In this document: positions 1-64,000 of the stretch, one piece after another
Layout of the letters: the number at the start of each line of letters is the position of its first letter
How positions within the stretch are numbered: position 1 is the first letter of the stretch
Source of the DNA: Cordylochernes scorpioides
Lineage: Eukaryota; Arthropoda; Arachnida; Pseudoscorpiones; Chernetidae
Direction: 5' to 3'
Length of the DNA stretch: 64,000 nt
NCBI GenBank assembly: GCA_030710605.1
Contig: CP092868.1
Location: 26,355,050 to 26,419,049, forward strand
Notes under the pieces: model-generated
The model's database searches: none
The model's input: only the letters and a program-made list of their open reading frames with translations
What the model was told of the DNA's origin: nothing
Translations under genes and position numbers: made by a program

Positions 1-750
1 TTTTAAAGTTTTTCTTTTTTTATTTTTTTCTCAATTCTTCGATCATACCATCCTAAAATATTTTTTTCTTATCTCTTTCTTAAATCTAAACTCATTGTTA
101 ATACATTTCACAGAATAGTACAACGATTTTTTTTTCAGTATTACAAAATAGTATTTATTTAACTCTTTCGAGATTTTTTTTCAAGAAAAAAAATTACGTT
201 AAAATATAAACAGTTATTAAATTGACCTATACATTTTTATATATTAATAGTTTTAATAACTATCAACATAAATATACGTATATTTTCTTAACAATGTAAA
301 CATTTTTTTTTAATGCGATTCTTTTTTAATCACTGAATTTTTTAACAATGGTGCCGAATCCATTTTAAACATGAATGCTTTGACCTTCTCACAGTTTCAT
401 TCCATTACCCTTTATTGCCATAAGTTTCTTTTGTTTGATAAAAAAAAAATCCATCTTAGGGGAAGTAAAAATGGTAAAAAAAAAAAAAAAGGCAAAACAT
501 ATATGAAAATATTAAAATAAATTTAATGAAAAATTTTACAGAATTTTAAAAATAAAACAAGAGGCTCTCTCTCCTTTCTTTTACAATATATAATAATATG
601 TTTTTAGGAAATATATAATACATTATGTAGAATAAAAATTTCTCTAAATAATGGTAAACAAAGATTGGTAAAAATGATATATTGAACTTATAAAATGAAA
701 TAATAAAGAAAAATGTTTTAAAGGAAAGAGATAATGGGTTTTTAATCGTT
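1..750. other. AT-rich non-coding DNA
   Basis: Homopolymer-rich AT sequence. I see no reading frame, RNA gene or recognisable repeat here. Confidence 0.6.
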
Positions 751-799
751 GAAATTTAATCTGTGATGTAATTATAAAAATAATTTTTTTCCCTAAAAT

Positions 800-1000
800 A
801 TTGCCAGGCGTATGTTCCTTCCCAGGGAACTTCTCTTCTTACTAGCAGACGATGGGGAGAGGCGGAAGTCTTCTGCCAGATTCCTCGGGAGATGAAGAAC
901 CCGGATGTTGCAGAGTCAGGAAGTGGGTCGTAGCTTCCGTTTGCTTCGTTTTTTTTTTTTTTTTTTTTCACGGAGTGGGTGGTAGTAGGGGTTTGGAGCT
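800..1000. other. GC-richer island, coding status unclear
   Basis: A short GC-rich patch with a GGCGGAAG (ETS-like) motif and open frames on both strands (plus from 852, minus from 1070). It ends in a long T run near 950. It could be an exon, a promoter or a degraded repeat. Nothing in the sequence decides between these. Confidence 0.2.
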
Positions 1001-1029
1001 GGGGGTTTCTAGGGCAATTTGCATAGAAG

Positions 1030-1480
1030 CCCCATCGTTGCTCTGCTATAGATTCAGTCTGTATTTCCATAGAGGCTCCTATTCTCTTATAGCTTCAATC
1101 TATATTTGCATAGTGTTATCTTTGTAATAGATTCAATCTGTAGTCACAGATTCTTTGTCATATCTCTAGTTGCATAGAAGATTTTTTTTTTTGGTCATAG
1201 CTCCAATTCGTATTTCCATAGATGCTCCTATTCTGTCATATCCTCAACTGTATTTTCATAGTGTTTTCTTTGTCATAGATTAAATCTGTATTTACATTGT
1301 GTTTTCTTTGTAATATCTATATTTGCATAGAGTCTTTTTTTTTCGTCATAACTTCAACTTTAGTTACATAAAGGTCTATATTCTGTTGTAATCTGTATTT
1401 GCATATAAAATTTCTGTTCTTGTGGTCAAATATTTAATCTATATTAGCACAGTTGCTCCATATTTCTATTCTGTCATAAG
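1030..1480. repeat. degenerate tandem repeat, period roughly 45-60 bp
   Basis: Variants of CATAGATTCAATCTGTATTTGCATAG-like text (shortened here) recur about eight times with spacers such as TTCTTTGTCATAG. The copies have diverged a lot, so this is an old minisatellite. Confidence 0.55.
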
Positions 1481-2006
1481 TGTATTCTTCAATACGCCAA
1501 GTTTATGGCTACAAATATTTCTTTATTCACACAATAGTAAACATTATGTGGCTATAGCTTATATAATATACATACTAAGGTATATTTACATATACATATT
1601 GATAAAAGGAAATTGACATAAGATAAAAAGTCATCTCTCCTGACAAAATAAACACAAAAACTATACCTCATCATCTATTGGCTGTTTCTGAAATCAAGCA
1701 TATTCCGGTCGTTGACAAAACCACACCAGCACCATAGCACTCATAAGGCAATATCCTGTCATCCGTATGTAAGAAATAAAATTACCAAACACGAATGATT
1801 TCTAGAGAAATCTATTTTCTCACTTCCTTGATAAAACAATTTCATCGAAAAAAAAATCGAATATTTTTAGTGAATACCTACTCTTTCCCGAAAATATTTC
1901 TTAGAAAAAAAGAAAAATGATTTCAAATCGCTATGTCAAAGATACAATCGTTATTAAAGTTGGATTTTATCAAGTTTATACCTCTTGATTATCAATTTGA
2001 GGTTAT

Positions 2007-2140
2007 CTAATCATCCCTTTCGTAGTCTTCCGGCTCACTGTTATCATTTTTATCTTCATAGACATCGTACTCTGTGGAGATAATTCCAGTAGACCTCCCA
2101 CATTGCGGAGTTCAGTAGCCCTCGAACATTTCATCTTCCC
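2007..2140 (-). CDS. candidate terminal exon(s) with acidic C-terminus, product unknown
   Basis: On the minus strand GATTTTTAG is a plausible acceptor just before 2140. The phase-2 frame then reads EDEMFEGY, a TGA at 2114-2112, and after it TPQCGRSTGI and STEYDVYEDKNDNSEPEDYE..., ending at TAG 2009-2007. A second good acceptor, TCTCCACAG, lies just before 2071 and would open the acidic tail directly. The composition (D, E, Y rich, ending in a stop) looks like a protein tail, and the two acceptors could give alternative C-termini. Another frame of the same stretch is also open (KCSRATELRNVGGL...), so the coding frame is not settled. I do not recognise the product. Confidence 0.35.
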
Positions 2141-2234
2141 CTAAAAATCAAATTTGTATAAATTTAATAAATGGAAAATGTAGTAAGATTGAATAAATAC
2201 AATTAAAAATAATCCTTTGAATCAATAATAACAA

Positions 2235-2776
2235 CATTTTTGGTAAACAAATATTGAAGCAGACGATAAAATGGATACCAAGACTATTTTTTATAGCAGA
2301 AATATTTTTTCAGCTTTTAAATGTGTTTTTTAAAAAAAATGGTTGTCAGAAATTAACAGGTGTAGTAAATTATCGATATTGTCAACAAAATCGAATCCAC
2401 CTTTATTTACTATATAAATGTTCATTTTATATATAATTTTTATGTCATAATTCTCCTCATATATTGACTAAAATAAACTCTTAAAAAGGTTTTTGACAAG
2501 ATATTTTTCCTATATGCTTGATAATTTTACTTAATATTGAATAAATACATAGATATATGAGAAATATTGACTTAAAAATTATATACAAAATGAACATTTA
2601 TATAGTAAATAAAGGTGGATTAGATTTTGTCGCCAATATTGATCATTTACTACACCTGTTAATTTTGAAAACCATTTGTTAAACAATGTTTTGAAAGCTG
2701 AAAATATATCGCTGCTATAAAATATTCTTGGTATCTATTTTATCGTCTGTTTCAATATTTGTTTACCAAAAATATG
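2235..2776. mobile_element. foldback (long inverted-repeat) element
   Basis: The arm at about 2235-2470 is matched in reverse complement by about 2558-2776, with a loop near 90 bp. The outer ends read CATTTTTGGTAAACAA and its complement. The arms differ at many positions. There is no coding content, so this is a non-autonomous foldback or MITE-like element. Confidence 0.75.
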
Positions 2777-3623
2777 TTTCAATTTTATCAGAATCTACAG
2801 TAGGCTTATCATCCTTAAAAAATCATTTGTAAATTCTTCCTAAATATATTTATCTTATTTGTTTTTTACTTGAGAGAAAAAAAATTCTATTCAGGGAAGA
2901 GTTTCTTGTATTGTTTTTCTTCTTAAATTCTTTATAAATTTTATTATGATATTCTTTTTATCATATTTATATCATGGTAGTCTTCAATCTACAATACAAC
3001 TACTTGGAAAATATCTTAGAAAACCTATCATGAAACATAAGTCTTTCTGTAGTTTGATGAAGATAGAATTAAAATTACCTCTTCATTATCATTTACATGA
3101 TCAACATTGTTCTAAGCATTTTTCATTCTAAACTATCGTTTGATTTGAAATTGTTTTCATTGTCAAATTTTACGTTAAAAATACTCATAACTATTTTTTT
3201 AAATATAAAAAGATGTTTAAAAATAAAGGAACATGTCTTGTTATTATATTTTTTTTCTCGTAAAGATAGTAATAATCAAATTTGAATGTGATAAAAATCA
3301 AATAAAAATGAAAGAAATATTTCTGTTCATCTTAGTCAAAAATTATAAAATATTCCTTCTTCTTTCTTTTCCGGGTTAATTGGCCATTTAGAGCATGGTC
3401 TTCTAACCCCCATGGCAGACTTCCAGTGGCAAGTGATCCTATGATCTGGCAGCAAAGATGACTCACAGGGATAGAGGAAACGTAGAGATGGCAGGGGAAC
3501 AGCGACTGGGAGCAAGGAGAGAACTTGGAATATTCTTTATTGGTATCCAACTATAAAAATGGCAATTCTTCACAAAGAGTTGTACAGTCAGATTTCTGGT
3601 TTGTTGACACAACAAGGTGATGG

Positions 3624-3923
3624 TCAGGAGGAGTAAGGTCGCTGTCTATGTTGCTGTACCAAGGCTTCTAGAACGCTACTTAGGGCATCGAGGTACTGGT
3701 CATCTAGGGACTGCTGGTGGGCGACTGGTTCTTTGCCTCGTTGACCCTGCAACCGAGGGGTGATAAGGGAGCCGTGTGTCACTATCACCAGGGGATCACT
3801 GGTCCTGGTTGACCTCACTAGAGCTCCTCAAAATGTCAGGGTGAAGTGTCGGGTAAGGTGTGGAACGCTGCATCCTCCAGTATCTGGAGATGTCCCTGAT
3901 GTCCAAGAGGATGGAAGATGCTC
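3624..3923 (-). pseudogene. duplicated terminal-exon-like segment
   Basis: Minus-strand acceptor CTGCTTCCAG precedes 3923. The first about 75 bp duplicate the start of the neighbouring exon at 4328: ILLDIRDISRYWRMQRST here against ILLNIRDISRHWRMQRST there. A 7-bp difference shifts the entry phase, and that frame stops after the segment. A second open frame then runs to TGA at 3624 and ends SLDDQYLDALSSVLEALVQQ and a short tail. A minus-strand AATAAA lies at 3541-3536. It could be a decayed duplicate or an alternative last exon. Confidence 0.35.
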
Positions 3924-4046
3924 CTGGAAGCAGGCAGACAATTAACATATTTTTATTGACATCTTGTCAATACAGGAAAGTACACAGTTCGCACTCATTA
4001 TGAGAAATTAACATGAAAAAACGAAAAAATTGATATAAACAATATG

Positions 4047-4328
4047 TTATATACAATGACATTGTACATGCCGCCTCAGCCACCGCTGCAGAGTTTGGTG
4101 GAGAATCACCAGCAGGTCTCCAGCGATACCACGCATTTCGCGATCTACGAAGAATACGTATATCGCATGCTTCGCTGCTGAGGGGATGGTGATGGCATAG
4201 TCCTCGAGGCCCACCGTGAAGATCCAGGACTGCAGGTTCGGCGGCCTAGGGTAAGGTGTGGAACGCTGCATCCTCCAGTGTCTGGAGATATCCCTGATGT
4301 TCAAGAGGATAGACACAGGAAGATGCTC
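4047..4328 (-). CDS. candidate 3'-terminal exon, product unknown
   Basis: Acceptor CTCACTGCTCCCAG precedes 4328 on the minus strand. The frame then runs about 93 codons to the stop at 4047. Recognisable stretches are EHLPVSILLNIRDISRHWRM, then SWIFTVGLEDYAITIPSAAK, then DREMRGIAGDLLVILHQTLQ. No usable ATG is needed, since the exon is entered from upstream. A minus-strand AATAAA lies at 3957-3951, which fits a 3' end. Conservation of this same frame in the duplicate at 3.9 kb argues that it was coding. I do not recognise the family. Confidence 0.4.
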   Translation of the reverse strand, partial: EHLPVSILLNIRDISRHWRMQRSTPYPRPPNLQSWIFTVGLEDYAITIPSAAKHAIYVFFVDREMRGIAGDLLVILHQTLQRWLRRHVQCHCI

Positions 4329-4739
4329 CTGGGAGCAGTGAGATGCAGGAGTCGATAAAATATTCCTTCCTATTGTTTGTGTTTACTAAGTACTTGTCAA
4401 TCATCTCTTGAACGATAAAACGGCTATCTATTCTGATATTAATCCTTATCGTCATTTGATTTTTCTATTTTAATGTTCCTTCACTTATCCACTTTCTTTT
4501 TGTCAAATTCTTGAATATTCAACCTGAATCAGTATGTTACATTCTTTGTCTGCTTCCTTACAATACTGTTGTTTCAATCAGAATGTAAAATTGGAATAGG
4601 TATATGTTCTGTTCTCTATTCAAATGATGATAATATCGATTATTTCTTGTAATCTTAGGTTTGCAATCAAAATTATAACAATTAACATAACTTTAAAATC
4701 AATCTGCTCGATTCTGTTTCACAAATATCATAATTATCT

Positions 4740-5745
4740 ATCAAGATTTAAAATCGGAACAGGTATGTTCTGTTCTTGTTCAAATGGGCGATTACCTTTT
4801 TAGGAAATCTCGTTCTTAATTCTTAAAACATAACTGAAAGAATAATCTGTTGGTAAGATTCCGATACCATAGTTGTTTATCAGGAGTCGGAACACAGGTA
4901 TGTTTTGTTCTTGTTCAGACGGGCGATCACTTTTTGAGGGACTCTCATTCTTAGGGCATAATTGAAAGAGCAATCCGTTGGTAAGATTCCGATACCATAG
5001 CTGTTTATCAGGAGTCGGAACACAGGTATGTTCTGTTCTTGTTCAGACGGGCGATCACCTTTTGAGGGACTCTCATTCTTAAGACATAGCTGAAAGAGCA
5101 ATCCGTTGGTAAGATTCCGATACCGAAGCTGTTTATCAGGAGTCGGAATACAGGTATGTTCTGTTCTTGTTTAGACGGGTAATCACCTTTTGAGGGACTC
5201 TCCCATTCTTAGGACATAGAATGACTGAAAGAGCAATCCATTGGTAAGATTCCGATACCAAAGCTGTTTATCAGGAGTCGGAATACAGGTATGTTCTGTT
5301 CTTGTTTAGACGGGTAATCACCTTTTGAGGGACTCTCCCATTCTTAGGACATAGAATGACTGAAAGAGCAATCCATTGGTAAGATTCCGATACCATAGCT
5401 GTTTATCAGGAGTCCGAACACAGGTATGTTCTGTTCAGACGGATAATCTTCTTTTGAGGGACTCTCATTCTTAAGACATAACTGAAAGAACAATCTATTG
5501 GTAAGATTCCGATACCATAGCTGTTTATCAGGAGTCGGTACACAAGTATGTTCTGTTCTTGCTCGGACAGACAATCTTCTTTTGAGGTGTTCAGACGGGT
5601 AATCACCTTTTGAGGGACTCTCATTCTTAAGACATAACTGAAAGAACAATCCGTTGGTAAGATTCCGATACCAAAGCTGTTTATCAGGAGTCGGAACACA
5701 GGTATGTTCTGTTCTTGTTCAGACGGGCGATCACCTTTTGAGGAC
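4740..5745. repeat. tandem array, 128-bp unit, about 8 copies
   Basis: The phrase TAAGATTCCGATACCA recurs near 4855, 4983, 5111, 5246, 5381, 5503 and 5659, giving spacings of 128, 128, 135, 135, 122 and 156 bp. Copies differ by small indels and substitutions. Minus-strand ORFs of 73-137 aa inside the array follow from the repeat and are not genes. Confidence 0.9.
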
Positions 5746-5880
5746 GTTAGGTGTACACACCTCATCGATCTAACGTCCTGAACACGTGTTTGGCCGCTGT
5801 ACCGCCGTCGCCATGGCAACGCAACGGTGTCAACGCGTGGCCAGAGAAACGGGGTTAAATTTCCTTCTTTTAAAACTCTT
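5746..5880. promoter_or_regulatory. CpG-rich patch with an RFX X-box-like palindrome
   Basis: The edge of the 128-bp array is followed by a hairpin (GGACGTTAG paired with CTAACGTCC, about 5742-5776) and a CpG-rich stretch. GTCGCCATGGCAAC at 5807-5820 fits the RFX X-box pattern of two half-sites separated by 2 bp. X-boxes occur in promoters of ciliary genes in animals. If this one is active it could serve either strand. No first exon is evident. Confidence 0.3.
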
Positions 5881-6099
5881 TCGTAACTCCCTTCTTTGAT
5901 TGATTACGTCGGGGAGAAAACTTATGTAAATATGGAAGTCTCCGTCCCTTCTTCCTTACAAGTCTTCACAGACTGTTGATAAACAAGAACGTAAATACTG
6001 TTTTATCTTGTTTACGTCTTCACGATAGTTTGCTCTCCTTTTTCTTCTTATTTATTTTTTATTAGTAGATTTATAAATAAACCTTTGATTATAATGACC

Positions 6100-6345
6100 A
6101 AATTTTAGTTTGTTAAACGAAAATTGAAATTATACCGCGAATGTTTCTTTTGAACGAAAAATCGAAATTTATTTTAAGGGGAGAAATAGCAATTATTTCT
6201 AACCTTAAGGATGAAGTATGATAGGATGAATTTAAGGTTAGAAATAATCGCTATTTCTCCTTAAAATAAATTTCGATTTTTCGTTCAAAAGAAACATTCG
6301 CGGTATAATTGTAATTTTCGTTTTACAATCATAAGCCGCATTATA
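6100..6345. mobile_element. palindromic MITE, family shared with 33.4 kb
   Basis: Arms of about 95 bp (6116-6212 and 6230-6328) are near-perfect reverse complements around a loop of less than 20 bp. The family text ATAAGCCGCATTATA beside it also occurs, inverted, beside the related palindrome at 33,334-33,555. Confidence 0.8.
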
Positions 6346-6349
6346 TTGT

Positions 6350-7239
6350 ATTATAAATTTTAGTTTGTTTGATTTTTCTACTCTAAAAAAATGGCTTGAT
6401 GTATATCTGTTAAATCAATGATCTTATAGTGTTCTCTGATAAACAGTCTTACTCAAGAGAGAAAAAGGAAAATAAGTAATAATAATACAATATATGCAAC
6501 TTTACAATATGTAAATATATATATCTCTCTTTTTCATAGAAATATGTTACATTAAAAACATTTAAAAAGAGAAATCAATAAAATTGAGATGGCAATTGGC
6601 CTCTAGATATGATCATTTCAGGTAGTTGACCGAACGCTTATCTATATAGATAATACCGTAACAGAGTTTTCCATTGTAAAGTCCTGAGCTATCTCCTCCG
6701 AAGATTCTGAACTACACATAACAATCTATATACCAAAATTTTCGTTATTTTTTTCTTCGTGTCATAGGCCTGTTTTTATTTTCCTAATGTTAACAGTTAT
6801 TTTTATTTTTTAATTTAATCTATTTTACAATCGTAGATTTTTGCATTTATCATCATCAATTCTTTTGTTTACAATTGCGTAACTTTTATAGAGAGAAATA
6901 AAGAAATACATAATTGATTAGATACAAAAGTGTGAACCAGAAAGTCGATTTTTAAAAATGTTATTATTTAATATAAACTTATTTTAATTTAATTTTGAAA
7001 TGAAAAGGTAGTGTAAAAGTGTATATGAGGTTAGATTCAAATAGGTTTAATTATGTTAGTTTAATCGCTAAATAAGGTTAGTTTTAGATAAGTTGAATTA
7101 GGTTAGTTTCAGATAATTAAAAAAAAATAATGTTCGTTTTTAGAAAAATAATTCGCAATAGTAAGTATATATATTAATATAAAAGATCGAAATGTAAAAA
7201 TCACTATGTCCAAAATCTTCGCTTTAACTCGTGTAAAAC
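6350..7239. other. AT-rich non-coding DNA
   Basis: Apart from a short run of GGTTAGTTT-like direct repeats near 7025-7125, I see nothing that I can support as a feature. Confidence 0.5.
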
Positions 7240-9998
7240 GGCTCGAAGGTACGGCGGTGTCAACGTACAGCGCCGCCTACCAAAGTTACCCTTTTCTGGG
7301 AACTCACCAGGTTATATTATTTTTCGAATTGTAGATTGAATTATTACTTTTATTCTATCTTTTATAAGTGTTTGTTATAGTTTTTCATTTGAATTTAGCA
7401 CAATTTTTGTATCTGGTTATCTTTTTTGGCATCTTTTTTTTCTCATTAATAAGACCTAATCCAAATAATTTAATAGTGTGTGACTTTTTTTTAAATTAAA
7501 TTATTTGGATTAGGTCTTATTTTCTTTTATTAATTTGTTATAGTTTTTCATTTGAATTTAGCTCCATTTTTGTGTCTGTCTTATTTTTTCTTCTCATAAA
7601 TAGGCTGATGCTGTATTTGTGTACTCAATTGTTGCTTTTTTTTTTATTAAATTATTTGGATTAGGTCTTATTTTCTTTTATTAATTTGTTATAGTTTTTC
7701 ATTTGAATTTAGCTCCATTTTTGTGTCTGTCTTTTTTTTTCATCTCATAAATAGGCTGATGCTGTATTTGTGTACTCAATTGTTGCTTTTTGTGTCTGGC
7801 TTCTTTTTTGCAGTATTTTTTTTTAATCCTTTTTTTTTTCATCAATTGTTTCCTCACATGCTTGGAATTTTCTTTTTATGCCTGTCCTGGCTTTCAGTTT
7901 TATAGATTTCCTCTGCTTGGTTCTTATTTTACCTTTTTTTTTTTGAGCGTCTTCTGTCATGCCTCGGAAAGGCCGTGGAAGACTCACTCCCCTGACCGCT
8001 AGGCTATTTCTCTTGTTTACTTTTTTACCAATGCCTATAATTTTTCACCTGAAAGATTTTTTTTAATTTGTTATTCAATAAACTATTATCACTTATTTTT
8101 GGTCTTCTTTTTATTTACTTATTTTACTGGGGGTTGGTGGAAGGATGGTCTAAGCCGTTGGTTCGGCTCGAAGGTACGGCGGTGTCAACGTACAGCGCCG
8201 CCTACCAAAGTTAACCTTTTCTGGGAACTCACCAGGTTATATTATTTTTCGAATTGTAGATTGAATTATTACTTTTATTCTATCTTTTATAAGTGTTTGT
8301 TATAGTTTTTCATTTGAATTTAGCACAATTTTTGTATCTTTTTTGGCATCTTTTTTTTCTCATTAATAAGACCTAATCCAAATAATTTAATAGTGTGTGA
8401 CTTTTTTTTAAATTAAATTATTTGGATTAGGTCTTATTTTCTTTTATTAATTTGTTATAGTTTTTCATTTGAATTTAGCTCCATTTTTGTGTCTGTCTTT
8501 TTTTTTCTTCTCATAAATAGGCTGATGCTGTATTTGTGTACTCAATTGTTGCTTTTTTTTTTATTAAATTATTTGGATTAGGTCTTATTTTCTTTTATTA
8601 ATTTGTTATAGTTTTTCATTTGAATTTAGCTCCATTTTTGTGTCTGTCTTTTTTTTTCATCTCATAAATAGGCTGATGCTGTATTTGTGTACTCAATTGT
8701 TGCTTTTTGTGTCTGGTTTCTTTTTTGCAGTATTTTTTTTGAATCCTTTTTTTTTTTCATCAATTGTTTCCTCACATGCTTGGAATTTTCTTTTTATGCC
8801 TGTCCTGGCTTTCAGTTTTATAGATTTCCTCTGCTTGGTTCTTATTTTACCTTTTTTTTTTTGAGCGTCTTCTGTCATGCCTCGGAAAGGCCGTGGAAGA
8901 CTCACTCCCCTGACCGCTAGGCTATTTCTCTTGTTTACTTTTTTACCAATGCCTATAATTTTTCACCTGAAAGATTTTTTTTTATTTGTTATTCAATAAA
9001 CTATTATCACTTATTTTTGGTCTTCTTTTTATTTACTTATTTTACTGGGGGTTGGTGGAAGGATGGTCTAAGCCGTTGGTTCGGCTCGAAGGTACGGCGG
9101 TGTCAACGTACAGCGCCGCCTACCAAAGTTAACCTTTTCTGGGAACTCACCAGGTTATATTATTTTTCGAATTGTAGATTGAATTATTACTTTTATTCTA
9201 TCTTTTATAAGTGTTTGTTATAGTTTTTCATTTGAATTTAGCACAATTTTTGTATCTGGTTATCTTTTTTGGCATCTTTTTTTTCTCATTAATAAGACCT
9301 AATCCAAATAATTTAATAGTGTGTGACTTTTTTTTAATTAAATTATTTGGATTAGGTCTTATTTTCTTTTATTAATTTGTTATAGTTTTTCATTTGAATT
9401 TAGCTCCATTTTTGTGTCTGTCTTTTTTTTTCTTCTCATAAATAGGCTGATGCTGTATTTGTGTACTCAATTGTTGCTTTTTTTTTATTAAATTATTTGG
9501 ATTAGGTCTTATTTTCTTTTATTAATTTGTTATAGTTTTTCATTTGAATTTAGCTCCATTTTTGTGTCTGTCTTTTTTTTTCATCTCATAAATAGGCTGA
9601 TGCTGTATTTGTGTACTCAATTGTTGCTTTTTGTGTCTGGTTTCTTTTTTGCAGTATTTTTTTTTAATCCTTTTTTTTTTCATCAATTGTTTCCTCACAT
9701 GCTTGGAATTTTCTTTTTATGCCTGTCCTGGCTTTCAGTTTTATAGATTTCCTCTGCTTGGTTCTTATTTTACCTTTTTTTTTTTTGAGCGTCTTCTGTC
9801 ATGCCTCGGAAAGGCCGTGGAAGACTCACTCCCCTGACCGCTAGGCTATTTCTCTTGTTTACTTTTTTACCAATGCCTATAATTTCTCACCTGAAAGATT
9901 TTTTTTTATTTGTTATTCAATAAACTATTATCACTTATTTTTGGTCTTCTTTTTATTTACTTATTTTACTGGGGGTTGGTGGAAGGATGGTCTAAGCC
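7240..9998. repeat. three-copy tandem repeat, unit about 920 bp
   Basis: The text GGCTCGAAGGTACGGCGG starts units at 7240, 8165 and 9083 (spacings 925 and 918 bp). Each unit contains two about 165-bp sub-repeats with AAATTATTTGGATTAGGTC, an inverted copy of that text, long T runs, and at its end the first half of a tRNA-derived SINE head (GGGGGTTGGTGGAAGGATGG...). In units 1 and 2 the head is cut at AAGCCGTTGGTT and joined to the next unit. In unit 3 it continues into a complete SINE. F-rich ORFs here come from the T runs. Confidence 0.92.
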
Positions 9999-10190
9999 GT
10001 TGGTTTTCGACCGCTACGACCCGGGTTCGATTCCCGCATTGGGCACTTTTTTCTGAAAAAATAAAAAAAAAAGCTCCAATGGCTTCTGATTCTTGCAAAA
10101 GTCCAACCCCACCAGCAAGCGCAAGTAATCAAACGGGGCTCTGGCACACTTGTACATGCAAAGTCGAACTGCTTTTCATACGTGTACCAT
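9971..10190 (+). mobile_element. tRNA-derived SINE, copy A
   Basis: The head (9971-10046) resembles a tRNA gene with a box B GGTTCGATTCC and ends GGGCAC followed by a T run. The body contains AAAGTCCAACCCCACC and GGGGCTCTGGCAC, which are shared with the reverse-orientation copies at 49.9-50.2 kb and 58.35-58.53 kb. It is truncated at about 10,190, where Helitron-related sequence begins. Mobilisation by a LINE is inferred from copy B, which has a poly-A tail. Confidence 0.85.
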
Positions 10191-10651
10191 TTTCAAAGAC
10201 CCTGCTTAGGATTAAAACTTCTCAGAAGCATAACAATAGTACCAACCTAGAGGTTAACTGGTGTGGATGCATTCCTCTGGGAGTAAGACTATTGAGAAAT
10301 TCAGTAGGGAGTTATTTTGCTTCTCCGCATTCTAACACTCCAACTGTTAACACTGTGGAAACACTGACTCATGTTTGGTAAGCAATTTCAGGGAAGAAAC
10401 TATAGACATTGGATTAAATAAATTATTAATTAAATTGCATTAAATAAAAATTATTAGATTTAAATAAATATTATTCGAGTGAAAAAAAAAAGAAAAAATT
10501 AACAAATTAGAAAATAAAATCTCGAAAAATACAACTATATTGCAGATAAGATAAGAGGACCTTATTAAAAAATAAATAAACAAACTGTAATTCGACACTA
10601 TCGATAATTCGACACTTTCGATAATTCGACACTTTCGATAATTCGACCATT

Positions 10652-10942
10652 TTAAAAATCAAATTTACAAGGTTGATTGTTGTTTAAATACAACTTTGAT
10701 TTTGCATGCATAAACACAGGCTCTTGTAGCAAGAACCCAACTTTAGTGAAAACTGATGCCTCTTCAGAATGAATGGAAGACTGAAATCTGAAGGAGCAGA
10801 AGATATGGGTCATCTTTACATGTATGCTATCCAATGTTCGCACACTTGAAAAAGCTACATATAAAGTTGTCCGTGCGTAAACACAGGCTCTTGTAGCCAA
10901 GGTTTGGCCTTGAGCCTTATTTATAGTCATAGCAAAAGCCAA
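10652..10942 (-). pseudogene. Pif1-like Helitron helicase, C-terminal fragment
   Basis: The 96-aa frame begins AFAMTINKAQGQTL, matching helicase motif V of the Pif1/Helitron family, and continues to LYVAFSSVRTLDSI, the counterpart of motif VI (usually LYVALSRVRS). The arginine of the SRV triplet is replaced by serine. Everything upstream, including the Walker motifs and Rep domain, is missing, so it cannot be a working enzyme. The residues after about 45 are not recognisably helicase and include repeated text. Confidence 0.8.
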
Positions 10943-10950
10943 CCTTAGTG

Positions 10951-11490
10951 AAAACTAACGCCTCTCTAGAATGAAGCGAAGGTTGGTATCCGAAGGGGCC
11001 AAAGATATTTCAGACACTATACAGTGTGTTCAACTTTGGGCACTGTCAGTATATGTGCTTCAAGGACATGAGAGCACATGCGCTGAAACACCATACGTGT
11101 TCCATCGCAAAGATCCTAAAGGCATTGGTGAAAGTATAAATAAATATTTTGGAAATGAAAAAAAAAATACATATATATATAAGAAAATAAATTTGAATAA
11201 AAATTTACAAACTATATTTCAGAGTGGATACATATTTGAAAGGAAAAAAAAAAAAAAGAAAATTGCAAACAACAAAACTATATTACAGATATGACATGAA
11301 AACTAACGCCTCTCTAGAATGAAGCGAAGGTTGGTATCCGAAGGGGCCAAAGATATTTCAGACACTATACAGTGTGTTCAACTTTGGGCACTGTCAGTAT
11401 ATGTGCTTCAAGGACATGATAGCACATGCGCTGAAACACCATACGCGTTCCATCGCAAAGATCCTAAAGGCATTGGTGAAAGTATAAATG
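10951..11490 (+). repeat. direct duplication of 192 bp in the Helitron cluster
   Basis: 10,951-11,142 and 11,299-11,490 are almost identical (both contain GAATGAAGCGAAGGTTGGTA). They are separated by about 155 bp of AT-rich sequence. Two short identical ORFs (10,971 and 11,319) lie in them and are not convincing as genes. Confidence 0.85.
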
Positions 11491-12245
11491 ACCCATATAT
11501 TCTGCTCCTTCAGATTTCAGTCTTCCATTCATTCTGAAGAGGCATCAGTTTTCACTAAAGTTTGCTTTTGCTATGACTATAAATAATATTTGGGTTCTTG
11601 CTACAAGAGCCTGTGTTTATGCATGCAAAAGCAAAGTTGTATTTAAACAACAATCAACCTTGTAAATTTGATTTTTAAAATGGTCGAATTATCGAAAGTG
11701 TCGAATTATCGAAAGTGTCGAATTATCGAGTGTCGAATTACAGTTTGTTTATGTATTTTTAATAAGGTCCTCTTATCTTATCTGCAATATAGTTGTATTT
11801 TTCGAAATTTTATTTTCTAATTTGTTAATTTCTTTCTTTTTTTTTCACTCTAATAATATTTATTTAAATCTAATAATTTTTATTTAATGCAATTTAATTA
11901 ATAATTTATTTAATCCAATGTCTATAGTTTCTTCCCTGAAATTGCTTACCAAACATGAGTCAGTGTTTCCACAGTGTTAACAGTTGGAGTGTTAGAATGC
12001 GGAGAAGCAAAATAACTCCCTACTGAATTTCTCAATAGTCTCACTCCCAGAGGAATGCATCCACACCAGTTAACCTCTAGGTTGGTACTATTGTTATGCT
12101 TCTGAGAAGTTTTAATCCTAAGCAGGGTCTTTGAAAATGGTATACGTATGGTGATACAGTGCATGTGCTCTCATGTCCTTAAAGTAGTGTAGTTCTGTTG
12201 TTTGCAATTTCATTTTCTGATTTGTTAAATTTTTTCTTCTATAGT

Positions 12246-12302
12246 TTCTCACCTGCGGGTCCTTCGGGTAAACCCGGGGCGTTGCCCGGGTCACTCGGCT
12301 AG
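12246..12302 (+). mobile_element. Helitron 3' terminus
   Basis: A GC hairpin built on CCCGGGGCGTTGCCCGGG is followed about 9 nt later by CTAG and then T. This fits the Helitron rule of a 3' hairpin upstream of CTRR inserted before T. Equivalent ends occur at 16,288 (plus) and 48,475 (minus). Confidence 0.8.
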
Positions 12303-12379
12303 TTCTTAACAATAAATCAATATAAAAATGTAAATAAACAAAATGGCTTCCGAAAATGAGTTTATTGCTTTATTTTACA

Positions 12380-12610
12380 TTCAACTCAAACGATCACAAA
12401 TCCTTCTACAGGACTATATGATTAGAAAAAAAAACCTCTTACTTAAACCTATAACAAAACCAACCCAATACAATAGTAGAGCGGTTTGGAGATTAATTTG
12501 ACGAAACCGCTGAGAGAGTTTACTACTGATGAACCAAGCATCTTCATTTAACAACTTTTTATCATTGCAGTAAGGTCTGTAGATATAATATTTGATGTAA
12601 TTATTTAAAA
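12380..12610 (-). mobile_element. hairpin short retroelement, copy 1, with 3' tail module
   Basis: Contains AGCGGTTTGG, GACGAAACCGCTGAGAG and CTACTGATGAACCAAG, the conserved parts of a dispersed family also seen at 20.5, 34.8, 35.2, 35.4 and 36.1 kb. Just to the left, CTTTATTTTACATTC and CTTCTACAGG match the tail module discussed in the findings. Confidence 0.65.
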
Positions 12611-12719
12611 GAAACATATTGCGAGTATATTTGTTACAAATTTTAACGATAGATGGCAATTAAAATTATAAATTTAATATCACTATAATAGATCATATAT
12701 CATCAACAACAACAACAAA

Positions 12720-12960
12720 AAGCTTTATTTATTAAGACCTTTTAGTCTTATACAGATTCTCACAGTAGAAATTTAGAATACATGCATCACACAACAAAAA
12801 AGTAATATAATAGATCATATATGTTTTTGAATATATGTCGTGATCGAATGGAAGGGTACAACCGTTATGCTTACAATTCCCAAGAATTAGTTCCAGCCAA
12901 GTGAGCAGTGCACCCACGACGTGCCGTAGCATTCACCCGCGATGTCTGCCACGTTTATTT
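12720..12960 (-). mobile_element. LINE 3'-end fragment
   Basis: The text AGCTTTATTTATTAAGACC and CCTTTTAGTCTTATACAG corresponds to AAAGCCTTTATTTAGGGTC and CTCTCGCCCTATACAGGATT at 32.85 kb and a shorter copy at 47.06 kb. In the 32.9 kb copy a reverse-transcriptase tail is readable upstream; here the coding part is too decayed to read. Confidence 0.5.
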
Positions 12961-13439
12961 TTGTACAGTTTTTATAGATGGATGAATTTGCATATTTACA
13001 TTTTAAAACAAGCTTAACATATTTACATACTTATTTTAGCGAAAAGAAACCATACATCTTTGATATTATACAAATTATGACATATACCTATATTGATACA
13101 TTGGTACACTCCATAAATTAAGCCAGAATGACGAAAAGTAGAAAAAAAGGAAAAATAAACCCACTTTGAATATCAAACAAACTAGACAAAACCTTCTCAA
13201 GAACAATATCCCCAAGTACCTGAGGACCCAACGACATCAATATAAATTGTAAATGAACGAACCCTGTACATCCCCCACAGTATATTGTAAATATGATGAT
13301 CTAGGTTGCTCTTTTTGAGCGGTAGCACCTAATAAAGTTATTTGGAACTTGGTTGGAAACATTGGTACAGGGTATTAACATCATGGTAGGTAAATTTTGC
13401 TTATAATCTATCAAATATCTACACACGTAGTACCAGACA

Positions 13440-13676
13440 ATGGTAGTTAGAGGGTTGATATTACATGTCCTATATACATATAGATTGTCCCAGCCTCAAA
13501 CTCTATTTAGAGTGAGCGATATTGCAAAAGAAGTGAATATTTGTGATGGTGCTATTCAAACAGATAAGAATGATCTGGTAGACATTGTGGTCTTGTTTGA
13601 AGAGGGAAACTTTATCCTAGGAAAATATATATATCGAGGTCTAGAATTGTGGACAGAGAGACCAGGAAGCTCATGA
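13440..13676 (+). other. isolated 78-aa ORF, status unclear
   Basis: The frame reads from MVVRGLILHVLYTY to WTERPGSS, with an internal stretch VSDIAKEVNICDGAIQ that looks protein-like. There is no promoter, splice context or recognisable domain. It may be a relic exon or chance. Confidence 0.15.
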
Positions 13677-14299
13677 AATGGAATGATTAAGTGACCTCAA
13701 ACAAATAGATGGTGATAATCATGGCCCCGTCAATAAATGATAGAGGTCATCCTATCAGTGTCGACTCTCCACCACTACCATCACCAACGATGATGATACA
13801 CAGATTGTGATGATGATATTACGATTTGGTTGATTTTTTTTTTTCAATTGGAAAATGCTGCTAGAAATAGAGTCTATGCATAACATTTTGAATTAACTCT
13901 GTTTATGCAAATCAAACCTAACTTAATTACATATTCTTATTAGATTTCAAATTTATTCTCTTTTCATTTTGATGTCGTCTGTTTAGAAGAAAATGAATCC
14001 TGTTTTTTTTAATGATGCTTTTCTGTTCATTTTTTTTTTTTATCGATGAAATTAATTTCTATGTTATTTTAGAATAACGTATGAAAGATGAGGTGTTTTA
14101 AAAATCTCCTTTTAAAACCTCTTAAGGATTTTCTCTCTTTTTAAAAAAAATCTTTTTACTTTGCAACAGACACAAGTTTATATCTTTTCAGCTTGTCTAT
14201 CTCTTTTGCAACATTTTTATATTTTTACAACATACCTATCACCTTAAAAACATATCCATTCCCTTTGAATAAATATATTTCCAAATAAAATTTGTAACT

Positions 14300-15245
14300 G
14301 AAAATTGAAATGTTATGTTGAAACGTTACATTAAAGAATCTTCCAATCTTCACAACACCATAAATCCTTCTAAATTTCGGTACATTCTTTTTTTATCCCT
14401 AGTACACATGGTACAGGCCATGATTATCATGGTTGGTATAAGTTGGCGACTGGTTTTACTATAAGTGCACCATATGTCTACACATGTGAAAAGTAGTTCG
14501 ACTTTGCACTTACAAATGTGCCAGAGCCCCGTACATTCTAAACATAAAAGCTTCGTTGATCAGAACGAAAGCTGATTGATGTATTATTTCGGCAAAACCG
14601 TTAAACCAGTAAGTTCCTTTAATTGGTCCACGAAGCGTGTCGGCGAACTATGTCCAGATATGTTGAAACGTTACATTATAGAAGCTTCCAATCTTCACAA
14701 TACCATAAATTTCCTTACATTCTTTTTTATTATCGCTAGTACAACATGTACAGGTCAGTAGTACCTAGTAGAGGCCTAGTATAGGCCATGATTATCATGT
14801 TGGGACTGCTTTTACTATAAGTAACCACATATCTACACATGTGAAAAGTATTTTGCACTTACAAATGTGCCAGAGCCCCGTACTTTCTAAGCACCAAATC
14901 TTGGTTGATCAGAAAGAAAGCTGATTGATGTACCATCACGGCGAACATTAAGCCAGTAAGTTCCTTTATTTTGTCCACGAAGCTTGTCCAGGTATAGAAT
15001 CACATTATAGAATCTTACAATCTTCACAACACCATAAATTTCCTTACATTCTTTTTAAAAATATATATAATCCCTAGTACAAAATGGTACAGGCCATGAT
15101 TATTATGGTGGATATAAGTTGGGACTGCTTTTACTGTAAGTAACCACATATCTACACATGTGAAAAGTAGTTTTGCACTTACAAATGTGCCAGAGCTCCG
15201 TACATTCTAAACACCAAATATTCGTTGATCAGAACGAAAGCTGAC
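14300..15245. repeat. about 335-bp tandem repeat containing SINE 3' bodies
   Basis: The SINE-body text ACAAATGTGCCAGAGC recurs near 14,509, 14,859 and 15,179 (spacings about 350 and 320 bp). Each unit also has CAATCTTCACAACACC upstream and TTGATCAGAACGAAAGC downstream. The SINE bodies are in minus orientation and lack the tRNA head. This is a SINE fragment amplified as part of a larger tandem unit. Confidence 0.8.
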
Positions 15246-15907
15246 CAGCTTTACAATTCCAAGCACCAGTTGAACATTCTATATCTCCAAGGACAAGGTC
15301 TTTACGATTATTTGTCCATTAGCAATTTAAATACTCACTGTAGACGTGATACTTTTTAACTTCTCTCTGAACACTGATCTTAACACAATCTAATTGGCTC
15401 ATTTTCGCAATTCAGCAACACTTTCTTCATTGCTTCTAAATGGAAAGCTTGTTTGACGTGTCTAATCAATGAACAACCAAGGCAAATAGATTAATAATAC
15501 TGGTTATGATACTAACGTGGGTTCAAATAAGGTATCACGTGACTTTACTTATATACAACAGGTAGTTTAAGATAGGCTGTAGTACTGTATACTTAAAAAA
15601 CGACAAGGCTTTTTTTTGGTATCGTTTTAGTGGAAATTTTATCTTCATTGTTGAGAAGAGATGGTCTAAGATATATTGCATATAGCAGTAAACAAATCTA
15701 AGGCAATAGCTTACTATAAATTTTTTAGATCATCATTATGTAAGGACCAGTCAACAATTGAATGACTTTGAGACGAAAAGTAAAGCCAGTTCTATCTTAC
15801 TACCTATGTAAATAACACAAGATGATTGTTACCTTACCCAATTGGAAGAATCTGTATGGGGCATGTCCATAATAAAGGCTTTGTGTGTGTATTGCATATA
15901 GCATATA

Positions 15908-16288
15908 TCTATATATATAATTGCCTTATTCTGTCTGAAGCTCACGGATAGAATGCGCGCCCATTGGCTGCCGGCGAACACGTGTCCTCCCTGCCCCCCT
16001 CTAGACAACCCTGTTATCAGCAGTGTGTTACATCCACCTGTCTATACAGACCACCCTGTCTATAGCGGTCACTTTAGGCAACCCTGTTATCATCAGTGTG
16101 TTACATTCACCTGTCTATACAGACCACCCTGTCTATAGCGGTCATTTTAGGCAACCCTGTTATCAGCAGTGTGATACATACACCTGTCTATACAGACCAC
16201 CCTGTCTATAGCGACCACCCAAGACAACGTTTTTAAAATATATTCGCACTCGGGTAAAACCCGGGCGTTGCCCGGGCCATTCGTCTAG
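15908..16288 (+). mobile_element. non-autonomous Helitron, 381 bp
   Basis: It begins TCTATATATATAATTGCC after an A and ends with a hairpin (CCCGGGC, loop GTT, GCCCGGG) 8 nt before CTAG, which is followed by T. These are the canonical A/TC...CTRR/T Helitron ends. It holds three tandem 73-bp units (from 16,021, 16,094 and 16,167) with CTGTCTATAGCGGTCA. There is no Rep or helicase. Confidence 0.82.
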
Positions 16289-16289
16289 T

Positions 16290-17075
16290 TATATATATTT
16301 GAGCTTCTTTTAACATAGAGAAATACAATATAAAATTTCGGGAGGATGATATTCATGTATCTGTGGTACCTCTCCCTTTAAATATACATCAGAACAATGC
16401 ATTATATTCATTATCCTAATAAAAAAACTTTACTAGTGATGATAAAAGAATGAGCCACAAAACCAGTTTGTTGTATAGTTATTATTTAATTCATTAATTA
16501 AACATTACTCACCAAATGAAATTATTTTATTTCAATTATATACATTCAAAAGGTTACATTTATTTTATTTTACTATTTATTTATACCTTTAAAAATCCAA
16601 TGCTTACGCTTCATGCCTTTTATGATTATAATATATATCTATCTTTTAACACACACAATACTACACCAGTTTATGCAAATTTGGATAAATAAAGGAATAT
16701 GTTATTCTGTTTAATGGAAGATTTTAACGTGAAACAAACTAGTTTCAAAGAATATTGGCGAATCTCAACTCAGGAAAATGGATTATCACACTTTTATTAA
16801 CCTTTTTAATGTCTGGAATCATTAATTTCATAACCATAGGAATGCTGAGAAAAAACACAGCTACATCAATAGTTTAATTTCCGATGTTTTAGTCACTTCA
16901 TGTCATTCTCTTTGTTGATGTGGCTGTATTTTTCTATTAACTTCAAACCAGCAAATAATCTTCAAAACCATAGGGGGAGGCTACTGTTACATTCAACACT
17001 ATTGTTTATAAAGGAAAAATAAAAGGACATTGTACTCTATTGTATCACTAGACAAATCTTAAAGTTATAGAATTG
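16290..17075. other. AT-rich non-coding DNA
   Basis: No coding or repeat signal that I can support. Confidence 0.5.
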
Positions 17076-17079
17076 ATGC

Positions 17080-18410
17080 ATTAGGAATCAGTCAAACTGA
17101 GGTGTTGCATTGAATTATAGTGTAGTATATTGCTTATGAATATATGTTAATAAGTTATGTAGACAATATAAATACTTTGAAATTCTCTAGTAAGACTTTT
17201 TCCCGTATCTTTTAGAATCTTTTGTCAAATTTATATGTTCTTTTACGGTTGTATTGGTATAGTTGCATATAAAATAAGTTAAGTACGTTAAATGAGCAAG
17301 CTCAAATTTATTTTCAGTCTAAAACATATATGCATAGTGTTATTAATTGCATAAGCGAGCTATGTCGCTTCAATGTAAAAGATAGAATGTTACCTCCCCA
17401 GAAAACTCTCATAACATTAATGTAATGAGGTTTATCGAACGAGGAAGTTCAAATGGGTTGATTTCTTGGATTTATGTACATAATTGATTATATCGGTTTG
17501 CATAATAGATGGTGTTGTATTTTTACCGACGTCTCTTTGGATTCTGCGTTATGTCTGTTGGCGATCACAAATACATATTATAGACGTCGTGATAATCATG
17601 GTAAGATTTAGTACTACAAATATTGTAAAGGAAAATACATTGTATATGTAGAAGCTAGAAGACTTTTGCATTTATCATACGTGAGAGGTATTTTTATCTA
17701 CATTCATGTATTTTCAGGGTTGAACATTATGTACAAGAATCGGTGGCCATTAATGCAATTTATTTATGAAAAAAAAGTTCACTTTGCGTTTCGAACCAAT
17801 GCTCAGATTGCCAATATATACCACCAATCAAATTAGAATCTGTATGCGACTTATTTACATATTGTTTTGATTTGCATAGACAAGCTGTATCTTGTAACTA
17901 CAATAAAAAATAATTGACACTTCAGTTTGTCAACAGAATCTTAATGGGTATAAAGATATCATAAGCTAGGAAGTTCGGTTATTCGATGTTTTTAACATTC
18001 TTCTAAGACTTATTTCCATATTCTTGATTTGCATAAGCGATATCTGCGTCGTTGTGATTAGACATTTTAATAACTTGTTTGTCCTATAAATATATAATTC
18101 AGTCAAATCCTTTTAAAAGATGTTATTTCGTAGATATATTTCCTAAGTTTCAGAATACTTATAGACCGCTCACAGAATATTCTTATGATCATAGAGTATG
18201 CATTATTTTATATGCAACTATGTCAATACATCGTAGAAGAACATATAAATTTGACAAAAGATTCTAAAAGATACAAAAAAAAAAGTCTTAATCGAGAATT
18301 TCAATGTCTTTATATTGTCTACATAACTTATTAACATATTTACACAAACAATATACTACACTATAATTCAATGCAACGCCTTAGTTTGACTGATTCCTAA
18401 TGCGTATAAA
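17080..18410. mobile_element. large inverted repeat with about 920-bp centre
   Basis: About 17,080-17,275 (with GCATTAGGAATCAGTCAAAC) is matched in reverse by about 18,200-18,410 (GTTTGACTGATTCCTAATGC). The interior is AT-rich, with repeated TTTGCATAAGCGA-like phrases. It has no ORF of note. It may be a non-autonomous DNA transposon, but no target duplication was identified. Confidence 0.65.
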
Positions 18411-18519
18411 GAAGTCGTATAAAAGAGAAATCTATTGACTTGAGGATTTTCTGTATGCAGCATATGCACATATTGTTCTTGATTTGCATAAGATGATCTA
18501 CGGCGCTGTTAGTCCTCAC

Positions 18520-18623
18520 GTGCCCGTCATGTAACCTTTGGCAGCGCGGAAGAGATAGCTGTCGTCTGCGATAACAACAAGGTCAATAACCTTGTCTGAT
18601 AAATCAGCTACAATTCCTGGAGT
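18520..18623 (-). CDS. candidate internal coding exon, product unknown
   Basis: The minus strand has acceptor TGCTCTTTCTTCCCAAG before 18,623 and donor GTGAGG after 18,520, giving a 104-bp exon. The phase-0 translation is open throughout: TPGIVADLSDKVIDLVVIAD, then DSYLFRAAKGYMTGT. The patch is clearly richer in GC than its surroundings, and the other frames contain stops. I could not assign a family. It lies on the same strand as the candidate exons at 2.1 and 4.3 kb and may belong to one long-intron gene. Confidence 0.5.
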
Positions 18624-18659
18624 CTTGGGAAGAAAGAGCATTCACCCTAGTAGAGACTT

Positions 18660-20205
18660 GATTTGATTGATTGATTGACGCTTAACTCTTTCACTCTTCC
18701 GGGATACACTATTTTAAGATCCTTTTAGTATTAGCTTGTTGATATTAAGCTTCCTTGATGGAGATGGCTAGAAATAAAAAAGTCTTTGTTCCCTTTTCAT
18801 GACAACTTTCCTTAATATAGAACAAAAAATTACTACATATATATAGATAAATCAAAATGTATTACAATATACAAAGGGGTTGACCTGAAAGATTTTAAAA
18901 ATGTGTTGAAATGGTCATTATAAGTAGACCTTACATACTCTTACAAAACCTTTCCATCAACAGATATTTTGACTAATCAAAACAATAGTAGTTTGTGGTC
19001 AAATTTTTATATTTTATATTCAATGAATTTACAAAAAAAAAATATTATTTTAAATAACACATTTATATATATTACAATGTGTTTTATGTAAAAATGTTAT
19101 TACAATGATTTTTATGTCTTTTTGTAAACATCTTTCAATCTTCGATATTGGTTTAAATGTCAAAGCTTTTACATTTTCATTTCTTTAACTAAAAAATGTT
19201 TATTTCACCCCACCAATATATTGATAAATACATTAATTAACTCTTTATTACAAAAACATATCAATGATTCCTTTTAATTCCGTAATAATTGCATATTCTT
19301 TTTTTAACTTAATATTTAACCATACAGAAACAAAAGAGAGATATAAATATATAATTCCTGTCCATGTATTATTTAGCCAAAAGAATTATTGATCGCCTTT
19401 TACACAAAACACTGACATAAAACGGTATGATCAATTTTTAATATCCCCAAAATGGATTTTGACTATGATAAATGGATATGTCATTCTTTGTAGCTTCAAT
19501 ACATAAAAGAATGGTATAATTTCACCAAAATTTTTACATAAGAACCTGCTGGTTGATAATATGCTTAGTATCCACTTCAGTGTTAAGTGAACAACACTAA
19601 GTTCGTTTCTACTCATTTTTTAAAGTTTAATTTGAATGTTTGCAGTGATGGCTTCATTAGGTTGTGCTAACCTAAAGTTAAATTAACTAAGCAATAAAGC
19701 AAAACTAAGGATTAAATTGTACAACTGCCAACAATCAGCAATGTAGGGAGATAGGTTTTACCACCAAAGCTTTAGCCTTAGTGATGACATTTTCAATTCA
19801 TTTCAAATTTGATTTTAGAAAGGTGGGAGATACTTGTATGCTCAGTTTAAAAACTTGCATAATTGTATTAAAAAATTCCTCTTTACTAAATTCATTTCAA
19901 TATGAAATATTGTATGTAAATGCTATACCGTATTCTTGGTCAAATACTATGTTCTTCAATTAAAATGGTATATATTGGATCAAAATATCCTTTATTTTTT
20001 TCCAATATTTTAGTTGGCAGAATGCCAACCTTTTTCAAGGTATTATAACATATTAATATGTTATTATCAACATTAATTCTACTTTGTCATGGTATAATTC
20101 AAAATAATAAGTAACCAAAAAAATGAAATAGTTGTTTTTGACTTGTTATTGAGACCGAAAAAAAATCATCTTTATGAACTTTTAATTCCAGATATGGACT
20201 CAACA
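18660..20205. other. AT-rich non-coding DNA with one tail module
   Basis: Mostly featureless. Near 19,995-20,050 there is CCAATATTTTAGTTGGC and CAGAATGCCAACC, one copy of the GTTGGC-hairpin tail module. Confidence 0.5.
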
Positions 20206-20209
20206 ACAT

Positions 20210-20364
20210 TCAAAAAAGTTTATTAGTTAATTTTTCGGTTACTTACTGTCGCATTTTTTCAAGATAGAGATGCTTTAAGCATTTTGACAAACTTCGCTTA
20301 AAGACTTCCATCTTTGAAAAAAAAGGCGACAATGAGTCGCCGAAAAATTAAGAAAACTTTTTGA
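20210..20364. mobile_element. foldback MITE
   Basis: The ends read CAAAAAGTTTATTAG and, in reverse, CAAAAAGTTTTCTTAA. Inner arm text includes TTAATTTTTCGG and GCTTTAAGC in both arms. The loop is about 17 bp. Arms are about 68 bp with scattered mismatches. Confidence 0.7.
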
Positions 20365-20507
20365 GGATTGATCAGTATAAATACATCTTGAATTAATCCT
20401 TAATCCAACTAACCTAAAAGCTTATTTCCATAATTAGCTTAAATACCATTTCTGAGATTCCACCCTTCAGTGTAACATATAAAAGTAGAATGATCCAATA
20501 CAGTATT

Positions 20508-20655
20508 AGAGCTCTAAAGAAGCGGTCTGGTAGATTAAATTGGCAAAACCGCTGGGAGAGTTCAACACTGATGATCCAACCCCTACCAATATTTTTTCAT
20601 TGCAGTAAGGACAGTAGAAGTTTGATTTCTTTGTGAAAAGAAACATTCGCGTCTT
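20508..20655 (-). mobile_element. hairpin short retroelement, copy 2
   Basis: Contains GAGCTCTAAAGAAGCGGTC, ATTGGCAAAACCGCTGGGAG and CACTGATGATCC in the family order, followed by TTGCAGTAAGGACAGTAGAA. It is more diverged than the 34-36 kb copies. Confidence 0.7.
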
Positions 20656-20983
20656 AATGTCTTCATTTGTTAAATAATAGTATTCTTTATATGATATGTT
20701 ATATAAAATATATTTGAGAATTCTTTTTATAACATTTTCTTTATTACTAAAGGGGTATTTTCTAATACATAATATACTATATGAAAAAGTAATAAAAAAT
20801 AAAAGAAAAAGGTCAGGTGAGGTCAGGTGTTGATATTAAAAATAAAAATATGCATAGAAAAATCCTAAATCAATGTTTAGTTTATTTTTATGCCACTAGA
20901 TGGCGCTATACCATTTAAAAATTCTCATGTAAGCGGTCAGGATATGCTTTTTTAATTTTTATTTATTATATACCACATACACA

Positions 20984-21075
20984 TGTCCAGGGTAGCCTAG
21001 TGGACATGGCATCTGCCCGGTAAGCGGAACACCGTGGGTTCGATTCCCATCCCTGTACACTTTTATTTTTCCGTT
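20984..21075 (+). mobile_element. tRNA retropseudogene with perfect 15-bp target duplication
   Basis: TATACCACATACACA occurs at 20,969-20,983 and again at 21,076-21,090. The 92 bp between them fold as a tRNA: acceptor TCCAGGG against CCCTGTA (one mismatch), an A-box region, an anticodon arm TCTGC/GCGGA with loop CCGGTAA (position 33 is C rather than U), and a T arm GTGGG/CCCAT with loop TTCGATT. The tail reads TTTTATTTTT, a Pol III terminator, with no CCA. It is best read as a LINE-mobilised precursor tRNA. The anticodon (GGT if the fold is right) is uncertain. Confidence 0.8.
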
Positions 21076-21119
21076 TATACCACATACACACACACATAAA
21101 TGCTAAATCGTGTCTTTAA

Positions 21120-21330
21120 ATAAAAAAAGTCCTGGGCGGTATTCATAGTTCTCTCCGAATTAATTCTTAAGAACTTTTAAAAAGTTGTGCATACTATAGG
21201 TGAAAGTTACTATGTATATTAGAGACCTATATTGCTATTAATAATTCTTCTTATCTCTAAACCTGTTGAAGGGCGTGATTGCCCGAAAGCTTGTCATACG
21301 TTTATCTGAATAAAAATATTTTCTCCTTAA
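21120..21330. repeat. dispersed repeat ending in the GAAAGCTTG tail module
   Basis: Begins GGGCGGTATTCATAG and ends CCTGTTGAAGGGCG, TGATT, GCCCGAAAGCTTG and then GAATAAAAAT. The GGGC/GCCC arms form a short hairpin. See the findings for the other loci. Confidence 0.55.
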
Positions 21331-21779
21331 TTTTCATTTCTATTTTTAAATATTCAATGGAGAAAGTTTTCACGTAGTTCTGATCTCTAAAGTATCCGTG
21401 ATTTTCACATGGATACTAAGGCATTCTAAGATGATGTGGTATACGCTTAGAACTAACTACTGCCTGTATCTACTATCCCATTCATATCGTTCCCCAAGAT
21501 GTAGTGCATGTTCATGATAACAAACAAGGGCTATCATTCTTATGGCCTGATTCCGTGGCCCACATGTTTGTCAATTCCTATCATGACTCGGTTAAACTCC
21601 GGCCTATACTATCATTGGCGGCTTCGTGTGTCTATTTCTTTTGTTCCCAATTTTTTATTCCTATTTTCGAAATACATTTTTCAATGAATTCGATCCTATG
21701 TATAAGATATACTTGAAATGTGGGCATCCTATAAGGCCGAAGTTTTTACTTCTTAAAGTACTCTTGGTTAATGAATTAC

Positions 21780-22500
21780 ATAGACTCGCAGTCTATCTAA
21801 TCCTTAGTAAAGATACTTTTGAATAATGAAGTGCCTAGACTGAATTCTGTAGACTTTTGTAATTATATCTTTGTATAGTGAATTTCATAGACTTTGTCTG
21901 TATCCTTTAGTACATAGTCCATAGACTCTTGGATAGTGAATTTACTAGACTGAAGTCTGTATTCCTTAGTAAAAGTATTCTTTGATAGTGAATTTCATAG
22001 ACTGAAGTCTGTATCCTTTAGTACACAGTCTGTTGATTCTTGGATAGTGAATTTACTAGACTGAAGTCTGTATCCTTTAGTACACAGTCTGTTGATTCTT
22101 GGATAGTGAATTTACTAGACTGAAGTCTGTATCCTTTGTTAGAGGTATCTTTTGATTGTGAATTTCATAGACTCTGTCTGTATTTCTTAGTAAAAATATT
22201 CATAGATAGTGTATTTTTACTAGACCGAAGTCTGTAGACTTTTGTAGAGGTAGCCTTGGATAGTAAATTTCACTGACTCTGTCTTTATTTCTTAGTAAAT
22301 ATACTCTTTGAGAGTGAATTTCATAGATTCGCAATCTGTATTCTTTATAAAAATTATTCTTGTATGCCTAGACCTTAAGTCTGTAAGATTGTGTACCACC
22401 TATACTCGCAATCTGTTTTTCTTAGTAAAAGGCTACTCTTGTATTGTGAGAGATGACTAGACTCGAAATCCATCTATATTCCTCATTAAATGGACTCTTT
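21780..22500. repeat. degenerate tandem repeat, period about 59 bp
   Basis: Variants of GATAGTGAATTTACTAGAC, TGAAGTCTGTATCCTTTAG and ACAGTCTGTTGATTCTTG recur about 11 times. The best copies are at 21,930-22,140. Outer copies are diverged. Confidence 0.75.
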
Positions 22501-22666
22501 GATTATGAACCGCCTATAGCGAAGAAATCTTAAATGTAAAAGCTGTTATTATTTTGGATCTAAAATTAACGACAAGCAACACTTCTCTTTGTTTCTCCAC
22601 GTGCTCATTACCTCGCCATTGACCTCGCCTCCTTTCTTCTTCTTCTTCCTTTTCAGAATGATCAAT

Positions 22667-22804
22667 GATCCCTCCGCCCCCTGCCTGGCGCAACGTCTTG
22701 GGACACCATCCAAACGTTTGGGAGAATTATCTTCAATGGACGTTAAAGAAATAACAAAGTTGCATATCCAAACCATTTTACATATTACCGAAGACGATTA
22801 TTAA
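22667..22804 (+). CDS. candidate terminal exon, product unknown
   Basis: A strong acceptor (a long CTT-rich tract ending TTTTCAG at 22,666) precedes MINDPSAPCLAQRLGTPSKR, then LGELSSMDVKEITKLHIQTI and a stop at 22,804. No donor is needed if it is the last exon. The exon's 3' part is itself the first unit of a 143-bp tandem repeat, which weakens the case for a working gene. There is no recognised domain. Confidence 0.3.
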   Translation, partial: DPSAPCLAQRLGTPSKRLGELSSMDVKEITKLHIQTILHITEDDY

Positions 22805-23105
22805 GTGCTATGATAACTCATATGACGCTGGAGCAATGTCTTGGAATACCGTCCAACCATTGGGAGAATTAGCCCTCAATGGATATTAAAGAAATAACAA
22901 AGTTGCATATCCAAACCATTTTACATATTACCGAAGACGATTATTAAGTGCTATGATAACTCATATGACGCTGGAGCAATGTCTTGGAATTCCGTCCAAC
23001 CATTGGGAGAATTAGCCCTCAATGGATATTAAAGAAATAATAAAGTTGCATATCCAAACTATTTACATAATACCAAAGACGATTATTAAGCACTATGATA
23101 TCTCA
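22690..23105. repeat. tandem repeat, 143-bp unit, 2.9 copies
   Basis: CAACGTCTTGGGA/CAATGTCTTGGAA starts units at 22,691, 22,834 and 22,977, exactly 143 bp apart. Each contains GTTGCATATCCAAAC and CCGAAGACGATTATTAAG. Since 143 is not a multiple of 3, the reading frame is not kept from unit to unit. Confidence 0.9.
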
Positions 23106-23805
23106 TATCAAACAGAGATTTAGTTTTTTTAAAGATTCTCTATGAATTGAATAATGAAATTTTGTAAATTTCCAGAAAATGTAAGTAATAGAAAAGGAGT
23201 AATATTTAAATGAAGAAAAATGTAGATTTTTTTTTCCATTTGTTAGTCTGTGAATAGAGAACTTGATACAGTTTTTTTTTTTTTGACCCGTAACTTGACC
23301 AAGAAGTTACCTGTTATACTAAACTGTTAACTAAACATAGTTAACTAATAGTTCTTTAGAGAAAAGGATATTCAGTATCTGATTTGTAGAACTTCCTGAA
23401 TTTTAAAATACCTTTTAGAAAAGAAAAATTGAATTCATTTTTTAAATTAAATCTCTCCATATAAAATTTGCATATAATATCGGAGCCATATTTAATATGC
23501 CTATATATATGAAAGCCGATTGAAAAAATAAGACCACAAACATCAATCGTTCTTTGAGATGGTTAAAATATTATTTTAAAAAGTATTTAAGAATTTAATG
23601 AAATTTTTAAAATTTTAAAAATATATTATATTTTTAAATTTCAAAAAAAAAAAAGTATTTGGATATGATCCTAAAATTAACACCATTTCAATACATAGAT
23701 ATGTAAATAAATGTAAAATATATAAAAACACACATACATAAATACACAGATTGCTTACCTAAAATTAAAAATTATTGCCATATTAATTATATTAAATATA
23801 AACTC

Positions 23806-24330
23806 ATGAACAAAACTTAAGTAAGTTGTACCTTTTAGCATGTATATCGTGATTCAGATAATAACTCTGAAAGATATTACAGGGACCTTTATTGAAGACA
23901 CACGAGATAACCAAGTGTGAACAAAACTTAAGGAAGTTGTACCTTTTAGCATGTATATCAGGATTCAGACAATAACTCTGAAAGATATTACAGGGACCTT
24001 TATTGAAGACACACGAGATAACCAAGTGTGAACAAAACTTAAGGAAGTTGTACCTTTTAGCATGTATATCGGGATTGAGACAATAATTCTGAAATATATT
24101 ACAGTGACCTTTATTGAAGACACACGAGATACACTCATGGACAAAACTTAAGGAAGTTGTACCTTTTAGCATGTATATCGGGATTCAGACAATAACTCTG
24201 AAAGATATTACAGTGACCTTTATTGAATACAGACTAGATAACCAAGTGTAAACAAAATTGCCTGTCTCCTTAAAAAATATATATATAGACTACCAGACTT
24301 TCCACTTCCTCAAGTTTTGTCCATTACTAT
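23806..24330 (-). mobile_element. Tc1/mariner-like non-autonomous element with internal 111-bp repeats
   Basis: The ends carry CTCATGAACAAAACTTAAG and, inverted, CAAGTTTTGTCCATTA, matching the ends of the element at 63.3-63.8 kb. Inside are four 111-bp units (23,825, 23,936, 24,047, 24,156) with GTTGTACCTTTTAGCATG. A 122-aa minus ORF here exists because 111 is a multiple of 3. There is no transposase. The superfamily call rests on the short TIR and possible TA target only. Confidence 0.65.
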
Positions 24331-24772
24331 ATATATCTTAACAAAATATAGTCTAATCTACCAAGAAATATTGTATTTATAAAGCCTAAAGCCTTACTAA
24401 AATTAAAGATAAGGAAAATGAATAAGGAAATTTTAAGAAAATTCAGGTATAAAGGAAGTTTTCTTTAAGTAGCTTAACTAATTGTTGTATTTTCTTTGCT
24501 TTCTCAAATATTTTTTTTATCCTTAATTCTATTTAAAAAATCCATAAATATTGCTTAATTAATCCGCTTAGTGATATAATTAAAACTTGTTATCACATAT
24601 CAAAAATTGCATTTATAGTACTTTTCACTCACATACAGACATGATTATATTTTAAATTTTAGTTAAAAGTGTCAATAATTTTTTTTTTTAACCGCAGTTG
24701 TACCCAACATATGTCAAAGTATTATATAATTCTATATTATTAAAGAGTGGTATACGTATATATATATATATA

Positions 24773-24955
24773 TGTCACATTCTGCTTATAAATTATTAGT
24801 AGATGTAAATTTTTACGCTGTTAGGAATTATGTAAATATTTGTAACTATATAAAAGGCGCGTGATTGAAATAAATTTAGTCAGACGGTTGATTGTTCTCT
24901 CTTTCTTTACGCAAAACAATATCATCTGCATATTGGCGTGTTACATATATATATA
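24773..24955 (+). mobile_element. solo LTR, 183 bp
   Basis: The segment starts TGTCACATTC and ends GCGTGTTACA, giving TG...CA ends with a short inverted TGT/ACA. Inside, in the right order, are TATATAAAAGG (24,847-24,857) and AATAAA (24,869). It is flanked by TATAT on both sides within a TA-rich tract, so the target duplication is suggestive only. No internal region or second LTR is present. Confidence 0.65.
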
Positions 24956-24959
24956 TTTA

Positions 24960-26080
24960 TGTTCAAATAGGATTAAATTTACAGCTTTTTTTCCATATAT
25001 ACAATTATTCAAGACAATAATATAAAAAACCTAATGAGGGATTATATTATATAATATAATGTAATAATCCTAGATAATTTTAAGATGTATCGTTTATTAA
25101 ACAAAAGAAAATCATATGAGTCAGCAGATTCCCTTTAAGGGGGAAAATCCAAAAGAGATGAAAGGAGGTAAAGATATATTCCCCCTTCGTTAGCTGACCC
25201 CTAAAACAACCCAAATGGATCCCCCAAAGAATAAAGAAAAAAGGAATCAAATATTCGCCCACCATCTGACAGCTATCGAAAATTGCAGGGTAGCTCAACC
25301 GTTCTAATGTTCTCTATTAGTCATCCTAATTTAATGGATCGTATTTCATAGAAAAATTAGGGTTGGAAAAATATATCATTTACACCACATCACTTTTTTG
25401 ATGAAATCTTTTAGGAGAATTTTTTTTTTTTGCACATTTAAATTTTTACCATTTTTACATATATTATTTATATACATTTTACATATAAAGGTAAAGCATT
25501 TTTGAAAATGCGGATTATTTTTAGTATTTTGTATAGCATTAAAAATTTATGAAATTTTCACATATTTTTCCCCTTTAAAAATAGATATTAATAAATATTA
25601 TAGCGGGTATAATAGGTATCATAGAGAGATGGCAATATAGAATAAAAATATGTAAATAAATATAATGTAAAATGCTCAATTGTACATAAATAAATAAATT
25701 ATTGTACCTTCTATACCATGAAAAAAGTATAGTCTGCTACCAATCAAAATATTGGTAAATAAATGTTGATCAATATAACGATTTAATTATGAATTTTTGT
25801 AATAAAAATCCTTTTGATATTGTTCATAAAAGTATTTGCCTGTTGAAGAGCAGAAATTTGTTCGAAAGCTTGCAAAAACAAATTTAAACGAAACTTTTTA
25901 CCTGATTTTTATTTTTTCCCCTTTTCAAATAATTTCTGGCTAACTATTGCTGAATTTGTGTATTATTTTTAAAATATATAACTTCTTTCTCATGATAACT
26001 ATACTAGTTTTGAACTAAAAGACTCGTACAAAGGATGGAGATGGGAAGAGAGTATCGTTTGTTTAATAAAAGCTGGTGGT
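24960..26080. other. AT-rich non-coding DNA with one tail module
   Basis: Contains CCTGTTGAAGAGCA with TTGTTCGAAAGCTTG at about 25,839-25,876. Otherwise I see nothing to annotate. Confidence 0.5.
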
Positions 26081-26109
26081 GCCAGGTACAATGAGGAATT
26101 AATTAAGCT

Positions 26110-26240
26110 AAAAATAAAGGCGGGACGGAGGGGTTCCGCTTCCGGTCACGTGGGGGCACTAGCAGCTGTCAGTGGCCGATACTAGGAAGAGAGTGGCGTC
26201 TGAAACAAAAGTTGCGTGAATTCAACTACATTCGTGTGAG
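26110..26240. promoter_or_regulatory. promoter-like CpG patch with ETS and E-box motifs
   Basis: In an otherwise AT-rich region, TTCCGCTTCCGGTCACGTG (26,134-26,152) combines a CCGGAAG ETS site (minus strand) with a CACGTG E-box, a pairing typical of housekeeping promoters in animals. GC-rich DNA surrounds it for about 130 bp. No first exon is clear on either strand. Confidence 0.4.
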
Positions 26241-26249
26241 CAACATTTC

Positions 26250-28000
26250 TATAATTAGAAATTAAATTCTATAAATATGTTTGTAAATATACAAAACTAA
26301 ATCACAAATTCTTCAAATATCGATCATGTCTATTAAAACGAAATAATACGGAGAGAAATACAATGTTTTCTGCTTTAAAATAAATGCACCAAAAGAACTT
26401 TTGATAGAATAAAAGATGGCGAAATAAATTATTTATATATATTTTTAAATACTATTTTTAACATTTAAAAAATATATAGATGTCATATTAATATTTTTAA
26501 AAAAATTAATAAAAATTGAAATCTGAAATTTTTAAAATTTAAATATTACCTAAGCAATGATTTATATAAAATTAATTTTTATCATCATACTTTTTGTTAC
26601 ATCTTTTGTTTTTATGTTATCAATAGAAAGGTAACATTTTTTGTTGTTATTATTCTATTTTTCCAACATTAATTAATCATATTTAAATACAAAATGTAGC
26701 ATTTATAAATTAAATTTAATAAATATTCTTTATTAAAAATACATACGACTGTGCTCCAACTAGTAAGTTGTTTTTTTTTATACCACATATTTGAAATATT
26801 TATTTTTATGCTCTTAAAATAAGTTTTATAAAATTAATTAATGAATATATCGTTATATATATTTCTAAAACATAACAAACAAAATTTAATATATAATTTT
26901 TTTCAATATATAAAATATTTTTTCAGCAAACACACGAAACTTCATATTATATATTCCATTTTAAAGTTGGCTAAATTAGGGAATTGAAAAATAAATAATA
27001 CGATAAAAATAAAATTATAGATTTCCCAAATATAAATTGACACATGATTTTAAATACTTCAAAATAAAATATATTAAATATGTATATATCAAAACACCTA
27101 TATGAAATATCTATACCATTTTTAAAAAAAGTTTTTAGCTTATTATAGTTTATTAGAATACAACTCATAATTTTCAAAAAACTACACATAATTAATATCA
27201 ACCAAAATCGCTACATTTTTATGCAATATTTATCATATATAGCTCTATATATATTTTAAAATAAATATCGTTTCAAATATTTATTACATTTTTCTATACA
27301 ATATTTAACAGAATATTGGTTTAGGTTTACATATGTTAGTAAAGAAATAAATAAAGAGATAAAAAAAAAATGTTATTGCTACATCGGCTGCTACTGTCAC
27401 GAGCTAATCAATTCCTTTATTTTGTCAGTCGATTATAGCCAGCCTTGTTGACAACCTTATTTCTTCCCCTCTATACATCATAATATTATTTGTATATCAA
27501 TTGAAATACCCTTTTTTATTACATAAAAATGAATTTTAAAAAATATTCATTATTGTAAAATTGAAATATTTTTTTACTTAAATGAATTTTTGTCTGTAAA
27601 ATATATCGCTATTTGTGTGTGTTTCCCATTTTATTATTAAATGTATATATATTTTTGAATATTGATTTATAAAAAAATATATTTAATTGTTGGCTTTAAC
27701 ACCATTTTTTAATCATAGTTTATACTTGCCATAATTAAACTAAAATAGGATATACGTGAGATAAATCAATACAATTTTTAAATAATATTAAAAAGAAAGA
27801 AGTCATAAACAAGAAAAAAGCCTCACCCCCTATGTTAGTCATTTTATTTTCATTAATGGCTCAGAGTATATACAAAACATTTATTCCTATGAAAGTTTTT
27901 ATATTAATTTTTTTAGAATATTATTTAACAGCTTATAATATATCCCTCCATATAATATTAGAATATATAATCTTAATTCATAGATACCTTTCTTCTATTT
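26250..28000. other. AT-rich non-coding DNA
   Basis: Very AT-rich, with no feature that I can support. The 76-aa minus ORF at 26,971 has low-complexity FIYS-rich composition and is not counted. Confidence 0.5.
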
Positions 28001-28005
28001 CTCCT

Positions 28006-28380
28006 TTATGATTTAATCATCATTTTGGATTCCGTCATACACACACACAAAATCAAAGAGTTTTTTTTTTTTTTTTTAATTGCATATATGTCAAAATACA
28101 CAAAACAAACAATGAAATGTGATTGTGCAAGTTTAAAAAAAAAGCAGATAAAAGCTTCGAAAATAGATGGTAACGAGGCTAAAACGTTAGTAACGAGGTT
28201 ATAGCATTCTACTTCCTGCAATCCACAGGAAGTTGAGGTGTGCTGAGAAGGTAGAATATATGATACCTCCAGGAAAGAAAGAGCAACGAGTGGAAATAGA
28301 ACGCAGAACAAAGAGCGCCGCCGACGACACACTCAGACGACCGTTGTTGAAATTCTCGTCTGCGATTAAATACGCACAAG
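28006..28380 (-). other. possible minus-strand first exon or signal-peptide ORF
   Basis: Upstream on the minus strand is a CpG-rich patch (GTGTCGTCGGCGGCGC near 28,310-28,330). The frame from 28,332 starts MCRRRRSLFCVLFPLVALSF, which resembles a signal peptide. TCCTGGAGGTATCA at about 28,260 holds a possible donor (GAG/GTATCA), which would end the exon early. The rest of the 108-aa frame, including a lysine run, is probably intron. Confidence 0.25.
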
Positions 28381-28399
28381 TTTAAATAACATTTAATGA

Positions 28400-29615
28400 A
28401 CTATTGTTTTTTATATAATCTCAAGTTTAGTTTATAATAGCAAACTATTATAAGTGGTGTATAAACTAAACATGTTTATAAAAATGATGCATTAAATGTT
28501 ATTACAACATTTTTTAGATGAATAAATTATCTATGAAAATAATTATTCTTAACCTAATAATAAATTTCTTTATAACTTTGCAATAATTATCTGATATTAT
28601 ATATATTGAGCGCGATGTAAAGTGTTCTGCCCTATAAGTTCGTATAAAAATAAATTTACTCGAATAGTCTTTAACAACAAAAATTAATACAAACGATTTA
28701 AGGTGAATTTTCGTAGAAAAAAAAAGTAGATTTGGCTATACTAGAAATCACTGTGATTGTTATTTTCCTTTCCCTGAATGCGGACTTCCCAGAGAACATG
28801 CCCTACATTGCTATCTGCTAAGGAAGTTTTTGCCCTGCTTTTGCTATCTGCTGCTCGAGAATTGATATATTTCCAGAAGAAATTATGTGCAGTGTGACCA
28901 GTTTCCTTAGGAATATTTTACAGTAAATACAAAAAATTTTGATTTATTTTTTTTATTAAAATAAAATCGGTACATTATATAAATATTAATATAAAAATCA
29001 ATAATAATATTATATAATAGATAATTACATTTAAAAAATTTTGTTTTCGTCATATGTGTTTAGTTTATCTGTCTTTCTTTTATATTAACATCATTGTATT
29101 GTTTTTGTTTTGTTTTTTTACCCTTTAGGGTGAAAAAGCATATTCAAAAAGCATTATTTGAAAGGTTTTTTTTTAAAGAGTCGCACAGATCTATTTATAT
29201 CTTTTAATATATGTATTTAAAGATATGAAAACTAGAAATAGAGAGTACACAAATACAAATATTAAAATGTAATTATCAATTCAAATTAGGCCTATTTTAT
29301 TTTTTAAAATTCTAATATACTTTTGTACTGAAAGGGATAAAATACAAAAAAAAAATTACAAAATTATATATATATTATTAGATAAAACTATATTTTAGAT
29401 GATATTTATTGAGTTAATAAAAAAAACTTATATTTCCAATCTGGCCACCCATTTTTGTGAGAGCGGTCATATTCCTTTTTCTGCTCGTATTTCATAATTG
29501 CCTTCTGCAATAATTGACTTCATAGAATAAAATATCATCGTTCTATATATAGCCTTTTTTCCCCAAGAAATCCCTAAATACTTTTGTCCAAATTTTTATA
29601 ATACTCAATTTGTTA
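28400..29615. other. AT-rich DNA with a short possible coding relic
   Basis: Near 28,745-28,865 one plus frame reads ECGLPREHALHCYLLRKF with flanking cysteines, which could be a zinc-finger relic. It is short and has no splice support. The rest is featureless. Confidence 0.2.
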
Positions 29616-29619
29616 CAAA

Positions 29620-29985
29620 CCACGGAAATTTCAAAAGTTTTTTTAAATAAAATAAAGGCAGTGGAGGATTCAAGTTGCTTTTGTGGTATTGAGGAACAAA
29701 CCTCAAGACATCTACTGATCGATTGCCCAGCATTTCAAGATTATAGAATAAAGAATGAACTAGTTGTTTGTGAACTTAACGATTTGATTTCCGATAAAAA
29801 ATCATATTTAAAGTTCAATTCATTTTGTAAATACATTGTAAACTTTCTACAAAATCTGGATCTCTAATGTTTTCATGCGTTGAATAATGTAAATAACTTA
29901 TGTAAATAAACTTTTCTCCTTGTTTGGCGCAAGTATTCCTTGCGGGATATAGCGCTTTGGAAATAAAATAATTGGAATTGGAATT
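29620..29985 (+). mobile_element. 5'-truncated LINE, copy 1 (reverse transcriptase C-terminus)
   Basis: The frame includes AVEDSSCFCGIEEQTSRHLL and IDCPAFQDYRIKNELVV, ending NFLQNLDL at the stop 29,867. The CxC...HxxxxC pattern followed by PAF is the zinc-knuckle-like tail of many LINE reverse transcriptases. The 3' UTR has GGCGCAAGTATTCC and TTGCGGGATATAGCGC (a hairpin), and the end is the simple repeat AATTGGAATTGGAATTG. A near-identical copy at 56.8 kb starts at the same point. Confidence 0.85.
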
Positions 29986-30149
29986 GTAATATATAGCCAG
30001 CACACTGATGATTTCTGTATCCCTCTATAAGCAATAAATATACATTTCTTTTTTGTGTGTATATAAAATATGACATTTTTTTGAAAATTCATATAACGTT
30101 CTGATAACTAATATCATATATTCACGTATAAAACTCTTCATATATTTAT

Positions 30150-30260
30150 AAAGTAAATAAAGTCTCCAGGGCTAAGTTTCTTGCTCAAATTTTATTCTCT
30201 AGCTTTCGGACCTGTCAGTCCTTCCACAGGAGTATCACGATAACAAATTGATGGTATATA
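30150..30260 (-). repeat. tail module copy
   Basis: On the minus strand, CCTGTGGAAGGACTGACAG and GTCCGAAAGCTAGAG are followed by AATAAAATTTG. GGAC/GTCC form the hairpin, a different pair from the GGGC/GCCC at 21.3 kb. Confidence 0.6.
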
Positions 30261-30639
30261 TACTATTTTTATACAAAATATATTTTTTTTTGCATATTTA
30301 ATTTTATAGAGTTTTAATTTAACAAAGATAATAATAATAGATAGAATATTTACATAAACTCTTCATATATTTATAAAATTTATTTTTATAAGATAAAAAT
30401 ACTCAATACTATAATATATTTTGATTTATTTAGAGAGAGTATTAGTAGTATAAATAGAATTTCTATAATTTGAGATTATTGGGCGTATATAGATCGTTTT
30501 TTTTTTATATATTTATTTATTTATTTAAAAGCCTTATTAATATATCATGGCCAGGAATAAATAATTTAATATTCTGTTCAACTTGTTCAAAAAGAGCGAA
30601 AAAAAAGATTGAATATAGAATAAAATTAGTGCCTCAAGT

Positions 30640-31450
30640 ATAATATGGCACAGAACAAAAAAAAATCTTCTTTTCTAAATGCTTCTAAAACATAACTACA
30701 TATCTACTAATCTGAGATACTTTACTAAACAAGAGTGATTTTTAATGCCTCTAAGAGTGCATAATCACATCATATTTAAGTTGGAACCTATTAGCAAAAA
30801 AAAAAAGTTAATTTATTATTCCCAATACCCTTTTAAACATAATTACATATGTGTCTACCTTGGGACATGACAAAACAAACCATCTATTTCGATGCCTACA
30901 AAACATAACTACGCCTTGTCTAAATTTGGATATTTGACTGACTAAACCAAGGAGAATTTTTTTCAATGTCTTCCAGACATAAAAACGCCTTTATCTAGTA
31001 TTATACACATTATAAAATAAATGATAATCATTTACGATGCCTCTAAGACATAACCACAACTCTCTAACCTAACACATAATAAGGGTATTTTTAAAGCCTC
31101 AAAGGGAGGCCATAAACAACTTAACATATATTGTATAAATTGCGGTATAAGTTGAATGTTGAGAATGAAAAGAGAAGCACCTTGCACACGAGATTCGTCT
31201 TTTTCATTTTACTTCCAAACGTGGAGTGGTTCAATGCCTCCAAGAGTGAATAACCCCATCGATCTAACCTGGAACATGTGACAAAGCAAAGTTTCTCTTT
31301 TCAATGCCTCCAAAAGCGGATAAAAACATCATTTTTTTGATGTTTTAAAGAGTACAAAACTACTTTGTGTATAAATTTCGACAAAAAAAAAAAAATCTTA
31401 ATGTCTCTTAAACACTAAAAACATCTTTATCTAATCCTAAACAAAATAAA
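30640..31450. repeat. degenerate tandem repeat
   Basis: Phrases like AATGCCTCTAAGA, CATAACTACAT and CTAATCTGGGACATG recur about nine times at 60-100 bp spacing, with heavy divergence. Confidence 0.5.
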
Positions 31451-31734
31451 GTGTATAAAACGGGATAAGAAAACCGAACTTCTTCTTTAAATAAATGTGG
31501 GGTCCTCTTCACACACACACACAACCGTAACCTGGAGATTTCAGGAAGTCAACCAAATCCAGGAAGCATCTTCCCAGCAATGTATCAATAGACATCACAC
31601 AGGTCTTCAGTGTCGACCCCCCCCCCCCTTTCAGGACAGGTGTGCTAGCAGGTGACACCCTCCCTAAACCACCCGGAAACCTGCACCGTTATATTTTTTT
31701 GTCTTCTGCCCCCATTGGCATTATTATCGGCCCG

Positions 31735-31830
31735 AGTCACGCACTGGTTGTTCGCTTCATCACGTGACCGTGACGTCACAACGCGGAAGTGAAGACGCTA
31801 GCTCCCCCTACCGCCAATGGCCAAAAACAC
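31735..31830. promoter_or_regulatory. strong promoter-like cluster: E-box, CRE, ETS, CCAAT
   Basis: Within 60 bp are CACGTGAC (31,761), TGACGTCA (a perfect CRE, 31,771-31,778), GCGGAAGTG (ETS, about 31,783) and GCCAATGG (31,813-31,820). Such clusters are typical of TATA-less, often bidirectional housekeeping promoters in animals. On the plus side transcription would enter a T-rich stretch; on the minus side no ORF is obvious. The motifs are seen directly; activity is inferred. Confidence 0.5.
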
Positions 31831-32149
31831 TCTGGTCGCGTCTTAAAAATACGCCTTTTTTTTTTTTTTTCAAAATTTATTTTTTGATTTTTTTTTTTTT
31901 TGTGATCGTTCATACAAGTTGTTTTATTTTTTCTTCTTATTTTTATCGAAGATGGTATGTGTGATGTATAGTTTGCTGTAGTTATTTTAGAATGTTTTTC
32001 TTGAAGCGCGTTAATTAAAAACTTCCTGTTTTTCGCCCACCTAGCCAGGCTGTTCTTTCTTGGTCCTTGAACCCTTGAAGAGTTTATCCTTATTGAACCT
32101 TTGTTTTTAAACACTTTTATTCCTTTATACTCCTATTTCTTATACTGTT

Positions 32150-32400
32150 AAACATCTGGGCTCAGCTGGCCCGGCTGATAGTACCCTGTAAGGGCTCCTG
32201 ATCGAGGGATACAGGATGAGCAGCGTTTGTACTCCATGTTAGGAGCGGCTGTACATGGTGTCTGTTTCTCATGTCAGAGGCGGCCATTTCTTTTGGAGCT
32301 AAGTCAGCCTGCCACTGAGTAGTGCTCCCAGTCTTAATGACAAAGGCAGACGCATTCTACTTCACCCAGACCCTAATATGATTGAGTGAAGATAAGGAAG
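32150..32400. repeat. GC-richer dispersed repeat fragment, unclassified
   Basis: Contains GGCCCGGCTGATAGTACC, CTCCATGTTAGGAGCGGC and TGTCAGAGGCGGCCATTTC, unlike the surrounding AT-rich DNA. It resembles untranslated parts of retroelements, but I cannot place it in a family. No ORF is present. Confidence 0.3.
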
Positions 32401-32702
32401 AAGAAGATACCGTTAAACATTATTTTACAAGGTTATCTCAAAAGTTCGTTAACACTTTCAAAAAAATCGAAATACCAATATTATTAGCCGTTATGTATAA
32501 TGTCTTTGTATGATGTATAAAGTAATTGTATTATGTATTCGCGCGCGCGCGCGCCGTAATAATATTATTCGCCAAGTAATAAGATAAACAATGTTTTAAG
32601 AAAAACATGAATTTTTGGGATAACCTTATATGATATTATAGCGTCAATTATATAGTTCAAATTTAGTTCCTAAAATGATTTTTGTTCACGGTATAGGTGA
32701 AA

Positions 32703-32802
32703 NNNNNNNNNNNNNNNNNNNNNNNNNNNNNNNNNNNNNNNNNNNNNNNNNNNNNNNNNNNNNNNNNNNNNNNNNNNNNNNNNNNNNNNNNNNNNNNNNN
32801 NN
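32703..32802. other. assembly gap, 100 N
   Basis: Exactly 100 N, the usual placeholder for a gap of unknown length. Distances across it are not meaningful. The flanks do not obviously join. Confidence 0.99.
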
Positions 32803-32844
32803 ACCAATATTTTCTTAATATATTTAAGACAATTAAACAATCAA

Positions 32845-33160
32845 CAACAAACAACAAAGCCTTTATTTAGGGTCTCTCGCCCTATACAGGATTCGCCAGT
32901 TCACAAGGGATGGGGAGAACACTGTGTGGTCTTTTTCCGGGATATAATCCTGTGGAATATCGCCACCGCTATATACCTATTCTTTGATATTTCATTAATT
33001 AGTGCTGGAAATGAAGGACAAAGTTGCCCATCATTTAGTTTTCGTCTTTCCTCAGACAGAGCAGCACAATTAAATAAGTAATGCAACATCTCCATTGTTA
33101 TTCCTGATCAACAGAAAGTACATTTCAAGTCTTCACCCCTCATTAAAATCAGATGGTGTT
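32845..33160 (-). pseudogene. LINE 3' end with reverse transcriptase tail
   Basis: On the minus strand CTFC, a stop (TGA), then SGITMEMLHYLFNCAALSEE and RRKLNDGQLCP can be read. This is the C..C...H....C tail found at the end of many LINE reverse transcriptases, broken by the stop. The 3' UTR ends in CCTGTATAGGGCGAGAG and AAATAAAGGCTTTG. Related ends occur at 12.7 and 47.06 kb. Confidence 0.75.
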
Positions 33161-33189
33161 CTCTGAAAAAAAGACAATTAAACAATCAA

Positions 33190-33300
33190 ACAAGTTTCTT
33201 GTGATGAGTTTCATTCCATTTTATTAAATCAATCTCAAGCTTTCAGGAATTTCTGCCCTTCTACAGGATTACATACTGTTGCATCATGATTAATGCGCGT
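33190..33300 (-). repeat. tail module copy
   Basis: Minus strand: CCTGTAGAAGGGCAG, AATTCCTGAAAGCTTGAG and then TTTAATAAAATGG. It is the same layout as the other module copies, with a weakened hairpin. Confidence 0.6.
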
Positions 33301-33333
33301 ATTTTTTAAAATTATTTATAATATTATATAATA

Positions 33334-33555
33334 TAATGCGGCTTATGATTGTAAAACGACATTTGAAATATTATTTATTTCTAACCTTTTGGATGAGGTA
33401 TGAATCATTATCATTACTCTTCACAATTCACCCTTTCATACCTCATCCAAAAGGTTAGAAATAATCGTTATTTCTCCTTGAAATAAATTTTGAATTTTCG
33501 TTGAAAAGAAACACATGCGGGATAGTATTTCAAATGTCGTTTTACATTTATAATA
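33334..33555. mobile_element. palindromic MITE, second family member
   Basis: The outer arms GTAAAACGACATTTGAAAT and its complement, and the inner arms AACCTTTTGGATGAGGTATG and its complement, surround a loop near 33,415. It shares AATAATCGTTATTTCTCC and TTCGTTGAAAAGAAACA with the element at 6.1-6.3 kb. Confidence 0.8.
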
Positions 33556-33739
33556 TTATTTTTAATATATTTAAAATTATATATTTATTCATTTTTATAA
33601 AACAGATTATTACTATAAAATATTAAGTACTATAAAACATTTGTATTTTGATACACTAAATGCACCACCTGCTTTAAACTTTGATATGATAAATATAGAG
33701 ATATTCTAAGTGCTACCTAAAATTATAGTTGTCTTATTA

Positions 33740-33990
33740 TTGACTGGTTTAACCTTGTAGGATGGTTGAGACACGTTCTGGAAAGATGTAAGTCAAACCG
33801 CAGCCTGGTGCAACAATACATAAACGAATGAAAAACCGTCTGATGACAAACTATTACCTTAATATTCTGGTATCAAGCGGCGTTTTATTCGTTTGTGTAT
33901 GTACTCCTATAGAAGAAGAGATTTCCCGAAAGCTTGAAATTGATTTGATAAAATTAAACTCGCACACAAACAATCTCCAGAAACCAGTTT
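33740..33990 (+). repeat. tail module copy in a dispersed repeat
   Basis: CCTATAGAAGAAGAGA, TTTCCCGAAAGCTTGAA and GATAAAATTAAAC near 33,905-33,955 follow the module order. The upstream text (AACCGCAGCCTGGTGCAAC) is not shared with the other module copies. Confidence 0.45.
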
Positions 33991-34432
33991 GATTGTTTAT
34001 GTCCAGGAGTTTTAAACAAATTTATAATATTTAAGACAATGCTATTGTTTTAATTGAAAAAAAAGAAGGAAAATAGGCATGCTAACTAGTATCTATTTGG
34101 AATCCGAGCTCTAACACCACATATATACATATATTGAACAAGCTAATAAGAGGATTTGAAAGAGGAATGTCTGAGATAACAGGAAGCATGTTAGAGTAAT
34201 CCTACGAGCTAAAGAAGAGGCCAAGAACAGATAAGAGAAACGATGCTATCCGTGGAGGGAGGAGCTCGTCCAAGTAGACTGAGCTGCCCCTGGGGGGATC
34301 AGATAAGACATGACGACAATTAGAGAGACGGAAGATGGTATTGTGTTGTTGTGAAGTAGGTCACAAGGGTAGCGCCGCCTGCCGGCTGGTTCGGTACCTT
34401 GGTCCGGTACTGAGCTCTACGGGGCATCCTTG

Positions 34433-34782
34433 TAGAGGGGAGTGCTAACTGTATATGTGTTGGGTCCGAAGACCATTCCATCCTTGTCGAGGGGAGTGCT
34501 AACTGTATATGTCTTGGGTCCGAAGACCATTCCATCCTTGTCAAGGGGAGTGCTAACTGTATATGTGTTGGTCCGAAGACCATTCCATTCTTGTAGAGGG
34601 GAGTGATAACTATATATGTGTTGGTCCGAAGACCATTCCATCCTTGTCAAGGGGAGTGCTAACTGTATATGTGTTGGGTCCGAAGACCATTCCCTCCTTG
34701 TCAAGGGGAGTGCTAACTGTATATGTGTTGGGTCCGAAGACCATTCTATCCTTGTCAAGGGGAGTGCTAACTGTATATGTTT
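34433..34782. repeat. minisatellite, 54-bp unit, about 6.4 copies
   Basis: AACTGTATATGTGTTGGGTC and CGAAGACCATTCCATCC recur every 53-54 bp. Since 54 is a multiple of 3, minus-strand ORFs (87 and 113 aa) stay open, but they are not genes. The last unit runs directly into a hairpin retroelement copy. Confidence 0.92.
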
Positions 34783-34935
34783 CTTTTATACATAATACAA
34801 ACTTCTACAGCCCTTACTGCGATGAAAAAATATATTGGGAGGACTCTTGGCTCATCAGTGGTGAACCCTCCCAGCGGTTTCGCCAATTTAGTCTATCAGA
34901 CCGCTTCTCAGAGCTCTAATATTTATTGGACGTAA
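34783..34935 (+). mobile_element. hairpin short retroelement, copy 3
   Basis: Order: CTTCTACAGCCCTTACTGCG, a first hairpin GGGAGG...CCTCCC around GGCTCATCAGTGGTGAA, then a second hairpin AGCGGT...ACCGCT around TTCGCCAATTTAG. It is the fullest copy in the window. No protein is encoded. Confidence 0.75.
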
Positions 34936-35199
34936 CAATTATTCCGCCTTCTACATGCTATCAGAATATTTATTGGACGATTCTGCTTATATACGCAGCA
35001 CTGAAGGATGGAATCTCAGAAATGGTTTTTCAAGAAAACTATGGACATAAGGTTATAGGACAGTAGAATTACAATCAAATATTTGTTTCGAGCAATGCTC
35101 TTCAGCAAACTATAAAGACAAGGCCAGTTAGGCATAAATTAACACAAAGCAATAACGCGCCATCTATACATATAAAATGGAAGGATTTAAAAGCACGAA

Positions 35200-35525
35200 T
35201 GTTTCTTTTATACATAATACAAACTTCTACTGCCCTTACTGCGATGAAAAAATATATTGGGGGGGCTTGGCTCATCAGTGGTGAACCCTCCCAGCGGTTT
35301 CGCCAATATAATTAGGCTGTACCACTGCGACCAAAAATATATGTTCAGAAATTTAATTACCAACTATGTATAATATCTAACAAACATTTTTAGCAATGTG
35401 TTTCTTTTTTATCTTTACAGACCTTACTACAATGATTGAAGTTATTGAATGAGAGGTCTTGGCTCATCAGTAGTGAACCCTCTCAGCGGTTTCACCAAAT
35501 TAGATATGTTCGAAAGATGGAAACT
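35200..35525 (+). mobile_element. hairpin short retroelement, copies 4 and 5
   Basis: Copy 4 (about 35,202-35,320) shares TTTCTTTTATACATAATAC with copy 3 at its start. Copy 5 (about 35,400-35,505) has GAGAGG...CCTCTC in place of GGGAGG...CCTCCC, a paired change that keeps the first hairpin. Confidence 0.7.
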
Positions 35526-36079
35526 GTTAGTTATATTAATTCAGAGAATTTTTCTCTATGTAAATAAATAATATAGATATATGAATAAATATAAATTGAT
35601 TATGATAACATTAGCTAGCATATGTTGATTAACAATTGGCAACTGTGTTAGTGCCTTCTTGATTCTTGTTTTTGTATTTTCTTCTTAATTCTTAAATTTT
35701 TTACTTTTGTAGTTTCGATGCATAAAGATAACATTAAAAATATATTTAAGTAACATTTTCTCTTTTTTACCCCAAAAACACCAACAAAAACCTCTGAAAT
35801 GTAAGCAATAATAAAAAAAGGGTTCCGAGTATAAGTTTTTTACTTTATTTATATATTATCTCAATCTTTCGAGTATTATAAACCCTTCTACATGTTTTTA
35901 TTATAAATTAGATATGTTTTAGCAGAAGACAATCAATACATGAGAGAAAGAAATTGTTGTTGTTGTTGGGTTCTATGCTGCCTGGAATATAGGAGCTTCA
36001 TCTATGCTACTTTCTTGTGGTGAATCTATATAAGACCGATGGACTTAATAAAGCTGTATGTGTGTGTGTGAAAAGAAAT

Positions 36080-36385
36080 AATAGCAGAATATTGTCTTCA
36101 ACGGGGCTCTGGCACTTTTGTATGGGGAGGGCTGGCTCATCAGTGGTGAACCCTCCCAGCGGTTTCGCCAGTTTAATCTACCATATTTATTGCATCACAA
36201 TATTATTTATATATCTAGATATCTAAATTTATTTACCATTTATCGATAAAATAAAAACAGTTTGTAAGTGCAAAGTCGAACTGCTTTTCACATGTGTAGA
36301 CATGTGATGCACTTACAGTAAAATCAGTCGCCTACTTCTACCCACCATGATTTTCATGGCCTGTACCACGTGTACTAAAGATAAG
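36080..36385 (+). mobile_element. SINE copy D, split by a nested insertion
   Basis: The SINE body runs ACGGGGCTCTGGCAC, is interrupted at about 36,122, and resumes TTTGTAAGTGCAAAGTCGAA at 36,261, continuing to GGCCTGTACCACGTGTAC. The tRNA head is absent. The interruption is the hairpin element annotated next. Confidence 0.8.
36123..36260 (+). mobile_element. hairpin retroelement copy 6, inserted in a SINE
   Basis: 138 bp flanked by TTTGTA at 36,117-36,122 and 36,261-36,266. It begins within the first hairpin (TGGGGAGGGCTGGCTC), so it is 5' truncated, and ends AAAATAAAAACAG, an A-rich tail. Target duplication, 5' truncation and A-rich 3' end point to LINE-type insertion. Confidence 0.75.
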
Positions 36386-36770
36386 CAAAAAAAGAGTATC
36401 TTCAATCGACGAAGAATTAAAGAGAAGACGATAGAAGAAAGCAGACGACTGTGACCTCTAAAATGTACGTAGCCTAGTTCTACCGGATCCTCAGGGACAG
36501 ACGATCTATTGACTTTGTTCATATTTGACCATGAAACTCTGTTTACAAATAGGCGGGAAAAAATTTCGTTTGGTGCTGTTCGTTTGGTCACCAATAATTT
36601 CCCAATATGACGAATATTTTAAATCGAAATCAATTTAAGAAATATCCGCAAAAATCTATTCTTTTTTACTAATTAAAATAATAAATATGTACCAAATAAT
36701 TTATAAAAATGCGGTTATAGATGGATTTTCTTGATATATTAAAATATATTTATTAATTATATATATAATA

Positions 36771-36947
36771 CAGTTAAACCTGTCTATAGCGCCCCTTATA
36801 AATAGAGCCTTCCTCTCTATAGCGCCCGATTTTAAACATTAAAATGAAAACATTTTACATTAAAAGTGAACTGTCTATAGCACCCCCTATCTATAGCACC
36901 CTATTTTGGTGAGTCCAAAGAGGTGGCGCTATAGACAGGTTTAACTG
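36771..36947. mobile_element. 177-bp TA-flanked MITE, copy 1
   Basis: The ends CAGTTAAACCTGTCTATAGC and its complement are flanked by TA on both sides, as for Tc1/mariner/pogo-type MITEs. The same element, also 177 bp and in the opposite orientation, lies at 47,441-47,617. There is no coding sequence. Confidence 0.9.
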
Positions 36948-37094
36948 TATATATATATATTGGATGAATACAATTATGTTTGATCAAGGTCATCTCTTTG
37001 GTTTATATAAATTCTACAAGACCGTAGTCATCGTTCGGAGGAGATTAATAGAATCGCCGAATGTCGTGGTCCATTTAGGTGAGGAAAGCGAAGA

Positions 37095-37211
37095 CTAGAA
37101 CGCGGCTGATTCCACACTCGCCTTTTCAGTGATACGATGACCTTGTTGTATGGAATCTGTGGTTACTGGACATGAGTCGGATCTGGAGGCTGTTGTTGGA
37201 TTCTGCGCTGA
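37095..37211 (-). CDS. candidate terminal exon, product unknown
   Basis: Minus-strand acceptor CCCCTATACTCCAG precedes 37,211. The frame reads SAQNPTTASRSDSCPVTTDS, then IQQGHRITEKASVESAAF and TAG at 37,097-37,095. The composition suggests a disordered protein tail. It lies just outside the 5S-derived array, whose other side holds another minus-strand exon candidate. A partly similar sequence at 35,960-36,030 suggests the patch is itself repeated, so this is tentative. Confidence 0.3.
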   Translation of the reverse strand, partial: SAQNPTTASRSDSCPVTTDSIQQGHRITEKASVESAAF

Positions 37212-37340
37212 CTGGAGTATAGGGGCTCCATCTATGCTTCCTTCCTGTGATGAATCTGTACAAGGAAACAACGTGTATATAAGGACACAACGCGCCATAT
37301 ACAAGTATACTTGGCCGAAGTGTCTATTTGGTAAAGAAAT

Positions 37341-40300
37341 AAACTAGTGTTGTTTAACTTCGGTGATCGGACAAGAAACGGTGTTTTTCAAGGTGGTATG
37401 GCCGTAGGTAAAATTAGTGTTGTTTAACTTCGGTGATCGGACAAGAAACGATGTTTTTCAACGTGGTATGGCCGTAGGTATAACTAGTGTTGTTTAACTT
37501 CGGTGATCGGACAAGAACCGGTGTTTTTCAACATGGTATGGCCATAGGTAAAACTAGTGTTGTTTAACTTCGGTGATCGGACAAGAAACGATGTTTTTCA
37601 ACGTGGTATGGCCGTAGGTATAACTAGTGTTGTTTAACTTCGGTGATCGGACAAGAACCGGTGTTTTTCAACATGGTATGGCCGTAGGTAAAACTAGTGT
37701 TGTTTAACTTCGGTGATCGGACAAGAAACGGTGTTTTCCAACATGGTATGGCCATAGGTAAAACTAGTGTTGTTTAACTTCGGTGATCGGACAAGAACCG
37801 GTGTTTTTCAACATGGTATGGCCGTAGGTAAAACTAGTGTTGTTTAACTTCGGTGATCGGACAAGAAACGGTGTTTTCCAACATGGTATGGCCATAGGTA
37901 AAACTAGTGTTGTTTAACTTCGGTGATCGGACAAGAACCGGTGTTTTTCAACATGGTATGGCCGTAGGTAAAACTAGTGTTGTTTAACTTCGGTGATCGG
38001 ACAAGAACCGGTGTTTTTCAACATGGTATGGCCGTAGGTAAAACTAGTGTTGTTTAACTTCGGTGATCGGACAAGAACCGGTGTTTTTCAACATGGTATG
38101 GCCGTAGGTAAAACTAGTGTTGTTTAACTTCGGTGATCGGACAAGAACCGGTGTTTTTCAACATGGTATGGCCGTAGGTAAAACTAGTGTTGTTTAACTT
38201 CGGTGATCGGACAAGAACCGGTGTTTTTCAACATGGTATGGCCGTAGGTAAAACTAGTGTTGTTTAACTTCGGTGATCGGACAAGAACCGGTGTTTTTCA
38301 ACATGGTATGGCCGTAGGTAAAACTAGTGTTGTTTAACTTCGGTGATCGGACAAGAACCGGTGTTTTTCAACATGGTATGGCCGTAGGTAAAACTAGTGT
38401 TGTTTAACTTCGGTGATCGGACAAGAACCGGTGTTTTTCAACATGGTATGGCCGTAGGTAAAACTAGTGTTGTTTAACTTCGGTGATCGGACAAGAACCG
38501 GTGTTTTTCAACATGGTATGGCCGTAGGTAAAACTAGTGTTGTTTAACTTCGGTGATCGGACAAGAACCGGTGTTTTTCAACATGGTATGGCCATAGGTA
38601 AAATTAGTGTTGTTTAACTTCGGTGATCGGACAAGAACCGGTGTTTTTCAACATGGTATGGCCGTAGGTAAAACTAGTGTTGTTTAACTTCGATGATCGG
38701 ACAAGAACCGGTGTTTTACAACATGGTATGGCCGTAGGTATAACTAGTGTTGTTTAACTTCGGTGATCGGACAAGAACCGGTGTTTTTCAACATGGTATG
38801 GCCGTAGGTAAAACTAGTGTTGTTTAACTTCGGTGATCGGACAAGAACCGGTGTTTTTCAACATGGTATGGCCGTAGGTAAAACTAGTGTTGTTTAACTT
38901 CGGTGATCGGACAAGAACCGGTGTTTTTCAACATGGTATGGCCGTAGATAAAACTAGTGTTGTTTAACTTCGGTGATCGGACAAGAACCGGTGTTTTTCA
39001 ACATGGTATGGCCGTAGATAAAACTAGTGTTGTTTAACTTCGGTGATCGGACAAGAACCGGTGTTTTACAACATGGTATGGCCGTAGGTAAAACTAGTGT
39101 TGTTTAACTTCGGTGATCGGACAAGAACCGGTGTTTTTCAACATGGTATGGCCGTAGGTAAAACTAGTGTTGTTTAACTTCGGTGATCGGACAAGAACCG
39201 GTGTTTTTCAACATGGTATGGCCGTAGGTAAAACTAGTGTTGTTTAACTTCGGTGATCGGACAAGAACCGGTGTTTTTCAACATGGTATGGCCGTAGGTA
39301 AAACTAGTGTTGTTTAACTTCGGTGATCGGACAAGAACCGGTGTTTTTCAACATGGTATGGCCGTAGTTAAAACTAGTGTTGTTTAACTTCGGTGATCGG
39401 ACAAGAACCGGTGTTTTTCAACGTGGTATGGCCGTAGGTAAAACTAGTGTTGTTTAACTTCGGTGATCGGACAAGAACCGGTGTTTTTCAACGTGGTATG
39501 GCCGTAAGTAAAACTAGTGTTGTTTAACTTCGGTGATCGGACAAGAACCGGTGTTTTTCAACATGGTATGGCCGTAGGTAAAACTAGTGTTGTTTAACTT
39601 CGGTGATCGGACAAGAACCGGTGTTTTTCAACATGGTATGGCCGTAGGTAAAACTAGTGTTGTTTAACTTCGGTGATCGGACAAGAACCGGTGTTTTTCA
39701 ACATGGTATGGCCATAGGTAAAACTAGTGTTGTTTAACTTCGGTGATCGGACAAGAACCGGTGTTTTTCAACGTGGTATGGCCGTAGGTAAAACTAGTGT
39801 TGTTTAACTTCGGTGATCGGACAAGAACCGGTGTTTTTCAACGTGGTATGGCCGTAAGTAAAACTAGTGTTGTTTAACTTCGGTGATCGGACAAGAACCG
39901 GTGTTTTTCAACATGGTATGGCCATAGGTAAAACTAGTGTTGTTTAACTTCGGTGATCGGACAAGAACCGGTGTTTTTCAACGTGGTATGGCCGTAAGTA
40001 AAACTAGTGTTGTTTAACTTCGGTGATCGGACAAGAACCGGTGTTTTTCAACATGGTATGGCCATAGGTAAAACTAGTGTTGTTTAACTTCGGTGATCGG
40101 ACAAGAACCGGTGTTTTTCAACATGGTATGGCCGTAGGTAAAACTAGTGTTGTTTAACTTCGGTGATCGGACAAGAACCGGTGTTTTTCAACATGGTATG
40201 GCCATAGGTAAAACTAGTGTTGTTTAACTTCGGTGATCGGACAAGAACCGGTGTTTTTCAACATGGTATGGCCGTAGGTAAAACTAGTGTTGTTTAACTT

Positions 40301-41205
40301 CGGTGATCGGACAAGAACCGGTGTTTTTCAACATGGTATGGCCATAGGTAAAACTAGTGTTGTTTAACTTCGGTGATCGGACAAGAACCGGTGTTTTTCA
40401 ACATGGTATGGCCGTAGGTAAAACTAGTGTTGTTTAACTTCGGTGATCGGACAAGAACCGGTGTTTTTCAACGTGGTATGGCCGTAGGTAAAACTAGTGT
40501 TGTTTAACTTCGGTGATCGGACAAGAACCGGTGTTTTTCAACATGGTATGGCCGTAGGTAAAACTAGTGTTGTTTAACTTCGGTGATCGGACAAGAACCG
40601 GTGTTTTTCAACGTGGTATGGCCGTAGGTAAAACTAGTGTTGTTTAACTTCGGTGATCGGACAAGAACCGGTGTTTTTCAACGTGGTATGGCCGTAAGTA
40701 AAACTAGTGTTGTTTAACTTCGGTGATCGGACAAGAACCGGTGTTTTTCAACATGGTATGGCCGTAGGTATAACTAGTGTTGTTTAACTTCGGTGATCGG
40801 ACAAGAACCGGTGTTTTTCAACATGGTATGGCCGTAGATAAAACTAGTGTTGTTTAACTTCGGTGATCGGACAAGAACCGGTGTTTTTCAACATGGTATG
40901 GCCGTAGGTAAAACTAGTGTTGTTTAACTTCGGTGATCGGACAAGAAACGGTGTTTTTCAACATGGTATGACCGTAGGTAAAACTAGTGTTGTTTAACTT
41001 CGATGATCGGACAAGAACCGGTGTTTTACAACATGGTATGGCCGTAGGTAAAACTAGTGTTGTTTAACTTCGGTGATCGGACAAGAACCGGTGTTTTACA
41101 ACATGGTATGGCCGTAGGTAAAACTAGTGTTGTTTAACTTCGGTGATCGGACAAGAACCGGTGTTTTACAACATGGTATGGCCGTAGGTAAAACTAGCGT
41201 TGTTG
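37341..41205 (-). repeat. 5S rRNA-derived satellite, 70-bp unit, about 55 copies
   Basis: Read on the minus strand, each unit is TACCTACGGCCATACCATG, then TTGAAAAACACCGGTTCTTG, then TCCGATCACCGAAGTTAAAC and AACACTAGTTT. This matches the first about 55 nt of animal 5S rRNA, ending inside box A; the intermediate element and box C are absent. Each unit ends in TTTT. Differences from 5S are mostly CpG to CpA/TpG changes (GTTCTCG to GTTCTTG, CACG to CATG), and some units keep CACG. Most units differ by 0-3 bases, which points to recent amplification or homogenisation. Confidence 0.93.
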
Positions 41206-41269
41206 TCAAACCATGGAATGTATGAATGGCGTTGTAACCTGTTGGGTGCAAAGGCTTTCGTAATGTTAC

Positions 41270-41349
41270 CTCGCCCACATTTATTCCCGCGGCGGCCAAA
41301 CATGGAGAAAGGAGGACAAAGCTTTTGGTGCAAGATGAGCAGGCTGGCC
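41270..41349 (-). CDS. candidate exon beside the 5S satellite, product unknown
   Basis: Minus strand: acceptor TTTGTGTTTTTCTTCAG before 41,349 and donor GAG/GTAACA after 41,270 delimit 80 bp of GC-rich sequence containing GGCCGCCGCGG. More than one frame is open (for example SLLILHQKLCPPFSMFGRRG), so the phase is unknown, and it could be untranslated. If it is real and joined to 37,211, the 5S array would be intronic. Confidence 0.3.
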
Positions 41350-41779
41350 CTGAAGAAAAACACAAAAATTTTGCTGTGACGCCCATATGAACACATCTTG
41401 TACAAATAACAGAGTGTATATAACTCTAGCTAAGTCCCATTCGAAATTTTCAAAACTTAAAACGACTTTCAATAAATCTAATTCATTAATAATCAATTTC
41501 GTTGTAGTTAACTTCTCTTACTAATTAAAATTGAAATGGTATCAAAAGATAAGGAAAATTACATATACCCATTTGAAATACTAAAGAATACATAATAAAA
41601 TACCAAAATCAAAGTCAGAATAAAATATCTCAAATCAAACCTAAAAAATATATATAACAACAATTCAGTTTACATAATAAAAAAAAACATAAGACATTAA
41701 ATCCCTGAGAGAAAAAAAAAGCGAAAAGAAAAAAATATTTTAATCCTATATTTTACACTAAAAATATATACTGTTAATT

Positions 41780-43005
41780 CATTTTACTAGCATTACACTA
41801 AACAATAATATGTATATATGTACAAGCTATGCAAATACAATAAATATACATATCGCCTAGATACCTCCTTTAAACACCCCGATATACCGTTAGCCCTAGA
41901 AACAAAGTCTGTCCTCAGAGTCCTGGGAAAACGGTGCAAGTGAGCAGAGACAACATTTTACTAGCATTCCATTAAACAATAATATGTATATATGTACAAG
42001 CTATGCAAATACAATAAATATACCTATCGCCTAGAGACCTCCTTTAAACACCCCGATATACCGTTAACCCTAGAACAACGTTTGTCCCCAGAATCCTGGG
42101 AAAACGGTGCAAGTGAGCCGAGACAATATTTTACTAGCATTCCATTAAACAATAATATGTTTATATGTACAAGTTAGCCAATATGCAAATACAATAAATA
42201 TACATATCGCCTAGAGACCTCCTTTAAAACACCCCGATATACCGTTAGCCCTAGAACAAAGTCTGTCCTCAGAGTCCTGGGAAAACGGTGCAAGTGAGCC
42301 GAGACAACATTTTACTAGCAATCCATTAAACAATAATATGTATATATGTACAAGCTATGCAAATACAATGAATATACATATCGCCTAGAGACCTCCTTTA
42401 AACACCCCGATATACCGTTAACTCTAGAAACAAAGTCTGTCCTCAGAGTCCTGGGAAAACGGTGCAAGTGAGCAGAGACAACATTTTACTAGCATTCCAC
42501 TAAACATTAATATGTGTATATGTACAAGCTAGCCAATATGCAAATACAATAAATATACATATCGCCTAGAGACCTCCTTTAAACACCCCGATATACCGTT
42601 CCCCTAGAACAAAGTCTGTCCCCAGAGTCCTGGGAAAACGGTGCAAGTGAGCAGAGACAACATTTTACTAGCATTCCATTAAACATTAATATGTGTATAT
42701 ATACAAGCTATGCAAATACAATAAATATACATATCGCCTAGAGACCTCCTTTAAACACCCCGATATACCGTTAACCCTAGAACAAAGTCTGTCCCCAGAG
42801 TCCTGGGAAAACGGTGCAAGTGAGCAGAGACAACATTTTACTAGCATTCCATTAAACATTAATATGTGTATATATACAAGCTATGCAAATACAATAAATA
42901 TACATATCGCCTAGAGACCTCCTTTAAAACACCCCGATATACCGTTAACTCTTGAACAAAGTCTGTCCTCAGAGTCCTGGGAAAACGGTGCAAGTGAGAC
43001 AACAT
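41780..43005. repeat. tandem array, 174-181-bp unit, 7 copies
   Basis: TTTTACTAGCATTCCATTAA starts units near 41,782, 41,956, 42,129, 42,310, 42,484, 42,663 and 42,837. Each holds GCTATGCAAATACAATAAAT (with the octamer ATGCAAAT), CACCCCGATATACCGTTA and CCTGGGAAAACGGTGCAAG. The copies are about 90 percent alike. Short ORFs inside are by-products. Confidence 0.93.
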
Positions 43006-43539
43006 ATGCCAAAGGCCAAGGAACGATGCAGGAAGTTTAGCGTTCACAAAAGAGGAAGAATCTCCCCCCACATGTTTTACGGAACTTTTTTTTTTACTTG
43101 AGGGGAACGTTTCGGGGAGGAGAGAGAAGGGGGAGGAGGGTTAGAACGGGAGTTTGGCTGTTTACTTTGTGTCGTCAAGTGGGACGAAGGGGGTGAACTC
43201 TATATGGACAAGTGTCGTTTCAGGTGCTAGCATAGCTCTGAGTTTTTTATTGCTTCGTTTTTTTATCACATCAGTAGAATATGGGTGGTAGAGTGTGAAT
43301 AAAAAATGGTACAATAATATACAAATCATAATAGAGTTGGGGCACATTGAAAACACATGAAGATGGAGTAGAGATTGAATGCAATGGCTAGACTGTATGG
43401 GTACTTAACGTCTTCCTGGTTCTTTAAACTCTCTCTAGACCTCAGCATAAATTTTATATTTTATTGATATTCGTCAATGTTAAATCCTACATATAGAATC
43501 TCAAGGGGGATATGCAAATGGGAAACTATAAATATGAAT

Positions 43540-43935
43540 CAAATTACAATAGAAGGAATCGACGGTTATAAATGCTAATGCGATACTAAAGGTAAAAGTG
43601 ACGACTTTATTAAAGATATATAAGCTTGGCGAGGTTTCAGACATAGCATCCTTTAACAGACTGTATAATACGAATACAATAAACTAGAGGAGAAAGAAAC
43701 AATATATATATATGTAGTAATTTGCATAAGTGGAAATATTACAATAAGAGGAATCGACGGTTATCATTGCTAAGAAGAGATAAAAACTAACGGTGACGAG
43801 ATTCTTTATTGAAGAAGTATGTGCTTGTGTCGAGTTTTTGGACAATAACATTCTTCAAAAGGCGTCTGTAATACGTGAATACAAGAAAATAGAATAGAAA
43901 GAAATAATATGTGTGTGTATATATGTTATATTAAA
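43540..43935 (-). repeat. two copies of a dispersed repeat with the tail module
   Basis: About 43,550-43,720 and 43,735-43,930 share TATTACAATAAGAGGAATCG, GACGACTTTATTAAAG-like text, AGCTTGGCGAGGTTTCAGAC and ATCCTTTAACAGACTGT. On the minus strand this is the CTGTTGAAGGAT...GAAAGCTCGCC...AATAAAG layout. A third copy is at 45,895-46,090 and a partial one at 46,420-46,460. Confidence 0.65.
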
Positions 43936-44032
43936 ATATTATTTTATTTAAAATTATATTTCATAGATCAAAATACTCTGCTAAATCGACCGTCAGAGGT
44001 CACTCTTCCCCTATAAAAACTCGTTGTTGTTT

Positions 44033-45617
44033 TATCCCAATGGCAAAATGAATTGTTTTTGTTTTTTAGAGTAACAATATTACCTACGCCGCTAGCTCTC
44101 TACCTGCGAACATCTTTGCCCTCTTGCGCTCACCCCTGCCATGGCTCCCTCCAGGAAGAAAAAGAAGAATGCCGAGATCGCCGAGAAACCCCTCGTGACC
44201 CTCGCCCAACTAGAGTTGGAGAACCAGGAGGTGATGGACGACTCCGCGAATGCGTTAGCGCATCCTCCCCCTAGCTCCCAACAATACCTGTACCAAGTCA
44301 TTGAGTACCTCGTCAGCCTAAGGACCGAGCAGATCAAGGCCCTCATTGCCGAGGTAGAGAACCTCTCTGGCACCCTCGCGTCCTTCCAGGATCTGGAAGA
44401 AACCAAGCCACAGACTGCCTGCCAATGCATTCAAACAAGCCCTGCTCCTTCCTGCAAGGAAACCAGCTCCCAGACCGACCCCACCAAGCCCGCCACTCCA
44501 GCTCCAACCAAAAGGAAGCAGCCAGAGGCTCCCTGCCCGCCCGCTAAGAGGACCAACCTCAGAGGTCCCGCGAAACCTGCGCCTTCCCGCCCCACCAAGC
44601 CTGCGGCCGCCCAAGTGGTCCTCCATGGGGATAAATCGGCGGCCCACACAGTGGTCATCTCCGATGACCCACAAGCTGACCCTAGAGCCATGCTCAAAGC
44701 TGTCTGCGCTGCCCACACTCTACCCCAAGGCGTTTGGGCCTCCCTGCGAACCAAAGGGAAGCTTGTCCTCCACTCCAGCAACCCCGATACCATCCCAGCT
44801 GTTACCACCTCCCTGGCCAACAAGCTGGATGGCATGAAGGTCCGCCAACAGAAGGTGATCCTGCCTCGAATCTGCCTCTTCAAAGTGGATGAGGAAACAT
44901 CCAACTCCACCATTGAAGAGACGCTGCTGGAAACCCCTGCTGTCAGCCAACTCCCTGGGGACAAGGTGGTGCGCGTGGCGCATCGCTCTGCACCCAGAAA
45001 CGGGACCTGCACCGCCTTCATCGAGGTGGACCTCTCGACCTTCAGAGCTCTGGGAAATCGTGGAAGGATCGTGGTGGATGGTGTGATCCTCAACTTCGAG
45101 GAGTCCATCCGCGCACGAGTCTGCTTCCGCTGTTGTGGCTTCGGCCACAACTCTGTCCAATGCACCAGAGCTCCCACGTGCTTCCACTGCGGTGAAGGCG
45201 GCCATGAAGGCCGTGCCTGCCCCTCAGTTGCCGACCGGCACACTTCCAAGTGCGCCAACTGCTGTGCCAAGGGCCTCCCAGACAAGCACGAGGCGAGAGC
45301 CTCAAGCTGCCCCATCTTGAAGCTTAGAGCCCTCAAGTTCTAGGCTTCCAGGACCTCCTGCCTCCTCAACTGGCCTCCATCCAGGCTTCTCACCCATCAA
45401 GGCGCTGTTTCCTTGACCTCTCCAGCTTCCTCCCCCCTGCGATGACACCTCCACTGCCAGATCCTAGGATCCCTTGCGATGATCCCTGGCCACCCATCCC
45501 CAGGCCCCTCAACTATGATTTGTATATATTCCGCTTTATGCGTCCATCGGGGCTCAAAAATCATTCATTTTGGTTAGCAGCCCCGTAAAATAAAGATATT
45601 TTCTCTATCCCAATGGC
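44033..45617 (+). mobile_element. retroelement with ORF1/gag only, flanked by a 12-bp duplication
   Basis: TATCCCAATGGC occurs at 44,033-44,044 and 45,606-45,617, at the two edges of a GC-rich block that stands out sharply from AT-rich DNA. Inside is one intact ORF, then about 260 bp of 3' UTR ending in AATAAAGATATTTTCTC. No reverse transcriptase follows. Reading the 12-bp repeats as a target-site duplication makes this a complete insertion of an element or a retrocopied mRNA. The only caveat is the 34-nt AT-rich leader after the left repeat, which contains a T-rich tract ending TTTTTTAG. Confidence 0.7.
44141..45343 (+). CDS. gag-like/LINE ORF1 protein with CCHC zinc knuckles
   Basis: 400 aa from ATG 44,141 (CCATGG context) to TAG. 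The order is: a basic N-terminus (MAPSRKKKKN), a helical leucine/glutamate-rich region (about 25-95), a Pro/Lys-rich linker (about 105-165), a folded region (about 165-325) with LRTKGKLVLHSSNPDTIPAV, and then knuckles CFRCCGFGHNSVQC and CFHCGEGGHEGRAC, both CX2CX4HX4C, plus a degenerate third (CANC...H...C). This is the layout of ORF1/gag proteins of LINEs, which bind RNA in particles with the element transcript. The ORF is intact while no partner polymerase is present, so it is either a recent insertion or a co-opted gene. The ORFs of 132-301 aa on the opposite strand are shadows of its codon bias. Confidence 0.88.
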   Translation: MAPSRKKKKNAEIAEKPLVTLAQLELENQEVMDDSANALAHPPPSSQQYLYQVIEYLVSLRTEQIKALIAEVENLSGTLASFQDLEETKPQTACQCIQTSPAPSCKETSSQTDPTKPATPAPTKRKQPEAPCPPAKRTNLRGPAKPAPSRPTKPAAAQVVLHGDKSAAHTVVISDDPQADPRAMLKAVCAAHTLPQGVWASLRTKGKLVLHSSNPDTIPAVTTSLANKLDGMKVRQQKVILPRICLFKVDEETSNSTIEETLLETPAVSQLPGDKVVRVAHRSAPRNGTCTAFIEVDLSTFRALGNRGRIVVDGVILNFEESIRARVCFRCCGFGHNSVQCTRAPTCFHCGEGGHEGRACPSVADRHTSKCANCCAKGLPDKHEARASSCPILKLRALKF

Positions 45618-45894
45618 CGGCTCAAAACCTTTGTACATTATGTAAATAAGTTTTCTTTTTTATTATTCTTACGCCTTAAGCCAGGCAGTATTTTCACCAA
45701 ATTATGTTTTTTTTTATATATTCCTAACTCAAATAAAGAAATCTCTGATCAAAACCATATTTATTATTATTCTTTCAATATTTATGCCACGACTGCTCAA
45801 CAAATATCTCTATTCTCAAAATAATCAGCATCAAGTATTAATTCTATATTGCTCAACAATTCTAAAATACAACCGAAATATTTTTGTATAAGGG

Positions 45895-46090
45895 GAAATA
45901 TTACAATAGGAAGAATACCAGGACATCAATGCTAAGAAGAGAACAAAGGTAAAAGCGACGACTATATTAAAGAGATATAAGCTTGGCGAGCTTTCAGACA
46001 TAGCATCCTTCAACAGGCTGTAATGCCAATACAAGAAACTAGAGGGGAAAGAAACAATATATATATATATATATATATATAGTTGCATCG
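45895..46090 (-). repeat. dispersed repeat with the tail module, third copy
   Basis: Contains AATATTACAATAGGAAG, ATATAAGCTTGGCGAGC, TTTCAGACATAGCATCC and TTCAACAGGCTGTAAT, then a (TA)n tract at about 46,060-46,082. Confidence 0.6.
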
Positions 46091-46199
46091 GGTTGCGGCT
46101 TGGCAGACTCTTCAACCTTGATTCTTTCCTGTGCCGGGTCTTGTATCTTACCAGAGCGTGTTTCAACCATCCTACAAATTTATATAAGGGAATAATGAG

Positions 46200-47050
46200 A
46201 TAACTCTACTTTAAGTAGCCTCCAGAATCATTTATTTATTTCTCACATCAAAGAGAGAGCAGTGAAGTCACACAGTGTACCTAAATACAAATGATGATTC
46301 TATAATACATATATTCTGTTTAATAAAATGAATAAATATAAATTTGAATTTAAAATATATCAAAAATAATATTAGAAATTAAAATAAAATATGTGCATTA
46401 GCCATGATGCAACAATATATAGTAATTTGCATAAGTGGAAATATTACAATAGGAAGAATAGCCGAATATTATTAACCATGTAATAAGAAAAACAACGTTT
46501 TAAGATATTTTGAATTTGTTGCAGGTGTTTACGAACTTTTGGGACAACTTTATTATTTTAAGATTAAAATTAGGTTTATAATTGAATTAATTCGCTATTT
46601 TTTTTAAGAATTCGTTATAATCTTAGTATTTTCCAATGGAATGGAATTTGAAGATTATTTTAGGATCGTTATAAGGGAAGATTTTCTATACTCCTGCCTC
46701 GTTTAAGTAAGGCTTTACTGTTTACGCATTCAAAATTTATCTGAAAAGATTTTGTCAATCTCTAGACTCAGTGAGATTACCATAGGTCTAGAAAGAGATT
46801 ATCTATAAACTCGACCTCTTTCTAGAGATTTCGCGATCATTTCATCATTCCTATAAAGAACGTGTCCATAGGAAATATTTAGAAACTTGACGTCTTCGGA
46901 AATGGTTCTTGGCTTCTTTTAGACCTAAAGATTTAATCGATATCTTTTTTTGAGTGTTCTTGATTCTTTCCCAAAGAGAAAATTCTAAATATATATATCG
47001 TTCTGAAAATAAAGCAATCCATACATAAATCATTAGATAGTAAAAAGGCA
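46200..47050. other. AT-rich non-coding DNA
   Basis: A partial copy of the TATTACAATAGGAAGAATA repeat lies near 46,440. Otherwise I see nothing that I can support. Confidence 0.5.
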
Positions 47051-47054
47051 TATA

Positions 47055-47120
47055 TACAACAAAAGCCTTTATTGAGGACCTCTCGTCCTATAAAGGATTC
47101 GCCAGTTTACAGAGTAATTG
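47055..47120 (-). mobile_element. LINE 3'-terminal fragment
   Basis: AAAGCCTTTATTGAGGACC, TCTCGTCCTATAAAGGATTC and GCCAGTTTACAG match the 3' end of the LINE at 32.85 kb. It is severely 5' truncated. Confidence 0.6.
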
Positions 47121-47440
47121 AAGAGAAGAGAACTAAGAATACAGAGATATATGTAGTAGGTATAGTATAGTATTTTCTACACTGTGACTATATAAAAAGG
47201 AATATATTGGATTGAATAATTTTCATAATCATATCGAAAAGTTTTTGATAATTTCGAAAACCTGTTTTCCGTTATTTTAAAAAAAACTTTTAATAAAGAT
47301 AAACGTGTTGTTATTTCTAGTTGAAATATCAATCAATATATACATTGGTTCATTTATATATTATTGATGAAATGTCTATTCTTTCACAGCTACAGAAGTA
47401 ATCATTTTTATCCCATCGAAGAAATATGCAAATTTGTATA

Positions 47441-47617
47441 CAGTTAAACCTGTCTATAGCGCCACCTCTTGGGACTCACCAAAATAGGGTGCTATAGAGA
47501 GGGGGTGCTATAGACAGGTCACTTTTAATGTAAAATGTTTACATTTTAATTTTTAAAATCGGGCGCTATAGAGAGGAAGGTGCTATTTAGAGGGGGCGCT
47601 ATAGACAGGTTTAATTG
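47441..47617. mobile_element. 177-bp TA-flanked MITE, copy 2
   Basis: CAGTTAAACCTGTCTATAGC at the left and GCTATAGACAGGTTTAATTG at the right, flanked by TA. Inverted relative to copy 1 at 36.8 kb and the same length. Confidence 0.9.
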
Positions 47618-47990
47618 TATAATAAAGACACGTATGTAAAATTCAATAATTTTTGTTAATTCATTTCAGACTTTCTTTTCTATTTGAGAAAACCAACTTT
47701 TCAGTTTTGTTTTTAGTCTTGTTTATTGAATTGTTTATAAGTTGCTAAAATGTATTTAGGCGCAAGTATCTCAAGTTGGAATATCTCGTCCAATATGTTA
47801 AATGAAAAATAAATAAAAGATGCCAAAAAATATATAAAATTATCGATAATAAAATACGAACTCTTTAAATGCGGTAATGAAATTATTTGATTCGAGAATC
47901 TTGCCTCACATGTTATACACGCACCCTTTTGGGCACAGGAAAAAATAAAAGTAGTTGACTGTTGTGTAATTGTTTATCATTGATTTTATA

Positions 47991-48276
47991 TACTCCTATC
48001 CCCCGATTTACACGGTAGATACGTTCCTGAGATAAACGTGTAAATCGGGGGATAGGTGTACACAGAAAAAAAAAAAAAAATGCATTGACAGGTTAAAATA
48101 TGTAGTCAGCACATAAGCTCGGGATTCCTCGTAAGATGTGTACACAGCGCATGTGTTCAATTACAGTAGCATCTAGTATAGTACGATAAAAACAAAAAAA
48201 AAAAACTTTTTGGAAAACCATGTAAAAGCGAAAACGTGTAAAACAAGTACCGTGTAAATCGGGGGAAAGGTGTATT
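47991..48276. mobile_element. MITE with CCCCCGATTTACACGG inverted repeats
   Basis: The left end reads TACTCCTATCCCCCGATTTA and continues CACGG. The right end, inverted, reads ATACACCTTTCCCCCGATTT and continues ACACGG. A third, inverted copy of the end lies inside at about 48,029-48,058, so the left third is itself a small foldback. There is no coding sequence. Confidence 0.75.
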
Positions 48277-48474
48277 CTGATTTTATCATCATCCAGGTTG
48301 CAATCAAAAGATGTTTCGAGAATAATTTTGAGAAAAAAAAAACAACGATAAATAAATAAATAAAAATTAATAAGTAAATAAATAAAATAATTAAATCCCT
48401 TCATCATTCCCCTGGCTGCCCATGAACTAGTACTGTATTATAACTCTAATGTACCCTTCCAATTTATACTCTCA

Positions 48475-48890
48475 CTAGCCGAATGACCCGGGCAACGCCC
48501 GTGTTTTACCCGATTGAATGTTTTGATTCAAATACTATTTGTTACAATTATAAATTGGCGCCTTATATAAATGCATATATTAGTTAATAACTATAGCCTA
48601 TGTGCTTTATCTGTCTATGTACTGTTGGCTTCCGTAGGCGTCTCTTACTGGGAAAAAGAAAGAGAGGATTCCATTTAGTTATTAACTAATATATGCATTT
48701 ATTTAAGGAGCGACCCGCTCCAACACAATAGTTACAAAAACGAAAAAGCGAGTGGGGGGGGGGGCAAAGGTGGCGTGATCGTAGCCAACCAATAGGAGGG
48801 CGCCATTCCAAAAAAAAAAAGCAAACGGTGACAGAGATGACAAATGATTAGGAGATGAAGAATTAAGAACGGATGACGTTAGTAACTGTA
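48475..48890 (-). mobile_element. Helitron fragment, 3' end at 48,475
   Basis: On the minus strand, GGGTAAAACACGGGCGTTGC and CCGGGTCATTCGG lead to CTAG followed by T, the same terminus as at 12,302 and 16,288. Inside is an inverted repeat (AAATGCATATATTAGTTAAT at about 48,568-48,588, and its complement at about 48,680-48,700) and a GGCGCCCTCCTATTGG stretch like CGCGCCCATTGGCTG in the 16 kb element. The far (5') end is not defined. Confidence 0.65.
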
Positions 48891-48894
48891 TATA

Positions 48895-49162
48895 ATAATA
48901 ACCTTTCTTTAACTATCTGCTCACTACAGTATCTATAACCTGTACATATCCGGGACTCAACTCTTGACTTGCTCTCCTTACCAGACCCACCACTGAACCT
49001 TCTTCAGATGAGTCCGGAAAAGTCCCCAGATGGACTTGAGCGGGCGATGTAAGTGTAACCCGTCCACATTTTAGGGCGGATGTTGTTGTTGTTATTGTAT
49101 GTAAACAATTGTCATTAATTTAAATATAAAAACATAACAATTTTATGGCGACGAGGATGGGA
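48895..49162 (+). mobile_element. possible LTR remnant with primer-binding site
   Basis: TGGCGACGAGGATGGGA at 49,146-49,162 resembles primer-binding sites of Ty3/gypsy-type elements and follows, after 6 nt, a segment ending CATAACA. The preceding 240 bp could be LTR sequence, but its left TG end is unclear. No gag or pol is present. Confidence 0.35.
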
Positions 49163-49205
49163 TTCTTAATTAAATATGTAAGTAAATTTTAAATATAAAA
49201 TCAAT

Positions 49206-49268
49206 GAAATGAACCAGGCGATAAGGAAGATAAGTGTCTTTTATCTTCCTTATCACCTGGTTCATTTC
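49206..49268. other. near-perfect 28-bp-stem hairpin
   Basis: The arm 49,206-49,233 (from GAAATGAACCAGG to GGAAGATAA) is complementary to 49,241-49,268 at 27 of 28 positions, with a 7-nt loop GTGTCTT. It could be a small-RNA precursor or the end of a foldback element. No flanking repeat was recognised. Confidence 0.8.
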
Positions 49269-49870
49269 AAAAAATTTACTAGGAAGAGTTCCTTGCAATA
49301 AAATCAATTATAATTCAATTTTTGCCTTTTCTTAGCATCCTAAGGTAGTCATCCTTTTCTTAGAACAAAAATTTGTTTATATAGATAAAGAGGAAATAAT
49401 TTTGTATAATATATATATATAATAAAAATTTCGCTAAGTTCTAATTATGTTAATATTACCTGTATATATATATTATCTTTCAGTTTCTTGGAATAGTTGC
49501 CTGTCGAAGGACGTCAAAGTCCGAAAACTTGCCGAATTTACAGCTTTAATGAAAGAAACACGTCGCCGTTAACTTTTATTCATTCTTCAAATGATGTCAG
49601 ACGATTTTTTCTCTTGTAATACACAACATTGACCAAGTTCAGAACATCTTTCTAAGACGCTATCTGAATTTACCAAAATCCGGGATTTATACTGAGAATG
49701 GATTGCGGACGAGTATCACTGTAAGTTGTCATTATTAAACAGTTTTTGAGATTTTGGATGAGGATCATGAAAATGGAAAAGAACAGATTACCTCGAAAAT
49801 TTGTTGTAAACCTGTCAACTATTTTAGATATTTGAAAATAGACCAATCCATAAATAAATCTTTTTTTTTT

Positions 49871-50170
49871 TAAATTATCCCTAGTACACGTGGTACAGGC
49901 CATGATAATCATGGTGGGTAGTTAGCGACTGATTTTACTGTAAGTACACCACATGTCTACACATGTGAAAAGCAGTTCGACTTTGCACTTACAAATGTGC
50001 CAGAGCCCCGTTTGGTCACTTGCACTCGCTGGTGAGATTGGACTTTTGCAAGAATCGGGGGCAATTGGAACATTTTTTTTTAAATCAGAAAAAAAGTGTC
50101 CAATGCAGGAATCGAACCCGGGTCGTAGTGGTCGAAAACCAAACGGTTTAACCAGCCTTCCACCGACCCC
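49871..50170 (-). mobile_element. tRNA-derived SINE, copy B, nearly complete
   Basis: On the minus strand: a tRNA-like head (50,170-50,096) with box B GGTTCGATTCC ending CATTGGACAC; a body with AAAGTCCAATCTCACC, GGGGCTCTGGCACATTTG and GACTTTGCAC in complement; a 3' end GTACTAGGGATAATTT and a poly-A tract. About 300 bp. It defines the full family structure for copies A (9.97 kb), C (58.5 kb) and D (36.1 kb). Confidence 0.85.
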
Positions 50171-50214
50171 TTATTTTCTATTCTATTTGAAAATAGAACA
50201 ATCCATTAATACAT

Positions 50215-50320
50215 CTTTAATTAAAAATGCATATATTGGATCAAAATATCATTTATTTTACCAATATTTCAGTTGGCTGAACGCCAACCTTTATCAAGGT
50301 GTTATAACATATTTAATGTG
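50215..50320 (-). repeat. GTTGGC-hairpin tail module
   Basis: On the minus strand: CCTTGATAAAGGTTGGCG, TTCA, GCCAACTGAAATATTGG and then TAAATGATATTTTGATCC. GGTTGGC/GCCAAC is the hairpin. The same unit is at 20.0, 57.2 and 58.25 kb. Confidence 0.7.
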
Positions 50321-50820
50321 TGTCAACAACAAACTCAGCGCCACATAACGTCAACAGAATTAAGTTTTAAAAATATTTTGTTATATTCAATGGGGAGAAA
50401 AAAAATTTGCTATAATTATATTATGGACACAATTTTTTTTGTAAAATATGGGTGTGAATATTTTGAAAATTAACAATAACGCCTATTTTATATTTATTTG
50501 TACTATGTGTAAAAGATTTTTCGTATAAAAAATAAAATAAAAGGTGATTACTGTAAGAAGATAAAGATGAAGTCTTAAGAAGAAGAGATGAATTATGGAA
50601 GTTGTTTCAAATCCAGGAAGTATACATGAGAACAAGTTGGAAACGTGGATTAAATTATCTTCAGCTTCAATCATGATCGCAGTTCATTAATTATGTTAAT
50701 GAAAGAAATGTTACACAACCTCACTCAATTAACATCCAAGTGTTAAATTAAAGGATGGATTTGTTATAAATAGATACTGTATAGGTATTATTTGGACTTC
50801 GTTATCTTTATTTTAACACC

Positions 50821-50892
50821 TATATGGAACGCTTCACGATTTTGCGTGTACTCCTTGCGCAGGGGTCATGCTAATCTTCTCTGTATCGTTCC
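50821..50892 (-). pseudogene. U6 snRNA pseudogene, 5' truncated
   Basis: On the minus strand the text runs GGAACGATACAGAGAAGATT, AGCATGACCCCTGCGCAAGG, AGTACACGCAAAATCGTG, AAGCGTTCCATATA. It matches U6 from about nt 24 to the 3' end with a few changes. It has the ACAGAGA box, the AGC triad and the 3' stem, but the 5' stem-loop is missing and is replaced by tandem copies of the core. It is not expected to function. Confidence 0.92.
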
Positions 50893-51950
50893 TATTGTTA
50901 CACAGGGACCATGCTAATCTTCTCTGTATCGTTCCTATTGTATCACAGGGACCATGCTAATCTTCTCTGTATCGTTCCTATCGTATCACAGGGACCATGC
51001 TAATCTTCTCTGTATCGTTCCTATTGTATCACAGGGACCATGCTAATCTTCTCTGTATCGTTCCTGTTGTATCACAGGGACCATGATAATCTTCTCTGTA
51101 TCGTTCCTGTTGTATTACAGGGACCATGATAATCTTCTCTGTATCGTTCCTATTGTATCACAGGGACCATGCTAATCTTCTCTGTATCGTTCCTGTTGTA
51201 TCACAGGGACCATGATAATCTTCTCTGTATCGTTCCTATTGTATCACAGGGACCATGCTAATCTTCTCTGTATCGTTCCTATTGTATCACAGGGACCATG
51301 CTAATCTTCTCTGTATCGTTCCTATTGTATCACAGGGACCATGCTAATCTTCTCTGTATCGTTCCTATTGTATCACAGGGACCGTGCTAATCTTCTCTGT
51401 ATCGTTCCTATTGTATCACAGGGACCATGCTAATCTTCTCTGTATCGTTCCTATTGTATCACAGGGACCATGCTAATCTTCTCTGTATCGTTCCTATTGT
51501 ATCACAGGGACCATGCTATTCTTCTCTGTATCGTTCTATTGTATCCCAGGGACCATGCTAATCTTCTCTGTATCGTTCCTATTGTTACACAGGGACCATG
51601 CTACTCTTCTCTGTATCGTTCCTATTGTATCACAGGGACCATGCTAATCTTCTCTGTATCGTTCCTATTGTATCACAGGGACCATGCTAATCTTCTCTGT
51701 ATCGTTCCTATTGTATCACAGGGACCATGCTAATCTTCTCTGTATCGTTCCTATTGTATCACAGGGACCATGCTAATCTTCTCTGTATCGTTTTATTGTA
51801 TCCCAGGGACCATGCTAATCTTCTCTGTATCGTTCCTATTGTATCACAGGGACCATGCTAATCTTCTCTGTATCGTTCCTATTGTATCAAAGGGACCATG
51901 CTAATCTTCTCTGTATCGTTCCTATTGTATCACAGGGACCATGCTAATAT
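50860..51950 (-). repeat. U6 snRNA-derived satellite, 43-bp unit, about 25 copies
   Basis: On the minus strand each unit is TGATACAATAGGAACGATAC, AGAGAAGATTAGCATGGTCC and CTG. It holds about 32 nt of U6 including ACAGAGA and AGC, plus an 11-nt TGATACAATAG linker. Copies are nearly identical; a few have GATTATCATGG or GAATAGCATGG. The array abuts the U6 pseudogene, which is therefore its likely source. A plus-strand ORF of 87 aa inside is a by-product. Confidence 0.95.
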
Positions 51951-52421
51951 TTTCTACGCTTATGATTCTTTTTGAATTAAAACAATTTATACTGTCCTTA
52001 CTTCAATGATAAAATAATGGGATGGCGCTAATGCATCATATTGCCACGTGGAAAATTAGGGAAGACCAACTTCAGGAGGAGACAACAATTTATTTCAGGC
52101 AAGAACAAACTATAAATGGTAAACAAAAGATAAGCAAAGAGGGAAGTTTACAGAGTAGCAAAGTATAAACATCAAAAAATAATACTCTGTTAATAAAATA
52201 ATACATACTTTGCGACAATATTAATAACTTGAATGATGTACAATACGTGCTACACCTGGCGAAAATCTTAATTTTAAAATTTGTACGATGATGAATTTCA
52301 AAAATGTTAGATTTATAAGATTGGTTTCTACACGAAAAAGATTTGAATAAATGTGTAAAGAGAAAATGTACTTTGATATTAAAATTAAGATATAATCGTT
52401 GAGCGAAGGAAGCTATTATAG

Positions 52422-52559
52422 GTAGTGGAGCGTTTCGAGAAGAAAATTTATGATTCGATGTCAGATATCTCAGAAAGAGAAGCGAGATCTGTGTCAAGAG
52501 TTGGTCAACACCATCTTGAAGAGGAATTGATGGATCATCCACTCTGGGCCATCTTCACG
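52422..52559 (+). CDS. candidate coding exon, product unknown
   Basis: The plus frame reads VVERFEKKIYDSMSDISERE, then ARSVSRVGQHHLEEELMDHP and LWAIFTA, a charged, helical sequence unlike chance translation. AG at 52,420-52,421 could be the acceptor, though with little pyrimidine tract. GGCAAGT at 52,559-52,565 fits a GC-type donor; otherwise the frame continues to a stop near 52,595. The opposite strand has a 150-aa ORF with low-complexity composition. I do not recognise the family. Confidence 0.4.
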
Positions 52560-52615
52560 GCAAGTACAGCTCTTACATTTTTTCTTAAATGTTAGCAACT
52601 TCTATACATTGTTGG

Positions 52616-53215
52616 TATACACACTAGTTTCCATAGTACCATGAGATCGGGGTATTTTCCCGACCCCAGCTCTAACACCAGGAAGTATCTATAGATATAT
52701 CTGGGTAGAGTTCTCCTCCATAGTACCATGAGATCGGGGTATTTTCCCGACCCCAGCTCTAACACCAGGAAGTATCTATAGATACATCTGGGTAGAGTCC
52801 TCCTCCATAGTACCATGGGGTAGTTTCCCGACCCCAGCTCTTACACCAGGAAGTATCTATAGATACATCTGGGTAGAGTCCTCCTCCATAGTACCATGAG
52901 ATCGGGGTAGTTTCCTGACCCCAGCTCTAACATCAGGAAGTATCTATAGATACATCTGGGTAGAGTCCTCCTCCATAGTACCATGAGATCGGGGTAGTTT
53001 CCTGACCCCAGCTCTAACATCAGGAAGTATCTATAGATACATCTGGGTAGAGTCCTCCTCCATAGTACCATGAGATCGGGGTAGTTTCCCGACCCCAGCT
53101 CTAACATCAGGAAGTATCTATAGATACATCTGGGTAGAGTCTTCCTCCATAGTACCATGAGATCGGGGTAGTTTCCCGACCCCAGCTCTAACATCAGGAA
53201 ATATCTATAGATACA
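52616..53215. repeat. tandem array, 87-bp unit, about 7 copies
   Basis: CCATAGTACCATGAGATCGG, GACCCCAGCTCTAACA and AGGAAGTATCTATAGATACA recur every 87 bp (one shorter copy near 52,800). Minus ORFs (74 and 117 aa) remain open because 87 is a multiple of 3. Confidence 0.92.
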
Positions 53216-53219
53216 TAGT

Positions 53220-54449
53220 CCTCTTCCATAACACTAGCATATCGAAATAGTTTCACATCCTAAAGAAAATCCAATCACAAAGCAATTTGAATTTTTGCAC
53301 TAGTAATCTGCCAATAATTACCATTATTTTACATACAAATACAACACTCTCAGAATTCCACACGGTTATTACCTCTCATTGCACAACATGTCTAATTAAA
53401 ACAGAAATATTAAGTTCATGAATGCTATCAATCCTCATACAGAACATGGTACAAGTCAAAGAAACATAATTACCTAAGAAACTTAAGAAAAAAGTTTAAG
53501 ATTTCTGTGGTGTTGCAGGTAGTAAGGAAAAAGCTGTCGGGCTGGGGACACGGGTGTTTCACCTGGGGCACTAATTTAATTACATCTCGTGACGAAATGG
53601 CGAATCGATATCAGGGATTCCCGCCCAGATTCCAGGACTCTGTAATACCACTTCATAGTACGAACTCGTAGTAAGTGCACATACTAAGAGTCCATTATTA
53701 TTGGCGTTATAATGAAACGTGGAAAAATCCACAAGATTGTTTCTGGATAACAGCAATCATTTATTCCAAAGTTCATCACATAATACAAGAAATCACCATT
53801 CAATCAAGTCAGTGCTATATCCTATATCAGACCTAAATGGCACAAAAATGAAGAGTCCATCATAATGATCTACAAGAAGAACATGGTAAAAGCCAATTTT
53901 CACCATGATACTCTCAGAGATCTAGGCACATAGAATGTTAAATATTTCCATATCTCTGTGGAGAAATCCATATTCCAAATCAGTATACCTAGAAAGATAA
54001 TACTAATATTAATATATGGTAACAAATCCTATTAATGGTCATTTTGCGCTAAGCCAATGCCATAATCAATAACGATTACAGCTTCATATTAATTTGGGAT
54101 TTAGTGTTTATAAGTAAAGAGATCATAATTCTTTAGAGAAGCTAATAAGATCTGGATATAGTATGTGTCCTTCCATTGATTTACAAACAGAAAACGATGA
54201 TCGAATTTGATTTTTTATTAGTCTCAGGTGATCAAAAACTCTAAACGAAGAGAGTTCATTGACTTGAAAGTTTGCTTGACTTTAGATTATAATAGAGATA
54301 CCCATTGACAGTCAAAGTGGTGATGGTAGATTCAAATGTTTTCTAACAATTCTATCAATATTTTTAATACACGGTAACAGTGAGTTAGTTTTTATGAAGT
54401 TATTATAATCCCATCAAATCCCTACTGCTAGCTATCTGACTAGGTTTGT
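53220..54449. other. non-coding DNA, no recognised feature
   Basis: Moderately AT-rich unique-looking sequence. I see no exon, RNA gene or repeat family that I can support. Confidence 0.45.
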
Positions 54450-54730
54450 CAGTTTGAAGGTAGCGCCAACATACACCCAGAGTGAGTGGGGTATTGATCC
54501 AGGAACGGTAGCCTACGTCCAATCAATATCCCATCCCCCGCCGCCTTAGACAGGCTGTGCCCGTGGTGCCCATAAGACTGTGGGCGACGATGTACAGGTG
54601 CTCCACCCAATTGGCGGGGCTCTCCAGTAATTGCTCCCAATTAGCCTAGTTCTGTGCCGTCGCCACCGCCGCTGTCTGTTCCCCGTCGACCGTCCTTGGC
54701 CCTCCGATGGCCGCCTCTGTATATTGTGGT
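54450..54730. other. GC-rich segment leading into a minisatellite
   Basis: CpG-rich DNA including GTCGCCACCGCCGCTG and GTTCCCCGTCGACCGTCC. Two short minus ORFs (63 aa each) are present. The composition is unlike the neighbours, but no domain or splice frame is convincing. Confidence 0.3.
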
Positions 54731-56400
54731 GACTGTACTACTGCCCTGTGGGGACTGTGCACGGCACCGTGAAGCCTGTACATCAGCTACTGCCCTATAG
54801 AGCCTATACATGGTTCTGTGGCGCCTGTACATGACTCTATGGAGCCCCTGTACACAATCTTATAAAGCCATTTATCAACTTCTACCCTGTGAAGTCTGTA
54901 CACGGCACTGTGAAGCCTGTACATCAGCTACTGCCCTATAGAGTCTATACATGGTTCTGTGGCGCCTGTACATGACTCTATGGAGCCCCTGTACACAATC
55001 TTATAAAGCCATTTATCAACTTCTACCCTGTGAAGTCTGTACACGGCACTGTGAAGCCTGTACATCAGCTACTGCCCTATAGAGTCTATACATGGTTCTG
55101 TGGCGCCTGTACATGACTCTATGGAGCCCCTGTACACAATCTTATAAAGCCATTTATCAACTACTACCTTGTGAAGTCTGTACACGGCACTGTGAAGCCT
55201 GTACATCAGCTACTGCTCTATAGAGCCTATACATGGCTCTGTGGAGCCTGTACATGACTCTGTAGAGCCCCTGTACACGTTCTTCTAAAGCCTTTCATCA
55301 ACTACTATCCTGTGAAGCCTATAAACGACCCTTTGAAGCCTGTACATGACTCTTTGGAGCCTTTACACGATTCTTTGGAGTCTGTACATGACTCTATGGA
55401 GCCTTTACACGATTCTTTGGAGTCTGTACATGACTCTATGGAGCCTGTACGCGATCTTCTAAAGCCTTTCATCAACTACTATCCTGTGAAGCCTGTAAAC
55501 GACCCTTTGAAGCCTGTACATGACTCTTTGGAGCCCTTACACGATTCTTTGGAGTCTGTACATGACTCTTTGGAGCCTTTAAACGATTCTTTGGAGTCTG
55601 TACATGACTTTATGGAGCCTGTACACGATCTTCTAAAGCCTTTCATCAACTACTATCCTGTGAAGCCTGTAAACGACCCTTTGAAGCCTGTACATAACTC
55701 TTTGGAGCCTTTACACGATTCTTTGGAGTCTGTACATGACTCTATGGAGCCTGTACGCGATCTTCTAGAGCCTTTCATCAACTACTACCCTGTGTTGCCT
55801 GTAAACGACCCTTTGAAGCCTGTACATGACTCTTTGGAGCCTTTACACGATTCTTTGGAGTCTGTACATGACTCTATGGAGCCTTTACACGATTCTTTGG
55901 AGTCTGTACATGACTCTATGGAGCCTGTACGCGATCTTCTAAAGCCTTTCATCAACTACTATCCTGTGAAGCCTGTAAACGACCCTTTGAAGCCTGTACA
56001 TGACTCTTTGGAGCCCTTACACGATTCTTTGGAGTCTGTACATGACTCTTTGGAGCCTTTAAACGATTCTTTGGAGTCTGTACATGACTTTATGGAGCCT
56101 GTACACGATCTTCTAAAGCCTTTCATCAACTACTATCCTGTGAAGCCTGTAAACGACCCTTTGAAGCCTGTACATAACTCTTTGGAGCCTTTACACGATT
56201 CTTTGGAGTCTGTACATGACTCTATGGAGCCTGTACGCGATCTTCTAGAGCCTTTCATCAACTACTACCCTGTGTTGCCTGTACACGACCTTTTGGAGCC
56301 TGTGCATGATCTTCTAGATCCTTACATCAACTATTACCTTGTGGAGCCTGTACATGACTCTATGGAGCCTTTAAACGATTCTATGGAGAATTGTACATGA
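54730..56400. repeat. hierarchical minisatellite, about 21-bp base unit
   Basis: The base unit is like GCCTGTACATGACTCTATGGA. In the left part it is organised into a 141-bp higher unit (ATCTTATAAAGCC with GGAGCCCCTGTACAC at 54,841, 54,982, 55,123 and 55,264). In the right part a 480-bp block (55,321-55,800) is repeated at 55,801-56,280 with a single difference seen. 21, 141 and 480 are all multiples of 3, so a 362-codon frame (55,312-56,400; PVHDSLEPLHDSLESVHDSM-like heptads) stays open. No promoter or splice evidence makes it a gene. Confidence 0.9.
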
Positions 56401-56808
56401 CGTAGAATTACATTTATAGACAGTAGAAGTTTGATTTATTTGTGAAAAGAAACATTCTATTCTTAATGATTTCATTATATATATAAATTGTTTGAAATTT
56501 ATATGTTAAGTTTGTAATTATTCTTATTTTTTAATTCATAGAAGCATTTTTCTGGCAGACATATTCAATTTTTTATCATCATCATTTTTAATTATTATTG
56601 TTTTTTTCTTTGTTAGTTATCAAATCATATGCAATTGTAGTTTCTTTTTTGTTTGTTGTGTACCTTTTTAAGCAATAAAATATATATAGAAGTAAGGTGT
56701 AATATTCAATTCAAGCATATGGAACCAACATCGATTCATTTTTAAAACAAAGCAAAATCTTAAGTTTATACAACTTTCACTTTTTCATACATATATGAAT
56801 CTATTAGA
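56400..56808. other. AT-rich non-coding DNA
   Basis: The start (GACAGTAGAAGTTTGATTTA, TGTGAAAAGAAACATTC) matches the downstream part of hairpin element copy 2 at 20.6 kb. The rest shows nothing. Confidence 0.4.
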
Positions 56809-56809
56809 G

Positions 56810-57158
56810 AAATTTCAAAAGTTTTTAAAATAGAATAAAGGCAGTGGAGGATTCAAGTTGCTTTTGTGGTATTGAGGAACAAACCTCAAGACATCTACTG
56901 ATCGATTGCCCAGCATTTCAAGATTATAGAATGAAGAATGAACTAGTTGTTTGTGAACTTAACGATTTGATTTCCGATAAAAAATCATATTTAAATTTCA
57001 ATTCATTTTGTAAATACATTCTAAACTTTCTACAAAATCTGGATCTCTAATGTTTTCATGCGTTGAATAATATAAATAACTTATGTAAATAAACTTTTCT
57101 TCTTGTTTGGCGCAAGTATCCCTTGCGGGATATAGCGCTTTGGAAATAAAATAATTGG
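56810..57158 (+). mobile_element. 5'-truncated LINE, copy 2 (reverse transcriptase C-terminus)
   Basis: Almost identical to copy 1 at 29.6 kb: the same SSCFCGIEEQTSRHLLIDCP frame, stop at 57,050, and the same 3' UTR hairpin GGCGCAAGTATCCC and TTGCGGGATATAGCGC, ending ATAATTGG. Similarity begins at GAAATTTCAAAAGTTTTT in both copies. Confidence 0.85.
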
Positions 57159-57164
57159 TATTAG

Positions 57165-57275
57165 ATAATAAAAAGGCATATATTGGATTTAATAAAATAT
57201 TTATTTTGCCAATATTTCGGTTGGCTGAACGCCAAACCGTTATTAAGGCATTACATTTTTGTATACACAAACTCA
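57165..57275 (-). repeat. GTTGGC-hairpin tail module
   Basis: Minus strand: CCTTAATAACGGTTTGGCG, TTCA, GCCAACCGAAATATTGG. Same layout as at 50.25 kb. Another module of the GAAAGCTTAC type lies at about 57,690-57,725. Confidence 0.6.
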
Positions 57276-57825
57276 ACGCCGCATAGTATGAATCTATGTA
57301 AAACCAGAAGATATGCAAATATATTCACAAGTATAAGTACAGAGAGGTGATTTGAAAACGTTAATTTATTGATAATCACATTACGTTATCTTCCATTCCT
57401 TTTTCTAATTTCGATCCATAATTACGTTAAAAGATTCTCTCTTTTTTATTAGTATTTTAGAGAGTCAGGGCACGCCCACATTTTCTCTGATTGCCTCTTT
57501 TCTCCCCACGAATGACGTTAGAATTCTTCCTTTTCCCATAGGATTCCTATGATCTTTAAAAACCTCTACATAGATGGTCTCTGAAGAAGGAGAAAGCTCT
57601 AAATTCTCAAACATTTGTGATTTTTAATCTATCGTATTTATACGATAAAAAACATGGCGAAGGAAGACGAGTTTCTTTTATTGGTGCATTAGAGTAAGCT
57701 TTCGGGCAAAAGACCTTCGTCAGGCAAGATAAAAACGACACTATCTTATTGTAACATTGAAGTGAATTAATAAAAATCAATAAAACATATACAAGTATTT
57801 GAAAATAGAGCAATCCATAGATCAA

Positions 57826-58196
57826 TCCACTGTTCCGACTTTCTGGCAACCTCCAACATCTTCCATTCAATCCACTGTTCCGACTTTCTGGCAGTTCCCA
57901 ACATCTTCCATTCAATCCACTGTTCCAACTTTCTGGCAGCCTCCAACATCTTCCATTCAATCCACTGTTCCGACTTTCTGGCAGCCTCCAACATCTTCCA
58001 TTCAATCCACTGTTCCAACTTTCTGGCAGCCTCCAACATCTTCCATTCAATCCACTGTTCCGACTTTCTGGCAGCCTCCAACATCTTCCATTCAATCCAC
58101 TGTTCCAACTTTCTGGCAGCCTCCAACATCTTCCATTCAATCCACTGTTCCAACTTTCTGGCAGCCTCCAACATCTTCCATTCAATCCCCTGTTCC
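57826..58196 (-). repeat. 45-bp minisatellite, inverted block, 8 copies
   Basis: Units CAATCCACTGTTCCGACTTT, CTGGCAGCCTCCAACATCTT and CCATT, every 45 bp. This is the reverse complement of the large array that starts at 58,543. Confidence 0.95.
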
Positions 58197-58204
58197 GACA
58201 ATCT

Positions 58205-58345
58205 TTAAGAGAATATATTGGATCAAAATATCATTTATTTACCAATATTTCAGTTGGCTGAACGCCAACCTTTATCAAGGTATTATACGCTATAAATATA
58301 CGTGTATATAGGAAATGAAAACATTAATACATTAATGTTTATTTT
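58205..58345 (-). repeat. GTTGGC-hairpin tail module
   Basis: CCAATATTTCAGTTGGCTG and AACGCCAACCTTTATCAAGG as at 50.25 kb, lying between the two inverted minisatellite blocks. Confidence 0.65.
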
Positions 58346-58349
58346 ACAC

Positions 58350-58527
58350 ATTAAAAGAGCCCCGTTTGGTTACTTGCACTCGCTGGTGAGGTTGGACTTT
58401 TTTAAGAATCGGGGGCCATTGGAGCTTTTTTTTTTTTATCATAAAAAAAGTGTCCAATGCGGGAATCGAACCCGGGTCGCAACGGTCGAAAACCACCAGT
58501 TTAGACCATCCTTCGACCAACCCCCTT
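58350..58527 (-). mobile_element. tRNA-derived SINE, copy C
   Basis: On the minus strand, the tRNA-like head from about 58,527 to 58,453 (GGGTTCGATTCCCGCATTGG) and the first part of the body to AACGGGGCTCT. The 3' body is missing. Confidence 0.8.
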
Positions 58528-58542
58528 TTCTTTCTTTTAAAG

Positions 58543-61500
58543 ATTGAATGGAAGATGTTGGAGACTGCCAGAAAGTTGGAACAGTGGATTGAATGGAAGA
58601 TGTTGGAACTGCCAGAAAGTCGGAACAGTGGATTGAATGGAAGATGTTGGAGACTGTCAGAAAGTCGGAACAGTGGATTGAATGGAAGATGTTGGAGACT
58701 GCCAGAAAGTCGGTACAGTGGATTGAATGGAAGATGTTGGAGACTGCCAGAAAGTCGGAACAGTGGATTGAATAGAAGATGTTGGAGACTGCCAGAAAGT
58801 TGGAACAGTGGATTGAATGAAAGATGTTGGAGACTGCCAGAAAGTCGGAACAGTGGATTGAATGGAAGATGTTGGAGACTGCCAGAAAGTCGTAACAGTG
58901 GATTGAATGGAAGATGTTGGAGACTGCCAGAAAGTCGGAACAGTGGATTGAATGGAAGATGTTGGAGACTGCCAGAAAGAAGTCGGAACAGTGGATTGAA
59001 TGGAATATGTTGGAGACTGCCAGAAAGTCGGAACAGTGGATTGAATGGAAGATGTTGGAGACTGCCAGAAAGAAGTCGGAACAGTGGATTGAATGGAATA
59101 TGTTGGAGACTGCCAGAAAGTCGGAACAGTGGATTGAATGGAAGATGTTGGAACTGCCAGAAAGTCGGAACAGTGGATTGAATGGAAGATGTTGGAGACT
59201 GCCAGAAAGTCGGAACAGTAGATTGAATGGAAGATGTTGGAGACTGCCAGAAATTCGGAACAGTAGATTGAATGGAAGATGTTGGAGCCTGCCAGAAAGT
59301 CGGAACAGTAGATTGAATGGAAGATGTTGGAGACTGCCAGAAAGTTGGAACAGTGGATTGAATGGAAGATGTTGGAGACTGCCAGAAAGTCGGAACAGTG
59401 GATTGAATGGAAGATGTTGGAGACTGCCAGAAAGTCGGAACAGTGGATTGAATGGAAGATGCTGGAGCCTTCCAGAAAGAAGTCGGAACAGTGGATTGAA
59501 TGGAAGATGTTGGAGTCTTCCAGAAAGAAGTCGGAACAGTGGATTGAATGGAAGATGTTGGAGTCTTCCAGAAAGAAGTCGGAACAGTGGATTGAATGGA
59601 AGATGTTGGAGACTGCCAGAAAGTCGGAACAGTGGATTGAATGGAAGATGTTGGAGCCTTCCAGAAAGAAGTCGGAACAGTGGATTGAATGGAAGATGTT
59701 GGAGACTGCCAGAAAGAAGTCGGAACAGTGGATTGAATGAAAGATGTTGGAGACTGCCAGAAAGAAGTCGGAACAGTGGATTGAATGGAAGATGTTGGAG
59801 CCTGCCAGAAAGTCGGAACAGTGGATTGAATGGAAGATGTTGGAGACTGCCAGAAAGAAGTCGGAACAGTGGATTGAATGGAAGATGTTGGAGCCTGCCA
59901 GAAAGTCGGAACAGTGGATTGAGTGGAAGATGTTGGAGACTGCCAGAAAGTCGGAAGAGTGGATTGAATGGAAGATGTTGGAGGCTGCCAGAAATTCTGA
60001 AGAGTGGATTGAATGGAAGATGTTGGAGGCTGCCAGAAAGTCGGAACAGTGGATTGAATGGAATATGTTGGAGACTGCCAGAAAGAAGTCGGAACAGTGG
60101 ATTGAATGGAAGATGTTGGAGACTGCCAGAAAGTCGGAACAGTGGATTGAATGGAAGATGTTGGAGACTGCCAGAAAGTCGGAACAGTGGATTGAATGGA
60201 AGATGTTGGAAACTGCCAGAAAGAAGTCGGAACAGTGGATTGAATGGAAGATGTTGGAGACTGCCAGAAAGTCGGAACAGTGGATTGAATGGAAGATGTT
60301 GGAAACTGCCAGAAAGTCGGAACAGTGGATTGAATGGAAGATGTTGGAGACTGCCAGAAAGTCAGAACAGTGGATTGAATAGAAGATGTTGGAGACTGCC
60401 AGAAAGTCAGAACAGTGGATTGAATGGAAGATGTTGGAGACTGCCAGAAAGTCGGAACAGTGGATTGAATGGAAGATGTTGGAGACTGCCAGAAAGAAGT
60501 CGGAACAGTGGATTGAATGGAAGATGTTGGAGACTGCCAGAAAGTCGAAACAGTGGATTGAATGGAAGATGTTAGAGACTGCCAGAAAGTCAGAACAGTG
60601 GATTGAATGGAAGATGTTGGAGTTTGCCAGAAAGTCGGAACAGTGGATTGAATGGAAGATGTTGGAGACTGCCAGAAAGTCGGAACAGTGGATTGAATGG
60701 AAGATGTTGGAGACTGCCAGAAAGTCGGAACAGTGGATTGAATGGAAGATGTTGGAGACTGCCAGAAAGTCGGAACAGTGGATTGAATGGAAGATGTTGG
60801 AGACTGCCAGAAAGTCAGAACAGTGGATTGAATGGAAGATGTTGGAGACTGCCAGAAAGTCAGAACAGTGGATTGAATGGAAGATGTTGGAGACTGCCAG
60901 AAAGAAGTCGGAACAGTGGATTGAATGGAAGATGTTGGAGGCTGCCAGAAAGTCAGAACAGTGGATTGAATGGAAGATGTTGGAGACTGCCAGAAAGTCG
61001 GAACAGTGGATTGAATGGAAGATGTTGGAGACTGCCAGAAAGAAGTCGGAACAGTGGATTGAATGGAATATGTTGGAGACTGCCAGAAAGTCGGAACAGT
61101 GGATTGAATGGAAGATGTTGGAGACTGCCAGAAAGAAGTCGGAACAGTGGATTGAATGGAATATGTTGGAGACTGCCAGAAAGTCGGAACAGTGGATTGA
61201 ATGGAAGATGTTGGAGACTGCCAGAAAGAAGTCAGAACAGTGGATTGAATGGAAGATGTTGGAGACTGCCAGAAAGTCGGAACAGTGGATTGAATGGAAG
61301 ATGTTGGAGACTGCCAGAAAGTCGAAACAGTGGATTGAATGGAAGATGTTGGAGACTGCCAGAAAGTTGGAACAGTGGATTGAATGGAAGATGTTGGAGA
61401 CTGCCAGAAAGTCGGAACAGTGGATTGAATGGAAGATGTTGGAGCCTGCCAGAAAGTTGGAACAGGGGATTGAATGGAAGATGTTGGAGACTGCCAGAAA

Positions 61501-62433
61501 GAAGTCGGAACAGTGGATTGAATGGAAGATGTTGGAGCCTGCCAGAAAGTTGGAACAGTGGATTGAATGGAAGATGTTGGAGACTGCCAGAAAGAAGTCG
61601 GAACAGTGGATTGAATGGAAGATGTTGGAGACTGCCAGAAAGTTGGAACAGTGGATTGAATGGAAGATGTTGGAGACTGCCAGAAAGTTGGAACAGTGGA
61701 TTGAATGGAAGATGTTGAAGACTGCCAGAAAGTCGGAACAGAGGATTGAATGGAAGATGTTGGAGACTGCCAGAAAGTTGGAACAGTGGATTGAATGGAA
61801 GATGTTGGAGACTGCCAGAAAGAAGTCGGAACAGTGGATTGAATGGAAGATGTTGAAGACTGCCAGAAAGTCGGAACAGGGGATTGAATGGAAGATGTTG
61901 GAGACTGCCAGAAAGTTGGAACAGTGGATTGAATGGAAGATGTTGAAGACTGCCAGAAAGTCGGAACAGGGGATTGAATGGAAGATGTTGGAGACTGCCA
62001 GAAAGAAGTCGGAACAGTGGATTGAATGGAAGATGTTGGAGACTGCCAGAAAAGGGGAACAGTGGATTGAATGGAAGATGTTAGAGACTGCCAGAAAGTC
62101 GGAACAGTGGATTGAATGGAAGATGTTGGAGACTGTCAGAAAGTCGGAACAGTAGATTGAATGGAAGATGTTGGAGACTGCCAGAAAGTTGGAACAATGG
62201 ATTGAATGGAAGATGTTGGAGACTGCCAGAAAGTCGGAAAAGTGGATTGAATGGAAGATGTTGGAGACTGCCAGAAAGTCAGAACAGTGGATTGAATGGA
62301 AGATGTTGGAGGCTGCCAGAAAGTTGGAACAGTGGATTGAATGGAAGATGTTGGAGACTGCCAGAAAGTTGGAACAGTGGATTGAATGGAAAATGTTGGA
62401 GACTGCCAGAAAGAAGTCGGAACAGTGGATTAG
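58543..62433 (+). repeat. 45-bp minisatellite, main block, about 85 copies
   Basis: The unit is GATTGAATGGAAGATGTTGG, AGACTGCCAGAAAGTCGGAA and CAGTG (45 bp). A frequent 48-bp variant carries an extra AAG (GAAAGAAGTCGG). Two plus frames stay open for up to 589 codons (MLETARKSEQWIEWK or GRCWRLPESRNSGLN per unit). The frames are interrupted by single-base deletions and point-mutation stops, so coding is not supported. 45- and 48-bp units are intermixed in partly regular runs. Confidence 0.95.
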
Positions 62434-62439
62434 TAACCT

Positions 62440-63330
62440 GAGCTAACCACCACGGAAGTCCCGTTAAATGTCCCAAAGCTGTCATTGAGGCCCCCTTCCT
62501 AGTCCCCCTACAGTTCCATATTTAGTAACACAGGGTCGAAACCCTCCCTTCCCTTGTCTTCTATACAAGATGTTGAAAGAATCTGTATGAAACACCTTAC
62601 ATCTTCGAAATGTGTGGGTTATTTTAGAAACAACCTCTTTCAATAACTTTTTCACAATCCTTTTCAACTTTATTATTGTACTATTGGAATTCTAGTAAGA
62701 AGATTTACTTTGAAATATGATGAAAGATATCAGTCTCATATATTATTTGAGATTCAAAGCGCATTTTTTACCTGTAATAAAATGAGAAATTTGTGAGAAA
62801 TCAAAATTCTATTTTTTCCAGGAAACAGGTTAAATCAACATTTAGTTGATTTCTGTTCCACTAGATGGCGCTCTGTCATCTAAAAAAAAAACGCCCTGTT
62901 AATGGTCAGAATATACCTAATTTGTTTTTAAAATTCTATTTAATTCCTGTTTGAGAGAAAAAAACAATTAGCAACGATTGTCTACTTCGCTTTAATCTCT
63001 AAAACTATTTTGTGGTCAATGGTCAAAAAGAAATAAAGATTAATCAATGAATATATATATACTTTTTTCCCAAATGTTAATGAACTCCTCTGATACTCTT
63101 AATTGATTTCAATGTTGTTTTCTTTATGACATATTGGGTTAATTCGATTTATTGATTTCATTTTTCAATATCCTGATCCATGGGGTCACTTCGTCTGCTG
63201 CTAAAATAATAGAGAAATAACGTTTTTTTGATCATTTTTGGCTTTGGTTTTTATTTCATTGTGTTATATCCACTTCCTTATCTCTTTTTATCTACACAAT
63301 TCATTTAAAATTTATTTGCTAGGAATATAA
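62440..63330. other. non-coding DNA, no clear feature
   Basis: 62,440-62,670 is GC-richer and has a short minus frame (VFHTDSFNILYRRQGKGG) without splice support. CACTAGATGGCGCT at about 62,860 also occurs near 20,895, with similar flanks, so a diverged dispersed repeat is present. The rest is AT-rich. Confidence 0.4.
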
Positions 63331-63332
63331 CC

Positions 63333-63791
63333 TATACTCATGGACAAAACTTAAGAAAGTGGAATGTTTTTGATATCGCTCGTCGTCTGCTTTATAAAAA
63401 AAAAGCTTTTATTTAACTTGCCTTCATGTCTGTCTGTCCGTCTGTCTGTTTGTCTGCCTACAAATTTTGTAATCAATTTTCAGTATACTTCTAGGAGCAC
63501 GTAGAAATCTCAAATTTTGTACACTTTTTTTTTTTCTAAGGAGACAGAGACAATTTTGTTCACACTTGGTTATCTCGTGTTTCTTCAATAAAGGTCACTG
63601 TAATATCTTTCAGAGTTATTGTCTGAATCCCGATATACATGCTAAAAGGTATAACTTCCTTAAGTTTTGTTCACACTTGGTTATCTCGTGTGTCTTCAAT
63701 AAAGATCACTGTAATGTATTTCAGAGTTATTATCTGAATCCCGATATATATGTTAAAAGGTACAACTTCCTTAAGTTTTGTCTATGAGTGT
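63333..63791 (+). mobile_element. Tc1/mariner-like non-autonomous element, second member
   Basis: The ends are TATACTCATGGACAAAACTT and, inverted, TACACTCATAGACAAAACTT. The interior has two of the same 111-bp-type units (CACACTTGGTTATCTCGTG, CAGAGTTATTGTCTGAATC) as the element at 23.8-24.3 kb. It also has a CTGTCTGTCCGTCTGTCTG simple repeat. There is no transposase. Confidence 0.75.
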
Positions 63792-63794
63792 AAA

Positions 63795-64000
63795 TGGGAA
63801 ATTATACACACAGTTACGTTCAATCCTAGCGGAGAGATTTGACAACCAGTGCGTGTTTTCTAGTCATCTTCTTTTTCATTTTTTAACGATAATCTCATCT
63901 TTTCTACTGAGCTGTATATCTGATATTGCATGTAGACAAAGCATTCATCAGCCAATAATTCAGAGAAATATTTGTAAATTTTTGATTTATTACGGTGATA
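63795..64000. other. AT-rich window edge
   Basis: No feature that I can support. Confidence 0.5.

Follow-up and report, generated by a model that had tools for sequence, protein, structure and literature searches.

A tandem U6 array in a pseudoscorpion genome as a probable decayed member of a retroposon family built from oligomeric snRNA

SINEs with snRNA-derived heads are said to have been described by Kojima in 2015. According to the available text of one study, LINE template switching in humans catches U6 and U6atac most often among the snRNAs (PMC4476161), and the U6/LINE-1 chimeras treated in the accessible part of another paper usually carry one full-length U6 (PMC13174262). The main text of the former, as far as it is accessible, does not contain the word "tandem". 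The dimeric Alu element, in the sections available of its description, is a fused pair of 7SL-derived monomers (PMC7245038), and animal retrozymes are tandem repeats which, in the available text of the work on them, are thought to have spread via small-RNA retrotransposition (PMC7229834). Satellites derived from 5S rDNA are cited in the accessible portion of a recent satellite review, in which a word search for snRNA gave no result (PMC12692304). Titles and the opening lines of abstracts, in a literature from which subscription journals are mostly absent, yielded no paper dealing with retroposons that contain several U6 or U6atac cores.

The window, that is the whole stretch of 64,000 nucleotides of Cordylochernes scorpioides DNA analysed here (C6:26355050-26419049), contains a tandem array of U6 cores which is probably a decayed member of a retroposon family built from oligomeric U6 snRNA and mobilised in trans by a LINE-type enzyme. 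TRF reports the array at 50860-51955 with a period of 43, 25.5 copies and a 96% match, and 25 exact ACAGAGAAGA boxes stand 42-43 nt apart within it, as the initial annotation had it with about 25 units of 43 bp. TRF, Rfam and the box spacing together define a U6 core array of 25 units of 42-43 nt at 50869..51955, whose sense strand is the minus strand; among the 24 whole units 22 measure 43 nt and two measure 42 nt. As in a satellite, one unit is repeated in tandem, according to both TRF and the unit spacing. The derivation of the units from the U6 catalytic core is borne out by an Rfam U6 match of 74.7 bits (E 4e-17) on the minus strand at 50818-50920, covering the last unit and the 3' part, and by four more U6 matches across the array; the consensus thus has the expected U6 match. 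Each 42-43-nt unit comprises the end of the U6 5' domain, the ACAGAGA box, the AGC triad and the 5' side of the internal stem-loop. Every unit had been said to hold both box and triad, which is correct for the box (25 of 25 exact) but not for the triad, which reads ATC in 3 of the 24 whole units.

The two ends of the array differ in their state of preservation. On its 3' side, the U6 copy with a 3' half that had been seen to adjoin the array is present, its 3' part being intact on the minus strand from 50868 to 50822 and ending in ..GTTCCATAT, with no T-run terminator immediately past it. The further claim that a local satellite had grown from this neighbouring copy as its source pseudogene does not stand: one multi-core U6 copy was inserted, and the 3' half forms its end. 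A weak candidate for a 3' target-site duplication (TSD), TATAGGTGTTAAAA, lies at 50811..50824 on the minus strand, and the duplicate locus described below has TATAGGTGTCTTAAAA ahead of its U6 5' end. On the 5' side the array is joined, where the U6 5' end has been lost, to E7 (51956..52043, minus strand), a degenerate copy of a dispersed element termed E. The 5' stem-loop reported as lacking is indeed absent from the window copy, but it is kept by the duplicate copy and by a family of 66-nt units elsewhere in the genome.

The 66-nt units also explain the segment of the 43-nt unit that had been taken for an 11-nt linker foreign to U6. Against the Rfam U6 consensus 41 of the 43 nt align without gaps along U6, and when the ten letters beyond the core were compared with U6, 396 of 2000 shuffles scored equally well, so that the linker is not assignable to U6 from the window alone. 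In the corresponding shuffle tests a contiguous segment is favoured for the U6atac unit (41 of 2000 shuffles equal) and not for the 5S unit (207 of 2000) of two other arrays in the window. The 66-nt unit found at other loci holds the 5' stem-loop of U6 and the core, with CCTGTGATAC(CA/TT)GTTCGG-like letters joining them, and on reading these relatives the loss of 23 nt from it yields the window unit, linker included. What looked like a non-U6 linker is therefore the U6-derived join of the 66-nt unit, and a foreign origin is rejected since the units at other loci account for its letters. The exact 43-bp junction occurs 29 times genome-wide and is confined to the window array and its duplicate.

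That duplicate came from a search of the genome (2.62 Gb in 24 contigs), in which the best 40 of 1,423 candidates were scored; among these 40, U6 copies lie on many contigs and a second U6 array lies 102.6 kb from the window array. It opens with the U6 5' end, GTACACGCTTGTTCGGCGGTAC, and its end matches that of the window array. Over 1180 bp the two arrays align collinearly with 95.5% identity and, ends aside, the gaps between them measure 1 to 4 bp, which indicates that no whole unit has been gained or lost since duplication. Because a second collinear copy exists outside the window, an assembly error at a single locus is unlikely to be behind the window array. On both sides the duplicate array has TATAGGTGT-like letters, which fall below the 99% threshold of the TSD control. 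The duplication takes in the region more widely: some 103-116 kb upstream, within the same contig, the U6, U6atac and 5S arrays each have a counterpart.

Tandem repetition in the window extends beyond U6, with 21 arrays taken from the TRF table making up about 27% of its length. At 37341..41204 on the minus strand TRF and Rfam identify a 70-bp array derived from 5S rRNA in 55 copies, which is probably a local expansion because its only tandem relative, among the best 40 of 901 candidates, is in the segmental duplicate (C6:26277996-26280373), with shorter 5S matches present elsewhere. A general class of ncRNA arrays was considered and rejected, the 5S array having no tandem relative beyond the segmental duplicate among those same 40. 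Arrays of one 45-bp unit lie in opposite orientation at 57822-58199 (8 copies) and 58542-62431 (85 copies) and are open in several frames; one 111-bp tandem repeat recurs in opposite orientation at 23807-24257 and 63554-63781; and 7239-10005 holds three tandem copies of about 920 bp that are 98-99% alike. Exact-pattern scans of viral contigs and of genome contigs, plus phage blastn, gave no match.

Elsewhere in the genome the U6 relatives follow a recurrent layout of a U6 5' end, n copies of the 66-nt unit and one U6 3' part. The ten multimer loci that were read all contain cores and a single U6 3' part followed by other DNA, and seven of them have the U6 5' end, which is degenerate in L017, not reached in L060 and not recognisable in L062 (L059-L062 were also fetched at shorter length, as L010, L012, L015 and L018). 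Complete members stop at the mature U6 3' end with no poly(A) tail. The family thus runs, like a retrocopy, from the snRNA 5' end to the mature 3' end, an extent kept by the duplicate array and reduced in the window copy by loss of the 5' end. By reading, the sequence past ..CCATAT varies between loci, and the LINE-shared 3' tail or poly(A) expected of a SINE is absent. In place of the single RNA copy of a retrocopy there are 2 to 60+ cores, with junction chains giving 2 in L017, at least 38 in L059 and more than 60 in L060; these counts are lower bounds, as altered junctions are missed, and L059, where 37 junctions were found, has a length that fits about 46 units. A derived junction and substitutions, with small variants, are common to the 66-nt units of all eight loci compared, which were retrieved by similarity to the window, a procedure that favours shared letters. 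The exact 66-nt junction occurs 8,250 times genome-wide (reversed control 0), and nine clusters listed for the first 7 Mb of contig C1 extrapolate to a rough total of some 3,300 U6 loci. Units diverge by 5.6% within loci against 9.7% between loci, and 50 of 60 U6 units have their nearest match solely in their own locus.

Flanking repeats at several of these loci are those expected of retroposition. Measured against the 99th percentile of 240 mismatched-flank pairs, 5 of the 8 U6 multimers tested reach or exceed the control, as do 5 of 8 single or 5'-truncated U6 copies. Eight of the ten loci in each set were used: L060 (5' end not reached) and L062 (no clear U6 start) were left out of the multimers, and L025 (a copy of L024) and L026 (unclear start) out of the single copies; the U6 start letters were picked by eye. 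The largest multimer to pass is L059, where a 3,141-bp insert with at least 38 cores has flanks matching at 17 of 18 bases, and at L061 a 1,885-bp insert is flanked by repeats matching at 19 of 19. L011 (9) and L014 (10) pass the threshold yet lie within the U6 control range, which reaches 10, and three of the eight multimers, including the duplicate of the window array, fall below it. Target-site duplications are therefore found for the U6 family, with the pair formed by the window array and its duplicate as a weak candidate only. The 5'-truncated copy L022, scored with the single copies, has a 15-bp TSD with one mismatch, and because the copy starts inside a preceding unit its RNA would have been oligomeric.

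A parallel family is built from U6atac. The window holds a member of it at 34425..34780 (minus strand, TRF), an array of 54-bp units, each being one U6atac segment between two ACGGTTA repeats. The one U6atac gene read, from a cluster on C1 that holds 26 of the 46 scored U6atac matches, is 122 nt long to the fifth terminal T and has ACGGTTA at nt 20 and nt 74, a distance of 54 nt that equals the array period. Among the matches listed (best 40 of 500 scored) U6atac multimers lie on 13 contigs; by reading, both U6atac ends are kept in at least L063, L064, L065, L075 and L077, and the 3' side is cut short in L072 and L074. Within the arrays (window and 16 loci) 393 of 413 internal junctions read CAGTTAG and 20 read CGGTTAG, 17 of the latter in L076. 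Where the pattern matched, 4 of 6 loci retain the gene-type CGG at the first site and 6 of 10 retain it at the last, where the other 4 have CAG. The CAG junction has 1,583 exact occurrences against 0 for the control, and extrapolation from the matches listed for the first 110 Mb of C1 gives a rough total of about 300 U6atac loci. With their U6 and U6atac junctions the two families thus show the high copy number and shared diagnostic changes that mark a SINE. The TSD test took in all 16 of the U6atac loci fetched at length, and 6 reach or exceed the 99% control with 10 below it; the matches abut the insert in L072, L074 and L077, do not do so in L063 and L073, and are A-rich in L075. In L065 a diverged U6 copy directly follows the U6atac multimer with its 3' end.

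How would such arrays arise? Shared derived junctions at dispersed loci, several of them TSD-flanked, imply that the inserted RNA already comprised at least two cores, unless the junctions were spread by conversion, and they tell against independent growth at each locus because such growth would give the gene's own junction. Oligomeric U6 or U6atac RNA would be taken in trans by a putative LINE-type reverse transcriptase, which would slip back between repeated units during copying and thereby give every insertion a core number of its own, with near-identical cores. In the case of the window array, the template unit would already have lacked 23 nt of the 5' stem-loop, segmental duplication would have produced the second copy of the array, and the window copy would later have lost its 5' end beside element E. 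A bolder form of this proposal, that the reverse transcriptase of this lineage habitually concatemerises U6 and U6atac RNA at insertion by repeated slip-back between short repeats, giving arrays of tens of cores in one step and not by slow unequal exchange, is offered tentatively as a real possibility. Its main rival, which appears unlikely, is that dimeric U6 or U6atac RNA was retrocopied and inserted with two or a few cores, each array subsequently growing in place like a minisatellite, through unequal crossing-over or replication slippage. Such growth would suit the span of core numbers from 2 to >60, the two variants in the window array that recur 6 units apart, and the finding that neighbouring units are more alike than chance in four of the 11 arrays tested for order, namely L061 (P 0.002), L077 (P 0.000), L062 (P 0.032) and L071 (P 0.034). 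However, order is weak in L059 (P 0.05) and absent from L060 (P 0.78), the seven arrays beyond L059, L060, L061 and L077 ranging from P 0.03 to 0.56, and the duplicated arrays have gone through about 4.5% divergence without a whole-unit change. At L059, moreover, the units diverge from their consensus by 3.3% and the two TSD copies have one mismatch in 18 bases, values that do not require the units to postdate the insertion; so short a TSD can tell no more. The neighbour similarity makes some growth after insertion likely, and the order and locus data fit bulk formation at insertion plus some later local duplication, with growth soon after insertion also compatible. In L061 and L077, which rank with the more uniform arrays, units differ from the consensus by 1.9% and 1.5% on average and the flanking repeats match, for which reason these two are perhaps recent insertions. 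Somewhat less likely again than growth in place is a long multimeric U6 or U6atac gene whose long transcripts were retroposed, the source gene then setting the core number. Such a gene would explain why derived junctions are shared, and the C1 cluster of U6atac matches could be the birthplace of an internally duplicated gene; against it, units are most like those of their own locus, and no promoter-bearing multimeric U6 source gene was found among nine TATATAAG-linked starts, of which six were fetched and five were fully readable, all five being monomers, with one gene of the U6atac cluster read. The likelihoods given to these two rivals overlap with that of the retroposon family itself because all three start from oligomeric RNA and part ways only over the origin of the core number.

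Readings in which the arrays owe their form to gene function have also to be weighed, and these centre on promoters and on element E. A common upstream block (TTTCGTTAA.TACCCATTTG) together with TATATAAG precedes the canonical U6 genes L092 and L093 as well as the U6atac gene L079, and further TATA-linked starts of U6, on C20 and C8, are preceded by different sequence. Element E has two conserved blocks, GAAACCGCTGGGAGGGTTCACCACTGATGAGCCAA and CATTGCAGTAAGGNCWGTAG, amid more diverged surroundings, and eight matches at an E value of 0.0002 or better lie in the window; a sequence search places copies at 12480-12619, 20494-20650, 35196-35312, 35349-35502, 36121-36183 and 56419-56476, and a further copy, E3, on the 5' side of the U6atac array (34777..34930, minus strand). 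If E were an snRNA promoter, the U6 and U6atac arrays would be degenerate genes, and E3 and E7, each correctly oriented and with a TATA-like stretch, do lie just 5' of arrays, 3 of the 8 copies being within 25 bp of an array, a number reached or exceeded in 11 of 20,000 simulations. The idea is nevertheless rejected as extremely improbable, contradicted by the other upstream sequences, with TATATAAG, of the U6 and U6atac genes read; by eye, neither their block nor TATATAAG is seen in E beside the window arrays. E is moreover common, with 22 matches (two being one place), about 1 per 7 kb, in 147,540 bases from loci that were retrieved because of their snRNA copies. It is thus a common dispersed element that sometimes serves as a landing place, to judge by a U6atac copy inside an E copy in L087 and a U6 3' end abutting E letters in L012 (both by reading). 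A conserved block of E contains CTGATGA and GAAAC, which we take to be the letters of a hammerhead core. As a known ribozyme E was rejected, a permissive scan of 34770-36250 giving none and a lone match, well under its cut-off, to CrcZ (16.3 of 95 bits); its RNAalifold consensus has 12 pairs, with both-sided change in 0 of 12. A functional RNA gene, or a decoy presenting many ACAGAGA boxes, is likewise a very improbable reading of the window array. Consistent with a decoy, AACGATACAGAGAAGA is unchanged in 24 of 24 whole units, the longest invariant run being 16 nt (P 0.04), and on the minus strand no TTTT begins anywhere from 51982 down to 50542. But the triad is mutated in three units, the element upstream is by eye devoid of the upstream block of the genes read, and the P of 0.04 disregards linked changes; selection on the ACAGAGA box was rejected with that P alone in its favour. 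No functional role is indicated for this copy.

If arrays are formed at insertion, as the retroposon reading would have it, tandem arrays could arise ready-made through RNA, and here they would do so in two parallel families, U6 and U6atac, within one genome. The question of how satellites start becomes directly testable via the core number at insertion, across loci and across individuals. Tandem 5'-splice-site-binding boxes lie at many loci, and any that are transcribed could titrate spliceosome parts.

Like SINEs with snRNA-derived heads, the multimers described here would be retroposons made from snRNA, and unlike them they show no LINE-derived body or tail, their end being the mature snRNA end. 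With 5S rDNA-derived satellites, as covered by the available part of the review (PMC12692304), the common feature is a tandem piece of ncRNA, which matches the 5S array of the window, whereas the arrays of U6 and U6atac are insertions at dispersed places, several of them flanked by TSDs. Animal retrozymes, on the available text (PMC7229834), likewise combine tandem repeats with a proposed RNA-mediated spread, and differ in the hammerhead expected of them: none was present among 40 Rfam matches in the window (E up to 0.1), nor in 20 U6 loci at gathering scores. The dimeric Alu, in the accessible description (PMC7245038), is similarly a retroposon lineage founded by fused RNA-derived monomers, from which the present families differ in being derived from snRNAs with external gene promoters, in allowing more than two units and in having no A-rich linker. 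The LINE-mobilised U6 and U6atac processed pseudogenes of Doucet et al. 2015 (PMC4476161, available text) are similar in that snRNA ends are kept, TSDs are present, copies are dispersed and U6 and U6atac are favoured; what sets the present families apart is that 2 to 60+ cores, linked by shared derived junctions, lie between one 5' and one 3' end.
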